A DNA stretch of 64,000 bases, from the NCBI GenBank assembly GCA_025362495.1, contig JANYGI010000080.1:1-64000 (forward strand), given 5' to 3'. A program made the translations under genes and the position numbers. This document shows, piece by piece, positions 1 through 64,000 of this stretch. Within the stretch, counting starts at the first letter, position 1, and every line of letters starts with the position of its first letter. A model generated the notes under the pieces. That model was not told where the DNA came from. It did not search any database and worked only from the letters and a program-made list of their open reading frames with translations. The DNA comes from Byssovorax sp. GTDB lineage: Bacteria; Myxococcota_A; Polyangia; Polyangiales; Polyangiaceae.

Positions 1-1145
1 GGCAAATCCAGGATCTCTCCCGGCTGCCGCTGGCTCCCGCGCGGTCTGCCCTCCAGGAACGGGAAGGCGTCGGGATCGAAGAAATCGCCCCGGCGCGCCG
101 GCAAGAACAGGCCGTCGGCGGCCTTCACGCCGTCGTGGAGCAACCGGAACAGGCTGACGATGCGCGCCCAGGCGCCATACCGATCCTCGATCGTGTCGCC
201 GTGCCGGTCCCGGTCCTCGACGAGCTGGGCATACAGGCGCGTGAGCGAGTAGCTGCCGGCGTAGAGCTCTTTGTCGATCGGCAGGAGATTCTGCTCCTCG
301 GCGAAGAGCACGAACACGCTCCGCATCAGCACCGTGACGAGGCCTTTGTAGATCTCGCCCATGTGGCCGCGGTAGTCGCCGAGGATCGCGCCAGAGGCGA
401 GGCGGTCGGCGTTCTGGAAGCCGACGAGCAGCGCCCGCAGCGCCGAGAGCACCTGCTCGCGGAGCGCATTGGAGACGGTGTTCTGGTACTCGCGGCTGGC
501 CTTGAGCAGGCCAGTCAGGCGTTTGTCGGCCTCGAGCGAGAGGAGCCTTCGCTGGTTGAGCAGCATGTGCAGCGCGCCGAGGAGCGGGCGGCCGTCGACG
601 CTGAGCATCTCGTGGAGGCGGAAGGTGATCCACCCGGCCGTCTCGCCCTTTGGCGCATAGACCAGCCGGAAGACCTTGCCGTTGGTCAAGAGGCCGACGT
701 GCACGCCGGTCTCGCGCAGGAGGCGCTCGAAGCGCTGATGCGGGCTCGCCGTCCAGCGCTTGTCGTCCGAGGCGGCGTCGAGCTCTCCCCCCCTGGGCTC
801 GGCCTCGCCGACGAGCAAGACAAACGCGCCGTCGTCGTCGGCGGACTTGACCGCGTACTTCGGGGCGAGGTGCTCGCTCTCGTCGACGGTGACGTGGAGG
901 CTCGCCGGCAGCTCGCGGCCCGAGACGACGTACTCGTCGGACCAGCCGAGGATTTCGCCGAAGAAGCGCGGGAGATCGGCGACGACTCGGCCCTTGCCGG
1001 CTTGCTCCCGCAAGGCCTCTTGCAGCTCGGTCACCGGCCAGGTGATGTTGGCCTCGGCCGCCTTGAGCGTGGCCGACGTGACGACGAGCCCCTCGGGCTG
1101 CGCCATCCCGATCCACTCGATATGAAGCTTTTCGTTGTGGTCCAT
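1..1145 (-). CDS. drmMI: Probable DISARM class 1 adenine-specific DNA methylase (DrmMI-like), N-terminal part; truncated by left window edge
   Basis: Open minus-strand frame from ATG at 1145 (MDHNEKLHIEWIGMAQPEGLVVTSATLKAAEANITWPVTELQEAL...DLPRFFGEILGWSDEYV) running off the edge without stop; lies 5 nt downstream of the DrmD-like gene. Absent from the ORF track because it has no stop in the window. Confidence 0.6.
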   Translation of the reverse strand, partial: MDHNEKLHIEWIGMAQPEGLVVTSATLKAAEANITWPVTELQEALREQAGKGRVVADLPRFFGEILGWSDEYVVSGRELPASLHVTVDESEHLAPKYAVKSADDDGAFVLLVGEAEPRGGELDAASDDKRWTASPHQRFERLLRETGVHVGLLTNGKVFRLVYAPKGETAGWITFRLHEMLSVDGRPLLGALHMLLNQRRLLSLEADKRLTGLLKASREYQNTVSNALREQVLSALRALLVGFQNADRLASGAILGDYRGHMGEIYKGLVTVLMRSVFVLFAEEQNLLPIDKELYAGSYSLTRLYAQLVEDRDRHGDTIEDRYGAWARIVSLFRLLHDGVKAADGLFLPARRGDFFDPDAFPFLEGRPRGSQRQPGEILDL

Positions 1146-1150
1146 GGGGC

Positions 1151-4100
1151 TCACGAGGTCGTCGGCCAGAGGTACACGAGGCCCACCCGCTCCAGGCGGT
1201 AGTGCTTGACCTGGTAGAGATCGCGGATGCGCTGCGGCTCGGTCTCGATCTCTTTTTCGAGGGCCAGGCGCCGCTTCTCGATGTGCCGCGTGTCGGCCTC
1301 GTACTGCACCTTTTGCTCCTGTTCGGCCGCGTGCCAGGGCATGGCGAGCTGGAGCGCGTCTTCCTCGGCGGCCTTGCGCTTCGAGAGCTCTTTGCCGATG
1401 GCGGCGCGCTGGGCTTCGAGGATGCGTGTCATCTCCACGGCCTCGGCCTTCGCGCGCTGCTGGAGCTTCTCCTCGGCGAAGACGGTGCGCCCGATCGCCC
1501 GGCGCTTCACGGCCTCCCAGAGGGCCTCCTCGTCGCGATGCGCGCTCTTCATCAGCATCTCGACGACGTGCGGCGCGACCGCCCCCTGGTCGCCGCGGCC
1601 GAGCACCGCGCAGAGCGACTCCAGCGCTCGCTCCTCGGCCTCGATGGTCTTGAAGGGCTCGAGGCGATCCGGCCCGTCGCCTTCGGACCAGAACGAGGCG
1701 GCGAGCAGCACCTCTTCGTGCAAGCGCGAGGCAGAGGCGCCGTAGACCGAGAGGCGGCCGAGGGCGAGCACGCGCTTGCGCGAGTGCGACGGATCGAGGA
1801 CGACCGTGACCCGAGCGAGCTTGTCCTCGCCGAACGCCTGCGAGCGAAACTGGCTGAGCGCGCGCTGGGTGAGCTTGTGCTGGAGGTGGAGCTGCACGGT
1901 CTCCGACGCGAGCGAGCTCGACGGCTCGAAGCTGACGGGGCGCGGCGGGCTCTGGTTGCGCCACTCCCACTCGGGCATCTTGCGGGTTCGAGGCGCGCGG
2001 AGGACGTCGAGGATGTCTCTCCAGGTGGCGTCGGCGCCGGCGATCTTGTCGAAGGCGGGGACGTCGTAGGTACCCTCCCCTGCCCCGGTCCCGAGCCGCG
2101 GCGAGAGCCCGGGGACCCCGGCCAGGTGGAGGCCGAGATCGACCACGTCGCGGAGGCTCTCGCTGCGGAGATCGAGGTGCTCGCGGGCCTTCTGCTGGAG
2201 CCGATCGAGCGTGTCGAGCTGGGCCTTGATCTCGCCGTCGCGCGCCTGCTCCAGCTCTTCGCGCACGGCCTCGGCGCGCTCCCCGGTCGTCTCGGGATCG
2301 GGCGCGGTGATCGCGGCGATGAGGGCGCCGGCCCTGGCCCGCGAGATCCCCTGATCGAGCGCGCCGGCGAGCCGCTTCTCGAGGACGTCGGCGAGCGATC
2401 CGAGCTGCTCCTTGATGACGGTGGTCTTCTTGACGAGCGCTTCGAGGACGCGATCCTCGGGCCGCTGGGCGTACACGAAGTAGTGGCACCGCACGACGTC
2501 GGTGGGCTGGAGGGTGCGATCGATGCGACCGTTGCGCTGCTCCATCCGCCCCGGGTTCCAGGGCAGATCGAAGTGGAAGAGATCTGCACACTGGGCCTGG
2601 AGGTTCACGCCCTCGCGCGCCGCGTCGGTGCCAATCAGGACGCGGACGGGGTGCCTGCCGTCGTTGAACGCCTGCTTGACCTGCTCCCGATCTTCCTCGG
2701 TCATCCCGCCGTGCAACGTGAGGACGCGCCCCTCGGCGCCCTCGCTGCCGGCGAGCGCCGCTTCGAGCTGGTGAACCAGGTAATCCTTGGTGTGGGCGTA
2801 CTCGGTGAAGATGAGCAAGGCGCCCTTGAAGAGCTGGCGATCGCTCTCTTTCGGCGCCGGGAGCAGCACGGGAGGCAGCCACCTGGCGGCGGCGCTCCGC
2901 CGGGCGCCGGCTCCGAGCGCGGGGAGATCCGGACACTGGTGCTCGCGGATCCAGTCGACGATGGCGCGGATCTTCGCGTCGGGCAGATCGCGCGCCCCCT
3001 CGGCGATCGTGGTCATCTCGTCGAGCAGCGTCCGCGCACGCGCGTCGTCTTCCACCGACGCGCCGGCCTTCGTCGCGCGGGCGACCCCGACCTCATCGAG
3101 CTCGGCGGTCTGCTCTTCGGTGAGATCGTCCTCGGCTTCTCCGGTGTCGTCGCGAAAGAGCGTGCCCTGGGGAGCGTCTGGAGAGCGGGCGTCGGGCGTC
3201 TCGACCGCAGGCGCGTGCGCGGCCCTGGCAGCGTTGCGCCGATGAACCGCGAGGGTCCGGGCGAAGGCCTCGATCGACGAAAGAAGACGCTTTTGCAAGG
3301 CGATCGTGACGAGCTTCCCGGCCGCCCTGGTGCGGTTGGTCGATCCCGAAAGCCGGCGCTCGAGGATCTCGGTGTACTCCGCGAGCTTCTCGGCGAGCAC
3401 CAGCTCGGGCGTCGCGGCGGGGAGATCCTTCAGATCGATCTGGATCGTCTTGCGCTCGGGGATCTGCGATCCGACGTGCTTGCGCAGCTCGCCCTTGAGC
3501 CGCCGGACCATCACCGGCCGGAGCGCCGCGGCGCGAACGGCGACCCCGCGGGTGAAGCGCTGGGGATCGAGGATCTCCAGCAGCGCCGAGAACGAGTTGG
3601 AGTGCCCGTTGTGCGGCGTGGCCGAGAGGAAGAGGCGATGCTCGAAGCGCCGGGCGATGTCGCGCACCGCCCGCGTGGTCTGCGAGTCGATGGCGTACCG
3701 GGACTCGGACGAGGGCGCTGCGGCGTGCGCTTCGTCGAGGATGAGGAGCGATCCCGGCGCGAAGTCCCCCAGCCACAAGCGCAGCCCGACGAGGTAGTCC
3801 TCGTCGCGAAGGAGCGCGTGGGAAATGATGAAGTGACGGTGGGTCGTCCAGGCGTTGACGCCGAACCCGCGCTCGCGCCGTCGAGCGTTGATGTAGGCCT
3901 TGTCGAAGACGACGAAGCTGAGCCCGAACCGCTGCAAGAGCTCGTCCCGCCACTGGAGCACGACCGACGACGGGCACGCGACGACGACGCGCTGGACCCG
4001 CTGCCGCAGGAGCAGCTCTTGAAGCACGAGGCCCGCCTCGATGGTCTTGCCGAGCCCGACGTCGTCGGCGATGAAGAGGTTGACGCGGGGGAGCGCGAGC

Positions 4101-4579
4101 GCCTTGCGGAGCGGCTCGAGCTGGTAGCTCTTCGGGACGATGCCGGCGCGCAACGGCGCCTGGAACAGCGAGGGATCGGTCGACGTGACGCACCCCCAGC
4201 GGAGCGCGTGGAGGTAGGCCGCGAACGTCCGCGGATCGTCCGGCACGACGCTCGGCTTCAGCGCCGAGCGCCCCGGAGGAAGGACGCGCGCGTCGGTCTC
4301 GGCGTCCCAGATGACGTCGAGCCGCTGCCCCTGGGCGTCGTCATCGACGCACGCGAGCTGGACGACGGCGGAGGTGCCCGGCGCCCTCTCGACGTCTTGC
4401 ACGAGGTAGGTCCGCTGGCGTACGCGGACGAGGCTGCCAGCGGAGAGCTCGGGGGCGTCGGTGATCACGGGGGGCGGAGAATCTGCGCCCGCGGGGATCG
4501 ACGCAAGCGCCACGTGCGGCGCGACGCCCGACGTCGATTCGAAAGGCCCCGTCGAACGACCTCGAAGACGGCTCACCAC
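1151..4579 (-). CDS. drmD: SNF2-family helicase, DISARM DrmD-like
   Basis: Motifs DDVGLGKTIEAGL, ILDEAH, LSATPHNGHSNSFSALLEILDPQRF, GTDAAREGVNLQAQCADLFHFDLPWNPGRMEQRNGRIDR; N-terminal LVRVRQRTYLVQDVE resembles DrmD. True start may be downstream of 4579. Confidence 0.8.
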   Translation of the reverse strand: MVSRLRGRSTGPFESTSGVAPHVALASIPAGADSPPPVITDAPELSAGSLVRVRQRTYLVQDVERAPGTSAVVQLACVDDDAQGQRLDVIWDAETDARVLPPGRSALKPSVVPDDPRTFAAYLHALRWGCVTSTDPSLFQAPLRAGIVPKSYQLEPLRKALALPRVNLFIADDVGLGKTIEAGLVLQELLLRQRVQRVVVACPSSVVLQWRDELLQRFGLSFVVFDKAYINARRRERGFGVNAWTTHRHFIISHALLRDEDYLVGLRLWLGDFAPGSLLILDEAHAAAPSSESRYAIDSQTTRAVRDIARRFEHRLFLSATPHNGHSNSFSALLEILDPQRFTRGVAVRAAALRPVMVRRLKGELRKHVGSQIPERKTIQIDLKDLPAATPELVLAEKLAEYTEILERRLSGSTNRTRAAGKLVTIALQKRLLSSIEAFARTLAVHRRNAARAAHAPAVETPDARSPDAPQGTLFRDDTGEAEDDLTEEQTAELDEVGVARATKAGASVEDDARARTLLDEMTTIAEGARDLPDAKIRAIVDWIREHQCPDLPALGAGARRSAAARWLPPVLLPAPKESDRQLFKGALLIFTEYAHTKDYLVHQLEAALAGSEGAEGRVLTLHGGMTEEDREQVKQAFNDGRHPVRVLIGTDAAREGVNLQAQCADLFHFDLPWNPGRMEQRNGRIDRTLQPTDVVRCHYFVYAQRPEDRVLEALVKKTTVIKEQLGSLADVLEKRLAGALDQGISRARAGALIAAITAPDPETTGERAEAVREELEQARDGEIKAQLDTLDRLQQKAREHLDLRSESLRDVVDLGLHLAGVPGLSPRLGTGAGEGTYDVPAFDKIAGADATWRDILDVLRAPRTRKMPEWEWRNQSPPRPVSFEPSSSLASETVQLHLQHKLTQRALSQFRSQAFGEDKLARVTVVLDPSHSRKRVLALGRLSVYGASASRLHEEVLLAASFWSEGDGPDRLEPFKTIEAEERALESLCAVLGRGDQGAVAPHVVEMLMKSAHRDEEALWEAVKRRAIGRTVFAEEKLQQRAKAEAVEMTRILEAQRAAIGKELSKRKAAEEDALQLAMPWHAAEQEQKVQYEADTRHIEKRRLALEKEIETEPQRIRDLYQVKHYRLERVGLVYLWPTTS

Positions 4580-4587
4580 GCACTAAG

Positions 4588-4971
4588 ATGACCTCCGCCT
4601 TGAGCCCGAACTCGAACGCGAAACCGATCCTCTTCGTCGACGACTCCGCCGTGGCCCGCGTCGCGGTGAAGCGCCGCCTGGTCGCGCTGGGGCTCGAGGT
4701 CGTGACGCTGGCGTCCGTGGCCGAGGCCTCGGCGATCCACGGGGGCGACTTCGCAGCGGCGCTGCTCGACATCGAGCTCGGCGACGGCTTCGGGCCCGAG
4801 CTCGGCGCGCGCCTGCGCGAGGGCGCTCCGGCGCTGCCGATCGCCTTTCTCACGGCGGGCGGCCCCGCCGAGATCCTCGACGCGGCGGCGCGCCTCGGCC
4901 CGGTGTTCTCGAAGGCGTCCGAGCTCGACGACGCCGTCCGCTGGATCGCCGACGCGGCCGCGCGCGGCTGA
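4588..4971 (+). CDS. Stand-alone receiver-domain response regulator
   Basis: ILFVDDSAVAR...ALLDIELGDGFG...FLTAG...FSKAS: acidic pair, phospho-Asp, Thr and Lys all present. Confidence 0.8.
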   Translation: MTSALSPNSNAKPILFVDDSAVARVAVKRRLVALGLEVVTLASVAEASAIHGGDFAAALLDIELGDGFGPELGARLREGAPALPIAFLTAGGPAEILDAAARLGPVFSKASELDDAVRWIADAAARG

Positions 4972-5033
4972 GCGCCTCCGCCGCGGCTGGCATCGTTCTG
5001 GCAAATCCCGGGCGCGAGAGCCCGGAGAGCCCC

Positions 5034-5888
5034 ATGTCCCTCGATCGTTACCGAAGGCCTCGGCTGATCATCCTCCCGCCGCACGCCACGGCCTACGAGG
5101 CGGCGCGCGCGATGGCGGAGCACCGGCTCTCGACGGTCCTCGTCGGCGAGAGCGCCACCGTGATCGGCCTGGTCACGGCGCGGGATCTGGCGATCGAGGC
5201 GCTCGTCGCCGAGCTGGATCCGCTGGTGACCCCGCTCGCCGATGTGATGTCCGAGCCCATCGTCGCCATCGACGTCGGCGCGAGCCCCGAGGAGGCGGCA
5301 GCGCTGATGCGACGCCACGTCTGCCGGCGCTTGCCGATCACCGAGGACGGGATCCCCGTCGGCGTCGTCACGCTCGACGATCTGATTCAAGAGGGCGAGA
5401 TCGATCTCGGGCTCGCTCGCTCGGTCGTGATGGCCCAGCTCGACAGCGCGTTCCCCGATCGCGAGCCGGCCCGCCCCGAGGAGACCCGCGCCCGCGCCCG
5501 GCAGCGGCACCGCGCCCGCGCCGAGACGAGCCTCCATCGCCTGCGCCGCGCCGTCGAGCGCGCCAGCGGGATCACCGCGCACGATCGGGCCGAGCGCGCC
5601 CTCGGGATCGTGCTCGGCGCGCTCTGCCGGCGGCTCACGCCCGACGAGGCGCGGCACTTCGTGACGCAGCTCCCCTCGAAGCTCCACGCCGATCTCCTGG
5701 ACTGCTTCGACGGGCCGGACAAGCACATCAGCGCGCACAGCATCACCCACGAGCTCGAGACCGAGCTCGATCTCGATCTCGACGACGACGCCGCGGCGGA
5801 TCTCCTCGACGCGGTGTGCGCGGCGGTGGCCGACGGCATCTCGGCGGCGGGATCGAGGCGGTGCGCGCGCAGCTCCCGGCCGAGATGA
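5034..5888 (+). CDS. CBS-pair domain + DUF2267 protein (apparent frameshift near C-terminus)
   Basis: Two CBS repeats (VIGLVTARDLA; GVVTLDDLI) then DUF2267-like ALGIVLGALCRRLTPDEARHFVTQLPSKLHADLL. The expected C-terminus continues in another frame to 5914. Confidence 0.75.
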   Translation: MSLDRYRRPRLIILPPHATAYEAARAMAEHRLSTVLVGESATVIGLVTARDLAIEALVAELDPLVTPLADVMSEPIVAIDVGASPEEAAALMRRHVCRRLPITEDGIPVGVVTLDDLIQEGEIDLGLARSVVMAQLDSAFPDREPARPEETRARARQRHRARAETSLHRLRRAVERASGITAHDRAERALGIVLGALCRRLTPDEARHFVTQLPSKLHADLLDCFDGPDKHISAHSITHELETELDLDLDDDAAADLLDAVCAAVADGISAAGSRRCARSSRPR

Positions 5889-6013
5889 AATCCCTCTTTC
5901 CCCGGGCGGCCTGAATCGAAGACCACCGCGGAGCAGGCGAGTTCGTGCCGGCGTCCATTCCGCTGCTCCCGTCAGCGCAAAGCCGCGTAGCACCGGCGTG
6001 CGCTGGCCGACCC

Positions 6014-9014
<3,001 letters not shown>

Positions 9015-9092
9015 CCACCGCGGCTTGATTCTGGCGCTCGCGACGCACCGCGCCGTATCCTGCGCGGCCCACCGGGCCCCGAGGAGACCGCG

Positions 9093-12000
9093 ATGTCGAT
9101 CCACGTAGCGATTCACCACGTCACGACCTACCGCTACGACCGCCCCGTCGCGCTCGGCCCGCAAGTGGTCCGTCTCCGCCCCGCGCCGCACTGCCGCTCG
9201 CGCATCCTCGGCTACTCGCTCCAGGTCCTGCCCGCGAAGCACTTCATCAACTGGCAGCAGGATCCCGAGGCCAACTACCTCGCGCGCCTCGTCTTCCCGG
9301 ACCTCACCACCGAGCTGCGGATCGAGGTCGACGTCATCGCCGAGATGGCCGTCATCAACCCCTTCGATTTCTTCCTCGAGCCCCACGCCGAGGCCTTCCC
9401 GTTCGAGTACGAAGACGCCCTCCAGGTCGAGCTCGCGCCGTACCGCGCGACCCTCGCGAGCACGCCGCTCCTCGACGCCCTCGTCGCCACGATCCCGCGC
9501 GATCCCCGGCCCACCAACGATTTTCTCGTCGAGCTCAACCAGCGCCTCTCGCAGCACATCCGCTACGTGATCCGCCTCGAGCCCGGCCTCCAGACGCCGG
9601 AAGAGACGCTCGAAAAAGGCTCGGGATCGTGCCGCGACACGGCCTGGCTGCTGACGCAGATCCTCCGCCGCATCGGCCTCGCGGCGCGCTTCGTCTCCGG
9701 CTACCTCGTGCAGCTCACGGCGGACACAAAGCCGCTCGACGACGGCCCCGCCGGGCCCTCCGCCGACTTCACCGATCTCCACGCGTGGTGCGAGGTCTAC
9801 CTCCCGGGCGCGGGCTGGATCGGCCTCGATCCGACGTCGGGCCTCTTCGCGGGCGAGGGCCATTTGCCGCTCGCGTGCACGCCCGAGCCGTCGTCGGCGG
9901 CGCCGGTGAGCGGCCTGCTCGGCGAGTGCGAGACGACGTTCGAGCACGAGATGACGGTGACGCGCGTGTGGGAAGCCCCGCGCGTCACCAGGCCGTACAC
10001 CGACGCGCAGTGGGCCGAGATCGAGGCCCTCGGCCACGCCGTCGACGCCGAGATGCGCGCCGGCGACGTGCGCCTGTCCATGGGCGGCGAGCCGACGTTC
10101 ATCTCCATCGACGATCCCGACGGCGAAGAGTGGAACACCGCGGCGCTCGGGCCCGACAAGAAGCGCCTCGCGACGAACCTCTTTCACCGCATGCGGGACG
10201 AGTACGCGCCCCGCGGCCTCGTTCACTTCGGCCAGGGCAAGTGGTACCCGGGCGAGCCGCTGCCGCGCTGGGCCCTCAACTGCTTCTGGCGCCGCGACGG
10301 CGAGCCGATGTGGAGCGACGCTGGGCTGCTCGCCGACGAGTCCAAGCCGAGCGGCGCCGACGAGGCCGTCGCGGGCCGCTTCCTCCGCGGCGTGGCCGAG
10401 CGTCTCGGCCTCGATCCCGAGCGTGTTTTCGCGGCCTACGAGGACTCCTTCTACTACCTCTGGCGCGAGCAGAAGCTGCCGGTGAACGTCGATCCGCGGA
10501 CGTCGCGCCTCGACGATCCGCTCGAGCGCGCGCGCCTCCGTCGCCTCTTCTCGACCGGCCTCGAAAAGGTCACCGGGCACGTGCTCCCGATCGCGCGCCG
10601 CGCCTCGGGCTTTCGCTCTGGCCCGTGGCACCTGCGCGACGAGCGCTGCTACCTCATCCCCGGCGACTCGCCGCTCGGGCTGCGCCTCCCGCTCGCGTCG
10701 CAGCCGTGGCTCGCCGAGGACGATCGCCTCCCGTTCTTCCCGCCCGATCAGGGCCAGGTCTTCCCGCCGCTCCCGACCCACGCCGAGCTGCGCAACCAGT
10801 ACGCGCCGTCGCCCGACAGCAGCGTCGCGCTCCTTGAAATCAAGGCAAAACCGAGCGATCCGGTGGCCGAGGATCGTGTCCCCGCCGAAGGCGAATCGGC
10901 GACGTGGATCAACCGCTCCGCGCTGTGCGCCGAGCCGCGCGACGGCGTGCTCTACGTCTTCATGCCGCCGATCGAGGCCCTCGACGACTACCTCGCGCTC
11001 GTGGCCGCGATCGAAGCGACGGCCGCGGAGGTCGGCCACCCGGTGATGCTCGAAGGGTACGAGCCGCCGCGCGATCCGCGCGTACAGAAGCTCAGCGTCA
11101 CGCCCGATCCCGGCGTGATCGAGGTCAACATCCACCCCGCGGCGGGCTGGGACGAGCTCGTCGCGCACACCACGCACCTCTACGAGGCCGCGCGACTCTC
11201 GCGCCTGGCCGGCGAAAAATTCATGCTCGACGGCCGCCACACCGGCACCGGCGGCGGCAACCACGTCGTCCTCGGCGGCGCGACGGTGAACGATTCACCC
11301 TTCCTTCGCCGGCCGGATCTGCTGCGCAGCCTCGTCTCTTCCTTTCACCAGCACCCCTCGCTCTCGTTCCTGTTCTCGGGCCTCTTCATCGGCCCGACGT
11401 CGCAGGCGCCACGCCTCGACGAGGCCCGCCACGACGCCCTCTTCGAGATCGAGCTCGCCTTCCGGGAGCTCACGCGCCTCACCGGCATTCACGGCGAGAC
11501 GCCGCCGCCGTGGCTGGTCGATCGCCTCTTCCGCGATCTCCTCGTCGACGTCACCGGCAACACCCATCGCACCGAGTTCTGCATCGACAAGCTCTTCTCG
11601 CCCGACGGCACCACGGGGCGGCTCGGGCTGCTCGAGATGCGCGCCTTCGAGATGCCGCCGCACGCGCGGATGAGCCTCACCCAGCAGCTCTTGCTCCGCG
11701 CCCTCGTCGCGCGCTTCTGGAAGACGCCGTTCGCGCCGACGCGCCTCGCCCGCTGGGGCACGGAGCTCCACGATCGCTTCATGCTGCCGCACTTCGTCTG
11801 GCAGGATTTCGAGGACGTGCTGACCGAGCTCGGCGAGGCCGGCTACCCGCTGCGCGCCGCGTGGTTCGCCCCGCACTTCGAGTTTCGCTTCCCCAAGCAC
11901 GGCGATTTCGCCGCGCGCGGCGCCGAGATCGAGATCCGGAGCGCCCTCGAGCCCTGGCACGTGATGGGCGAGGAGGCGGCCGCGGGCGGCACCGCGCGCT

Positions 12001-12428
12001 ACGTCGACTCGTCGCTCGAACGCCTGCAGATCAAGGTCACGGGCCTCGCGCCGGATCGCTATGTCGTGACCTGCAACGGTGTCGCGATACCGCTCACGCC
12101 CACCGGCCGCGCGGCCGAGCTCGTCGCCGGCGTGCGCTACCGCGCGTGGCAGCCGCCCCGCTGCCTCCACCCGCACATCGGCGTCCACGCGCCGCTGACG
12201 TTCGACCTCGTCGACACGTGGATGAGCCGCAGCCTCGGAGGGTGCCAGTACCACGTGACCCACCCGGGCGGTCGCCACGAAGAGGGCCTCCCCGTCAACG
12301 CGTTCGAGGCCGAAGGGCGCCGCCTCGCCCGTTTCTTCCGGCTCGGCCACACCCCGGGGCGGATTGATGTCGTCCCCGCCACACCGAACGTCGATTTCCC
12401 GTTCACCCTCGATCTGCGCCGCCAGTGA
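9093..12428 (+). CDS. Transglutaminase-like + DUF2126 protein
   Basis: N-terminal bacterial transglutaminase-like half (HHVTTYRYDRPVALGPQVVRLRP; GSGSCRDTAWLLTQILRRIGLAARFVSGYL; DLHAWCEVYLPGAGWIGLDPT) followed by DUF2126 (SMGGEPTFISIDDPDGEEWN; GQGKWYPGEPLPRW). Confidence 0.9.
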   Translation: MSIHVAIHHVTTYRYDRPVALGPQVVRLRPAPHCRSRILGYSLQVLPAKHFINWQQDPEANYLARLVFPDLTTELRIEVDVIAEMAVINPFDFFLEPHAEAFPFEYEDALQVELAPYRATLASTPLLDALVATIPRDPRPTNDFLVELNQRLSQHIRYVIRLEPGLQTPEETLEKGSGSCRDTAWLLTQILRRIGLAARFVSGYLVQLTADTKPLDDGPAGPSADFTDLHAWCEVYLPGAGWIGLDPTSGLFAGEGHLPLACTPEPSSAAPVSGLLGECETTFEHEMTVTRVWEAPRVTRPYTDAQWAEIEALGHAVDAEMRAGDVRLSMGGEPTFISIDDPDGEEWNTAALGPDKKRLATNLFHRMRDEYAPRGLVHFGQGKWYPGEPLPRWALNCFWRRDGEPMWSDAGLLADESKPSGADEAVAGRFLRGVAERLGLDPERVFAAYEDSFYYLWREQKLPVNVDPRTSRLDDPLERARLRRLFSTGLEKVTGHVLPIARRASGFRSGPWHLRDERCYLIPGDSPLGLRLPLASQPWLAEDDRLPFFPPDQGQVFPPLPTHAELRNQYAPSPDSSVALLEIKAKPSDPVAEDRVPAEGESATWINRSALCAEPRDGVLYVFMPPIEALDDYLALVAAIEATAAEVGHPVMLEGYEPPRDPRVQKLSVTPDPGVIEVNIHPAAGWDELVAHTTHLYEAARLSRLAGEKFMLDGRHTGTGGGNHVVLGGATVNDSPFLRRPDLLRSLVSSFHQHPSLSFLFSGLFIGPTSQAPRLDEARHDALFEIELAFRELTRLTGIHGETPPPWLVDRLFRDLLVDVTGNTHRTEFCIDKLFSPDGTTGRLGLLEMRAFEMPPHARMSLTQQLLLRALVARFWKTPFAPTRLARWGTELHDRFMLPHFVWQDFEDVLTELGEAGYPLRAAWFAPHFEFRFPKHGDFAARGAEIEIRSALEPWHVMGEEAAAGGTARYVDSSLERLQIKVTGLAPDRYVVTCNGVAIPLTPTGRAAELVAGVRYRAWQPPRCLHPHIGVHAPLTFDLVDTWMSRSLGGCQYHVTHPGGRHEEGLPVNAFEAEGRRLARFFRLGHTPGRIDVVPATPNVDFPFTLDLRRQ

Positions 12429-12442
12429 GAAGACATGCGACC

Positions 12443-12464
12443 TCGAGGGCAGCGCTGCCCTCGA
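12443..12464. promoter_or_regulatory. 22-bp perfect palindrome TCGAGGGCAGCGCTGCCCTCGA (operator or terminator stem)
   Basis: Read directly; lies 14 bp after the DUF2126 stop and upstream of the PAS gene; no T-tract follows. Confidence 0.5.
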
Positions 12465-12520
12465 TTCCGGTGCCGTAAGCCGGCTTGACGACGGCATGGT
12501 GTGTCCCAGGTTCACCGGCG

Positions 12521-13129
12521 ATGAACCCCGATTTTCCCGTGTTCCCAGCAGCGCTCGAGGCCGAGCCGTGGCCGGCGTGCGTGCTCGACATGAACGGCAG
12601 GATCGTTGGCGTCAACGGTGCCTGGGACCGGATCGCCCGCGCGTCGAACGGGCCTCTCGGCATCGAGGTCGTGGGCACGCGCTGGAGTGCTCACATCACG
12701 GGCGCAGAGCTCCGCGCCTGGTACGAGACCTTGCTCCATCGGGTCCTCGACCGCGGCGCCGGCGAGAGCCTCAGGTGCGATTGCAATACGCCCGAGCGCT
12801 ATCGCCTCTTCAGCTCGCGCTTCGAGCCGCTGCGGAGGCGGCCGTCGAGCGAGACGGTCGGCGTGCTCGTCCTGACGAGCTTGATCGAAGAGGCGCCCAT
12901 CGGAGAGCGTTACCCGCTCGGGACGCCCGACGAGCTCCGTTATCGGTGCGCGGACGGCCTGGTCCGTCAGTGCAGCGGCTGCCGGCGCGTCCGCGTCGCG
13001 GGGCCGCCGCCGGCCGTGTGGGAGCTCGTTCCGGAGTACGTGGCGACTCCGCGTCAGGACGTGTCTCACGGGATCTGCAGGCTCTGTCGCGAGATCTACT
13101 ACGGGATGCTCCCGAAGGAGGAGCCATGA
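12521..13129 (+). CDS. PAS-like sensor protein with C-terminal CxxC...CxxC motif
   Basis: WPACVLDMNGRIVGVNGAWDRIAR (PAS-like); C-terminal QCSGCRRVRVAG...WELVPEYV...SHGICRLCREIYYG resembles the CAWCKKIRD...THGICPDC module. Start moved to ATG 12521. Confidence 0.7.
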   Translation: MNPDFPVFPAALEAEPWPACVLDMNGRIVGVNGAWDRIARASNGPLGIEVVGTRWSAHITGAELRAWYETLLHRVLDRGAGESLRCDCNTPERYRLFSSRFEPLRRRPSSETVGVLVLTSLIEEAPIGERYPLGTPDELRYRCADGLVRQCSGCRRVRVAGPPPAVWELVPEYVATPRQDVSHGICRLCREIYYGMLPKEEP

Positions 13130-13557
13130 TACCCGACGAGCCACGGTCGCCTCACCCAGGATCGCCGTCGAACAGCGATGGTCCGGTCTCGTCCGATTAC
13201 GATGTTCTGGTGGTCGAGGACGATCAGGACTGCCGAGAAGTCCTCTGCTCGCTGCTCTCTCTGGAGGGCTATCGCGTGCAGGGAGCGGCGTCGGGCGCGG
13301 AGGCGCTCGACGTGCTCGCGAAGATGGATGAGCCGCCTCGCCTCGTCTTCCTCGACCTGGTCATGCCGGGGATGAGCGGGTTCGATTTCCTCTCCGAGAT
13401 GCGCCGAGATCCGACCCTCACCGAGATCCCGGTGGTGATGCACTCCGGGATGAGCGAGCAGCCCTATTTCGGTACGCGGCCCGGCGTGGCGCACTGGCTG
13501 CAGAAGCCCGCGAGGCTCGACGATCTGCTGGCGATCACCCGGCAACTGACGCCGTGA
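13126..13557 (+). CDS. Response regulator receiver protein
   Basis: DVLVVEDDQDCREVLCSLL...VFLDLVMPGMSGFDFL...HWLQKPARLDDLL; ATGA overlap with the preceding gene. Confidence 0.85.
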   Translation: MIPDEPRSPHPGSPSNSDGPVSSDYDVLVVEDDQDCREVLCSLLSLEGYRVQGAASGAEALDVLAKMDEPPRLVFLDLVMPGMSGFDFLSEMRRDPTLTEIPVVMHSGMSEQPYFGTRPGVAHWLQKPARLDDLLAITRQLTP

Positions 13558-13812
13558 GCCGGCCCGGATCGACCAGGGGCGCTGCCCGCCGAGACGAGCC
13601 GCGAGCGCGTCCGCGTCGTGCGCGCGTCGATCGAGGCCGACGGCGTCACCTGGCGGCCGCCACGCCGGAACTGGCGGCGCCACCCCTTCGCGTGAACTCT
13701 CTTCGATGATCTCGGGCGCAGGATCCTGGCATCGGAGGTGCTCAGGGCAGCGCGGCTGGCCTTGCGCAAGGCGGGAGTAGGTCTCCCGTCGGCGCTGGCC
13801 TCGCCTTCTCCG

Positions 13813-14709
13813 ATGCATAATCCGTTCGACCAGCTCGCCAAGAAGATCGGCAAGGAAGCTCTGAACGCCTGCGGTCATACCGTCGTTCAGTACGAGATCT
13901 CCCGGGACGCTCAGCACGCTGACATTCCCCACGATCCCGACCGGGCCCGCGATCGAGAGCGCGCTCGCCTCGGCCTGCTCGGACGGCTCGCGGCGGCGCT
14001 TTGCCTGATCGAGATCTACGGGCATGCGCCGAGCGGCGCGGAGATCCGGGCCTGTCTCAGCAGGCACTTTGCGCACTGGGAGGAGTGCGAACGCAGGGCG
14101 CGCGCGCAGAACAGAAGGCGCACGCAGAAGGGCCTACCCCTTTTGCCGCTCATCGAGCCTCGACTCTGGATCATCGCCGCCACGGCCTCGACACCGATGT
14201 TGCGCAAGCTCAAGGTCGAAGCGGCGCCTGGCTGGCCGGTCGGCGTCTATTTTCACGGGGACGAGCTCTACCGCGTGGGCCTCATCGTCGTGAACGAGCT
14301 GCCGCGTGACCGCTCGACGCTCCACGTCCGCATCATGGCGGCGGGTCCAGTGCTTCCCGGCGCGCTCGCGGATCTCGCGGCGCTGCCGGAGGACACCCAC
14401 GAGCGCGCCGTGGCCGAGCAAATCTTGGTACACTTGCAGCACGTGATCGGGAAGAAGCCGGGCCGGACCCCGGAAGAAGAGGAGTTCATCGTGAGCATGC
14501 AGGGCACGTGGAAGGAGGCGCGGGAGCAGGGGCGCACCGAGGAAGCGGCGCGAGCCGTGCTCACGGTGCTGCGCGTTCGCGGGATCGCCGTGCCGGAATC
14601 CGCGCGGGAGCGCATCCTGGCCGAGACGGATCCGGCGCGGCTCGAGCGCTGGCACGAGCGGGCCATCGTCGCGGCTTCCGTCGCCGAGGCGATCGACGAG
14701 CCGAGCTGA
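13813..14709 (+). CDS. Putative PD-(D/E)XK/Rpn-like nuclease family protein
   Basis: MHNPFDQLAKKIGKEALNACGHTVVQYEISRDAQHADIPHDPD...RLWIIAATASTPMLRKLKVEAAPGWPVGVYF...AVAEQILVHLQHVIGKKP; C-terminal helical region similar in pattern to the Rpn/DUF4351-like protein at 52402. Start moved to ATG 13813. Confidence 0.55.
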   Translation: MHNPFDQLAKKIGKEALNACGHTVVQYEISRDAQHADIPHDPDRARDRERARLGLLGRLAAALCLIEIYGHAPSGAEIRACLSRHFAHWEECERRARAQNRRRTQKGLPLLPLIEPRLWIIAATASTPMLRKLKVEAAPGWPVGVYFHGDELYRVGLIVVNELPRDRSTLHVRIMAAGPVLPGALADLAALPEDTHERAVAEQILVHLQHVIGKKPGRTPEEEEFIVSMQGTWKEAREQGRTEEAARAVLTVLRVRGIAVPESARERILAETDPARLERWHERAIVAASVAEAIDEPS

Positions 14710-14866
14710 ACCGAGCTGAGCTGCTTTTCGTGAGCGAGCCGCCCGCCCGGGCGCGGGACATGGCCGGACGCGAGCGGATGGGGAAGAGGCGAGAGATCGC
14801 CGCCTACTTCTTCACCCGCGATGCCCCTCGATATGCGCCGCCACCAAGAGTAAAACGCGGCCTCCG

Positions 14867-17479
14867 ATGCCCGAGAACCTCCTCTCGCCGTACCCGCGCG
14901 TGGCCTCCCGCTACGACGAGATGCTCGACGGGCGCGGCGCGCCGCGGGCCCATTTTCGCCCGTTCCTCTCGCAGATCGCGGCGCTCCCGGCCGAGACGAT
15001 CCGCGAGCGCGCCCGCTTCGTCCGCGAGTCGATCGAGTCCGACGGCGTCACGTACAACGTCTACGCGGATCCCAAGGGCGCGAGCCGCCCGTGGGAGCTC
15101 GATCTGCTCCCGCTCATTCTCCCCGCCGACGAGTGGCAGCACATCTCCGCGGCCGTCGCGCAGCGCGCGCGGCTGCTCAACGCGCTCCTCGGCGATCTCT
15201 ACGGCGAGCAGGATCTGCTCGCTCGCGGCCTGATCCCGCCCGCCGTCGTCTTCGGTCAGCGCGGCTTCCTCTGGCCCGCGCACGGCGTCGTCCCGCCCGA
15301 GAACGTGGCGCTCCACATCTACGCGGTCGATCTCGCGCGCTCGCCCGACGGCCGCTGGTGGGTCCTCGCCGATCGCACGCGCGGCCCGTCCGGCGCCGGC
15401 TACGCGCTCCAGAACCGGATGACGCTCTCGCGGGCCTTCCCCGACGCCTTCCGCGAGCTCCCCGTCCAGCAGCTCGCGCCGTTCTTCTCCGCGCTGCAAG
15501 ACTCGCTCTACCGCCTCTCGCTGACGCGCGCGGGCGAGGCGCCGCTGGTCGTGCTCCTCACGCCCGGGCCCTACAACGAGACGTATTTCGAGCACTCGTT
15601 CCTCGCGCGCTACCTCGGCTTCCCGCTCGTGGAAGGGCAAGATCTCCTGGTGCGCGGCGACGCCGTTCACCTGAAGACGCTGCGCGGGCTGCGCCGCGTG
15701 CACGCGATCCTCCGCCGCCTCGACGACGACTACTGCGATCCGGTCGAGCTCCGCGCCGACTCCGCGCTCGGCGTGCCGGGCCTCCTCCACGCGGTGCGCG
15801 CGGGCAACGTGCTGCTCGCCAACGCGCTCGGGAGCGGCGTGCTCGAGACGGGCGCGCTCGCCGGCTTCCTCCCCGCCGTGAGCGAGCAGCTCTTCGGCGA
15901 GAAGCTTCTCATGCCGTCGATCGCCACCTGGTGGTGCGGCGAAGCGCCGGCGCTCGAGTACGTGATCAAGCACCTCGACGAGCTGGTCATCAAGCCGACG
16001 TACCCGTCGATCCGGCGCGAGCCCGTCTTCGGCCACACCCTCGACGCCGCGGCCCGCGCGCGCCTCATCGATCGCATGCGCGCGCAGCCGCACGCCTACG
16101 TCGCGCAAGAGTGGGTGCGCCTCTCGCACGCGCCGACGTTCGGCCGCGGGCGCGACGGTCGCCTCCTCTCGCGCGCGGTGAGCCTGCGCGTGTTCGCGGT
16201 GGCGACGAAGGACGGCTACACGGTGATGCCCGGCGCGCTCACCCGCGTGGCGCCGGAAGACGGCGACGTCGTCTCGATGCAGTGGGGCGGCTCGAGCAAG
16301 GACACCTGGATGCTCGCCGAGGGGCAAGCCCCGCAGATCGCGCGCAGCCGCCCCCGCCTCGGCCTCGCCGACGTCGAGCAGAGCGGCGTCGAGATCGCCT
16401 CGCGCGTGGGCGAGAACCTCTTCTGGATGGGCCGCTACGCCGAGCGCTGCGAAGGCATCGCCCGCCTCCTCCGCGCCGCGCTGGTGCGCCTCGCCGACTC
16501 CGCGCCCGAGGCCGCCGCGGCGCTCGGATCGATCGCCGCGGTGTGCGAGGGGCTCGGCGTCCTCGAGGTCCCCGAGGCGCCTGACGACGAGGCCCCGAGC
16601 AGCGCGCCCTGGGGCGCCGCCGCGCCCGCCTCTTCGGCGTCACCCGCGCCTGCCTCGGAACCGCGAGCCGCGAGAAAAGCACCGGAAAACAGGCTCGATT
16701 TCGACGAGGCCGCGCCGCCGCCGGACTTCCTGGCCGCGGTCGCCGATCCCGCCGCGATGGGCGGCCTCGCGGCCAACGTGCTGCGCCTGCACGGGTGCGC
16801 GAGCCACGTGCGCGAGCGCATGTCGACCGACAACTGGCACGTGTTCAACCGCCTCACGCAGCGCCTCCCCGGGCCCCACCCGACCATGGGCAAGGCGCTC
16901 GAGTCGCTCGACGAGATCATGCTGGCGTGCGTCTCGCTCGCGGGCTTCGCGATGGACGACATGACCCGCGACGAGAGCTGGCGCTTCCTCCTGCTCGGCC
17001 GCCGCCTGGAGCGCCTGGCCCACCTCGCGGGCGTCGTCTCGCGCGTGCTCGGCTTCGCCCCCGCCGCGCGCGAAGAGGCCCTGGAGTGGCTGCTCGAGGC
17101 CGCCAACAGCATCGTCACGTTCCGCGCTCGCTACCGCCGCGCGCCCGAGCTCTTGCCGGTGCTCCACCTCGTCGTGTTCGACCAGACCAACCCGCACGCG
17201 ATCGGCTTCCAGCTCCGCGAGCTGCCCGAGGATCTCGAGCGCACCGCGGCCGAGCTCGGCGGCGCGGTGATGGGCGCGGCGCTCGGCCCGCTCGGGAAGG
17301 CGCTGCGCGGCATGTCGCTCGCGGGCTTCGAGCCCGAGGGCGGCCCCGCGCTCGAGGCCGCGTGCCTCGATCTCGCGCGGCTCCTCGACGGCGCGCGCGC
17401 CGCAGCGTTCGGCCTCTCCGACGAGCTGCAGCGCCGCTTCTTCACCCACGCGGGCACCCCTGCCCCGCTCGGCGTCTGA
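14867..17479 (+). CDS. Circularly permuted ATP-grasp protein fused to alpha-E (DUF403) domain
   Basis: RYDEMLDGRGAPRAHFRPF, GVTYNVYADPKG, PGPYNETYFEHSFLARYLGFPLVEGQDL, PTYPSIRREPVFG; C-terminal VGENLFWMGRYAERCEGIARLLRA (alpha-E). Confidence 0.9.
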   Translation: MPENLLSPYPRVASRYDEMLDGRGAPRAHFRPFLSQIAALPAETIRERARFVRESIESDGVTYNVYADPKGASRPWELDLLPLILPADEWQHISAAVAQRARLLNALLGDLYGEQDLLARGLIPPAVVFGQRGFLWPAHGVVPPENVALHIYAVDLARSPDGRWWVLADRTRGPSGAGYALQNRMTLSRAFPDAFRELPVQQLAPFFSALQDSLYRLSLTRAGEAPLVVLLTPGPYNETYFEHSFLARYLGFPLVEGQDLLVRGDAVHLKTLRGLRRVHAILRRLDDDYCDPVELRADSALGVPGLLHAVRAGNVLLANALGSGVLETGALAGFLPAVSEQLFGEKLLMPSIATWWCGEAPALEYVIKHLDELVIKPTYPSIRREPVFGHTLDAAARARLIDRMRAQPHAYVAQEWVRLSHAPTFGRGRDGRLLSRAVSLRVFAVATKDGYTVMPGALTRVAPEDGDVVSMQWGGSSKDTWMLAEGQAPQIARSRPRLGLADVEQSGVEIASRVGENLFWMGRYAERCEGIARLLRAALVRLADSAPEAAAALGSIAAVCEGLGVLEVPEAPDDEAPSSAPWGAAAPASSASPAPASEPRAARKAPENRLDFDEAAPPPDFLAAVADPAAMGGLAANVLRLHGCASHVRERMSTDNWHVFNRLTQRLPGPHPTMGKALESLDEIMLACVSLAGFAMDDMTRDESWRFLLLGRRLERLAHLAGVVSRVLGFAPAAREEALEWLLEAANSIVTFRARYRRAPELLPVLHLVVFDQTNPHAIGFQLRELPEDLERTAAELGGAVMGAALGPLGKALRGMSLAGFEPEGGPALEAACLDLARLLDGARAAAFGLSDELQRRFFTHAGTPAPLGV

Positions 17480-17484
17480 AGGAG

Positions 17485-18453
17485 ATGACGCCGATGAAGG
17501 CCGCCCGCTATCACGTCGCGCACGAGACGCGGTACGAGTACCACCAGCCGGTCGGGCTCTCGCGCCAGGTCGTCCGCCTCGCGCCGCGCGTCGTCCCCTG
17601 GCAGGTGTGCCGCGCGCACGCGCTCACGATCCAGCCCGACGCCGTGATCCTCTCGGTGCGCTCCGACGCGTTCGGCAACCCCGTCACCTCGTTCGCGATC
17701 GAGGCCGATCACGCCGCGCTCCGCGTGCGGGCCGAGTCGTGGATCGACGTCGCCGCGCGCGCGTTCCCGGACGACGCGGCGACGCCTCCCTGGGAGAAGG
17801 TCCGCGCCCGCCTCGCCTACCACGGCGGAGCGCGTCCCTTGCCCGCCGACCTCGACGCCGCGCGCTTCCTCTTCGAGTCGACCCGCGTGCGCAACAAGCG
17901 CGAGCTCGCGACCTGGGCGCTCGCCTCGTTCCCGCCGGGCGTCCCGCTCCTCGTCGGCGTCCGCGCGCTGATGAACCGCATCCACCGGGAGTTCACCTTC
18001 GATCCCGAGGCCACCGACGTCTCGACGCCCGTCATGGAGGTGTTCACGCGGCGCCGCGGTGTCTGCCAGGACTTCGCGCACCTGATGCTCTCGTGCCTGC
18101 GCTCGATCGGCCTCGCCGCCCGCTACGTCAGCGGCTACCTGCTCACGCGCCCTCCGCCGGGCCGCCCGCGCTTGATTGGCGCCGACGCCTCGCACGCCTG
18201 GGTGTCCGTCTATTGCCCCGATCAGGGCTGGGTCGACACCGATCCGACCAACGCGATCTTCCCGGGCAAAGAGCACGTGACGCTCGGCTGGGGGCGCGAC
18301 TACGACGACGTGATCCCGCTCCGCGGCGTGCTCCTCGGCGGCGGCGATCACGAGATCTCGATCGAGGTCACTGTGACGCCGGCGGCGGACTACGAGGCCC
18401 TGTTCAAGCAGCCTTTGCCGGAGCTGCCGCCCCTCGACGCTCCCGCGCGCTGA
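17485..18453 (+). CDS. Transglutaminase family protein
   Basis: ARYHVAHETRYEYHQPVGLSRQVVRLAPR; RRGVCQDFAHLMLSCLRSIGLAARYVSGYLLT; ASHAWVSVYCPDQGWVDTDPTN (Cys-His-Asp triad context). Confidence 0.92.
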   Translation: MTPMKAARYHVAHETRYEYHQPVGLSRQVVRLAPRVVPWQVCRAHALTIQPDAVILSVRSDAFGNPVTSFAIEADHAALRVRAESWIDVAARAFPDDAATPPWEKVRARLAYHGGARPLPADLDAARFLFESTRVRNKRELATWALASFPPGVPLLVGVRALMNRIHREFTFDPEATDVSTPVMEVFTRRRGVCQDFAHLMLSCLRSIGLAARYVSGYLLTRPPPGRPRLIGADASHAWVSVYCPDQGWVDTDPTNAIFPGKEHVTLGWGRDYDDVIPLRGVLLGGGDHEISIEVTVTPAADYEALFKQPLPELPPLDAPAR

Positions 18454-18468
18454 GATGGCGACGCCGCG

Positions 18469-19908
18469 TCACGATCGCCCCTGATTTGCGGGGCGATCGA
18501 GCCGGTGCGCGGCGCGGAGCATGGCGACGAGCTCCCGGCGCGCCCGGTAAACGTTCCAGGCGAGGAGCCCGAGCGCGCTGCGGTCGAGCAGCGATCCCAG
18601 GCCGGTAGAAAATCCGAGGAGCAGCGCGAGGATGACGAAGAACACGAGTCGGATCAGGTAGAGCTGCGTCTCCGGCCAGTCTTTGCCGCCGAGGCGGTAC
18701 ACGTGATACGGCACCCACTTTGCGACCACGTGCGCACCGAGCGCCACAGCCCCGATTGGCACGATCGGCACCAGGGCGACGAAGGCCACGGTGCGCGCGA
18801 ACTGCAGCCCCGCGAACAGCCAGACACGGGTGCTCTTGTCGAGCCGGTTGTAGAGCCAGAACCACGCGTGCGTGCCAGTCAGCACCGCGGCCCAGGCGGC
18901 GAGATCGACGGGCGCCGGGCGCCCCGGCCAGCGGAGCAGGGCAATCGCGGCAGCGCCGCTCACGAGCGCCCACACCCACGGTTGCCACCGGGGCGTGCTC
19001 ACCTGGCTGCCAGCGAACGCGGCGCTCAACTGGGGCTTGGCTTCATGGCGTGCGGCGATCAGATCGTTGTCGACATACCCACGCTCGTAGATGGCCCAGA
19101 ACGATCCCAGCAAGATCAGCAGCCCGATGACGTGCGTCACGGGCGAGGCCGCAAAGGCGATCGAGGCCAGCACCCAGAACGCAAAGTCCTCCAGCAAGAT
19201 GCCGTGGACGACATAGCGCGCCCCGGGGCGCTTGACCTGCGTCAAGTACTGACCGGGCAGGTAAACGCCGCTCAACGCCTGACGGAACTTCGCCTCGGGC
19301 CACACGGCGCGAAGCGGCCTTGCGCAGGCGTCGAGCAAGGTCAGATCCTGGGCGGAGTCCGTGAGCACGAGCGCGCGCCGCACCAGCTCGTCGCCCAGCG
19401 CGTCGATGGCGAGGCGCAGCTTGCCGTGGCGGCGATCGGCGAACGTCGAGAGCCGGGACGCCACGATCCGTGCTCGCGGCAAGCCAATCGCGGCGACCAG
19501 CGGAGCGACGATGGGCCCGAAGCCGGCGGTCACGATGATCGTCGTCGTGCGCGGGGCCCGCAGCGCGGTCATCAGGCGCAGGTTCGTGAAGGTCGTCGCG
19601 AGGCTCGTCACCTCGCGCCTCCACCGGCGCGCCGTCCATGGGAAGCAGATCGAGATCAGCCGCACCCGCCAGACGTCTCGCGTCACGTCGCCGCCAGTCC
19701 ATCGCCAGGGCTGGAGCGCGTCCAGCGCGCGCATCAATAGCAATGCCAGCAGGCGCGGTCGCGCGGAGTCGATGAAATCCTCCGTCGAGTTGCGCAGATA
19801 CAGCGTCTCATCGAGGTCGAGCAAGATCGGGCCTTCGTGCTCGAGAATGGCGCTGATGGCAGCTTCGGCCGAGACATCGTGCGGCGTTGCGACGTACGCG
19901 GGGCTCAC
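18469..19908 (-). CDS. HAD-like phosphatase fused to polytopic membrane domain (UbiA-like)
   Basis: ILLDLDETLYLRNSTEDFID (HAD motif I), then multiple hydrophobic segments with FWAIYERGYVDNDLIAARHEAKPQLS. The ORF extends to 20469, but upstream sequence looks non-coding or remnant; GTG at 19908 chosen. Confidence 0.65.
   Translation of the reverse strand: MSPAYVATPHDVSAEAAISAILEHEGPILLDLDETLYLRNSTEDFIDSARPRLLALLLMRALDALQPWRWTGGDVTRDVWRVRLISICFPWTARRWRREVTSLATTFTNLRLMTALRAPRTTTIIVTAGFGPIVAPLVAAIGLPRARIVASRLSTFADRRHGKLRLAIDALGDELVRRALVLTDSAQDLTLLDACARPLRAVWPEAKFRQALSGVYLPGQYLTQVKRPGARYVVHGILLEDFAFWVLASIAFAASPVTHVIGLLILLGSFWAIYERGYVDNDLIAARHEAKPQLSAAFAGSQVSTPRWQPWVWALVSGAAAIALLRWPGRPAPVDLAAWAAVLTGTHAWFWLYNRLDKSTRVWLFAGLQFARTVAFVALVPIVPIGAVALGAHVVAKWVPYHVYRLGGKDWPETQLYLIRLVFFVILALLLGFSTGLGSLLDRSALGLLAWNVYRARRELVAMLRAAHRLDRPANQGRS
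18472..18499. terminator. Bidirectional stem-loop terminator between convergent genes
   Basis: CGATCGCCCC-TGATTTGC-GGGGCGATCG, perfect 10-bp stem, at the junction of the + transglutaminase and - HAD genes. Confidence 0.6.
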
Positions 19909-20419
19909 GGCGACCCCACGAAATGCAGCGCCGCCCGAGCGGGCCTGACGACGCACCGCCGCGTCGATCGAATCGGCTCCGCCACGTGGCGTGTGGAGGC
20001 GGCCGCTGCCCCGGTCATACCGACCGAGCGCCCCTCCGGGCAGCGCCTCGCCATGCTCGGGAGACTGACGTGATGCGACGAATATCTTGTGTCCAAGGTC
20101 CACTCCCAGCACACCAGCAGTCACGCGCTCGACCATCGAAAGAATCGCCGATCGGGGCGCGCGACCGACGGGTTGTTCACGACCGCTGTGGTTGGGCTCT
20201 GTAGCGTACGAGGCACGGTCGGGCGAAGGGTTTCGTCGCGCACCGCGGCGGCCCGGATCAGGGCCGCAATACCCGCCGTCCCTGCCATCCAGAGAGCGAG
20301 TGTCCGGCCCCTTCGCGGGAGTCCGCGTGGCACGAGCCCCCGCGGGTGCGACCGATCGGCTGACCGAGCCAGGCCTTCTCGCGCCGGTGCACGATGCCCC
20401 GTTTGCCGCGAGAACACAC

Positions 20420-20490
20420 GTCCCCTTGGCGGTGCCATGGTACGAGCCCATGATGGCATCGAACGTCATCGTGCTGTCATCGACGGTACC
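20420..20490 (-). pseudogene. Chitinase (GH18 C-terminal) remnant
   Basis: Minus-strand VDDSTMTFDAIMGSYH resembles SDDNTMTFDNIMNSYY of the nearby GH18 domain; shared exact 16-mer atcgaacgtcatcgtg (20458-20473 and 21769-21784). Confidence 0.5.
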
Positions 20491-20528
20491 CGATCACGAC
20501 TGGCAACGAGGCCGGGCTCGGCACCTTC

Positions 20529-21467
20529 ATGTTCTCCGGGACGCCGAGCCTCTCCGGCCACGGGATCGGCTCCTCGAGCGCGGGCTACGAGTGGTGGGCC
20601 GGCGACGAGAGCCCGTCGCTGTTGACGCCCCACGATCAAGCGCTCCATCTCTACGAGCTCAGCTCCAATGGTGGCACCCTCCTCACGGCCCGTCGCGACG
20701 GCGGCGTCGTCGGCACGGTGGCGGGCGCGTCGTCGCTCTCCAGCGGCGCCATGGGATTCCGGTCCTGGTATCCGCTCCCAAACACCCATGGTCCGCCCGA
20801 CACCCGGATTTACTGGGCCGCCTGGTTCGATCACGAGCTGTCAGCCCCCGAGCGACAGCAGGTGTACCGGTACGTCGGCAAGGAGTTCGCCTTCCGCCCG
20901 CGGCGCTTCATCGCGGCGACGGGCGACAGCGTCACGGCAGGTCACGTCGACGGGGTGGACACGACCTCGTTCCTGGAGGCCCTCCAGGCCCGCTACGCGG
21001 CCGACGGCGAGACGGTGTACATCCTCAACGAGGGAGTCTCCTCCGAGACCACGACGCAAATCGCCGCCCGATCCCCCTCCGCCTTCGCCGATCGCTACGC
21101 CGAGGGCGACCTCCGGGAAGAGTGGTTGATCATCGGCGGCGGGACCAACGACCACGGTCTGACCGCCGAGCAGACCTATCACAACCTCTGCGCGATCAGC
21201 GCCGCCACGCAGGCCCTCGGCGTCCGCACGGCGATGAGCACGCTGCTCTACCTCACCGCCGCCGAGATGACGCCGCCCGCCTACGCCTGGCACGACGCGC
21301 TCAACGCGATGATCCGGTCGCGCTCGTGCGGCGCCGACCGGATCATCGATTACTACGTGGATCCCTTGCTCGCGACGCCGACCACGGACCACTTCCCCGA
21401 CAACGTCCACCCCGACGACACCGCCCTCGCGGCGATGGCGACCGTGCAGCGAAGCGTGATCCAGTGA
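20529..21467 (+). CDS. SGNH/GDSL-type hydrolase, N-terminally truncated, with partial concanavalin/LamG-like region
   Basis: RRFIAATGDSVTAGHVDG (GDSx), GGGTNDHG, DNVHPDD. Frame is open upstream (RYPITTGNEAGLGTF) but no credible start or signal peptide. Confidence 0.65.
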   Translation: MFSGTPSLSGHGIGSSSAGYEWWAGDESPSLLTPHDQALHLYELSSNGGTLLTARRDGGVVGTVAGASSLSSGAMGFRSWYPLPNTHGPPDTRIYWAAWFDHELSAPERQQVYRYVGKEFAFRPRRFIAATGDSVTAGHVDGVDTTSFLEALQARYAADGETVYILNEGVSSETTTQIAARSPSAFADRYAEGDLREEWLIIGGGTNDHGLTAEQTYHNLCAISAATQALGVRTAMSTLLYLTAAEMTPPAYAWHDALNAMIRSRSCGADRIIDYYVDPLLATPTTDHFPDNVHPDDTALAAMATVQRSVIQ

Positions 21468-21492
21468 CCGGCGCCGCGGGCTCGTCAGCGCG

Positions 21493-24165
21493 TCACTGCA
21501 AGAAGCCTTGCTTGAGCGCCTCCATCAGCGGGTCTCGCTGGCCGGCCGTCTGACCGGGCCGGTAACCCTGGTTGATGGTCCAGACGATGGTGCCGCCGAG
21601 CCCCTTCTGCTTGACGTAGGCGCCCTTCTCGAGGATCGACTGGGGATCTTCGTAGGACACGAACGTGCACCCCTGCGGCCCGTGCGAGGACGAGAAGCCG
21701 AGGTAAGGAACCCTCGCGGTCGCGTCCCAGTGGTGGCTGGTGGAGCTGTAGTACGAATTCATGATGTTATCGAACGTCATCGTGTTGTCGTCGGAGACGA
21801 TCTGCGAGCCGTTGAGGCTCTGCTTCGGCTGCGAGACGGGCGAAGACCAGCACGAGCCGTAGAAGGCGATACCGATACCGAGCTTGGACGCGGGCACGCC
21901 GGCGGCGAGGTAGGCCTTGACGTTGAGGTCGACCGAGCTCGGCGTCGCCGACGCCTCGCCGTAGAGGGCCGCCGAGTGCCAGCTCTGCCAGCCGCCCCAG
22001 CCGCCCGACATGCTGTAGCTCATCAGGTTGATCTGATCGAAGAGCGGCGCGATGCCGCCGAAGAACGAGCTGACGCTGGCGTTCATCGTCACCCACTGCA
22101 CAGGCACGGTGAGCAGCGTCGACGGCATGGCCGCGCGGATCGCCTGCGCGAGCGCCTTGAAGGCCGGTTGATCGCCCGCCGGGAGCGGCTCCCAGTCGAG
22201 GTCGAACCCGTCGAACCCGTAGTCCTGGGCGAGCTGCTTCAGGTTCTGCACGAACGCCGCGCGGTTCTGAGACGAGGCCGCGCCCACCCACCCCGACTCG
22301 GCCCCTGCGCCGCCCAGCATCACCACGGCCTTCTTGCCGTTCTGATGGGCGAGCTGCACCAGGTTCTTCGCGAAGGCCGGGCCGCCCGTGCCCATGTCGA
22401 ACGTGGTGTTGAGCGTGCCATTGGAGTTCGGCACCACCCGCCCGACGAAGATGTGCGTGAGCCCGCCCCAGTCGATGGCGCTGGGCGGATACAGGTTCTG
22501 CTGGTAGCCGACGTAATAGCCGCTGACCCACTTGCCGCTCGTGCTCCCGCCGCCCGCGCCGCCGGACCCACCGGCCCCGCCGGAGCCCGTCGCCCCGCCC
22601 GAGCCGGTGCTCGCGCCGCCGGCGCCCGTCGTGCTGCCCGAGCCGCTGCCCGTGCCGGTCCCGTCACAGGTCACCACGACGTTGTCAATCAGGAGATTCC
22701 GATCCTGCCCGTTGGCGTAATAGTCGTTGTCGAACACCACCTTGATCTGGTGGGAGCCCGCGGTCGCCGCGAACGGGAACGAGAACGTGGACCAGTTGCC
22801 CGAGGAGACCGTCGCTTGACCGACCTTCACGCCATCCACCGTGACGATCATGTCCGGCCACACGTTGCTGGCGGCCTGCCCCTTGGCAGACACGGTGAGG
22901 TGGGTCGCGCCGGCGACGAACGTGTGGTTCGTCGCGATGTAGCCATTCGACCACAGGTTCCAGCCGCCGGTCGTGCTCCCGCCGGTCGAGTGCGTCATCG
23001 TCTCTGCTTCGTAGGTCGTGGCCGCGCACGCCGTGCCGGCGCTGGCGGTGCCACCACCGCTGACCACGCCGCCGCCGCCTCCCCACGCGAGGTGGGGTAA
23101 CATCATCGTCATCCGCACCTCGTCCGGTCCGCCCGTCGGCTCGAGGCTGCCTCCGCCCGACCACGGCCCGGCGGCCGAGAACGTCCAGCCGAGCCAGACA
23201 TCGCTGTTCGCCTCCAGGTGCGCCAGCATGTCGTCGAGGGCCGCGACGCACGTGGCGCTCGATCCGCCCGAGAACTCGCCCAGGAACCCCCTCTTCCCGC
23301 TGGCCTTGAGCCAGCTCGTGAACGCGGCGAGGCGCTGCGATCCGACGGTGGTGCCGGCGCAAGTCTGGCTCTTGCCCGAGGAGTCGTCGTCGAGGTACTG
23401 ATGAACCTCGTAGGCGTAGTTGTTGCCGGGATCCTCGATCTGGAGCATCGCCTTCGCGTTCGCTGTACCATACCAGCTCTCGCTCCACGCCTGAGCGCCG
23501 TCCCACCCGTTGCCCGGGACCAGGATCAGGTTGGTGGCGCCGGTGGCCCGGATGGCGGCGATGGCCGCGTTCGCCGCGCCCACCCACTGCTCCGTCGACA
23601 TGTCATGAGGCTCGTTCATGACGGCGAACACCACCTTCGGGTTGTTCTTGTAAATGGACGCGAGGCGCCCCCAGAAGTCGGCGAAGTCGGCGGCCGGGAC
23701 AGCGCCCGATCCGATCACCTTGGTGCCGTAGCGCCCGTAGTTGTGCGGATCGAGGATCACCGACGTTCCCCTGGCGAGCAGGCCGTCGGTCGTGGTGGTC
23801 AGGCGGTCGAGCTCCTCCGCATCGAACGCCGCGTTCCGGGTCGGCTGCAGGCGCTCCCAGCGGAACGGGAGCCGGAACGTCGTCATGCCCTTGCTCACGA
23901 AGTAGTCCGCCGAGTCGTAGCCAGCCACGTAGTGCGGGTCGGGGTAGACGTAGTCCGCGCCGTGCTTGCCCGGGAGGGGTCCGTTCCCCGAAGGATCGAT
24001 GGCCAGCTCCACGCTGGCGAGGCTCACGCCGCGATAAGGCAGCGCGCCGGACAGCGACGCTCCCTGCAAGGCGGGCGCGTCGGCGGCGTCCTCGGGCAGC
24101 GGGCCTCCGCAGGCGAGCAGCGAAATGGCGGGCAACACGCCCCAGATCATGCACGATTTCTTCAT
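21493..24165 (-). CDS. Secreted lipoprotein: GH5 cellulase-like - CBM - Gly/Ser linker - GH18 chitinase-like
   Basis: Signal MKKSCMIWGVLPAISLLAC (lipobox); GH5 FAVMNEPHDM and GFLGEFSGG; CBM-like YEAETMTHSTGGSTTGGWN...LLIDNVVV; linker GSGGAGGSGGAGGGSTSG; GH18 YGFDGFDLDWEP. Confidence 0.85.
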   Translation of the reverse strand: MKKSCMIWGVLPAISLLACGGPLPEDAADAPALQGASLSGALPYRGVSLASVELAIDPSGNGPLPGKHGADYVYPDPHYVAGYDSADYFVSKGMTTFRLPFRWERLQPTRNAAFDAEELDRLTTTTDGLLARGTSVILDPHNYGRYGTKVIGSGAVPAADFADFWGRLASIYKNNPKVVFAVMNEPHDMSTEQWVGAANAAIAAIRATGATNLILVPGNGWDGAQAWSESWYGTANAKAMLQIEDPGNNYAYEVHQYLDDDSSGKSQTCAGTTVGSQRLAAFTSWLKASGKRGFLGEFSGGSSATCVAALDDMLAHLEANSDVWLGWTFSAAGPWSGGGSLEPTGGPDEVRMTMMLPHLAWGGGGGVVSGGGTASAGTACAATTYEAETMTHSTGGSTTGGWNLWSNGYIATNHTFVAGATHLTVSAKGQAASNVWPDMIVTVDGVKVGQATVSSGNWSTFSFPFAATAGSHQIKVVFDNDYYANGQDRNLLIDNVVVTCDGTGTGSGSGSTTGAGGASTGSGGATGSGGAGGSGGAGGGSTSGKWVSGYYVGYQQNLYPPSAIDWGGLTHIFVGRVVPNSNGTLNTTFDMGTGGPAFAKNLVQLAHQNGKKAVVMLGGAGAESGWVGAASSQNRAAFVQNLKQLAQDYGFDGFDLDWEPLPAGDQPAFKALAQAIRAAMPSTLLTVPVQWVTMNASVSSFFGGIAPLFDQINLMSYSMSGGWGGWQSWHSAALYGEASATPSSVDLNVKAYLAAGVPASKLGIGIAFYGSCWSSPVSQPKQSLNGSQIVSDDNTMTFDNIMNSYYSSTSHHWDATARVPYLGFSSSHGPQGCTFVSYEDPQSILEKGAYVKQKGLGGTIVWTINQGYRPGQTAGQRDPLMEALKQGFLQ

Positions 24166-24285
24166 GATGCGATGCTTTCTTCCTCCCCCGGTGACGTTTC
24201 GGTTTGCTTCGCGCACGCGTGCATCCACGCGCCGCTCTCGCGGCCTCGGGTGCGCAGTACAGAGCAGGTTGCCTTGGAGCAGCAC

Positions 24286-24345
24286 CGTCTCTGACGGACT
24301 GACTTCTACCCTCCAAACAATGAATCATCAACCAATTAATTACGT
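24286..24345 (-). promoter_or_regulatory. AT-rich upstream region of the GH5-GH18 gene
   Basis: aaacaatgaatcatcaaccaattaattacgtgtttcg: AT-rich island in high-GC context upstream of the start at 24165. Confidence 0.3.
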
Positions 24346-24817
24346 GTTTCGACGCAGTGACCGGCCTCGCCGCCCGAGCGCGGAAATTTACAGCGATGGG
24401 CGCGACTGACATCGTCCGACGACGACCGAGCCAATCACCACCGGCGGCCTATTTGAAGGGCGAGAGCGCCGACGGCGCGCCGAGGATCGCTGTCACGTGA
24501 GCCAGCCCAGCAAGCCGCCCCGCGGCGCAGATGCGGATAAATCCAGCGATCGACTCCCCGTCACGGAACATCACATGTCATCGCCACACCGACCCTGGAT
24601 CCGTCAGTGCCCCGAGGTGTGACATTGAAGGAGACAGTATCTCTCGACGGCGAACGTCGGCCGCCTGACAGTCCCGTCGACGCGGCAGCACGGAGGGTTC
24701 TTTCGACCGATCACCGCCCGCCCGAGCCGGCGCCCCAGCCGCATCATGGGCAATCTCGAATCGGCCGTCAGTGAAGCCGCGACACCGATGACCAGCGCCG
24801 GCTCCAGCTCCACCGCG

Positions 24818-25030
24818 TCAGTCGATTGGCACTGATCCGTTCTTGCACGGCGAACGCGTCCGCGCGCGGTCCGACTCGCGGAGCAGCGGGGTGCCCACGG
24901 GGACCTGCTCGACGCGGGCGAGGGTGGCAATGGCCGCTGGATCGGAGTCGTCGAGCTCGGCGAAGGCCGGGAGTCGCGCGATCACCCCGGCAGCGTCGGC
25001 GGGGGCCTGGACGCGCTCATCCCGCCTCAT
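24818..25030 (-). pseudogene. Truncated cyclic-nucleotide-binding-domain-like remnant
   Basis: MRRDERVQAPADAAGVIARLPAFAELDDSDPAAIATLARVEQVPVGTPLLRESDRA: start of a cNMP-binding fold, then unrelated sequence and stop. Confidence 0.4.
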
Positions 25031-25052
25031 CCTGCCGAGTGGCGGGAGCCTC

Positions 25053-26375
25053 TCAGCGCAGCGCGGGAGGCGGCGGCCCGGCCTCGCCGCGAGCGGTCGC
25101 CGGTCCGGTGGGCCAGGCGCCGCTCCAGGCCGAGACGCGCCCCGCGGCGGCGAGGCTGGTCGCCAGGATCGCCAGCGTCGTGCGCGAGAAGAAGCCCATG
25201 TCACCGTAGATCTGATTGAAGCAGATCGCGGCCTCGGCCACGCTCACCATCGCCACCACGCGGACCAGCGGCGTGGTGGCCGCGCGGTAGGTCCTGGTGT
25301 TCAGATACACGGCCACGGGCACCGGCATCAGGATGCCAATGAAGCCCAGGAACCCCGTGAACGCGAGGATCGCCAGCAGGCTGTTGTGGGGGATGTAGCG
25401 ATACTGGGTGAACTCGCGGGCGCTCAGCGTCGAGTCGGTCTCGATGTACTCCCAGCCCCAGCCGTGGCCGAGAGCGGGCCCCTGAGCGAAGGTGAAGATC
25501 AGCCCCTCGTTCTCGTTGTCGCGGGATTTCGTGGAAGCATCCTTCTCCGAGCTCACCGTGGCGAACGACGCCAGCGGCTTGAAGATGCCTTCGGGCCGGC
25601 CCCAGCCGACGGCCACATACAGCGCGACCACCGGGAGTGTCATGGCCATCCAGCGATTGATCCGGCGCTTTCGCGGGGTGGCGGGGATCATCGCGTAGCC
25701 CACGACGATCGCGGCGACGAGAGACATCCACGCCAGACGTCGGTTGTTGAGCTGGATGGCGAGGACGATGAGCGGCCCCAGGGTGACGAGCAGGGCGCGG
25801 GCGTGCTTCGTCCCGCGCTCGACCGCGCTGGCGAGGAGGATGACCAGCCCCGTGACGAAGAGCACCGAATCGTGGTGCGCCGTCATGTACGAAGGGGCGT
25901 TGTTCCACGCGAGGTCGCGCACGACGAAGAGGTAGAAGCCAGTGGCCATCACCGAGCGATACACGGCCGCGGCGACGATCGCCTTGAGCAGGAGCGCGTG
26001 GTGCTCCGGTGTCCGCATCACGGCCAGGAGGACGAGCGCGAACAGGAGCCCGTTGAGGCAGCAGAACGTCTGGAAGCCGGCCTGCTGCGAGCTCCCCCCG
26101 CGCGCCACGCCCAGCAGGCCCCAGAGCGCGATGCTGGCCATGCTGACGACGATCGCTCGGTCCATCGGCCATGCCCGAAGGCGCGGCCGAGCCCCCTTCC
26201 ATCCGAGGACGAGCAACAACACGATCTGCGCATACGTCCACAAAGGCAGCTTCAGGAACGAGGCGCCGAAGAGCAGCTCCAGCCACCGGAGCGGCGTGAC
26301 CATGAGCCCGGCGTAGGTCTCCGGATCCTCCGAGGTGAGGATCCAGAACAGGATGACGGCGAGGGCTCTGGGCAT
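25053..26375 (-). CDS. O-antigen ligase/polymerase-like membrane protein (Wzy-like)
   Basis: Polytopic; periplasmic-loop-like RDNENEGLIFTFAQGPALGHGWGWEYIETDSTLSAREFTQYRYIPHNSLLAILAFTGFLGFIG. Confidence 0.75.
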   Translation of the reverse strand: MPRALAVILFWILTSEDPETYAGLMVTPLRWLELLFGASFLKLPLWTYAQIVLLLVLGWKGARPRLRAWPMDRAIVVSMASIALWGLLGVARGGSSQQAGFQTFCCLNGLLFALVLLAVMRTPEHHALLLKAIVAAAVYRSVMATGFYLFVVRDLAWNNAPSYMTAHHDSVLFVTGLVILLASAVERGTKHARALLVTLGPLIVLAIQLNNRRLAWMSLVAAIVVGYAMIPATPRKRRINRWMAMTLPVVALYVAVGWGRPEGIFKPLASFATVSSEKDASTKSRDNENEGLIFTFAQGPALGHGWGWEYIETDSTLSAREFTQYRYIPHNSLLAILAFTGFLGFIGILMPVPVAVYLNTRTYRAATTPLVRVVAMVSVAEAAICFNQIYGDMGFFSRTTLAILATSLAAAGRVSAWSGAWPTGPATARGEAGPPPPALR

Positions 26376-26387
26376 GGCGCGGCCAGA

Positions 26388-26564
26388 TCAGTCCTTGAGT
26401 AACGGCAGCACGGCGAGCAGCGAATACGCCCAGACCACGACGAACACGGCGACGCCCAGGCAGGCTCGCCGGACGCCGCGCGCCGGCCTCGCGTCTCGCG
26501 CGGCGAACATGGGAATGACGATCATCGCGCCCATCACCGACATGAGGAGCACCCTCTGAGCCAT
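26388..26564 (-). CDS. Small hydrophobic protein (58 aa)
   Basis: MAQRVLLMSVMGAMIVIPMFAARDARPARGVRRACLGVAVFVVVWAYSLLAVLPLLKD; two hydrophobic stretches, between operon genes on the same strand. Confidence 0.5.
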   Translation of the reverse strand: MAQRVLLMSVMGAMIVIPMFAARDARPARGVRRACLGVAVFVVVWAYSLLAVLPLLKD

Positions 26565-26668
26565 GGCTCCTCCTGCTGCGAAAGACCGCCCCGTCAAACG
26601 CTGTCGCCCGCGAACAGCCTCGTCTCCAGCCCAGCGCGCCTCTCGAGCGACGCGCGACGCGCGACGAG

Positions 26669-27829
26669 CTACGCGCCGCCGCGGAGCTCGCTGCGATAGA
26701 GCCGCACGATCTCCTCGACTTGCCCGCGCGCGTCGAGCCGCGTCTCGGCCCACGCGCGCACCTGTGGCCGCATCCGCGCGAGCTGCGCTGGTTGCTCGAC
26801 GACGCGGCACAGCGTGTCGACGAACTCCTTTTCATCCATGCTCGCGAGGAAGCCAGTCACGCCCTCGCGAATCGTCGCCTCGGAGCCTCCGGTCCGGGTG
26901 CGCAGCACCGGACATCCCGTGGCCATCGCCTCGGGGCCGACCAGCGCGAAGCCTTCGTAGAGGCTGGGCATCGCGAGCAGATCGGCGGCGAAGTAGGCGC
27001 GCAGCGGGTCCCGCCAGCCGTACATCGTGCACGTCGACGCGACGCCGGCGGCGTCGATGGCCGCTTGCACCTCGCCGCGGAGCTCCCCGTCACCGACGAT
27101 GGCGAAGCGCACCGAGGCCCGCCCCCGCTCGCGGAGGGCCTTTGCCGCGGCGACGATCGCCCCGGGCTGCTTGCTCGGGTGGAGGCGGCCGACGAAGAGC
27201 ACGAGAGTCTCGCCCTCGCCCACGCCGAGCTCGGCCCGCGCCGCCCGGCGCTCCTCCGGCGACGGCTCGCGAAAGTGCGCGCAGTCGACGCCGTTGCGCA
27301 CCACGCGAATACGGGACTTCGCTATCCCGAGCTCGTCCTCCAGATAGGTCCGCGCCAGCTCGTCGAGCACGAAGAAGCGCCGCCCGAACGGCGAGAGCAG
27401 GCGGCGGAACGGGCCGAAATCGATCGCCGAGACCTGGTGGGTCAGGTGGGTGTTGTGGAGGGTGAACCAGTCCGGCGCGCGCCCGGCGAGATAGCAGCAC
27501 AGCGCCGCCGAGCGGCCATGCACGTGCACGACGTGCGGTCGAAACCGGCGCAGCGCGCCGCGGACGGCCAGCGTGCTTCGAACCACGGCGGCCGCGTCGG
27601 GCTGCAAGCTCGTGACCACACACTCGACGCCTCGCTGACGAAGGGTGTCGACCTCACCGCAGTTGGTGACGAGCAGGACCTCGTTTCCCAGGCTCTGGAG
27701 CTCCGAGCAGAGCCCGGTGATCATCGTGGCGATCCCGCCGCGCGAGCCCGGCGCCGCGAGCTGCATGACGCGGAGCCGCTCCAGCCCCCGCCCCGGCCGG
27801 ACCTCGTGGGCGTTCAACGAGCCTTCCAT
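26669..27829 (-). CDS. Glycosyltransferase family 4
   Basis: GSRGGIATMITGLCSELQSLGNEV; LVLFVGRLHPSKQPGAIVAAAKAL; MPSLYEGFALVGPEAMATGCPVLRT. Confidence 0.9.
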   Translation of the reverse strand: MEGSLNAHEVRPGRGLERLRVMQLAAPGSRGGIATMITGLCSELQSLGNEVLLVTNCGEVDTLRQRGVECVVTSLQPDAAAVVRSTLAVRGALRRFRPHVVHVHGRSAALCCYLAGRAPDWFTLHNTHLTHQVSAIDFGPFRRLLSPFGRRFFVLDELARTYLEDELGIAKSRIRVVRNGVDCAHFREPSPEERRAARAELGVGEGETLVLFVGRLHPSKQPGAIVAAAKALRERGRASVRFAIVGDGELRGEVQAAIDAAGVASTCTMYGWRDPLRAYFAADLLAMPSLYEGFALVGPEAMATGCPVLRTRTGGSEATIREGVTGFLASMDEKEFVDTLCRVVEQPAQLARMRPQVRAWAETRLDARGQVEEIVRLYRSELRGGA

Positions 27830-27957
27830 GCGATTCCCCCTCTCCTCGATCGAGCAACGATACCGCCGGGATCAACCCCGGTCGAGGAGCAATCCCGCCG
27901 TGGGAGTGAAACTCGATGAGTGCCAGTTCCTGGACGGGAAACGGCGCGGGCACGCTC

Positions 27958-28776
27958 TCAGCTCGCGCGCGGGTCCGAGCTGCGCCCCGCCGCGCCGCGC
28001 AGATCGCGCAGGAGGATCCAGGCCACCCTCGGATCCTTGAGCAGATAACGGCGCCAGAGCCGACGGGGCTCGCGCGCGAGGCGATAGAGCCACTCGAGCC
28101 CCGCGGCCGAGATCCAGCGCGGCGCGCGCGGCACCGTCCCGGCCAGGAAATCGAGACCGGCGCCGACGCCGACGCACACCGCCGGTCGCACCGACTCCGC
28201 GATCCGGGCCATCACGATCTCCTGCTTGGGGCACCCCAGGGCGACCAGGACGAGATCGGGGCGCGCCGCCGTGAGCCGGTCGCAGAGCTCGTGATGCGTC
28301 GGGGGATCCCGAGCGAGATCGATTGTTCGCGCGTCGATCCCCACGATTTCAAGGCCCGGAGCGTCCACCTTCAGCCGCTCGGCCGCGCGCGCCGCGACGC
28401 CCTCTCCGCCGCCGAGCAGGTAGACGCGCCACCGCTCCCGGCCCGCGCGCTCGAGCAGCGGGCCAATCAGATCCGAGCCGGAGACCTTCTCGCGGAGCGG
28501 CGTACCGAGGAGGCGTGAAGCCCAGACGATCGGCATTCCATCGGCGGTGACGAGGCTCGCGCGCTCGTACGCCGCGCGGAGTCGGACGTCGTCCTCGAGC
28601 AGGACCAGGTGATCCACGTTCGGAGTGCAGACGATTCCGCCCTTCCGCTGCGCCACAAGCTCGGCGACGGCCTCGACCGCCTCGGCCATCGTGACATCAT
28701 CGATGGTCGCGCGGCCGATCCGGATCCGGCGCCGCGCGACCTCACCGCCCACCGAGCTCACCTGCGACGTGCTCAT
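27958..28776 (-). CDS. WecG/TagA/CpsF family glycosyltransferase
   Basis: TPNVDHLVLLEDD, TADGMPIVWASRLLGTPLREKVSGSDLI, VALGCPKQEIVMARI, WISAAGLEWLYRLAREPRRLWRRYL. Confidence 0.9.
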   Translation of the reverse strand: MSTSQVSSVGGEVARRRIRIGRATIDDVTMAEAVEAVAELVAQRKGGIVCTPNVDHLVLLEDDVRLRAAYERASLVTADGMPIVWASRLLGTPLREKVSGSDLIGPLLERAGRERWRVYLLGGGEGVAARAAERLKVDAPGLEIVGIDARTIDLARDPPTHHELCDRLTAARPDLVLVALGCPKQEIVMARIAESVRPAVCVGVGAGLDFLAGTVPRAPRWISAAGLEWLYRLAREPRRLWRRYLLKDPRVAWILLRDLRGAAGRSSDPRAS

Positions 28777-28790
28777 CAATCCTCCTTGCT

Positions 28791-29372
28791 TCAGCGCAAG
28801 ATCAAGCTGCCGACGAAGCGGGCTCTCCCCACCTCCTCGATTGTCCTCTCGGCCTCGGCGATCGAGCTCTCGCCGAGCACGAGGCACAGGATCGCGGCGT
28901 CCGCGGCCTGGGCGAGCGCCAGGCTCGCCGGGCTCTCGAGGACGGGGCCTAGCGCGACGATCATCGGCCCGCGGCTCTCCTTCGGATCGGTCAGACCCCG
29001 GAGACAGGCGCCGAGCTCGGCGAGCCGGATCGCCGTGGCGTCGATGACGCGGATCCGCGATCCCAGGTGACACGAGCCCACGTCGACGAGGGCGCGCGCC
29101 ACCCGGAGCGTCTGGACCGGGCCTCCGGCCGGGATCACCGCGAGCGAGCGCCATTTCCGGCGCTGGGTGGCGAGCCAGACCCGCTGCCACGCGAGGGCCG
29201 AAGATTGAACCGGGGTGGCGTCCTCGTCGGGCGGCGCGTCGTTTCGGATCGCGTCGGGATCGGGCGGCGGAGTCGAGGGCGGGTCCGAGCTGGCGCGCTC
29301 CCCGACCGAAGAGAGCCAGTGATTCCAGAGCGCGGCGGGCCGAGAGCCTCCGCCCGATTCATCTTCTTTCAT
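28791..29372 (-). CDS. BY-kinase/CpsD-like (ParA-fold) protein lacking a Walker A motif
   Basis: RKWRSLAVIPAGGPVQTLRVARALVDVG...RVIDATAIRLAEL...IVALGPVLESPASLALAQAADAAILCLVLGESSIAEAERTIEEVGRARFVGSLILR; framework like BY-kinase but no GxGKT. Confidence 0.6.
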   Translation of the reverse strand: MKEDESGGGSRPAALWNHWLSSVGERASSDPPSTPPPDPDAIRNDAPPDEDATPVQSSALAWQRVWLATQRRKWRSLAVIPAGGPVQTLRVARALVDVGSCHLGSRIRVIDATAIRLAELGACLRGLTDPKESRGPMIVALGPVLESPASLALAQAADAAILCLVLGESSIAEAERTIEEVGRARFVGSLILR

Positions 29373-30568
29373 GATCGTCCACCGTCCCTGGCCGTGCGTA
29401 TCCATTCCTCGGGTCCGTGATCCGAGCGGCGGAGCCGGAGGCCGATCTTCCACGCGACGTAGACCGGAGCCCAGAGCAGCGTCAGGAGGGCTCTCGGGCC
29501 CTGGCCGGACAGCCAGAGCCCGCGCAGTACGTGGGCAGTCAGGAAGACCATCGCCAGGAGCCAGGGGACAAGCGCCGTCGCCGACCCGCCGAGCGCCACG
29601 TGATGAACGAGGGCCGCCGCCGCCCCGACGGCCGTCGTGAGCGCGAGCGAGCTCAGCGGAGGGACGAGCAGATCCATCGCGAGATCGAGCCGGATCGCGT
29701 CGCGCCGCGCCACGCCCTCGCGGATCAGCCGCGGCACGTGCGCCCGGGCGATCGCCGCCCGGCCACCCTCCCACCGTCGCCGCTGCGTCGCCGCCGCGGG
29801 CCCGCGAGGGGCCATGTCGCCGAGCACCTCGGCCTCGGGCACATAGACGACGCGATACCCTGCCTCGGCGAGCTTGATACCGTATTCGACGTCCTCCACG
29901 ATCGAGAAAGCGTCGGAGGGGACGCGGCGGAGCACGTCGCGCGTGAAGCCCATCCCGTTGCCGCGGAGCCCGGTCGAGAGGCCCAATCGCTCGCGACCGA
30001 GCGAGCGCAGCCCGTGGAAGATCGCCAGCGCCAGCACCATCAGCCGGGCTCGCCACGAGGCCTCGGGATCGCGGACTCCGTAGCTCGCCTGGACGGCGCC
30101 CGCGCCGGCGACGAACCGCGCCGCGAAGGCGTGAAGGAGCTGCGGAGACACCGTGGTGTCCGCGTCGATGACCACCACGGCGTCGGCTACGGCGTCGGCC
30201 TCGATCCGCGCGAACGCGTGGGCCAGCGCGTAGCCCTTGCCGCGGCGCCGCGGATCGCGTCGCTCGAGCACGACGGTGCCGGCGCCCGCGGCGACCTGCG
30301 CGGTCGCGTCTGCGCAGTTGTCCGCCACCACGAGGATCCGGTAGCGATCCTCCGGGTAATCGAGCGCGCGGAGGCTGGCTATCGTGGCGGCGATCCCCTG
30401 CTCCTCGTCGTGGGCGGGGACGACGATGTCGAATCGCAACGTGGCCTCGCGCGGGGGGTCCCCGAGCTTCCCCGGCCGCGCGGCGAGGGCCAGCACGAAG
30501 AGGTACGTCGCGCAGGCGAGCCCCGGCAGCCCGAGGATCGTGAGGACGAGAGCGCCGAGCGCGATCAT
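29369..30568 (-). CDS. Glycosyltransferase family 2, membrane-bound
   Basis: DIVVPAHDEEQGIAATIASLRALDYP; VVIDADTTVSP; TQRRRWEGGRAAIARAH; C-terminal TM segments; ATGA overlap with next gene. Confidence 0.88.
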   Translation of the reverse strand: MIALGALVLTILGLPGLACATYLFVLALAARPGKLGDPPREATLRFDIVVPAHDEEQGIAATIASLRALDYPEDRYRILVVADNCADATAQVAAGAGTVVLERRDPRRRGKGYALAHAFARIEADAVADAVVVIDADTTVSPQLLHAFAARFVAGAGAVQASYGVRDPEASWRARLMVLALAIFHGLRSLGRERLGLSTGLRGNGMGFTRDVLRRVPSDAFSIVEDVEYGIKLAEAGYRVVYVPEAEVLGDMAPRGPAAATQRRRWEGGRAAIARAHVPRLIREGVARRDAIRLDLAMDLLVPPLSSLALTTAVGAAAALVHHVALGGSATALVPWLLAMVFLTAHVLRGLWLSGQGPRALLTLLWAPVYVAWKIGLRLRRSDHGPEEWIRTARDGGRS

Positions 30569-30632
30569 CGCCGATCTCCCGCGCCGCGACGCGCGTTGCG
30601 GAGAACCGCCGTGCGCCCCATCACCTCGTCGC

Positions 30633-32147
30633 TCATGGCGTCTTCACCTCCGCGAGCAGCGGAATCGGGAGCCGCTCGACCTGCCAGACCTCGAGGAATC
30701 GATTGCTCGCGAAGTCCTTCGCGGCGGCGGCCGCGAACGCGGAGAGCAGGCCGAGCACGAGCCCGCCGAGGACGATGAGCGGGATGCTGGGCTTGAGCGG
30801 CTTCTTCGGGATCTCGGCCGGAGCGACGATGGCATAGCGGTACTTGAAGGCCGCCCGAGCGGTGTTGATCTCGAGCCGCGCCGAGTCGATGCGATCGCGC
30901 AGATCCTCGTATTTCTGCACTGCCGCGAGGAGCCGGGCCCGGACCGAGACCAGCTCCGGCGAGTCGTCGCGGGGGGCGACGGGCTCCGGCGCCACCGCCG
31001 CCGCCGCCTCGTCACGAGACGCGAGGAAGGGCCCGAGCGTCGCAGGTGGCGTGTCCCCGAGCTTGCCCTCGCCCGGAGAGAACTGCTTGACCTGGGCGAG
31101 CAGCGCGCCCTCTTCCCGCTTCAGCGCCGTGAGCTCGGGCGGCTCGACGCTGGCTTGACGGATCTTCTCCTCGAGGGCGATCACCGAGGGGTGGGCCGAA
31201 GCGTAGGTGAGCCGGAGCGTCGCGAGCTGCCCTTTGAGGTCGACGACGCGCCGCTGCCAGGGATCCTCGATGGCCTGGATGGCTGTCCGCTTCTGGGCGA
31301 GATCGACGGCGATCGTCGCGCCGGTGTCGGAGGCGGGCTTCGGGCCGCGATCCGGCGTTGCCCGCCGCGGCGCGCCGAAGGGCCGAGTCGGTGTCAGCGC
31401 GGGGGCCGGAGGAGCGGTGAGCTGCATCTTCTGGGCGTTGGCGAGGCCGGCGTCGATCGCCTCGCGCTGGCGGGCCGCCTCGTCTTCGAGGATGGCAATC
31501 GTCTCGGTGATGGCCGAGGTCTCGGTCGCGCTGCGCTCCGTGAAGAAGTTGCGCTCGGCGCACTGCACGAGCTCGTGGGCCACCAGCGGATCGTGCCACG
31601 ACACTGCGATGGATATCGTCGTGTCGTCGGCCTGCACCGTGATCCGCTTCTCCAGCAGGCCAATCAACGCCAGCATCCGGTCCTCGTCCGACACCGGGCC
31701 GAAGACCGCGCGCGAGGCGGCGTCGAGGAGCTGCGACATCGGGGATCGGCCCACGCTCCACCGCTCCTCCAGGTGGGTCTCCCGGATGATCGCCACGAGG
31801 TTGTCGCGGCGCAGGATGGTCTCGCTCGTGCCCCGCGTGGGGACGTCCCAGTCGGCGGGCAGAGGGCGCCTCGGGTTGCCGAGCAGCGGAATCACCACGT
31901 TGCGCTGGACGAGGATCCTGGTGGTCGCGACGTAGACGCGCGGGGCGCACACCGCGACCGTCGCCGTCAGCAGCAAGCTCAGCGCGAGCACCAGGCTAGC
32001 GAGGCCCGGCCGCCGCCTCGGCGCGCGCAGCACGAAGCGCGCTATCGCCGCGGCGCGCGCGTAGTCGACGCCCTCCGAGCCCTCGGCGTCGGTGAGGTCG
32101 GGGCTCGGAGGCGTGGAGAGCGGCGGTGCCGGAGAGGCCATGTTCAC
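30633..32147 (-). CDS. Wzz/GumC-type polysaccharide co-polymerase (chain-length determinant-like)
   Basis: N-terminal TM (LASLVLALSLLLTATVAVCAPRVYVATTRILVQRN), coiled-coil middle, C-terminal PAEIPKKPLKPSIPLIVLGGLVLGLLSAFAAAAAKD. Confidence 0.85.
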   Translation of the reverse strand: MNMASPAPPLSTPPSPDLTDAEGSEGVDYARAAAIARFVLRAPRRRPGLASLVLALSLLLTATVAVCAPRVYVATTRILVQRNVVIPLLGNPRRPLPADWDVPTRGTSETILRRDNLVAIIRETHLEERWSVGRSPMSQLLDAASRAVFGPVSDEDRMLALIGLLEKRITVQADDTTISIAVSWHDPLVAHELVQCAERNFFTERSATETSAITETIAILEDEAARQREAIDAGLANAQKMQLTAPPAPALTPTRPFGAPRRATPDRGPKPASDTGATIAVDLAQKRTAIQAIEDPWQRRVVDLKGQLATLRLTYASAHPSVIALEEKIRQASVEPPELTALKREEGALLAQVKQFSPGEGKLGDTPPATLGPFLASRDEAAAAVAPEPVAPRDDSPELVSVRARLLAAVQKYEDLRDRIDSARLEINTARAAFKYRYAIVAPAEIPKKPLKPSIPLIVLGGLVLGLLSAFAAAAAKDFASNRFLEVWQVERLPIPLLAEVKTP

Positions 32148-32581
32148 TCCAGGGCGAGGCCTTCATCGAGGTGGCGAGGGATCGCGGCGGCGCGGGCCTG
32201 GGGGTCCACCGCGAGCATGGCACGCACGTGCCGGGCGAGGAGCGCGAGCGTGAACGGCTGCGCGAGGAAGGCGTTCGCGCCCGCCTCCTCGGCGTAGGCG
32301 ATGATCTCCGGAGAGTGCCTGTCGCTGATGACGAGGATCTGGACCTGATCGAGCCCTCGGTCCGTCCGGATCTGCTCGCAGAGATCGTACCCGGAGTCGC
32401 GAGGAAGGTTGAGGCTGACGCAGACGATCGCCGGGCGACTCCGCGCGATGCTGGCGATCGCGGCCCGGACGTCCACCGCGACGTCGACGGCGACTGCGAC
32501 TCCCAGCGCCTTCCTCAGGCCGGCCGTGAACACCGGATCGTCGTGCACGACGAGGACACGTCTCTCACCGCTGTGGATCAT
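32144..32581 (-). CDS. Pseudo-receiver domain protein
   Basis: RRVLVVHDDPVFTAGLRKAL...AIVCVSLNLPRDSGYDLCEQIR...NAFLAQPFTLALL: receiver fold with phospho-Asp position Ser and conserved Lys position Gln. Confidence 0.75.
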   Translation of the reverse strand: MIHSGERRVLVVHDDPVFTAGLRKALGVAVAVDVAVDVRAAIASIARSRPAIVCVSLNLPRDSGYDLCEQIRTDRGLDQVQILVISDRHSPEIIAYAEEAGANAFLAQPFTLALLARHVRAMLAVDPQARAAAIPRHLDEGLALE

Positions 32582-32751
32582 ATCGATTCTCCTCGGAAAA
32601 GCCTGTCGGGGGGCGGCCCCTCGAGCCGTGGCGCCCGCGCGCCGCGCGCGAGCCGCACGGACCGTGACGGCGTGGAACGGGTAAGCTCGCCCCGGCCAGG
32701 TTCCTGCGTGGGCGACCATGCCCCGCTGTCCGAACCGGAAACTCCGGGACG

Positions 32752-32764
32752 AGATAGACTATCT
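32752..32764. promoter_or_regulatory. Perfect inverted repeat AGATAG-A-CTATCT
   Basis: Read directly; upstream of the minus-strand Wzz operon (first gene starts 32581). Confidence 0.4.
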
Positions 32765-32877
32765 ATCGCACTCGCCATGTGTAGCAGCTCTGCTCGGTCG
32801 AGCCACGAGGTGCGTGACTGCGACACTCCAACCCCGGAAAGAACATCAGGATGCTTCCCCACCCGCGCTCGTGCCGC

Positions 32878-33741
32878 TCAGGTGATCGACGTCGAGCGCC
32901 CCCGCGCCCGCGCCTTCACGGCGGGGAGCGCCGCCTCGACGATCGAGTCCGGCGGTATCGAGCGGAGGACGAGACAACCGGGCATGATCTTGGATCGCGC
33001 GCCGACGGTGATCGGACCGAGGATGGTGGCGCCGGGGCCGATCACGACGTCGTCCTCGATGGTGGGGCCGCCGCTCTTCCGCGTGTCGGGGTGGGTCCCG
33101 AGGCCGAGCGTGACGTTGTGCGAGAGGACGACGCCGCTCCCGACCCGGGCCGAGCCCGTGACCGCCATGCCCATCCCGTGCACGATCATCACGCCGGGCG
33201 CGAGATCGGCTTCCCAGTGGACATCCGCCCCGTAGGCGTGGCGGATGAACCGCGAGACGACCTTGGCGGCGAGAGGCACCTTCGCGACGGAAAAGACGCG
33301 CATGATCCGGTAGGCGGCCATCATCTGGAGTCCTACCTTCTCGACGAGAGCGCCGGAGTACGCCTCGGGTCGATCGGGCTTGCCCGCGTACTTGACCCCC
33401 TGGCGGTGGACGAGCGCATGATCGGCGCGGACGGCGCCGGCGAGCCGAGATGCCGTATCCCGCAAGCGTCGGAGCCCGGCCAGAACCCCTCGCGCCTCGA
33501 CCGGGGACGCGCCGGGGGAGCCGCGTCCTGCGCTGGACGGAACTCGGAGGACCGCGGGGAGAATCTGCAGCTCGGGAGCGATAAACCGGTTTTCCACGAG
33601 TGGTGTAGATAGCAGCTCCACCGATCCTGACCACCTGGAAACCGGCGACAAATCACCGGACGATAGCGGCAAATTCGGCCCGGAACAGCGGGTGCGCTGC
33701 GCGTCCGTTGGAGTCATTCGAGCCGGCTCCGGGCGGCGCAC
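32878..33741 (-). CDS. Left-handed beta-helix acyltransferase (serine O-acetyltransferase-like)
   Basis: VHWEADLAPGVMIVHGMGMAVTGSARVGSGVVLSHNVTLGLG...PTIEDDVVIGPGATILGPITVGARSKIMPGCLV hexapeptide repeats. Start may be internal. Confidence 0.8.
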   Translation of the reverse strand: MRRPEPARMTPTDAQRTRCSGPNLPLSSGDLSPVSRWSGSVELLSTPLVENRFIAPELQILPAVLRVPSSAGRGSPGASPVEARGVLAGLRRLRDTASRLAGAVRADHALVHRQGVKYAGKPDRPEAYSGALVEKVGLQMMAAYRIMRVFSVAKVPLAAKVVSRFIRHAYGADVHWEADLAPGVMIVHGMGMAVTGSARVGSGVVLSHNVTLGLGTHPDTRKSGGPTIEDDVVIGPGATILGPITVGARSKIMPGCLVLRSIPPDSIVEAALPAVKARARGRSTSIT

Positions 33742-33849
33742 GCTCGGCCCCGGTCGGCTGGACTACGTGGTTCAGAGTGCTACTCAGTTTCATTGATCCA
33801 CGGGGAGAGCCCCGGTGGCACGCTGGCTCCACAACGTCCCAGAGGCTCG

Positions 33850-34725
33850 ATGTTCATCCACGCAAGCGCCCCGCGTCCTGCTCACGCGCTCATCACCCCG
33901 AGCCACGCCCCGGACTTCGCGCGCTGCTGCGTGCTGGTCGAGAGCGTGCGGCGCCACGCAGCCCCGGGCATCGACCACTACCTCGTCGTCGACCGCCGAG
34001 ACGAGCGGCTCTTCGCGGTCCTGCGGGGACCGCAAACCCACATCGTCGTCAAGCAAGACATCCTCCCGTGGTGGCTCCATCAGCTACCGCTCCGCCCCAA
34101 GTGGTGGGTCAGCTTGAAGGGGTTACCGGTCCGCGGGTGGATCATCCAGCAGATCGTCAAGCTCTCCGTCGACTCCATCGCCCCCGCGGACGCGTGCATT
34201 TTCATCGACTCGGACACCATCCTCACCACGAGCTTCGATCCCGGCAAAGCCGAGCGGGACGGCCGAGTGCCGATGTTCCGCGAGATCCTGCCGACCGAGC
34301 TGCCTTACAACACGCGCTGGCACGCGGCGGCCGGGCGGCTGCTCGGCCTCCCCGCCGCGCCGAGCTGCCGCACCAGCTACGTGACTCTCCCGCTCACCTG
34401 GCTTCGCGCCAACGTGATCAAGCTGCAACGGCACATCGAGCAGACGACGGGGCGAGGCTGGGTGGAGAGCCTCTGCGGCCTCGACACCATGAGCGAGTGC
34501 GTGCTTTACGGCCGGTTCTGCGAGGAGATCCTGGGCGACGCGTCAGGCCACTACTTCCACGATACGGTCCAGATGCTGAGCTACTGGGGCACGACGCCGC
34601 TCGACGAGCGCGGCCTGCGCACGCTGCGCGACAGCCTGCGCTCCGAGCACCTCTGCGCCATGGTCAACGCCCGATCGAACACGCCGGTGCGCGACATTCG
34701 CCGCGCGTTCGACCTCGAGGCCTGA
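33850..34725 (+). CDS. Putative glycosyltransferase (DUF6492-like)
   Basis: ALITPSHAPDFARCCVLVESVRRHAAPGIDHYLVVDRRD; CIFIDSDTILTTSFDP (DxD-like); FHDTVQMLSYWG. Confidence 0.6.
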   Translation: MFIHASAPRPAHALITPSHAPDFARCCVLVESVRRHAAPGIDHYLVVDRRDERLFAVLRGPQTHIVVKQDILPWWLHQLPLRPKWWVSLKGLPVRGWIIQQIVKLSVDSIAPADACIFIDSDTILTTSFDPGKAERDGRVPMFREILPTELPYNTRWHAAAGRLLGLPAAPSCRTSYVTLPLTWLRANVIKLQRHIEQTTGRGWVESLCGLDTMSECVLYGRFCEEILGDASGHYFHDTVQMLSYWGTTPLDERGLRTLRDSLRSEHLCAMVNARSNTPVRDIRRAFDLEA

Positions 34726-34746
34726 CGCGCGCGCCCCGGCCAATCC

Positions 34747-35283
34747 ATGCTGACCACGATCCTCCGCGACGCGGCCGAGCTCGCTCGCGTCGCCCGACCT
34801 CAGGGCGCCTCGGGGCGCCCCACCCTGCGCGACACGCTCCTCCACGACGGCTTCGCGGTGCTCGCTCTCACGCGCGTGCGCGAGCTCGCGCGGCGGTGGC
34901 GCGTGCCGGGGGTCAATCGCTTCCTTCGCCTGGCGCAGACGGCGCTCTACGGCATCGAGATTGGCAAGGACGTCCAGCTCGGCGAGGGCGTGTGCTTCGT
35001 GCACACGATTGGCACCGTCATCGGCGGGGACGCCCGGCTCGGCGCCCGCGTGCGCCTGCTCGGCAACGTGACCATCGGCACGGCCAAGGACAACGGCTAT
35101 CCCGTGATCGGCGACGACGTCACCATCGGATCGGGGGCGCGCGTCCTCGGGCCCGTGACCATCGGGCGCGGCGCCACCATCGGGGCCAACGCCGTGGTGT
35201 TGACGGACATCCCGGATTTCGCCGTGGCGGTCGGCGTCCCGGCCGTCGTGCGCAGTCCGGTGCGCGCGCGAGGTGTGGAATGA
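34747..35283 (+). CDS. Serine O-acetyltransferase-like protein
   Basis: [73 protein letters not shown] hexapeptide repeats. Confidence 0.88.
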
Positions 35284-36290
35284 GTGCCGACCTCCCGGTC
35301 AGCGTCGTCGTGGCCACGCACGATCGGTGCGCGCTCCTCCTCGAGACGCTGCGCGGGCTCGCGCGGCAGACGCTCCCCGCCAATCAGTTCGCGGTCATCG
35401 TCGTCGACGACGGCTCCGAGCCTCCGGTGCGGCCGGAGCTCGAGCGGCTCGATCTGCCCTATCCGCTCACGATCCTGGAGCAGGCCAATCGGGGCGCGGC
35501 GGCGGCGCGGCATCATGGCATCCTCCACGCCCGGGGCGAGATCATCGTCATCGTCGACGACGACATGGGCATCCCTCCCGATTTCCTCGCCGAGCACCTC
35601 GCCGCGCACGCCGGGGGCGCCACGCTGGTGCTCGGTCGGATCCAGGACGAGGGAGAGGCCATGGCGCGCAAACCGATCTTCGAGCGGATGCACGCCGCCC
35701 TCCTCGACAGGCAGTGGGAGGCGTTCCGGTCCGGGCGCGAGCGGCCGCGCGGCGTCCACACCTGCACCGGGAACGTCTCGTTCCGACTCCGCGACTACCT
35801 CGCTGTCGGCGGCTTCGATCTCCAGCTCGCGCGCTCCGAGGACCGCGATCTCGGCGTCCGCCTCGAGCGCGCCGGCGCGCGGATCGCGTTCGCCGACGCC
35901 GCGCGGACCATCCACCGCAGCGACGTCGCCGATCTCCAGGTGTGGATGGGCCGCAACTTCCGCTACGGCGGGTGCGATCTGCGGATCGCGCGGAAGCACC
36001 CCGACCTGGAGAGCGCGGATCCCTGGCGCTTCTTCTTCCTGATTCACCCCCTCTCGCGCGTGCTCGTGGCCGCCACGCTGATTGCTCCCTCGGCCGGCGC
36101 GCGGATCGCAAGCCTGGCAATCCGCGCGGCGATGGCGCTCGACGCCGCCGGCGCCGAGCGCGCCGCCGTGGCGGGAGCGACGGTGAGTTATGCACTCGAG
36201 TACTTCCGCGGCATGCGCAGCGAGGCCGGCTCGCTCCGGGCAACGCTGCGCGGCCTCGGTGGGTATCTGGCCAAGCGCGCTCCTCAGTAG
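35280..36290 (+). CDS. Glycosyltransferase family 2
   Basis: [77 protein letters not shown] overlap with previous gene. Confidence 0.9.
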
Positions 36291-36298
36291 TTGAGGAG
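36280..36298. terminator. Stem-loop across convergent overlapping stop codons
   Basis: CTCCTCA-GTAGT-TGAGGAG, 7-bp perfect stem, 5-nt loop, at the overlap of + GT2 end (36290) and - GNAT end (36284). Confidence 0.5.
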
Positions 36299-37162
36299 GA
36301 CGCACTCCGAATACAGGCCGTCGATGTCCTCCGGCTGCACACCATCCTTGGAGCGGAAGGCGCCCAGGTACGCGCCGCCGGGTCGCGCGAAAGAATGCCA
36401 GGGGGCGTGGCCGCGGAGGACCCGTTCGTCGACGACCATCGCGACACAGCGAAAGCCCACCGCGGCGGCGAGGGCTACCCGATCGAGGTGACGGCGAAAG
36501 ACCTCGGGCGCGCTCACGTGATGGACTCGCGCAACGGGCAGGCGCACGCCCCTTCCAGCGTGCTTGAGGCTCCGGTTGAGCATCACGTAACAGTCGCCGA
36601 TCGCCGATCGCACGAGGAGATGCCGGTGGTGCGGGAGGCGGTGATCGCGGCAGATCTTCCGCGCCTCGCCCTCGAGGCCGGCCTCGACTTCGGCCAGATC
36701 GGTGACGAGCTCGCACCGCTCGAGCAGCCGGCGTGGATCGAGGATCGGGAGCACGATTCGCTGTGACTGACCGAGGGTCTGGAACCCGAGCTTCTTGCAC
36801 ATCCGGAGGACCTCGGGGGTCGGGCTGAGCGCCGTGAGGGTGACTCCCTCCAGGGCGACGACCTTCGCCAGCAGCATCAGGCTCCGGCCGCGATACTCGT
36901 TCTTCACGATCCAGTTCGACATGTTGCAGAGCCGGTGCGTCCGCCCGCGAAACGTCCGCTCGCTGAACGTGAGGGCGATTGTCCCGACGATGGTGCCGTC
37001 GTCGACGAGCACGTAGCCGAAGCGCCCGTCCTGGCAGCCGCTGTGGTCGATGAAGAGCTGTCGCCAGTCGGCCTCGGTCAAATACGGGGCGTCGAACCCG
37101 AGCAGGAGCGGATACACCTGGTCGAAATCCTCGGCCGTGGTCTCGCGGATCGTCACCATCAC
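36284..37162 (-). CDS. GNAT-like acetyltransferase
   Basis: VTIRETTAEDFDQVYPLLLGF; FGYVLVDDGTIVGTIALTFSER; WIVKNEYRGRSLMLLAKV. Confidence 0.7.
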   Translation of the reverse strand: MMVTIRETTAEDFDQVYPLLLGFDAPYLTEADWRQLFIDHSGCQDGRFGYVLVDDGTIVGTIALTFSERTFRGRTHRLCNMSNWIVKNEYRGRSLMLLAKVVALEGVTLTALSPTPEVLRMCKKLGFQTLGQSQRIVLPILDPRRLLERCELVTDLAEVEAGLEGEARKICRDHRLPHHRHLLVRSAIGDCYVMLNRSLKHAGRGVRLPVARVHHVSAPEVFRRHLDRVALAAAVGFRCVAMVVDERVLRGHAPWHSFARPGGAYLGAFRSKDGVQPEDIDGLYSECVLLNY

Positions 37163-37187
37163 TGGGTCCTTTGCGTCGGGTGCTGGT

Positions 37188-37934
37188 TCAAACGATGGAC
37201 AGGGTTCGCGCGAGCTCGATGAAGCGTGGCGCGGCGCAGGCGAAGAGCCCTTCCGCGTGCGTTACCCCGACCTTCAAGCCGCGAAAGCGGTTGAGCCCGA
37301 GCGCCGCGTCGGCGTACGGCATGTGCGCGAGCTGCGATCGGTAGCACGCGATCGCGCGCCGCTTCTCGTCGACGACCTCGGAGATGTCGATGGCCGTGTT
37401 GGGCCAGAGGGTCGACCACGTCTCGTAACACCAGACCTCGCCGGAGAAGCCCGACCTCGCGATAGCGCCGGCGGTGCTCGCGGAGACCGCCTGGTGATCG
37501 CGGTGGTGATCGCCTGGAAAAGGGCAGATCACGACGTCGGGGCGCAGCTCGCGGAGCGCGTCGGTGAGTACGCCCGCGATGGCGTCCTCGTGGAGCGACG
37601 TCTGGCCGTCGGGGAAGCCGAGGAAGCGGTGCCGGTGGCCAAGCACCTTGCCTGCGGCCTCCGCCTCGGATTTGCGCGCCCACGTCCCGTCCGCGTCGAC
37701 GGGTTCGTTGGTCACGATGAGCGCGGTCACCTCGCCGCCGGCGCGACGCTGCAGCGCCAGTGTGCCGCCGACGGCGATCGACTCGTCGTCGGCGTGCGGC
37801 GCGACGACCACGACTCGCTGCCTCTGGATCGTCCGGAGGCGCACCGGCATGCGGTGCGTGATGCGATGAATGCGATGAAGGAGCCGAATCGCGGTGCGCT
37901 CGAGCAAGGAATCTAGGATCCGAGGTAGCGTCAT
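37188..37934 (-). CDS. PIG-L family deacetylase
   Basis: VVVVAPHADDESIAVGGTLAL; PDVVICPFPGDHHRDHQAVS. Confidence 0.9.
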   Translation of the reverse strand: MTLPRILDSLLERTAIRLLHRIHRITHRMPVRLRTIQRQRVVVVAPHADDESIAVGGTLALQRRAGGEVTALIVTNEPVDADGTWARKSEAEAAGKVLGHRHRFLGFPDGQTSLHEDAIAGVLTDALRELRPDVVICPFPGDHHRDHQAVSASTAGAIARSGFSGEVWCYETWSTLWPNTAIDISEVVDEKRRAIACYRSQLAHMPYADAALGLNRFRGLKVGVTHAEGLFACAAPRFIELARTLSIV

Positions 37935-38022
37935 GGGTGCCTGTCTTGAGCCGGGCTCGGTGAGGATCCATCAGCGAACCTCGACCGGGCTGACGGCGCG
38001 CGTCGCGTGGTCTGGAGCGAAG

Positions 38023-39816
38023 CTAGGGAGACGGCGTGAGCTCGACGTCGAGCACGTTGATCGAATAGGGCGGCAGATCGGCCGTGACGGCGCCCGCTGA
38101 AGTCGAGGCTCGGCCCTTCACGAAGCCAGTCGGCGCTCCGGCGAACGTGTACTCCGCGATCTTGCCCGCGGCGCCGCAGGTATGGAGATCGACCACGGCG
38201 TCCCGCGCCGTATCGGGTGACAGGTTGAGGACCACGACGACGAGGCGCCGGCCATCGTCGGCGCGCGAGGCGAAGATCGAGGTGTCGTCGACCGTGGAGG
38301 TGGGCACCGACGTATCCAGAAAGCGGCCTCCGTGATCGTCGAAATCGCGGAACGCGCGGAAGGCCCAGTAGACCGACGAGCCCGGACGAGGGTAGGTGAA
38401 GAAGAACGCCGACGTCACCCCGTTCTGGCCGAAGCGGCCGAGCGCTTCGGCCGTCGCCAGCCCTCCGCTCATGTGCGACTCGCCACCGAAGTTCCACTCA
38501 CCGATCGAGATCCCGCGCCCCGGGTAACCCTCGGCGATCCACTGCTTCATGCGCGGGAGGAGCATTATCTTCTCCTTGATCCACGACTCGTCCATGTAGT
38601 CGGGATCCCACAGGCCACGGGTGGAGCGGATCCGCCGCGCGGCCACGTCGGGGCTCCCGTCGTCGTTGTGGATCCCCTCGCCGGCCGGGTAGAAATGCAG
38701 ATCGAGGACGTCGAGCACCCGCACCCCGGTCTTCTGCTCGTGCTCGCGGAGCTTGCGCAGATAGTGAGAGACGAGTGGCACGTTGCCGTGCTCGCGCCTG
38801 TCGACGTGCACCCCCGGGATCCCCGTCATGTCCCGGGCCGAGTACACGTAATTGAGCCAGCCCCACTCCGCCGGGCCGGCGATCACCGCGTCGGGATCCG
38901 CGGCGCGGATCGCCGCTCCGTACTCGATGGTACGGGTCACCAGCTCGTCGTAGCCGAGCGGCTCGGGGTGCACGTCACGGTGCGTGGAGCTCCACAGGTT
39001 GGGCTCGTTGTCGAGGATGTACTGCTGCACGCGGCGGCCGCCGGCGCGGAGATCCCCGGCGCGGATCGCCTCGATCCAGCGCTTGATGAACGCCGGTGAC
39101 GCCGGCGCGCTGGTGCGCGAGGGCGGCGGCGACGGGATCGGCTTGCCCCCCCGGAGCCCGTTGCCGGCGTCGCGCTTCCACTGATCCACGCCGTCCTGCG
39201 CGCCCGCCGACGCGACGGGAAACGAGTACGAGGTCCTGTCCTTGGCGACCCAGCCGATCATCGGAATCGTCAGCGCCGACTTCACCCCGCGCGCGCGGTT
39301 CTCGTCGAGGAAGACATCGTACGAAAAATGCGGGCCGTTGCCGTAGTCGACGTTCTCCCAGAACCAGTCCTGGGCCGTGCTCCAGGCGTTGCCGAGCTCC
39401 CAGTTGTAGCGCGAGCTCGCGTTCCCACCCCACCTCCGGATCGTCGGCCCCAGGTTCCACTGGTGGGCATGATCGGTGGGGTGCTGGAAGTCGTAGGCGA
39501 TACCGTAGATCAACGGGCTTATCGGGGTGCTCTTCGCCCGGCAATTCACGGCGAGCGCCGCGGGCTGCCGGCGCGGCGAGGGCTCCCCCGGCAGAGCGTC
39601 GGCGACGGCCGCGTCGTCCGGACGTGCGACAGGCTCCCTCGCGGGCACCTCCGGCACCGCGCTCGAGCTGCCTTGCACCCCGCGATCGCGCGCGCAAGAC
39701 GCCGAGAGCGCGAGCAACGCCGCCCCCGCGAGGCGATGAGGGGTGGTTGGACGAAACGATCGCCGGAGATCGAGCATGGGAGCAAGGAGCCTTTCCGCTG
39801 GAGAGCGGGTGATCAT
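38023..39816 (-). CDS. Glycoside hydrolase family 44-like secreted protein
   Basis: NCRAKSTPISPLIYGIAYDFQHPTDHAHQWNLGPTIRRWGGNASSRYNWELGNAWSTAQDWFWENVDY; putative N-terminal lipoprotein-like signal (LAGAALLALSASCARD). Confidence 0.75.
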   Translation of the reverse strand: MITRSPAERLLAPMLDLRRSFRPTTPHRLAGAALLALSASCARDRGVQGSSSAVPEVPAREPVARPDDAAVADALPGEPSPRRQPAALAVNCRAKSTPISPLIYGIAYDFQHPTDHAHQWNLGPTIRRWGGNASSRYNWELGNAWSTAQDWFWENVDYGNGPHFSYDVFLDENRARGVKSALTIPMIGWVAKDRTSYSFPVASAGAQDGVDQWKRDAGNGLRGGKPIPSPPPSRTSAPASPAFIKRWIEAIRAGDLRAGGRRVQQYILDNEPNLWSSTHRDVHPEPLGYDELVTRTIEYGAAIRAADPDAVIAGPAEWGWLNYVYSARDMTGIPGVHVDRREHGNVPLVSHYLRKLREHEQKTGVRVLDVLDLHFYPAGEGIHNDDGSPDVAARRIRSTRGLWDPDYMDESWIKEKIMLLPRMKQWIAEGYPGRGISIGEWNFGGESHMSGGLATAEALGRFGQNGVTSAFFFTYPRPGSSVYWAFRAFRDFDDHGGRFLDTSVPTSTVDDTSIFASRADDGRRLVVVVLNLSPDTARDAVVDLHTCGAAGKIAEYTFAGAPTGFVKGRASTSAGAVTADLPPYSINVLDVELTPSP

Positions 39817-39909
39817 GCCGTCTCTCCAGCTTTTCGCTCGTCCGACGGTTCCTGATCGATCGGTGAGGACTGGCCTCTTCGGGCCGCCCCGAGCACAGTG
39901 CCTCTCGCG

Positions 39910-41076
39910 TCAGAAATTCATCGTCGGGATCCGCACGGTGAGGCCGGCGAAGGCCATCCACTGAGGGGGCGAGTCCGAGCCGAGGGCCTCGGTCCAGGCG
40001 CTCCGCCCGCCTCCGTCAATCTGGATTACCTCGCTCACCCGGTACGAGACCATCAGGCCACCGAACCCGAACGAGACGGGGATCCCCTCGCCGGACGGGA
40101 GCGTGCGCGCGAGGCCGAGCTGCCCCTGGATCGCGACCTCGCGCGTCGGGACCCACGTGACCACGCCGCTGCCCTCGACGCGCGGATCGACGGTGCCGCG
40201 GAAAGCGTCGATGACGGGGCCGAGCCGCAGCGATAGGCCGAAGTCGAGGGTGCTGGCGCGAGGCCGGTAGCTGAGCCCCGCCTCGAGGATCGGTGACGCC
40301 GAGGCGCGCCCCGAAGGAGCGATGTCCGTCCGCGAGGCCGACCAGCCAATCCCTCCAGCGACGGTCGCCGCGGTGGCGCGGTCGAGATCGTGTCTCCAGG
40401 ACACTTTGCCCTCGACCAAGGTGTCCTCCGTCCCGGTGGAGAATCGAGCGCTGGAGGCGCCGAGCGACGCCGTCACGCGGTCCTCTCGCCAGGCCTCGTA
40501 CTCGCTGCCGACCCCCGCGCGCAGCGTGGTCTGGAACGGCAGCGAGTCCCGCGACCCGGCGTCCACACCGCCGCTCAGCGCCAGATCCCCGGTGACGCTC
40601 AGCGCCCAGCGCCGCGAGGCGACGAGGCGGGCGACGATGCCAGTCCGCGACCACGCATAGTCGACGATCGCGGTCGAGGGGAGCGCGGCGAGCTCGGGCG
40701 TCGTCGGCGGCGCGCCCGGGGTCGCCCCCGGATAGGCCCCGAGCGTCAGCAGGCTGAGCCGGCCATAGCCGGAGTCCTGCGAGAGCGCGAGCGAGGCTCT
40801 GCGGTCCTGGAAGCGCGCGCCGATCCGGCCCTGCTGGAGGACATACGACTGCGTATCGGCGCCGGCCAGGCTCCCGGTGAACCGAGGAGCGTAGTCGAGC
40901 GTGAGCTGCCACCGCCTCGAGCGGACACCGGCCTTCACCTCGGGGCTGGTGTCGGCGTCGAGCGCGGGGCCCGCGAGCGTGCCCCCGGCGCGCGTCGAGA
41001 GCTGGGCGCGATTCGAGACGTCGAGCGTGCCGCGGAGCGCCGTCACGACGAGGATCGCCGACAGGAACAGGCTCAC
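39910..41076 (-). CDS. Outer-membrane beta-barrel protein partnered with short OPX protein
   Basis: GTG start overlapping the OPX stop; alternating amphipathic strands through the length and a terminal aromatic (AGLTVRIPTMNF). Confidence 0.6.
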   Translation of the reverse strand: MSLFLSAILVVTALRGTLDVSNRAQLSTRAGGTLAGPALDADTSPEVKAGVRSRRWQLTLDYAPRFTGSLAGADTQSYVLQQGRIGARFQDRRASLALSQDSGYGRLSLLTLGAYPGATPGAPPTTPELAALPSTAIVDYAWSRTGIVARLVASRRWALSVTGDLALSGGVDAGSRDSLPFQTTLRAGVGSEYEAWREDRVTASLGASSARFSTGTEDTLVEGKVSWRHDLDRATAATVAGGIGWSASRTDIAPSGRASASPILEAGLSYRPRASTLDFGLSLRLGPVIDAFRGTVDPRVEGSGVVTWVPTREVAIQGQLGLARTLPSGEGIPVSFGFGGLMVSYRVSEVIQIDGGGRSAWTEALGSDSPPQWMAFAGLTVRIPTMNF

Positions 41077-41717
41077 TCGACGACCACCGTGTCCCCGGAC
41101 TGGAGCTGGAACGCGGCGCCGCGGCCGACGCCCCGCGTGAGATCGTCGTAGGCGATGCGGATCCGGAGCAGGCCTTTCGCCGGCCGCGGGCGGAGCACGA
41201 AGATGCCGTCGTGACTGGCAAACTCGGTGAGCCCGCCGGCGAGCGCGAGCGCCTGGACGACGCCGGTCCCGGGCGAGATCGGGAACACGCCCGGGCGCGC
41301 CACCTCGCCGACGAGGGAGATCCGCGGCGGCTGCGCCTCTTCGAGCGTGATCGTGACCGACGGAGCGACGATGAACGGCTTGAGCCGTTTGGCGATCTGG
41401 GCGGCGAGCGCCGCCGCGCTCTGACCGCGCGCTTCGATCTCGCCCACGAGCGGGACGGCGATCTTCCCGTCCGGGCTGACGCGGCAATGTGTCGAGATCG
41501 CGTCCTGATCGTAGACCCGGATGCTGAGCAGATCGCCGCTCGCGACCAGATAGACATTCTCCGGCGAGCCCGCCGCGCTCGCCGCGTCGAGCTGGTCGAC
41601 CCAGACGTAGGACCCCGCGCCGCACCCCGCGCCGGCGGTCGCCGCGAGAATGCAGAGCAGGCGCAGGGCGCCGCGGACGTCGCGGCGAGGCAGATTCGGG
41701 GTCTCACGAGGTTGCAT
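41073..41717 (-). CDS. Polysaccharide export (OPX/Wza-like) protein without C-terminal helix
   Basis: YLVASGDLLSIRVYDQDAISTHCRVSPDGKIAVPLVGEIEARGQSAAALAAQIAKRLKPF; SLBB-like RISLVGEVARPGVFPISPGTGVVQALALAGGLTEFA; ends right after LQSGDTVVVE. Confidence 0.88.
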   Translation of the reverse strand: MQPRETPNLPRRDVRGALRLLCILAATAGAGCGAGSYVWVDQLDAASAAGSPENVYLVASGDLLSIRVYDQDAISTHCRVSPDGKIAVPLVGEIEARGQSAAALAAQIAKRLKPFIVAPSVTITLEEAQPPRISLVGEVARPGVFPISPGTGVVQALALAGGLTEFASHDGIFVLRPRPAKGLLRIRIAYDDLTRGVGRGAAFQLQSGDTVVVE

Positions 41718-43221
41718 GTCGACGACGCCTCTGGAGCAAGAGAACCGTGACTCGTTTGAGGTCCTCGACGCCGACGGCGCCGAGGGAGAACAGGAGAGCC
41801 GGATAGGCGGCGGCGTCGACCCAGAGCCGCGCCGGGCCGAGGGGGCGGAGCCACGCGTCGGCGGCGACCACGAGCGCGCAGCAGGCGACGGCGCGCGCGA
41901 TGGAGGCGACGCTCGATCGCTCGAACGCGCGCGCGCCGACCAGCGCGACGAACGCCACCATCACCCCGAGCTCGGTGAGCACGACCGCGGCCGCCGCGCC
42001 GGCGCCGGCCCCTCCGACGCCGAAGAGGCGCAGTCCCCGCGGGACGAGGATCATGTTGAGGACGAGATCGAGGCCCAGCGCGCCGAACGAGATGGCCGTC
42101 AGCGTCCAGGCCCGGCCGAGGAGGAGAAGGCACGTCCCGACGACCATTGCCACGTAGGTGAGAACGAACATCGGCGCGAGGACCCGGAGGCTCTGCGCGG
42201 CCGGGGCGAACGCGGCCCCGAACAGCATGCGGACCCAGACCTCGGCGCCGAGCCCGAGCAGCAGAGAGATGGGGAGCACCAGCATCAGGATCCCGCGCAC
42301 CGCCTGGCTCATGACGTCGAACATCTGCGCTTGCGATCGACCAGCGGCGCGAGCCAGGAGCGGGAGGAGCACCGCGGCGACGAGCGGTGAGGCGAGGAGC
42401 GATAGGCCAGCCACGTTGAACGCGGAGCTGTACCATCCGACCTCGGTGTCGTTGGACAGGAGCGAGAGCAAGCTGATACCGATTCTGCTGTAGACGCTGG
42501 TGGCGAGCTGGCTGAGGTAAAACGGGAAGCTGGCGAGGATCACCGCCTTGACGGCCGCTGGCCGCCACTCCAGCCGGATCCCCACGTAGCGCCGGCCGAG
42601 AGGGATCAGCGTCGCCGCGCGGAAGGCCTCGGAGATCAACAGCGCTGCGGCCAGCCCGTCGAGCCCCCAGCCGAAGACGATCGAGAGGCCGACGCCGACG
42701 CACCAGAGGACCTTCGACCCGACGTTGATGACCGCGAGCTCACCCACGTTGCGCGAGGCGTGGAGCAGCGCGGCCAGGCTGACGTTGATTGCCACCAGGA
42801 TCTGGCCGAGCCCGAAGATGAAGACGACGCGCTGGACGCCGGGCGAGCGGTGGGCCAACGAGAGCACGAGCGCCATGGCCACGAAGAGCGCGGCGCTCAT
42901 CACGAGGCGCAGCACGATGACGCCGCCGAAGAAATCCGAAGCGTGCTCGGGCCGGACCGGGATCTCTTTCTGGATGTACGTCTCGACGCCGAGGGTGAGG
43001 AAGGTGAAGAACGTCGCGCAGAAGCTGTCGGCGAAGTTGAACGTACCGAAGAGCTCCGGGCCGAGATACCGGGGCAAGAAGAAGCGAACGAGGAGCGAGA
43101 CGCTCCACGTGAGGACGAGCGAAGCGCCGAGGGTGAGCGCGCTGCGCACCGCGACGAGGACGTCGTCCCGGTGCGCCCCGGCGTCACCAGGAGTGCTGTG
43201 GTCCGCTGGCATGGGGCTCAC
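41704..43221 (-). CDS. Polysaccharide flippase (Wzx-like)
   Basis: RYLGPELFGTFNFADSFCATFFTFLTLGVETYIQKEI; about 12-14 hydrophobic segments over 505 aa. Confidence 0.85.
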   Translation of the reverse strand: MSPMPADHSTPGDAGAHRDDVLVAVRSALTLGASLVLTWSVSLLVRFFLPRYLGPELFGTFNFADSFCATFFTFLTLGVETYIQKEIPVRPEHASDFFGGVIVLRLVMSAALFVAMALVLSLAHRSPGVQRVVFIFGLGQILVAINVSLAALLHASRNVGELAVINVGSKVLWCVGVGLSIVFGWGLDGLAAALLISEAFRAATLIPLGRRYVGIRLEWRPAAVKAVILASFPFYLSQLATSVYSRIGISLLSLLSNDTEVGWYSSAFNVAGLSLLASPLVAAVLLPLLARAAGRSQAQMFDVMSQAVRGILMLVLPISLLLGLGAEVWVRMLFGAAFAPAAQSLRVLAPMFVLTYVAMVVGTCLLLLGRAWTLTAISFGALGLDLVLNMILVPRGLRLFGVGGAGAGAAAAVVLTELGVMVAFVALVGARAFERSSVASIARAVACCALVVAADAWLRPLGPARLWVDAAAYPALLFSLGAVGVEDLKRVTVLLLQRRRRHATS

Positions 43222-43230
43222 GACTCCCTT

Positions 43231-44634
43231 TCAGCTCGCTCCGCGCCCGCTGACGACGACGGGGACGGTCTTCAAGATCAGCTTGAGGTCCTCGGCCAGG
43301 CTCCAGTGATCGATGTAGCGCATGTCGAGGTACATCCACTCTTCAAACGAGATCTCGTTACGTCCGCTCACCTGCCACACGCAGGTGATCCCGGGGAGGA
43401 CGGAGAGGCGCCGCCGCTGCCAGGCCTCGTAGCGGGCGACCTCGCTCGGGATCGGGGGGCGCGGCCCGACGATCGACATGTCGCCCCGGAGTACGTTGAT
43501 GAACTGAGGGAGCTCATCGATGCTGTAGCGCCGCAGAATGCGGCCGAGCCTGGTGATCCGGGGATCGTCCTTGATTTTGAAGACTGGCCCGCTCTGCTCG
43601 TTGAGCTTCTCGAGGCTGGCCTTGCGCGCCTCGGCGTCGGCGACCATCGTCCGGAACTTGAGCATGTTGAACATCCGCCCGTGGTGCCCGACGCGCGGCT
43701 GCCGGAACAGGACGCCTCCAGGCGAGCACAGGACCAGGATCAGCACCGAGACGACGAGGAGCAGCGGTGAGAGCAGCACGAGGACGATGCTCGACACGAG
43801 GATGTCGAGGACGCGCTTGACGGCCATCTGGTAGGGTTTGTGCTCGACGTTCAGATAGTGAATGTACCCGTCGGCGATCGCCCGCGAGCTCGCGGGGCGC
43901 GCCCGGTCGAAGCGGAAGTGATTGGCCGGCAGCGCGAACGGAACCCCGAAGCGCTCGCAGACGCGGATCGCCGCCTGCATCGCGCTCCCGTGCCGGAGCG
44001 AGCTCCCCGCGAGATAGACCTCCTGAAACGCGCGCTCGCGCAGCACGCGCTCCAGATCGTCCGTCGTCCCGAGCAGGGGTCCGGCGAGGCCGCCGCGGCG
44101 CTCTTCATCGGGGAACGAGAGGTAATGACAGGTGTCGCGGGGCCCGCGCTGCTCGTGGATCTGCTGGGCGGTGTGGCGCGCGAGGGGGCCTGTCCCGAGG
44201 ATGAGCACGTCGTCGGGATCGCGCCGCGCGAACGTCCACAGCGAGGGGATCGAAGCGCGGAGCAGGAGCATGCCTGGCAGCGCCACGGCGAGGAACTCGC
44301 GCAGCGTCATGGCCGCGGCGTAAGCCGGCACGGCGAGCCGGAGGAGCGCTATCGCCCCGGTGATGGCGAGCGCCAGGACCGACGTGAGGAGCAGGATCGG
44401 CGTGAGCCCCTGCCCCTTCCAGGCCTGGTATTCGCGGAGGACCATGCCCCCGAGGAGCCGCACCGACAGGGCCACCACCACCACGGCCAGGGTGGCCTCC
44501 CTGCGCGTGACATGCTCGGTGTCATTGGCACAAACGACCGACGCGAGGACGAGGACGCCGCAGTCGGCCGCAAAGTTGATCCTGCGAGTCACCACCGGAG
44601 GCAGCGCTTCGAGACGAAGAAACATTGAATCCAC
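43231..44634 (-). CDS. Polyprenyl-phosphate hexose-1-phosphate transferase (WbaP/EpsZ-like)
   Basis: KRVLDILVSSIVLVLLSPLLLVVSVLI...GGVLFRQPRVGHHGRMFNMLKFRTM; SIDELPQFINVLRGDMSIVGPRPP; GITCVWQVSGRNEISFEEWMYLDMRYI. Confidence 0.93.
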   Translation of the reverse strand: MDSMFLRLEALPPVVTRRINFAADCGVLVLASVVCANDTEHVTRREATLAVVVVALSVRLLGGMVLREYQAWKGQGLTPILLLTSVLALAITGAIALLRLAVPAYAAAMTLREFLAVALPGMLLLRASIPSLWTFARRDPDDVLILGTGPLARHTAQQIHEQRGPRDTCHYLSFPDEERRGGLAGPLLGTTDDLERVLRERAFQEVYLAGSSLRHGSAMQAAIRVCERFGVPFALPANHFRFDRARPASSRAIADGYIHYLNVEHKPYQMAVKRVLDILVSSIVLVLLSPLLLVVSVLILVLCSPGGVLFRQPRVGHHGRMFNMLKFRTMVADAEARKASLEKLNEQSGPVFKIKDDPRITRLGRILRRYSIDELPQFINVLRGDMSIVGPRPPIPSEVARYEAWQRRRLSVLPGITCVWQVSGRNEISFEEWMYLDMRYIDHWSLAEDLKLILKTVPVVVSGRGAS

Positions 44635-44881
44635 CTCACGCCGGAGCGTAATGGACGGTTTACTCGGGACACGCCCGCGGCGCTCGATCCCGGCCGAGCA
44701 ACCCTAGCAGGTGGAGTATCGAAGTGAGCGACGATGTGCGCTCAATCCACCCTCGGGTCACGCCGTACTGCGGGCCTGGTCGAACGCGCGATTCAGCGGG
44801 CGACGGCGACGGTTCGACCGGCTGGGCGGGGCGCAATCCGGTCTCGCTCCGACCGAGCCATCGGGCTGAATTTCCAGGTCT

Positions 44882-46552
44882 TCAGCGCTCGGGAGGGAGC
44901 TCGATCTCGTGGAGCTTGGTGCCGGTGAGATCGTGCAGGCGCACCGTCATCACCGCGGTCCTGGCGTCGATGCGCACGCCGCCGAAGTACTGGGCTCCGT
45001 CGGCCGGAGAGCGGAGCCGCTTGCCGGACGGGGGGCTCGCCCACCGCACGTGCGGGCCAAAGGTGGAGTCGAGCGCATTGGGGCCATAGGTGCTCGCGTG
45101 GAGCGGGCCGGCGACGAACTCCCAGAACGGGTTGAAGTCGTGAAAATCGGCGCGCGAAGGATCGTAGTGATGCGCGGCCGCGTAGTGCACGTCGGCCGTC
45201 AGCCAGACGACGTTCTTGATCCCCTTTTGCTTGATGAAGCGGAGCAGCTCGGCCAGCTCGAGCTCGCGCCCCAGCGGAGGGCCGTTGCCGTTGGCCCAGG
45301 CGTCGTAGCGGCGCGCGCCGCCGCGGACGCCGTCGCCGACCACGAGGCCGAGCGGCTGATCGGTGGCGACGACCTTCCACGTCGCGGTGGAGGCGAGGAG
45401 CGTTTGCTTCAACCATTGAAGCTGCAAAGGGCCCAGGAACGCCGTCGCCGCGCCCTGGATCTTCTGCTGGTTATCGCTGTTGGGCCCCTTGTAGGTGCGC
45501 TCGTCGAGGAGGATCACGTCGAGCAGCGGCCCGCGGTGGAAGGAGCGGTAGACGCGCCCGGCCTCGACCAGCGAAGGCCGGATCGGGGTGTACTCGAACA
45601 TGGCCTGATGACCGCGCGCCGAGAGCACCGAGGCCCGCTTCTCGGTGTACCGGTGATCGCGATCGAAGATCTCGCCCGGGAACCAGTTGTCGTGGGTCTC
45701 GTGATCGTCCCACATCACCAGGCTGGGCACCTCGGCGTTGAAGCGGCGAACGTTCCTGTCGAGGAGGTTGTAGACGAAATTGCCGCGGAACTCGGCCAGC
45801 GTCTCGGCGACCTTGGACTTCTCGGGGGTGGTGAGGTTGGTCCAGATCGAGCCGTCGTGGAGCGTGATCTCGGGCGGAACGGGCATGTCGGCGTAGATGA
45901 GATCGCCGCAGTGAACGAAGAAATCCGGCGCCATTCGCCGCATGGTCTCGAAGATCTTGATGCCTCCCCAGGCCGGGTTGATGCCCCAGCCCTGCCCCAC
46001 CATGTCGCCGCTCCAGAGGAAGAACACGTCGTCGAGAGGGCCTGTGGGCGAAGCCGCCGTGACGAAGCTGCCGAGCGCGGGCTCGCTCCGGGTGCGGCCC
46101 GTGTCGAGGTCCTCGAAGAGGACGCGATAGTGGATACGCTGTCCGGGCGGGAGGCCGCAGAGATCGATCCGCGCGGTGAAATCGCTCTCCGGCGTGGCGA
46201 TCGGGCCGGGGACGACGGTGAGGTTCGCGAGCGAGTCGCGCGTCGACCACTCTACGACCATCTTTGCGGGGCGGTCGGTGCGACTCCAGATCATCGCGCT
46301 GTCGGCGGTCACGTCGCCGCTCTGCACGCCATACGGTATCTGCGGGCGAGCGGCGTCGGCCGTGACGATCGCGGGCGCCTCCACCGGTACCGCACTGGCC
46401 GTGGCGACGGGCGCGGGCGGCGCCGGGGGCAGCCGCGGATAGGCGCTGTGCGGCGGGATCGACGCCGGGCGCTCGGGCTCGCAGCCGAGCGTGAGGCTCC
46501 CGGAGGCGGCCAGTGCGGCCTTCAGGAGCTCTCGACGACGGAGGCCCGTCAT
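44882..46552 (-). CDS. phoD: PhoD-like alkaline phosphatase
   Basis: Tat-like MTGLRRRELLKAALAASGSLTLGC; FFVHCGDLIYAD; MWDDHETHDNW; VVWLTADVHYAAAHHYDP. Confidence 0.9.
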   Translation of the reverse strand: MTGLRRRELLKAALAASGSLTLGCEPERPASIPPHSAYPRLPPAPPAPVATASAVPVEAPAIVTADAARPQIPYGVQSGDVTADSAMIWSRTDRPAKMVVEWSTRDSLANLTVVPGPIATPESDFTARIDLCGLPPGQRIHYRVLFEDLDTGRTRSEPALGSFVTAASPTGPLDDVFFLWSGDMVGQGWGINPAWGGIKIFETMRRMAPDFFVHCGDLIYADMPVPPEITLHDGSIWTNLTTPEKSKVAETLAEFRGNFVYNLLDRNVRRFNAEVPSLVMWDDHETHDNWFPGEIFDRDHRYTEKRASVLSARGHQAMFEYTPIRPSLVEAGRVYRSFHRGPLLDVILLDERTYKGPNSDNQQKIQGAATAFLGPLQLQWLKQTLLASTATWKVVATDQPLGLVVGDGVRGGARRYDAWANGNGPPLGRELELAELLRFIKQKGIKNVVWLTADVHYAAAHHYDPSRADFHDFNPFWEFVAGPLHASTYGPNALDSTFGPHVRWASPPSGKRLRSPADGAQYFGGVRIDARTAVMTVRLHDLTGTKLHEIELPPER

Positions 46553-46685
46553 CCGGGCTCGGGGGCGGTCGTCACGGCCGGGAGGCTACGCCGCGCGCTC
46601 CGTGACGGCAAGCGAGGAGACGGCCGGGCGGCCTCGTCCCTGCCACGTGCCGAGTCCGAGAGGCCCTCTGCAGGGCGAGAAGGCT

Positions 46686-47852
46686 TCACTCGTCGTGCGC
46701 GGCGGCCGCTTCCGCGAGGACGCCGGCCATGAAATGAACGAGCTCCCAGCGGTCGCCGAGCGGCGGCTCACCGTGGATCTCGACGTGGACGATCGCCGGG
46801 CTCACGAGGGCGACGCGGAGCTCCCCCGGCGGCACCTCGCTGGCGATCCACAGCGTCTCGGCCGCGGGGATCACCGTGTCGCCCTGACCGTGCAGCAGGA
46901 AGACCGGGACATGAATCGACGCGAGGTGACCGTGGGGCGAGACGCGGCTCATCGTCTCGCCGCCCTGATCGATCGCGGCGAGCAGCGCGGGGCGGATCGC
47001 GTCGAGGCGGCCTTCGAAGAGCGCCTCGACGATCGCGCGCGACGCCGGCGGCAGCTCCCTGGCCCTGGCGAGCGCGGCCTCGGGCTGCTCCCACAGGCGA
47101 AAGCGCAGCGCCTCGCGCGCGACGGCGACGTCGGCCGGCGGGAAGAAGCGCTCGGCGTTGCCGTAGATCATCACGAGGGCGCCGTACTCGTGGGCCTTGA
47201 GCGCCACGTCGACGCCGTCGGGCTGCACGATGTGATCGGTCGCGAAGAAGCGGAGCACGCGCCCGAGATCGTCGTGCGCGCCGATGGCGACGACGAAGCC
47301 GATGTCCTTTGAAAAGCGGGGATCGGCGGCCGCGAGCAGCGAGAGGCCGCCCGCGAAGCTCATCCCCATCACGCCGACGCGGCCGTGGCCGAGGCGGGCG
47401 CGGAGGGCGGCGGCGGCGGCGCCGATGGTGTCGATCGATCGCGGATCGATGCGGTAGTCGGCGATCTCGGCGATCTGCGGCGTGAGGACGACGACGCCCG
47501 CCGCGGCGACGGCGCGCGCGAAGCGCTGCAAGCGCGGCTCGTCGATGCCGAGGCGATGGACGCCGTGGAGGAGGACGACGCCCGGCGGATCGCTCACAGA
47601 GGCCGGCGTGTAGAGGCGCCCGCGCGCTTCGCCGACGTCGAGCGGCACGCCGACGTCGGACTCGACCACGGCGTGCTTGTCGAAGTCGGCGAGCGCGCCG
47701 GTGGCGCCGGCGTCGGCGAAGCGGAGCAGCAGCGAGGCGGCCCGGAGGTGCGCGCCGGCCGGGCGAAACAGCACGACGACGAGGGCGACGACGACGAAGA
47801 GGGCGGCGCGGGCGCGGGGCCTCGGCGCTCGGCCTGCTGGAGTCTTGGGCAT
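46686..47852 (-). CDS. Alpha/beta hydrolase
   Basis: GVVLLHGVHRLG; GRVGVMGMSFAGGLSLLAAA (GxSxG); VFLLHGQGDTVIPAAET. Confidence 0.8.
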   Translation of the reverse strand: MPKTPAGRAPRPRARAALFVVVALVVVLFRPAGAHLRAASLLLRFADAGATGALADFDKHAVVESDVGVPLDVGEARGRLYTPASVSDPPGVVLLHGVHRLGIDEPRLQRFARAVAAAGVVVLTPQIAEIADYRIDPRSIDTIGAAAAALRARLGHGRVGVMGMSFAGGLSLLAAADPRFSKDIGFVVAIGAHDDLGRVLRFFATDHIVQPDGVDVALKAHEYGALVMIYGNAERFFPPADVAVAREALRFRLWEQPEAALARARELPPASRAIVEALFEGRLDAIRPALLAAIDQGGETMSRVSPHGHLASIHVPVFLLHGQGDTVIPAAETLWIASEVPPGELRVALVSPAIVHVEIHGEPPLGDRWELVHFMAGVLAEAAAAHDE

Positions 47853-47964
47853 GAGCGGGAAACAACGAAGAGGCCCGGCGAGGCCATTCCCCCGGGCGTC
47901 CCCGCGCGAGCGTACTCGCGCCCGCGCCGTGATGCGCGCGTTGTCGCGATCAAGGCCAGCAGCT

Positions 47965-48387
47965 TCAGGAGGCGCGGGCGAAGCTCTGGATGCGCACCTC
48001 GCGGCGCGGGGTTCGCGCCCGGGCGACGACGATCTGCGGCGCCGTGTAAGAAGCGAGGACGCGGGCGAGGATGCCGATCGCGCCCGTCGCGCAGAGGTTG
48101 ATCCCCAGGCTGGAGGCGATCGGGCCGGAGACGGCGGCGGTCGCGACGATCTGGAGCAGCCAGATCGGGACGACGACCTTGAGCATCTCGGTGAACCGGA
48201 GGCCGTGGAGGAGCAGCAACATCGGAGCGAACACGCCCACGGTGACCGCGCCCTCGACGCCGGGGTTCATGTCCTGCGAGCCGGGCGCGTGGAACATCAT
48301 CCCGTAGCCCACCGCGATCACGCCCGCGACGAGCAGCGCCGGCGCCAGCCAGGAATCGGTCTCTCGTCGAATGCCAGTGTCCACCAT
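47965..48387 (-). CDS. Hypothetical membrane protein (140 aa)
   Basis: Four hydrophobic segments; frame-consistent. Confidence 0.55.
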   Translation of the reverse strand: MVDTGIRRETDSWLAPALLVAGVIAVGYGMMFHAPGSQDMNPGVEGAVTVGVFAPMLLLLHGLRFTEMLKVVVPIWLLQIVATAAVSGPIASSLGINLCATGAIGILARVLASYTAPQIVVARARTPRREVRIQSFARAS

Positions 48388-48458
48388 GACAAGCCTCCTC
48401 GGCGGGGGCTCAGCAGGGGGCGTGCCGACACCGTTTGCCGTGAATCAAAGGCGATCGA

Positions 48459-48668
48459 TCACAGCGGAGGCGCAGCCTTCGCGTCGCCCTGCGGGTTCTG
48501 CGTCGGGCCCCCGAAGAGGGCCCCGCCGGCGCCGCCCCGCATGTCGAGGAGGGCGAGCACGAACACGATTCCCAGCACGATGAAGGCGATCGCGATCATC
48601 CACCCGACCACGCTGCGAGGAGACGACGGGGTCGGGTCCGCGTCTTCGGGGGTTGATAGAGAGTCCAT
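48459..48668 (-). CDS. Small single-TM protein (69 aa)
   Basis: MDSLSTPEDADPTPSSPRSVVGWMIAIAFIVLGIVFVLALLDMRGG... Confidence 0.45.
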   Translation of the reverse strand: MDSLSTPEDADPTPSSPRSVVGWMIAIAFIVLGIVFVLALLDMRGGAGGALFGGPTQNPQGDAKAAPPL

Positions 48669-48852
48669 GGGCCGACGCTGAGCACGCGCCGTGCCGCGGG
48701 ATTTGCGCCGAGCGCAGCGCGATCCCACGGCCCGGCGCGGGCTCGCCCGACGCGCGGTCTGCACCCCGCGACGCAGGGGCTGCGCGCGCCGCCGAACTCC
48801 GGTAGGCTCGGCGGCCGTTTTCCGAGACGCGAGCGCGAGGGACACCGTATCC

Positions 48853-49776
48853 ATGGATTGGCGTATCAAAGGCGTAGTGCAGAAGGCCCTCAGCCTCGTC
48901 CCGTTCGGCATGGCGGGCAACGATCTCCTCCAGCGCACCCTCGGCGCGCGCCGCAAGCTCGATCGCCAGGTGGCCTCGAAGGTCAACGACGACTGGGTGA
49001 TCCTCCTCGAGCACATGACCGAGCTCGGGATCTCGCCGAAGGGCCTCGATTACCTCGAGATTGGCACCGGCTGGTATCCGACGCTGCCAGTCTGCTACGC
49101 CCTCGCCGGCGCGGGCCGCTGCTTCACGTTCGACCTCAACCGCCACCTCGACGCGGCCCATGCGCTCCGCCTCATCGATGCGCTCCCGCCGCACCTGCCC
49201 GCGATCGCGAAGGCCAGCCACCGCCCGCTCGCCGAGGTCGAGGCCGACTTCGCCTACCTGCGCGACGCCCGCGGGATCGACGAGCTGCTCGAGCGCGCCC
49301 GCATCGACTACCGCGCTCCCGCCGACGCCTCGGACACGCGCCTGCCCGAAAGCAGCGTCGATGTCGTCTATTCCAACAGCGTCCTCGAGCACATCCCGGG
49401 GCCGATCATCCTCCGCATCCTGGAGGAGAGCGGCCGCGTGCTCCGCCCGGGCGGCGTGGCGATCCACAGCGTCAACTGCGGTGATCACTATGCGTATTTC
49501 GACCGCTCGATAACCCAGATCAACTACCTCTCTTACTCCGAGAGCGAGTGGGCGATCTGGAACAACGACATCCAGTACCAGAACCGCCTCCGCCCGCAGG
49601 ATCTGCTGGAGCTGGCCGAGAAGGCCGGGCTCGAGATCATCCTGAAGAAGCACCGCGCCGCGCCGAAGCTGCTGGAGCAAGTCAAGACCATGAAGATCGC
49701 GCCCGAGTTCCGCAAGTACCCGCCAGAGCAGCTCGCCTGCACCTCGATCGACTTCGTCGCGCGGAAGCCGGCATGA
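48853..49776 (+). CDS. SAM-dependent methyltransferase
   Basis: YLEIGTGWYPTLPVCYALAGAGRCFTFDLNRH; SSVDVVYSNSVLEHIPGPIILRILEESGRVLRPGG. Confidence 0.85.
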   Translation: MDWRIKGVVQKALSLVPFGMAGNDLLQRTLGARRKLDRQVASKVNDDWVILLEHMTELGISPKGLDYLEIGTGWYPTLPVCYALAGAGRCFTFDLNRHLDAAHALRLIDALPPHLPAIAKASHRPLAEVEADFAYLRDARGIDELLERARIDYRAPADASDTRLPESSVDVVYSNSVLEHIPGPIILRILEESGRVLRPGGVAIHSVNCGDHYAYFDRSITQINYLSYSESEWAIWNNDIQYQNRLRPQDLLELAEKAGLEIILKKHRAAPKLLEQVKTMKIAPEFRKYPPEQLACTSIDFVARKPA

Positions 49777-50924
49777 CCTTCCCGATCATCTACTTCGGCA
49801 ACGACTGGAACGCCGAGAACCGCACGTCGAGCCACCACATCGCGGCGCGCCTCGCGAAGCGCCATCCGCTGCTCTACGTCGATTGCCCCGGGCTCCGCGC
49901 GCCCAGGGCCAGCGGGCGCGACGTGAAGAAGCTGGTGAAGAAGCTCCGCCAGGCCGCGGCGCTCCCGCGCAAGGTCGGTGAGCAGACCTGGCACATGGTG
50001 CTTCCGCAGCTCCCGTTTCGCCGGCTCCCGCTGGCCTCGGAGCTGAATCGCGAGGTCGGCGCGCTCCTCGTGCGCCGCGCGGCGCGCCACCTCGGGATGG
50101 AGCGGCCGCTCCTGTGGTTCGCCGTGCCCCACCCCGGGATCCTGCTCGGGCGCCTCGGCGAGCGGTTCTCGGTCTATTACTGCATCGACGACTATGCCGC
50201 TCTCCCGGACGTCGACAAGGCCCGGATCCGCGTGATGGATCGGCACCTGACGGAGAATGCCAGTCAGGTGTTCGTCTCGGCGCAAACGCTGCTCGACGCC
50301 AAGGCCGGGATGAACCCCAACCTGGTCTACAGCCCGCATGGCGTCGACGTGGAGCACTTCGGCCGCGCCGCGAGCGACGAGCTCGCCGTGGCCCCGAAGG
50401 CTCGCGATCTCGGCCACCCGGTGATCGGCTTCTTCGGCCTGATCGAGGGCTGGATCGATCTCGAGTTGCTGCATTTCCTCGCGAAATCGCGCCCGCAATG
50501 GACGTTCCTGCTGATCGGCCGCGTCGCCGTGGACGTGAGCGCGCTCGAGAAGCTCGGCAACGTGATCTTCCCCGGGCCGCAGCCGTATGCCGATCTCCCG
50601 AGCTGGGCCAGGGCGTTCGACGTGGCCATTTACCCCGGCGGACAGAACGAGTTCGTTCGCAATGCCAACCCGCTCAAGATCCGCGAGTACCTCGCCACGG
50701 GCAAGCCCGTCGTCTCGGTGTCCTCGCGCGAGGTGGAGCGGTTCCGCGGCGTGGTGCGGATCGCGAACGAGCCCGCCGCGTTCCTGAAGGAGCTCGACGA
50801 CGCGCTCGCCGACGACACCGCCGAGGCGCGAGCAGCCCGCCTGAAGGTGGTCTCGACGATGAGCTGGGACGCTCGCGTGGACGAGGTGATGGCGCAGGTG
50901 GAAGCGACGATGGCCGGGCGGTAG
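49773..50924 (+). CDS. Glycosyltransferase (GT4-like)
   Basis: RPLLWFAVPHPGILLGRLGERFSVYYCIDDYAALP; VIGFFGLIEGWIDLELLHFLAKSRPQWTFLLIG; NPLKIREYLATGKPVVSV; ATGA overlap with the methyltransferase. Confidence 0.88.
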   Translation: MTFPIIYFGNDWNAENRTSSHHIAARLAKRHPLLYVDCPGLRAPRASGRDVKKLVKKLRQAAALPRKVGEQTWHMVLPQLPFRRLPLASELNREVGALLVRRAARHLGMERPLLWFAVPHPGILLGRLGERFSVYYCIDDYAALPDVDKARIRVMDRHLTENASQVFVSAQTLLDAKAGMNPNLVYSPHGVDVEHFGRAASDELAVAPKARDLGHPVIGFFGLIEGWIDLELLHFLAKSRPQWTFLLIGRVAVDVSALEKLGNVIFPGPQPYADLPSWARAFDVAIYPGGQNEFVRNANPLKIREYLATGKPVVSVSSREVERFRGVVRIANEPAAFLKELDDALADDTAEARAARLKVVSTMSWDARVDEVMAQVEATMAGR

Positions 50925-50933
50925 CGGCCCGCC

Positions 50934-52230
50934 TCAGCGCTTCACGAGGCTGAAGCGCACCCGCTGGCCACGAGCGGTGTCGGCCCACAGCTCGCGCCCG
51001 TCCGGCGTGATCCACAGGTGGGTCGCGCGATCGAGCGGCAACCGCGCCCGGCCTACGACAGCGCCTCTCGACGTGTCGACGAAGAGCACCGCGCCGTCTT
51101 CGGCCGCGGTGGCCAGGCGTTCACCGGACTTCGTGAAGGCCATGGCCGTGATCCGGCGGGTGTGCCCCGAGGCGACGTCGACAGGGTGGCCTCCATCGCG
51201 CGCGAAAATCCGCACGCCGCCTTCGGTGAGGCCGGCGGCCCAGAGGCGCTCGTCCGGGGAGATCGCGAGCATGCGCGGCCAGCCGCCGACGGAGACATCG
51301 ACGAAGCGGCGCGGATCGAGCGGGTCCCAGATCGAGAATCGAGAGGCGTTGTCGAGCGTGGTGAAGGTCGCGACGCTCCGGCCGTCGCGGGTCGCCACCG
51401 GATTCACGAGCGTGCTTGGCCGATCGCCGCCGGGATCGCGGACATCGAACACCTCCGCCGTGCCAGACCTGGTCTCGTAAGCGACTCCCGGGGCGCGCCC
51501 GGCCGGGAGCTCGGCGCCCGTCGTCGCGTCCAAGCGCTGGAGTTCGAAGCGACCGTCGCCCTGGAAGATCACCTGATTGGCGCCGGGCAGCACGTAGGCG
51601 CCGGCGCCCTGACCGATCCCCTGGTCCCGAGAGGGTGACGGACGTGAGGTCGATATCCTCGCGCGAATACGTGGGTATCTCCACCGTGACCAGCAGCGCC
51701 TCGCTCAGGACCCCGGCCACAGCGAGGTTGATGCACGGATACCCGAGCGAGAGCAGCTGATCGAGGCGCCGCGCAAATTCGTGCCGCGGGGCGAGATCGT
51801 CGGGCGCGACGCGCACTTGCCGTGTCGGGAAGTGCGGTAACGGACCGCTGAAGGTGACCGACGCCCAGCGAGGCGATCCGGGGAGGCCGAGCGCGAAGGC
51901 CTCGAGGCGCAGGAGGGCGAACGGAGCCGCGTCGCCCGGCGCGCTCAGCGCGGCGCGGAGCAGCGGCTCGGGGACGACGGTCGGATACTCGCGAAGGTCA
52001 CGGGCGAGGTCCTCGATGAGCGATCGAAGCGACGCGGTCTGGATGTCGCTTGGCATCGCGATCGTGTCTTCACAGCGGTGCGCATGCCACGAGAGAGTGA
52101 ATTCGGGCGCGTCCGCCTCGGTGGAGGCGTGTTCGAGTGCGATGGCGAGCTCGCGCATCCAGCGCAGGGCGTCATGTCTCATCGCGATCGGCTCCGGGCT
52201 GCGGACGTCGCCGCATCGTTCCGCGACCAT
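50934..52230 (-). pseudogene. WD40-like beta-propeller protein split by a frameshift
   Basis: C-terminal frame (LPGANQVIFQGDGRFELQRLDATTGAE...GHTRRITAMAFTKSGERLATAAEDGAVLFVD) and N-terminal frame (MRHDALRWMRELAIALEHAS...IPTYSREDIDLTSVTLSGPG) join at about 51620 by a 1-nt shift. Confidence 0.65.
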
Positions 52231-52401
52231 CGCTCCGGTGCATCGTTACGAGAGCGCGCAGAACGCATACGCGAGTGTTGCAATGGGTGCTCGATCGGCG
52301 GCGGTTGCGGGCGGCGAGCTCTCGCTTGGACCCTCTTTCGAGGGGAACCCGGTCGGCGGATCTCCGCGGACCTCGCGGCGTCACGGCCGCCGTTCGCGTG
52401 C

Positions 52402-53388
52402 TCAGCCTTCGCCAAAAATCTCGGCCAGCGCGGTAGCCGTCAGCGCGCGATCGAACCAGGCCTCGAGCTCGGCGGCACCGGCCGCATCGATGCGCGCCAC
52501 GGCCTCGTCCGACAGCGCGCCGAAGCGCTGACGCAGGAGCTTCACGAGCATCCCGCGCTGCCCAACGCGGATCCCCTCGCGCTGTCCCTCGCTGCGCCCC
52601 TCGGCCCTGAGCATGTCCGCTGTCGTCACGATGGCCTCCTCGACGTCCTTTCCAACCTCGCGCGCCACGAGCTCGCGGAGCTCGTCGACGCCGATTGTGG
52701 CATGAATCTCCCACACATACTGCAAGATCGTCCCGAGCGCCGCCATCCCGTCGGGCGCCCGCGCCACCTGGCGCATCAGCTCGGCCCAGCGCCCGAGCTG
52801 GGCGACGAGCAGCTCCGGCGTGCGGCTGGATTTCAAGCACCACAGGACCAGGCGGCCGAGCGCGCTCATCGCCCGCGCTCGCAGCGCTTCCTCGCTCTCG
52901 CCGCCGAGATCGTCCAGTACACAGCGAAAATGCGGCACGTACGGCGCGATCTCGATGAGCATGGCCGGCTCGACGTCGAGCAGATCTTCGAATGCCACGT
53001 TGGCTGTCCACCCGCTCTGGCTGTGATGGAGCACCACCGGGATGATCACCGGGAGCCGCTTCGCCTCGGGCTCATCCAGCAGATGCGCCTCCCAGATCCG
53101 CACCATGTACGCGAGGAGGCGAAAGAGCATCAGCGGATCGACCGTGCTCTGGTGCTCGAACAGCACGTAGAGCAGCGCCTTTTTCTCGGCAATCTCCGCC
53201 GTGAAAAGCAGATCCGTGTGCCGCTGGCTGAAGTCGGCGCCGACGAAGGTCCCCGGACAAAGGGCCAGCGTCGCGAAGTCGATGCGCTCGGTGAGCCCCG
53301 GCGGCAAGATCGCCCGGAGCTCTCCGGTCGCGTGCTCGACTTGCGAGAAGGTCTTCTTGAACAGGGCGTCGTGGATGCTGGACGTCAT
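52402..53388 (-). CDS. Rpn/PDDEXK-family nuclease (transposase-like) with DUF4351-like C-terminus
   Basis: SIHDALFKKTFSQVEHATGELRAILP; FSQRHTDLLFTAEIAEKKALLYVLFEHQSTVDPLMLFRLLAYMVRIWE; C-terminal MLVKLLRQRFGALSDEAVARIDAAGAAELEAWFDRALTATALAEIF. Confidence 0.88.
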   Translation of the reverse strand: MTSSIHDALFKKTFSQVEHATGELRAILPPGLTERIDFATLALCPGTFVGADFSQRHTDLLFTAEIAEKKALLYVLFEHQSTVDPLMLFRLLAYMVRIWEAHLLDEPEAKRLPVIIPVVLHHSQSGWTANVAFEDLLDVEPAMLIEIAPYVPHFRCVLDDLGGESEEALRARAMSALGRLVLWCLKSSRTPELLVAQLGRWAELMRQVARAPDGMAALGTILQYVWEIHATIGVDELRELVAREVGKDVEEAIVTTADMLRAEGRSEGQREGIRVGQRGMLVKLLRQRFGALSDEAVARIDAAGAAELEAWFDRALTATALAEIFGEG

Positions 53389-53493
53389 CGCCGGGCCACG
53401 ATGCCGGAAGCAGCGTGACTCGGCACGTTCTCGGTGCAGACAGGGAACCAATGGGTGCCGCAATTCCCTTGGCGGCGAGCTCCTGCCCCGCTC

Positions 53494-54858
53494 TCACCCG
53501 TCCACGAACCACCCTCCGTACGGCTCCGTCAAGGCCTCTGCCTCCTCCGGACCCCACGTTCCAGGCGCATACTCACGCAGCGCCGTCGCGTTGCCGAGGA
53601 TCGGCTCCACGATCGACCACGCCGCCTCCACGCCCTCTTCGGTCGCGAACAGCATCGGGTCTCCGGCCATCGCGTCGCCGAGCAAGCGCTCGTACGGCGT
53701 CATCGCATCGCCGTCGGGATAGTGCACCACGTCGAGCTCGGTCTGCACGCTGGCGTTGCCCTCGCCGGGCTGCTTGACCCGGGCGCCGATGCCAATGGCC
53801 ACCTCCGGCCCGAGCCGCAGGCGGATGTAATTGCTGTCGCCGCGCGGGATCCGGCTGAGCGGAGGGCGCTTGAAGCGCACCACCACCTCGGTCATCGTCA
53901 CGGGGAGCTTCTTGCCAGCACGGATGAAGAACGGCACTCCCTCCCACCGCCAAGAGTCAATGTGGAGGCGCAGCGCCGCGAACGTCTCCACCGTCGACTC
54001 GGGCGCGACGCCCTCTTCCGTTCGATAGCCGGTGAACTGGCCGCGCACCAGATCGGCGACGTCGAGGGGCCGGGTCGCGCGGAGCACCTTCACCTGCTCT
54101 TCGCGGATGGCATCGTGGTAATTCGTCAACGGGGGCTCCATGCCGAGGAGACTGACCACCTGGAGCAGGTGATTCTGCACCACGTCGCGGATGGCGCCGA
54201 CCCCGTCGTAGAAGGCGCCGCGGCCCTGCACGCCGAAGCTCTCGGCCATGGTGATCTGCACGCAATCGACGTGGTCACGGTTCCAGACAGGCTCGAGCAG
54301 CGAGTTCTCGAAGCGGAAGACGCCGAGGTTCTGCACCGGCTCTTTGCCGAGGTAATGGTCGATGCGAAACACGGCGCTATCGTCGAACGCCGCGCGAAGA
54401 GAGGCGTTGAGGGCGCGGGCCGACGCGAGATCGCGGCCAAAGGGCTTCTCGAGGATCACCCGCCCTCCGCGGGCGCAGCCGGATTTACCGAGGCCCGTGG
54501 CCACCGTGGCGAAGAGGCTCGGCGGGATCGCCAGGTAGAACGCCGGATGGGCCGCGGCGCCCAGCAGCTCCCGCAGCCGGTCGTACGTCGTCGCATCGTT
54601 GTAGTCGGCGTCGAGGTAACGCAGGCGCGAGAGCAGCTTCGCAAACGCCGCTTCGTCGACGCCGCCGTGCTTCTCCAGGCTCTCGCGCGCGCGGGCCTGG
54701 AGCTGCTCCAGCGTCCAGCCCGACTTCGCGACGCCGATGACGGGCACCTCGAGCCGACCGCGACGCGCCAGCGCCTGCAGCGCGGGGAAGATTTGCTTGT
54801 AGACGAGGTCGCCGGTGGCGCCGAAGAAGACCAGCGCGTCGGAGTGGTCAGAGCTCAT
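53494..54858 (-). CDS. zwf: Glucose-6-phosphate 1-dehydrogenase
   Basis: VFFGATGDLVYKQIFPALQAL; FRIDHYLGKEPVQNLGVFRFEN; PFFIRAGKKLPVTMTEVVVRFK. Confidence 0.95.
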   Translation of the reverse strand: MSSDHSDALVFFGATGDLVYKQIFPALQALARRGRLEVPVIGVAKSGWTLEQLQARARESLEKHGGVDEAAFAKLLSRLRYLDADYNDATTYDRLRELLGAAAHPAFYLAIPPSLFATVATGLGKSGCARGGRVILEKPFGRDLASARALNASLRAAFDDSAVFRIDHYLGKEPVQNLGVFRFENSLLEPVWNRDHVDCVQITMAESFGVQGRGAFYDGVGAIRDVVQNHLLQVVSLLGMEPPLTNYHDAIREEQVKVLRATRPLDVADLVRGQFTGYRTEEGVAPESTVETFAALRLHIDSWRWEGVPFFIRAGKKLPVTMTEVVVRFKRPPLSRIPRGDSNYIRLRLGPEVAIGIGARVKQPGEGNASVQTELDVVHYPDGDAMTPYERLLGDAMAGDPMLFATEEGVEAAWSIVEPILGNATALREYAPGTWGPEEAEALTEPYGGWFVDG

Positions 54859-55143
54859 GGGCCGACGTTAGTCGCTCGCGACCCCGGCGACCGCTCGGCG
54901 CGAAAGGAGAGCACGGTCACCACACCACACGCCGCGCCTGAGTAGATCTGACACTCTGTAGCTCCTTTGCGCCCCAGTCGTCGCGCGGCGCGGCCGATGG
55001 GGCGACGGGCCACACCTTCGTCCAGGGTACAGGGTTTGCAGCCTGTGGATTGTCCGCTTCGAGTCCCGGTCGGACTGCCGAGCATGCCCGCTCGGTGCCT
55101 CGTTCGACCGTGGTTTCCAGCAGAAAGAAGACGGTTCAAGATC

Positions 55144-55458
55144 ATGAATATCCAGGTCAACCACGATCACACCATCGAGGGCAGCGCCGGGTTGAGGGCG
55201 CACGTGGAGTCCGTCGTGGAGAGCTCGCTCGGCCATTTCCAGCAGCGGATCACGCGCGTCGAGGTCCACCTCACCGACGAGAACGGCGGCAAGCCGGGCA
55301 CCGACGACAAGCGCTGCGTGATGGAAGCGCGCCTCGAAGGGCGCCACCCCAGCGCCGTGACCCACCACGCCGGGACGCTGGACGACGCCATCGACGGCGC
55401 CGCCGAGAAGCTCAAGCGCTCGATCGAAAGCACTCTGGGCCGCCTCCAGGACCGCTGA
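55144..55458 (+). CDS. HPF/RaiA-like ribosome-associated protein (short)
   Basis: MNIQVNHDHTIEGSAGLRAHVESVVESSLGHFQQRITRVEVHLTDEN...DDAIDGAAEKLKRSIESTLGRLQDR. Confidence 0.8.
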   Translation: MNIQVNHDHTIEGSAGLRAHVESVVESSLGHFQQRITRVEVHLTDENGGKPGTDDKRCVMEARLEGRHPSAVTHHAGTLDDAIDGAAEKLKRSIESTLGRLQDR

Positions 55459-55484
55459 GACGGCCCGGGCGCGGTGTCCCGCGT

Positions 55485-57119
55485 CTACGGGGAGAAGCGG
55501 GCGAGGAAGATGTCACTCCCGCCCGCGCTCACGACCGGCGCGCCGAAATCCAGCGAGCCCTCGAAGCTTCCCACCGCGGTCGACGCGCCGAAGTGATCGA
55601 CCATGATCCCGTTCACGCGCTGGGCGCCGGCGTCTCCCGCGCGCCGGCCCCAGAGCGGTTTACCCTTCGGATCGAGCTTGATCACGAACGCGTCGCCGCC
55701 GCCGACGCTCGTGAGCTTGGTCGCCCCGAGATCGATCACGCCGTCGAACGAGCCCCCGACATAGACGTTGTCGAACTGGTCGATGGCGACGGCGTAGGCC
55801 GCCTCGTCGCCGGCCGCGTCACCGAAGCGGCGGCTCCAGAGCGGGTTACCGGCGCCGTCGAGGCGGGCGACGAAGATGGCGCGCCCGGGGCCGCCGGCGA
55901 TCAAGGGCTGTTCGAAGGTGATTGTCCCGTCGAAGCCGCCGGCGATCAGGATATCGTCGTTGGAGGCCGTGGCGACGGCGTTGACGGCCTGGCCGTCGGC
56001 CACGTCGCCGTAGAGGTGGCCCCACGCGGGGGTGCCGTCGGAGGCGAGCTTGGCGACGAAAGCGTCGTGTCCACCGCCGCTCACCTGGGCGCCCCCGCCG
56101 AAGTCGACGTCGCCCTGCGCCGTGCCCGCGACGATCACGGCCTTGGTGCGATCGGTCGCGACGCCGAGGGCGCGCTGCTCGCCGAAGGCGCCGTCGGCGA
56201 ACTGGTGGATCCAGAGCGGCTGACCCGTGGGACCGAGCTTGAGGACGAAGGCGTCGTGATCGATCGTGCCCAGCGTGGCGACGGCGCCCGCGCTCGTGGT
56301 GATCGATCCGGCGAACGTGCCCGCGACGATCACGTCGAGCGCGACGTCGCTCACGGCCGCGGCGACCTCTTGCTCGGCGTCGTCGCCGAGGCCGAGAGAC
56401 CACAGCGCCTTCCCGCTCGGATCGGCCAGGGTCACGAAGCCGTCGGTGTCGCCCGCGTTGAAATGCAGCGTCCCGTCGCCGAAATCGATCGAGCCCCGGT
56501 AGCGCCCCACGAGGATCACCTCGTCGATCTCGTCGCCGCCGATCGCCGTGGCCGCGTCGTCGTCGCCGCCGCCGAAGCGCCGCGGGTTCGTCGGGCTGCC
56601 CGCGCCGTCGACGGTGCTGGCCACGGCGTCGGTGCCGCCGGCGCTGACGAGCGGGCCCGTGCCGAAGTCGACGCTGCCGCTGAACGAGCCCGCGAACATC
56701 GGCGCGAGGCCCTTGCCGGGGCCGATCGCAAGGCCGCGATCGTCGCCCGCGCCGCCGAAGCCGCGCACCCAGACGGGATCGCCGTGGCACGTCGGAGGCT
56801 TGCCGTCGCAGTCGAGATCGACCGTGCCCGCGCAGTTGTCTTCGGTGCCCGGGAGCGCGTCGCCGGTGCACTTGCCGAAGGCGTCGCCCGCGGCGTTGCA
56901 CGTCGCCGTGCCGTCGTGGCAAGGGCCGACGCCGCGGGTCGCGGGATCGCCGCTGTAGCAAGGCTCGGTCGCGCCGGGCTCGCAGAGCTTCGTCCCCGCG
57001 TCCGAGCCCGTGGCGACGACGTGGAGATCCCCGAGGCCAGAGACGAGCTGACAGCCGCCGACGACGAGCGCCATCGCGGTCCCCATGGCCAGCCACCGAG
57101 CCGCTCTCGCACGTCGCAT
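55485..57119 (-). CDS. Lipoprotein with Cys-rich segment and SBBP-type beta-propeller repeats
   Basis: Lipobox MALVVGGC; Cys-rich CEPGATEPCYSGDPATRGVGPCHDGTATC...; repeated DAFVxKLxxxGxPxWxxxFGD units. Confidence 0.75.
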   Translation of the reverse strand: MRRARAARWLAMGTAMALVVGGCQLVSGLGDLHVVATGSDAGTKLCEPGATEPCYSGDPATRGVGPCHDGTATCNAAGDAFGKCTGDALPGTEDNCAGTVDLDCDGKPPTCHGDPVWVRGFGGAGDDRGLAIGPGKGLAPMFAGSFSGSVDFGTGPLVSAGGTDAVASTVDGAGSPTNPRRFGGGDDDAATAIGGDEIDEVILVGRYRGSIDFGDGTLHFNAGDTDGFVTLADPSGKALWSLGLGDDAEQEVAAAVSDVALDVIVAGTFAGSITTSAGAVATLGTIDHDAFVLKLGPTGQPLWIHQFADGAFGEQRALGVATDRTKAVIVAGTAQGDVDFGGGAQVSGGGHDAFVAKLASDGTPAWGHLYGDVADGQAVNAVATASNDDILIAGGFDGTITFEQPLIAGGPGRAIFVARLDGAGNPLWSRRFGDAAGDEAAYAVAIDQFDNVYVGGSFDGVIDLGATKLTSVGGGDAFVIKLDPKGKPLWGRRAGDAGAQRVNGIMVDHFGASTAVGSFEGSLDFGAPVVSAGGSDIFLARFSP

Positions 57120-57312
57120 CTCCACCGTCCTCCGGGCGCCACTGGATCACGGCGCGCCGATCGTGTCCACCGGGTGCTCCATCGTCAACGATGGCGCCGC
57201 GGCGCGAGCGCGAAGAGAAAATCCGCGACCGGCCGGCCCGCGTGTAGGATGCGGCCGCGCTTTTTCACGACGGGGCCAGGATCCAGGGTCCCTCGCGCGT
57301 CGAGGAGAGAAG

Positions 57313-58140
57313 ATGAGCCAGGGTAACTGGGGCGGCGGAGGTCAGGGCGGCGGTTACGGTGGGCCTCCGCAAGGTGGGCCTCCGCAGGGCGGCGGCTACG
57401 GGCCTCCGCAGGGCGGACAGGCTCCCGACCCGTACGGTCAGCCTCCCGGCGGACAGCCGCCCGGTGGCTACGGGCAGCCTCCCGGTGGGCAGCCGCCCGG
57501 TGGTTACGGGCAGCCTCCCGGTGGACAGCCGCCCGGTGGTTACGGGCCGCCTCCCGGCGGCTACGGCGGGCCTCCGCAGGGCGGTCAACCGCCCGGTGGT
57601 TACGGGCAGCCGCCCGGCGGCTACGGGCAGCAACCGATGGGCTACGGCGGCCCTCCCGGCGGCGGCTTCGGCGGCCCCTCGGGCGGCGGCGGCGCGGGCG
57701 GGATCGGGCGCCTCGCGGGGCCGGCGGTCATCGGCGGCGTGGTCGGCGGCGTGCTCTCGGCGGTACCGCTGCTCAACGTGCTCAACTGCTGCTTCTGCCT
57801 GCTCAGCCTCGCGGGCGTCGCCCTCGGTCTCGGCATGTTCCTGCGGTCGAACCCCACCGACAAAGTCAGCGCCGGTGAGGCGGCCGCGTCGGGGGCGATC
57901 TCCGGCGCCGTCGCCGGGGTGATAAGCTCGATCCTCGGGATGATCACCAACTTCATCCTCGGGAGCTTCCTGGCCTCGATGTACAGCAGCTTTCCGCGAG
58001 AGCTGCGGCAGGCGATGATGCAGCGCGCGGCCGGCGGGATCCTGATGATCCCGGTCTCGTTGATGGTCTTCACCGCGACCGGCGCCCTCGGCGGCTTCCT
58101 GGCGATGCAGCTCTTCTGGAAGGATCGCCTCGCGGCCTGA
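57313..58140 (+). CDS. MSQGNWGGGG low-complexity N-terminus + membrane domain of unknown function
   Basis: MSQGNWGGGGQGGGYGGPPQGG...(GQPPGGYGQPPG)n then hydrophobic domain IGRLAGPAVIGGVVGGVLSAVPLLNVLNCCFCLLSLAGVALGLGMFL. Confidence 0.8.
   Translation: MSQGNWGGGGQGGGYGGPPQGGPPQGGGYGPPQGGQAPDPYGQPPGGQPPGGYGQPPGGQPPGGYGQPPGGQPPGGYGPPPGGYGGPPQGGQPPGGYGQPPGGYGQQPMGYGGPPGGGFGGPSGGGGAGGIGRLAGPAVIGGVVGGVLSAVPLLNVLNCCFCLLSLAGVALGLGMFLRSNPTDKVSAGEAAASGAISGAVAGVISSILGMITNFILGSFLASMYSSFPRELRQAMMQRAAGGILMIPVSLMVFTATGALGGFLAMQLFWKDRLAA
57440..57555 (+). repeat. Imperfect 36-bp tandem repeat encoding GQPPGGYGQPPG
   Basis: cagccgcccggtggntacgggcagcctcccggtgg repeated about three times. Confidence 0.75.
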
Positions 58141-58148
58141 GCCGGCGC

Positions 58149-58625
58149 ATGGCCCCGCTGCTCCCGGATCCGACGACGGCGGCGCCGCGCGTCGATCCAC
58201 GGCGCTGGGCCGTGCCCGCGCTCGCGGCGCTGCTGGTCACGGCGGGGTTGCTCCCGTGGCTCCTCGCGCTGCGGCCGGCGTGGTCGGCCGCGGCGTTCGG
58301 CGCGTTTCGATCGCTCTGCCACCAGCGGCCGGAGCGCACGCTCACGATCCTCGGCGCGCCGATGGTGGTGTGCTCGCGCTGCGCCGGGATCTACCTCGGC
58401 ATGGCGATCGGTGTGGCGCTGCCGCTGCCGCGCCGCCTGCTTCCGCACGGCCGCGCCATGGTGATCGCGTCGCTGGCGTTCGCCACGATCGACGTGATCA
58501 CCCAGGATCTCGGGCTGCACGCGCCCTACCACCCGGTGCGCCTCGCCACGGGGCTGCTGATCGGGTGGAGCGGATGTGCGTTCTTGATGGGGACGCTGCG
58601 GTCGGAGCGGACCGCGCGCGCCTAG
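58149..58625 (+). CDS. DUF2085 membrane protein
   Basis: FRSLCHQRPERTLTILGAPMVVCSRCAGIYLGMAIGV. Confidence 0.8.
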   Translation: MAPLLPDPTTAAPRVDPRRWAVPALAALLVTAGLLPWLLALRPAWSAAAFGAFRSLCHQRPERTLTILGAPMVVCSRCAGIYLGMAIGVALPLPRRLLPHGRAMVIASLAFATIDVITQDLGLHAPYHPVRLATGLLIGWSGCAFLMGTLRSERTARA

Positions 58626-59554
58626 AAAATCATCGATTTCGAGCTGCTGATCATCGCGAACAGCGCGGCGTAGCCGGCGCAGCAGCAGCCGCAGAACAGG
58701 ATCAGCGGGATGAGCACCGCGGCGACCGCCTTGCCGGTCCCGCACTTGTGCGTCTCGTCGAGACCGATGACCGTGAGCACCAGGTGAAAGCCCATGGCGA
58801 TGAGCCAGCCGACGCCCGGGATCACCATCCAGATCGTGGACGCGTTGGCGTAGCCCGAGACGCGCACCGTGTTCGTGTACGGCTTCGTCGCGCCCTTCAT
58901 CATCATCAGCATCAGGTGGTACACGCCGCCCGAGATCCAGGGCGCGATCAGCGCCGACATCGCGAACATCACCGGGTAGGCGATGCATGCGAAGAGGCCC
59001 ATCGCGCCCATCATCCCGAGGACCATGCCCGGCCCGCCGGCGCTGCCGAAGCCGCGCGACCCGCCCGCGCTGCCGACGGCCGCGGCCATCATCCCGCCGA
59101 TCGCGAGGTAGATCAGCGAGACGAAGATGCCGTAGAGAAAGCCCGCGAGGCCGCCTGACGCCATGCCGAAGGTGATCGACGGCCAGGGGTTGTCGTTCTG
59201 CGCGACGGCCGCGAAGAAGGCCTTCGGGTTGAAGCAGGCCTCTTTGAACGTCTCCCACCCGCCGCCGATGATGCCTTTGCTCGCGTCTTCCCAGGCGACG
59301 GGGCCGACGGCGCTCTGGGGGTTGTAGCCCGGCGGGTAGCCCGCGGGCGGGGGCGCAAATCCACCGCCGCCGGGAGGGCCGCCGTAGCCGCCGGGAGGCG
59401 CGCCATAGCCACCGGGAGGAGGGCCGTACCCGCCCGGAGGAGGGCCGTACCCGCCGGGAGGAGCCCCGCCAGGAGGTCCGTAGCCGCCGCCCGGAGGTGA
59501 TCCGCCGCCCCAGCCGTCGCCGCCGCCGCCCCCACCCCAGTTGCCCTGGCTCAT
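58622..59554 (-). CDS. MSQGNWGGGG low-complexity N-terminus + YIP1-like membrane domain
   Basis: MSQGNWGGGGGGDGWGGGSPPGGGYGPPGGAPPGGYG...; VGPVAWEDASKGIIGGGWETFKEACFNPKAFFAAVAQNDNPWPSITFGMASGGLAGFLYG. Confidence 0.8.
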   Translation of the reverse strand: MSQGNWGGGGGGDGWGGGSPPGGGYGPPGGAPPGGYGPPPGGYGPPPGGYGAPPGGYGGPPGGGGFAPPPAGYPPGYNPQSAVGPVAWEDASKGIIGGGWETFKEACFNPKAFFAAVAQNDNPWPSITFGMASGGLAGFLYGIFVSLIYLAIGGMMAAAVGSAGGSRGFGSAGGPGMVLGMMGAMGLFACIAYPVMFAMSALIAPWISGGVYHLMLMMMKGATKPYTNTVRVSGYANASTIWMVIPGVGWLIAMGFHLVLTVIGLDETHKCGTGKAVAAVLIPLILFCGCCCAGYAALFAMISSSKSMIF

Positions 59555-59716
59555 TGCTTCTCCGCCGCTCGGAACGTCGAGCCCGAGCATCGTACACGCG
59601 CGCGTCGGAAAATCGACGAGGCATGGACGTACGCGCTCTGCGTCACGGGGGTTCCCGGGCAACTCCTGGTACGTGTAGGATGCCGCCTGCTTGACACCAC
59701 GAGCAACGGAGACGCG

Positions 59717-60922
59717 ATGAGCCAAGGGAACTGGGGCGGCGGCGGGCCAGGCGGCGGTTGGGGCGGCGGAGGAGGCGGTCAACCTCCGGGCGGCGGCGGC
59801 TACGGTCCTCCTCCCGTCGGCGCGCCTCCCGGCGGCGGCTACGGTCCGCCTCCGGGTGGGCAGCCTCAGGGCGGCTACGGCCAGCCCCCGGCGGGGCCGC
59901 CTCAGGGTGGCTACGGCCAGCCCCCGGCAGGTCCGCCTCAAGGTGGCTACGCGCAGCCTCCGGGCGGCGGGTACGGGCCGCCTCCCGGTGGGCAACCCCC
60001 GGGCGGATACGGGCCTCCGGGCGGGCAGCCCCCGGGTGGCTATGGCGCGCCTCCCGGCGGTGGTGGCTATGGCGCGCCTCCCGGCGGCGGCGGCTACGGG
60101 CCTCCTCCCGGGGCCGGCGCGCCTCCGGGCGGACCGGGCTGGGGCGCTCCGCCCGGCGGCGGCTACGGCGCGCCGATGATGGGCTCGCAGGGCGCGTTCG
60201 GATCGCGCGCCGTGTTCTCGGGCGACGGCGGCAAGCTCTTCGCGACGTACCTGCTCTATGCGATGGCGCCGATCATCGGCGCGGGCATCGTCGTCGCCAT
60301 CCTCTTCGGCACCGGCGCGGCGATCGACAGCGCGGCCGGCACCGGCGGCGCGATCGCCATCCCGTTCATGATCCTCGCCGGCCTGGTGCTCATCGCGGCG
60401 ATGGTCGCCGTGCCGCTCGTGTTCATGAACAAGTTCCTCGGCTTCTACTTCGAGGCGCTCACGCTCGACGGACACCGCTGCAACTACGTCGGCACGGCCG
60501 GCGGGCTGCTCAAGTCGCAGTTCCTCCACCTGTGGCTCATCCAGCTCACCTTCGGCATCTACACGCCGTGGGCGCTCGTGAACCTGAAGAAGTGGACGTA
60601 CGAGAACGTCGAGGTCGGCGGTCAGCGCGGACGCCTCACCTTCGAGGGCGACGGCGGCACCCTCTTCGGCACCTACCTGCTCGGGATGATCCTCACGTAC
60701 TGCACGCTCGGCATCTACGGCGCGTGGCTCGCGAACGACATCTTCGCGTTCTACTGGGAGAACACCAAGCTCGACGGCCGCGGCTTCGCCTTCAAGAAGG
60801 ACCCGGGCGGCTTCCTCGGCACGTACATCCTGACGATGCTGCTCTCGTACTGCACCGGCGGCATCTACCTGCCGTGGGGCATCTGCAACCTCTTCAAGTG
60901 GGAGGCCGAGCGCGTCGCCTGA
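59717..60922 (+). CDS. MSQGNWGGGG low-complexity N-terminus + DUF898 (YjgN-like) membrane domain
   Basis: MSQGNWGGGGPGGGWGGGGGGQPPGGGGYGPPP...; FSGDGGKLFATYLLYAMAP; LTFGIYTPWALVNLKKWTYENVEVGGQRGRLTFEGDGGTLFGTYLLG. Confidence 0.85.
   Translation: MSQGNWGGGGPGGGWGGGGGGQPPGGGGYGPPPVGAPPGGGYGPPPGGQPQGGYGQPPAGPPQGGYGQPPAGPPQGGYAQPPGGGYGPPPGGQPPGGYGPPGGQPPGGYGAPPGGGGYGAPPGGGGYGPPPGAGAPPGGPGWGAPPGGGYGAPMMGSQGAFGSRAVFSGDGGKLFATYLLYAMAPIIGAGIVVAILFGTGAAIDSAAGTGGAIAIPFMILAGLVLIAAMVAVPLVFMNKFLGFYFEALTLDGHRCNYVGTAGGLLKSQFLHLWLIQLTFGIYTPWALVNLKKWTYENVEVGGQRGRLTFEGDGGTLFGTYLLGMILTYCTLGIYGAWLANDIFAFYWENTKLDGRGFAFKKDPGGFLGTYILTMLLSYCTGGIYLPWGICNLFKWEAERVA
59872..59955 (+). repeat. Imperfect 36-bp tandem repeat encoding GGYGQPPAGPPQ
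   Basis: ggctacggccagcccccggcngggccgcctcaggg repeated, with a third degenerate copy. Confidence 0.75.
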
Positions 60923-60938
60923 GACGGGCTCGCTCTTC

Positions 60939-61316
60939 GTGCATCCGCGCGTGATCCAGGGTCTCCGCCGGCTCCGTCCGGCGGTCCCTGTCCTCGCGAT
61001 CGGCGCGGTCCTCGCGCTGGTTCCCTACCCCACCTGCCTCGTCCGTCTCGCGCTCGGCGTCCCCTGCCCGGCCTGCGGCCTCACGCGCGCCGGCCTCGCG
61101 CTGGCGCACCTCGATTTCGCGGCCGCGCAGCGCTTTCACCCGCTCGCGATCGCGCTCGTCGGCCTCACGATCGGCGCCGCGATCTTCGCCTTCGTCGCCG
61201 ACGCGGCCGCATGGAAACGCGTGATCCCCTTCGTCACCGGGGGCGTCGGCGTCGCGCTGATCCTGGTCTGGGCGCTGCGCTTCGCCGGCCTCTTCGGCGG
61301 CCCCGTCCCGCGCTGA
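60939..61316 (+). CDS. DUF2752 membrane protein
   Basis: CLVRLALGVPCPACGLTRAGLALAHLDFAAAQRFHPLA (CPxCGLTR motif). Confidence 0.85.
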   Translation: MHPRVIQGLRRLRPAVPVLAIGAVLALVPYPTCLVRLALGVPCPACGLTRAGLALAHLDFAAAQRFHPLAIALVGLTIGAAIFAFVADAAAWKRVIPFVTGGVGVALILVWALRFAGLFGGPVPR

Positions 61317-61360
61317 TCGTGATCGGAATCGACCACGCCGGCTTGCCCTGACGATCGCGT

Positions 61361-62749
61361 GTGAGCATGAATGCGCCGATGCGCTGGACGACCCGCCCTT
61401 CCTCGTCCGCGCGACGATCACCGCTGATCCCCATCTTCCTCGGGCTGCTCCTCGTGCTCGCTCCGGCGCTCGCGCAGGCCGCCGACGACGCCCACGTCGA
61501 TCCCAGCGCGGCCGTCGTCCTCCGCCTCGCGCTGATCCTCCTCGCCGCCAAGCTCGGCAGCGATCTCGCGGTGCGCATGGGCCAGCCGGCCGTGCTCGGC
61601 GAGCTCACCATGGGCGTCTTGCTCGGCAACACGAGCCTGCTCGGCCTGCACTTCTTCGACGTGTTCAAGACCGATCCGGCGATCGATCTCCTCGCGCGCC
61701 TCGGCGTGCTCTTGCTGCTGTTCGAGGTCGGGCTCGAGTCGACCGTGGCCGAGATGCTCGAGGTCGGCCTCTCGTCGTTCCTCGTCGCCATCCTCGGCGT
61801 CGTCGCCCCCTTCGCGCTCGGCTGGGGCGTCGGCGCCGTCTTGCTCCCGCAGGCGAGCGTGTACGTGCACGCGTTCCTCGGCGCGACGCTCTCGGCGACC
61901 AGCGTCGGCATCACCGCGCGGGTCCTCAAGGATCTCGGCAAATCGCAGACGAAAGAGGCGCGGATCATCCTCGGCGCCGCGGTGATCGACGACGTGCTCG
62001 GCCTGGTGATCCTCGCCGTCGTCACCGGGATGATCGCCGCGGCGGGCCGGGGCGGCGCGCTCTCGTACGCCACGATCGGCGGCATCCTCGCCAAGGCCGT
62101 CGTCTTCCTCGTCGCGTCGCTGGCGCTCGGCGTGCGCTTCTCGCCGCGCCTCTTCAAGGTCGCGGCGAAGCTCCAGGCGCGCGGCGTCCTCCTCGCCGTC
62201 GGCCTCGCGTTCTGCTTCCTCCTGGCGTGGCTCGCGGGCTTCATCGGCCTCGCCCCGATCGTCGGCGCCTTCGCCGCGGGCCTGATCCTCGAGGACGTGC
62301 ACTACAAGGAGTTCACCGATCGCGGCGAGCACGGCCTCGAAGAGCTGATAGCGCCGATCGCGTCGTTCCTCGCGCCGGTGTTCTTCGTCGTGATGGGGCT
62401 CCGCACCGAGCTCGCGGTCTTCGCCGATCCCCGGGTCCTCGGCCTCGCGGGCGCGCTCACCGTGGCCGCCGTGCTCGGCAAGCAAGCCTGCTCGCTCGGC
62501 GTGCTCGGCGAGGGCGTCGACCGCCTCTCGGTCGGCCTCGGGATGATCCCGCGCGGCGAGGTCGGCCTGATCTTCGCGAACATCGGCGCGACGCTCACGC
62601 TGGGCGGTCAGCCCGTGGTGAGCCGCGAAGAGTTCTCGGCCGTCGTCGTCATGGTGATCGTCACGACGATGCTCACGCCGCCGGCGCTGAAGTGGAGCCT
62701 CGGGCGCAAGCGCGCCGCGACGCCGACCGCGCCCGTCACGCCGGGCTGA
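61361..62749 (+). CDS. Cation:proton antiporter (CPA2/Kef-like)
   Basis: DLAVRMGQPAVLGELTMGVLLGN; LSATSVGITARVLKDLGKSQTKEARIILGAAVIDDVLGLVILAVVTG; GMIPRGEVGLIFANIG. Confidence 0.92.
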   Translation: MSMNAPMRWTTRPSSSARRSPLIPIFLGLLLVLAPALAQAADDAHVDPSAAVVLRLALILLAAKLGSDLAVRMGQPAVLGELTMGVLLGNTSLLGLHFFDVFKTDPAIDLLARLGVLLLLFEVGLESTVAEMLEVGLSSFLVAILGVVAPFALGWGVGAVLLPQASVYVHAFLGATLSATSVGITARVLKDLGKSQTKEARIILGAAVIDDVLGLVILAVVTGMIAAAGRGGALSYATIGGILAKAVVFLVASLALGVRFSPRLFKVAAKLQARGVLLAVGLAFCFLLAWLAGFIGLAPIVGAFAAGLILEDVHYKEFTDRGEHGLEELIAPIASFLAPVFFVVMGLRTELAVFADPRVLGLAGALTVAAVLGKQACSLGVLGEGVDRLSVGLGMIPRGEVGLIFANIGATLTLGGQPVVSREEFSAVVVMVIVTTMLTPPALKWSLGRKRAATPTAPVTPG

Positions 62750-62753
62750 GGCC

Positions 62754-62775
62754 GATCGTTCGGGCTCGAACGATC
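62754..62775. terminator. Stem-loop terminator between convergent genes
   Basis: GATCGTTCG-GGCT-CGAACGATC, perfect 9-bp stem with 4-nt loop just after the antiporter stop. Confidence 0.6.
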
Positions 62776-62785
62776 TCGTTGGAGC

Positions 62786-63268
62786 TCAAACGTTTCGATC
62801 GGCGGGGCCGGGCGCGGCGCCCCCGAGCTCGCGGGTGATCATCCCGCCGATGGCCCCGCCGAGCGGCACCGAGATCAGGAGACCGCTGAGGATCCGCGTC
62901 GGATGAAAGACCGGATGAAGGCCGAGGTCCTGCGTCAGCACCTCGATCCCCATCAGCGCGAGCGCCGCCGGGAGCACGATCCTCAGCGTCCGCAGCGGCA
63001 GCACCGGCCAGGCGATCGCCGCGCTCAGCGACGCCCCGATCCAGATCCCTGCGCAGCGGCTGCAGAGCGGCATCGGCGTGCCGGCGATGGAGATCACCCG
63101 CTCGGGGATGCGATGACAGAGCACGCGAAATGGCAGATCGAACGCCGTCCACCAGAGGCCCGCGCCCGCCGCGCGGAGCGCCGTCGTCAGCGCGATCCAC
63201 ACCGTGATCGACGCGAACGACGCGCGCGCCGCGACGAGCGCGGCCCGGCGGTTCCACGGGTCCGCCAT
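62786..63268 (-). CDS. DUF2085 membrane protein (paralog of 58149-58625)
   Basis: FRVLCHRIPERVISIAGTPMPLCSRCAGIWIGASLS; LTQDLGLHPVFHPTRILSGLLI. Confidence 0.8.
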   Translation of the reverse strand: MADPWNRRAALVAARASFASITVWIALTTALRAAGAGLWWTAFDLPFRVLCHRIPERVISIAGTPMPLCSRCAGIWIGASLSAAIAWPVLPLRTLRIVLPAALALMGIEVLTQDLGLHPVFHPTRILSGLLISVPLGGAIGGMITRELGGAAPGPADRNV

Positions 63269-63269
63269 C

Positions 63270-64000
63270 TCAGGGCGTGCTCGGTGACCGCGCGATCAGG
63301 CCCTGCGTCGCGAGGCGGCCGAGGTGGGCCTCGAAGGTCTGCATCCCGTGCGCCGCGCCCTTGTCCATGAGCTGCTCGATGCCCGCCTCGACGGGGCCAC
63401 CCGACACCGCCGCGCGCCGCAGCGCCTCGCGCACCGGCGGCGTGACCACCAGCAGCTCGACCGCGAGGACCAGGCCGCTGCCGTCGCGCTTCGGCACGAG
63501 CCGCTGCGCCACCACACCTTGCAGCACTTCGGCGAGGCGCTCGCGATCGCCCGGCGCCGCGCGCCCGAGCAAGCGGCTCACCGCGCGCCGCACGTCGAGC
63601 GCCGTCAGCCCGCCGATCACCAGGCGCCCCGCTTCGGCCACGTCGAGCGCGGCGCTCCGCGTCTCGTCGGCGTCGAGCGACGACACCGCGACCAGATCCG
63701 GATCCTGCCGCAGCGCGGCCTGGAGGCCGACGGCGAGGCTCGCCACGTCGGCCCCGACCTCGCGCTGGCTCACGCTGGCGCGGCCATCCTCGTGGAGGAA
63801 CTCGATCGGATCCTCGACGGTGATCAGGTGGCGCGCGGCGGCGCCGTTCACGTGACCGACCATCGCCGCGAGCGTCGTGGTGCGGCCCTGGCCGATCGCG
63901 CCCGTGACGACCACCAGGCCGCGCCCCTGCTCCGCGAGCGCCGTCACGGCGGGCGGCAACCCGAGCTCTTCCAGCGTCGGCACCTTGCGCGGCACGCTTC
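63270..64000 (-). CDS. PilT/PilU-like ATPase with non-canonical Walker A; truncated by right edge
   Basis: KVPTLEELGLPPAVTALAEQGRGLVVVTGAIGQGRTTTLAAMVGHVN; TVEDPIEFLHEDGRASVSQREVG; ALRQDPDLVAVSSLDADETRSAALDVAEAGRLVIGGLTALD. The N-terminal domain is outside the window. Confidence 0.75.
   Translation of the reverse strand, partial: SVPRKVPTLEELGLPPAVTALAEQGRGLVVVTGAIGQGRTTTLAAMVGHVNGAAARHLITVEDPIEFLHEDGRASVSQREVGADVASLAVGLQAALRQDPDLVAVSSLDADETRSAALDVAEAGRLVIGGLTALDVRRAVSRLLGRAAPGDRERLAEVLQGVVAQRLVPKRDGSGLVLAVELLVVTPPVREALRRAAVSGGPVEAGIEQLMDKGAAHGMQTFEAHLGRLATQGLIARSPSTP

Follow-up and report, generated by a model that had tools for sequence, protein, structure and literature searches.

In the window, a 64,000-nucleotide stretch of the genome of Byssovorax sp., three genes on the forward strand combine transglutaminase-like, DUF2126, ATP-grasp and alpha-E domains. 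The first (9093..12428, +) encodes a protein of 1111 aa in which a transglutaminase-like part is joined to DUF2126, a predicted amidoligase, and which matches the Pfam models Bact_transglu_N, Transglut_core and DUF2126 (PF08379, PF01841, PF09899), the last one at 1308 bits. The second (14867..17479, +) codes for a circularly permuted ATP-grasp enzyme fused to alpha-E, with CP_ATPgrasp_2 (PF14403, 514 bits) and Alpha-E (PF04168, 194 bits) in a single frame of 870 aa; PF04174 is also matched in the ATP-grasp part, and 3n6x is a relative in the PDB (E 1.5e-88). The third (17485..18453, +), still adjacent to the fusion gene, encodes a stand-alone transglutaminase-like protein of 322 aa (Bact_transglu_N and Transglut_core, PF08379 and PF01841). 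The gene frames are backed by frame-specific GC, and the strong Pfam matches confirm the first-pass annotation, which had assigned these three genes to one transglutaminase/DUF2126/ATP-grasp/alpha-E module.

Judged by its sequence, the three-gene module looks functional, since it retains the expected residues, which relatives conserve as well. The triad of the DUF2126 protein (Cys180, His230 and Asp246) is identical in all 86 of the 86 aligned loci, and in the stand-alone transglutaminase Cys194 and His237 are found in 98 of 98 loci and Asp253 in 93 of them. In the fusion protein, N183, E242, R283/R284, K376 and K478-D479 are conserved in relatives, as is an ER motif (E715-R716) in the alpha-E part; a PDB fold search with the AF2 model of alpha-E (pLDDT 80) yielded no significant match. 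In general, ATP-grasp enzymes form amide bonds via an acyl-phosphate, DUF2126 is annotated as putative amidoligase, and transglutaminase-like domains contain a Cys-His-Asp triad. Based on these family assignments the ATP-grasp enzyme would turn a carboxylate into an acyl-phosphate and then into an amide bond, so that a peptide or isopeptide tag is made or lengthened, with alpha-E as helical partner or substrate-binding domain and DUF2126 as a second amide ligase, and the two transglutaminase-like domains, each with its Cys-His-Asp triad, may hydrolyse or transfer such bonds. By analogy, the three genes most likely build and trim small peptides.

The transglutaminase/ATP-grasp/alpha-E association was reportedly defined by Iyer et al. 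in 2009, and in Mycobacterium Rv2566-Rv2567 presumably represent a TG-DUF2126 protein adjoining an ATP-grasp-alpha-E fusion. In PMC2978697 Rv2567 is described as 'alanine and leucine rich protein'. The association of these families has been published for Anbu-type operons (PMC5666114, PMC6376114) and for an NtrC regulon of Burkholderia (PMC5491218). Anbu operons comprise ATP-grasp, alpha-E, transglutaminase and Anbu (PMC5666114, PMC6376114) and resemble the window in that the first three families stand in one gene string, whereas the window lacks Anbu, contains DUF2126 and has ATP-grasp and alpha-E fused. The model of the Anbu subunit, PF00227, had no match in the whole genome (~97% complete), which sets the locus apart from Anbu operons and led us to reject Anbu as a missing partner of the module. 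The ATP-grasp protein of the Yersinia Anbu operon releases phosphate from ATP, and the Anbu tested in that work had no peptidase activity (PMC6376114). Published hypotheses for such modules are protein tagging or a system for the synthesis and turnover of peptides (PMC5666114, PMC6376114, PMC3597751). The Burkholderia cenocepacia cluster I35_5080-5083 encodes DUF404/407 (ATP-grasp), DUF403 (alpha-E), transglutaminase-like and large transglutaminase-like proteins (PMC5491218), i.e. it has the same ATP-grasp, alpha-E and transglutaminase-like domains as the window, but ATP-grasp and alpha-E are separate genes there, and control by NtrC/sigma-54 is reported for that cluster.

A scan of GTDB genomes with the fusion protein revealed at least 585 loci encoding relatives, the best 80 of which belong to Beta-, Gamma- and Alphaproteobacteria, Acidobacteria, Planctomycetes and one Labilithrix, and most of these best 80 have the three-gene order DUF2126/fusion/TG. 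Judged by these loci, the fusion of ATP-grasp and alpha-E is widespread and the module known and ordinary: the first-pass annotation had correctly recognized both parts in one polypeptide, the 870-aa frame, but as the usual arrangement in at least 585 loci of many phyla the fusion is not noteworthy. Genomes of the same family likewise have DUF2126, fusion and TG in this order, separated by short gaps. Loci in Azoarcus, Pseudomonas, Azospirillum and Labilithrix share the three genes, their order and the fusion with the window, their fusion proteins being 41-68% identical, but have none of the three open reading frames (PAS, receiver and a third gene) that separate genes 1 and 2 in the window. 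In the 94 loci where both the DUF2126 and the fusion gene could be placed, the gap between them is at most 300 bp in 83, 300-1000 bp in 5 and more than 1 kb in 6, with a median of ~84 bp; in the window it amounts to 2,442 bp, i.e. the two genes are not contiguous. Because an interruption is seen in six of the 94 comparison loci as well, contiguity of the module genes is the usual state but does not define the module.

The six long gaps hold genes unrelated to those in the window, all named here by eye from the sequence and not by Pfam: a cytochrome-c-like protein in three Azospirillum, a ParA-like gene, TPR/CHAT-like genes and, in one locus (G024), genes on mixed strands for a receiver, a secreted protein and a histidine kinase of the PAS type. 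Two-component genes thus occur in two interrupted junctions, that of the window and that of G024, but these are different genes in different orientation. Since long gaps are few and their contents unrelated, the insert of the window is one of a few insertions that arose independently at the DUF2126/fusion junction. An insertion had been one of two options in the first-pass annotation, the other being local regulation, and a strain-specific insertion without co-expression had been named there as the finding that would speak against its reading; the gene-order comparison, with gaps of at most 300 bp in 83 of 94 loci, supports the first option and bears out the synteny part of that statement in the form of a lineage-specific insertion.

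The insert is a 2.4-kb composite with three open reading frames, all on the strand of the module. The first (12521..13129, +) encodes a PAS-domain protein of 202 aa (PF08448, PAS_4, E 3e-5) with a Cys-rich C-terminal tail (CSGC...CRLC); its start was picked by eye, the mechanical open reading frame beginning at a TTG at 12485. It is overlapped by 4 nt by the gene for a stand-alone receiver domain of 143 aa (13126..13557, +; PF00072, E 4e-20); the interruption of the module by PAS and receiver between genes 1 and 2, noted at first pass, stands. The last one (13813..14709, +) encodes a protein of 298 aa that belongs to an unnamed family.

The insert and its flanks carry pieces of the module itself. 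At the left, the 3' end of the DUF2126 gene (12406..12428, +) matches a piece directly upstream of the intact fusion gene (14825..14843, +) in 18 of 19 bases, and this piece sits where relatives have the tail of DUF2126. With stricter scoring the 19-bp match reaches a score of 33, while none of 446 other windows or 500 shuffles scored higher than 27, whereas with softer scoring it is unremarkable, being reached by 1 of 500 shuffles and by several other windows. Self-comparison also revealed a remnant of the ATP-grasp gene inside the insert (13578..13649, +), a duplicate of codons 39-62 (ALPAETSRERVRVVRASIEADGVTW) that is 88.9% identical over 72 bp to 14980-15051 (E 2e-22), as well as a perfect palindrome of 22 nt without a T-run just 3' of the DUF2126 stop (12443..12464), which is not among the listed terminator-like sites. 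The first-pass annotation is silent on the pieces at 13578-13649 and 14825-14843. The two remnants stand in the order expected of a duplicated junction. As a copy of the DUF2126 tail adjoins the fusion gene and an ATP-grasp remnant lies in the insert, the simplest reading is that the insert is located inside a duplicated gene junction and marks a rearrangement scar.

Thus, it is very probable that the window contains an intact, known module and that the insert is a lineage-specific genomic scar and not a regulatory part, the insert being regarded as lineage-specific and the module as ordinary because related genomes lack the insert. The ancestral unit would have been one contiguous gene string, the junction of genes 1 and 2 would have been duplicated in the lineage of the window, and the PAS-receiver pair together with a copy of a dispersed family, 2.4 kb in all, would now lie between the two junction copies; we infer both the order of events and the mechanism of the rearrangement. 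Alternatively, the fusion-TG pair may have been acquired from a diverged relative by recombination, the 72-bp remnant being what is left of the native fusion gene and the insert being passenger DNA. The junction copies differ by 11%, which is above expectation for a very recent duplication, but an old duplication in place explains their similarity equally well, and the remnant is closer to the intact gene of its own genome (89%) than to relatives (~75%). We therefore consider such an acquisition unlikely; it is in any case the scar reading again, with the events in another order.

The third inserted gene is part of a dispersed unit of leader and gene (13643..14744, +) with copies elsewhere in the same genome, one on contig C109 with 82% identity and another on contig C38 with 76%, and only a few bases separate the start of this homology from the end of the ATP-grasp remnant. 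The protein belongs to a paralogue family with at least four close members in its own genome and distant ones in other genomes. The gene is a multicopy paralogue, and its leader moved with it. It had been called 'nuclease-like', and an active nuclease of the Rpn/PD-(D/E)XK type that mobilised itself into the module would fit its multicopy state with a conserved leader, an invariant D37 at the start of a predicted strand and E67 within another, and the C-terminal tail (~residues 235-298), which is common to many proteins, one of them a YhgA/Rpn-type protein (PF04754). Yet a lysine two residues after E67 is absent, the product has no match in Pfam up to E 10, in NCBIfam up to E 1 or in PADLOC, and the best PDB fold match of its AF2 model (pLDDT 86) has an E of 0.34, which is not significant. 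With the tail of a PF04754 protein as the shared element, the name 'nuclease-like' goes further than these comparisons, and an active, self-mobilised nuclease seems doubtful. We regard the 298-aa protein as belonging to a dispersed family that has no name and may be linked to Rpn-type proteins.

Relatives of the PAS protein are found in 14 of 184 genomes of the order, its own included. In two related genomes, G124 and G125, the PAS relative is directly followed by a receiver (pairs L212/L222 and L219/L221), and module genes are missing from the 8.5-kb contig of G124 and from the ~9.5 kb that flank the pair on each side in G125. PAS and receiver are therefore a unit of two genes that occurs independently of the module. 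A scan of the insert with promoter consensus sequences revealed no promoter, and a terminator scan gave two weak terminator-like sites, both inside the third gene and near chance; the inserted genes share the strand of the module and may be expressed by read-through. The composite might uncouple the DUF2126-transglutaminase gene from the fusion-TG pair and give the latter a new promoter or hand its control to PAS and receiver, so that a transcript that is normally single would have been rewired in evolution, but we regard this as improbable. That the pair is a captured local regulator, the PAS domain sensing a signal and the orphan receiver controlling the module, is likewise improbable and was rejected as main reading: the two genes share the strand of the module, stand between its genes and overlap by 4 nt, G024 has an unrelated receiver and a PAS-type kinase at the same junction and the Burkholderia cluster of PMC5491218 is controlled by the two-component regulator NtrC, but the pair is absent from the junction in all 94 comparison loci and in G124 and G125 is found separate from the module, the receiver lacks an output domain, the two-component genes of G024 are on the opposite strand and, apart from G024, the junction insertions are devoid of signalling genes.

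In Burkholderia cenocepacia, NtrC/sigma-54 is required by the cluster that shares these domains (PMC5491218). With a threshold of at least 9 of 11 matches, sigma-54-like sites are located 45-80 nt upstream of DUF2126 in ~21 of 82 loci, a post hoc count made after PMC5491218. Nearly all of these loci are in records named Beta- or Gammaproteobacteria, the others being one Telmatospirillum MAG and one MAG labelled Pedobacter, and the 84 regions upstream of the fusion gene contain a single such site at any distance, 209 nt away. Upstream of DUF2126 in the window no site qualifies, the best match (8/11) being reached by 20% of shuffles, and upstream of its fusion gene no site above shuffles was found (best 8/11). 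As the sites precede DUF2126 and are nearly absent before the fusion gene, the pattern in other proteobacteria is consistent with a predicted single, nitrogen-controlled transcript that starts at DUF2126.

Taken together, the insert shows that one junction in the gene order can be interrupted, and has little importance beyond that. The strict order across phyla, the sigma-54-like sites and the NtrC regulon, on the other hand, point to one nitrogen-controlled transcript and would direct the search for the product of the module to nitrogen-starved Pseudomonas or Azoarcus.

Two sequence elements flank or lie within the insert that separates the DUF2126 gene from the ATP-grasp/alpha-E fusion gene. 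A perfect 22-nt palindrome (window 12443-12464, core CGAGGGCAGCGCTGCCCTCG) is located about 15 nt 3' of the DUF2126 stop codon and is not accompanied by a T-run. The dispersed gene family has a leader (window 13643-13812) that is conserved in its homologues at two further loci, L074 and L075, and carries repeated TGGCGGC-GCC motifs that may form an operator. In G024, a genome of the same family, the junction carries an insertion unlike that of the window (L073:452-3688, contig C272), i.e. a secreted-protein-like ORF together with two genes on the opposite strand, one for a receiver and the other for a PAS-type histidine kinase; DUF2126 of G024 is broken across two frames, with a TAA within the match. 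In five genomes a normal DUF2126 gene is adjoined by a second DUF2126-type gene (G020:C20, G036:C1, G033:C141, G053:C4 and G047:C6). The window also encodes GH5 cellulase, CBM60 and GH18 domains in a single ORF (21493-24285, (-) strand).

The window's genome harbors a second, paralogous locus on contig C152 (L027:10387-14675), in which ATP-grasp is followed by alpha-E and a GATase_4-transglutaminase fusion. GATase_4 is a class-II glutamine amidotransferase of the Ntn-hydrolase family, and in Anbu operons the position of this Ntn-type domain is occupied by Anbu, itself an Ntn hydrolase. A PF00227 search of the whole genome (about 97% complete) did not find Anbu.

In proteobacteria, sigma-54-like sites recur 45-80 nt 5' of the DUF2126 start codon (e.g. 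L133, L145, L163 and L206), examples coming from Zoogloeaceae, Dechloromonas, Pseudomonas and Azoarcus. These recurrent predicted sites suggest that the module is under nitrogen control in many proteobacteria.
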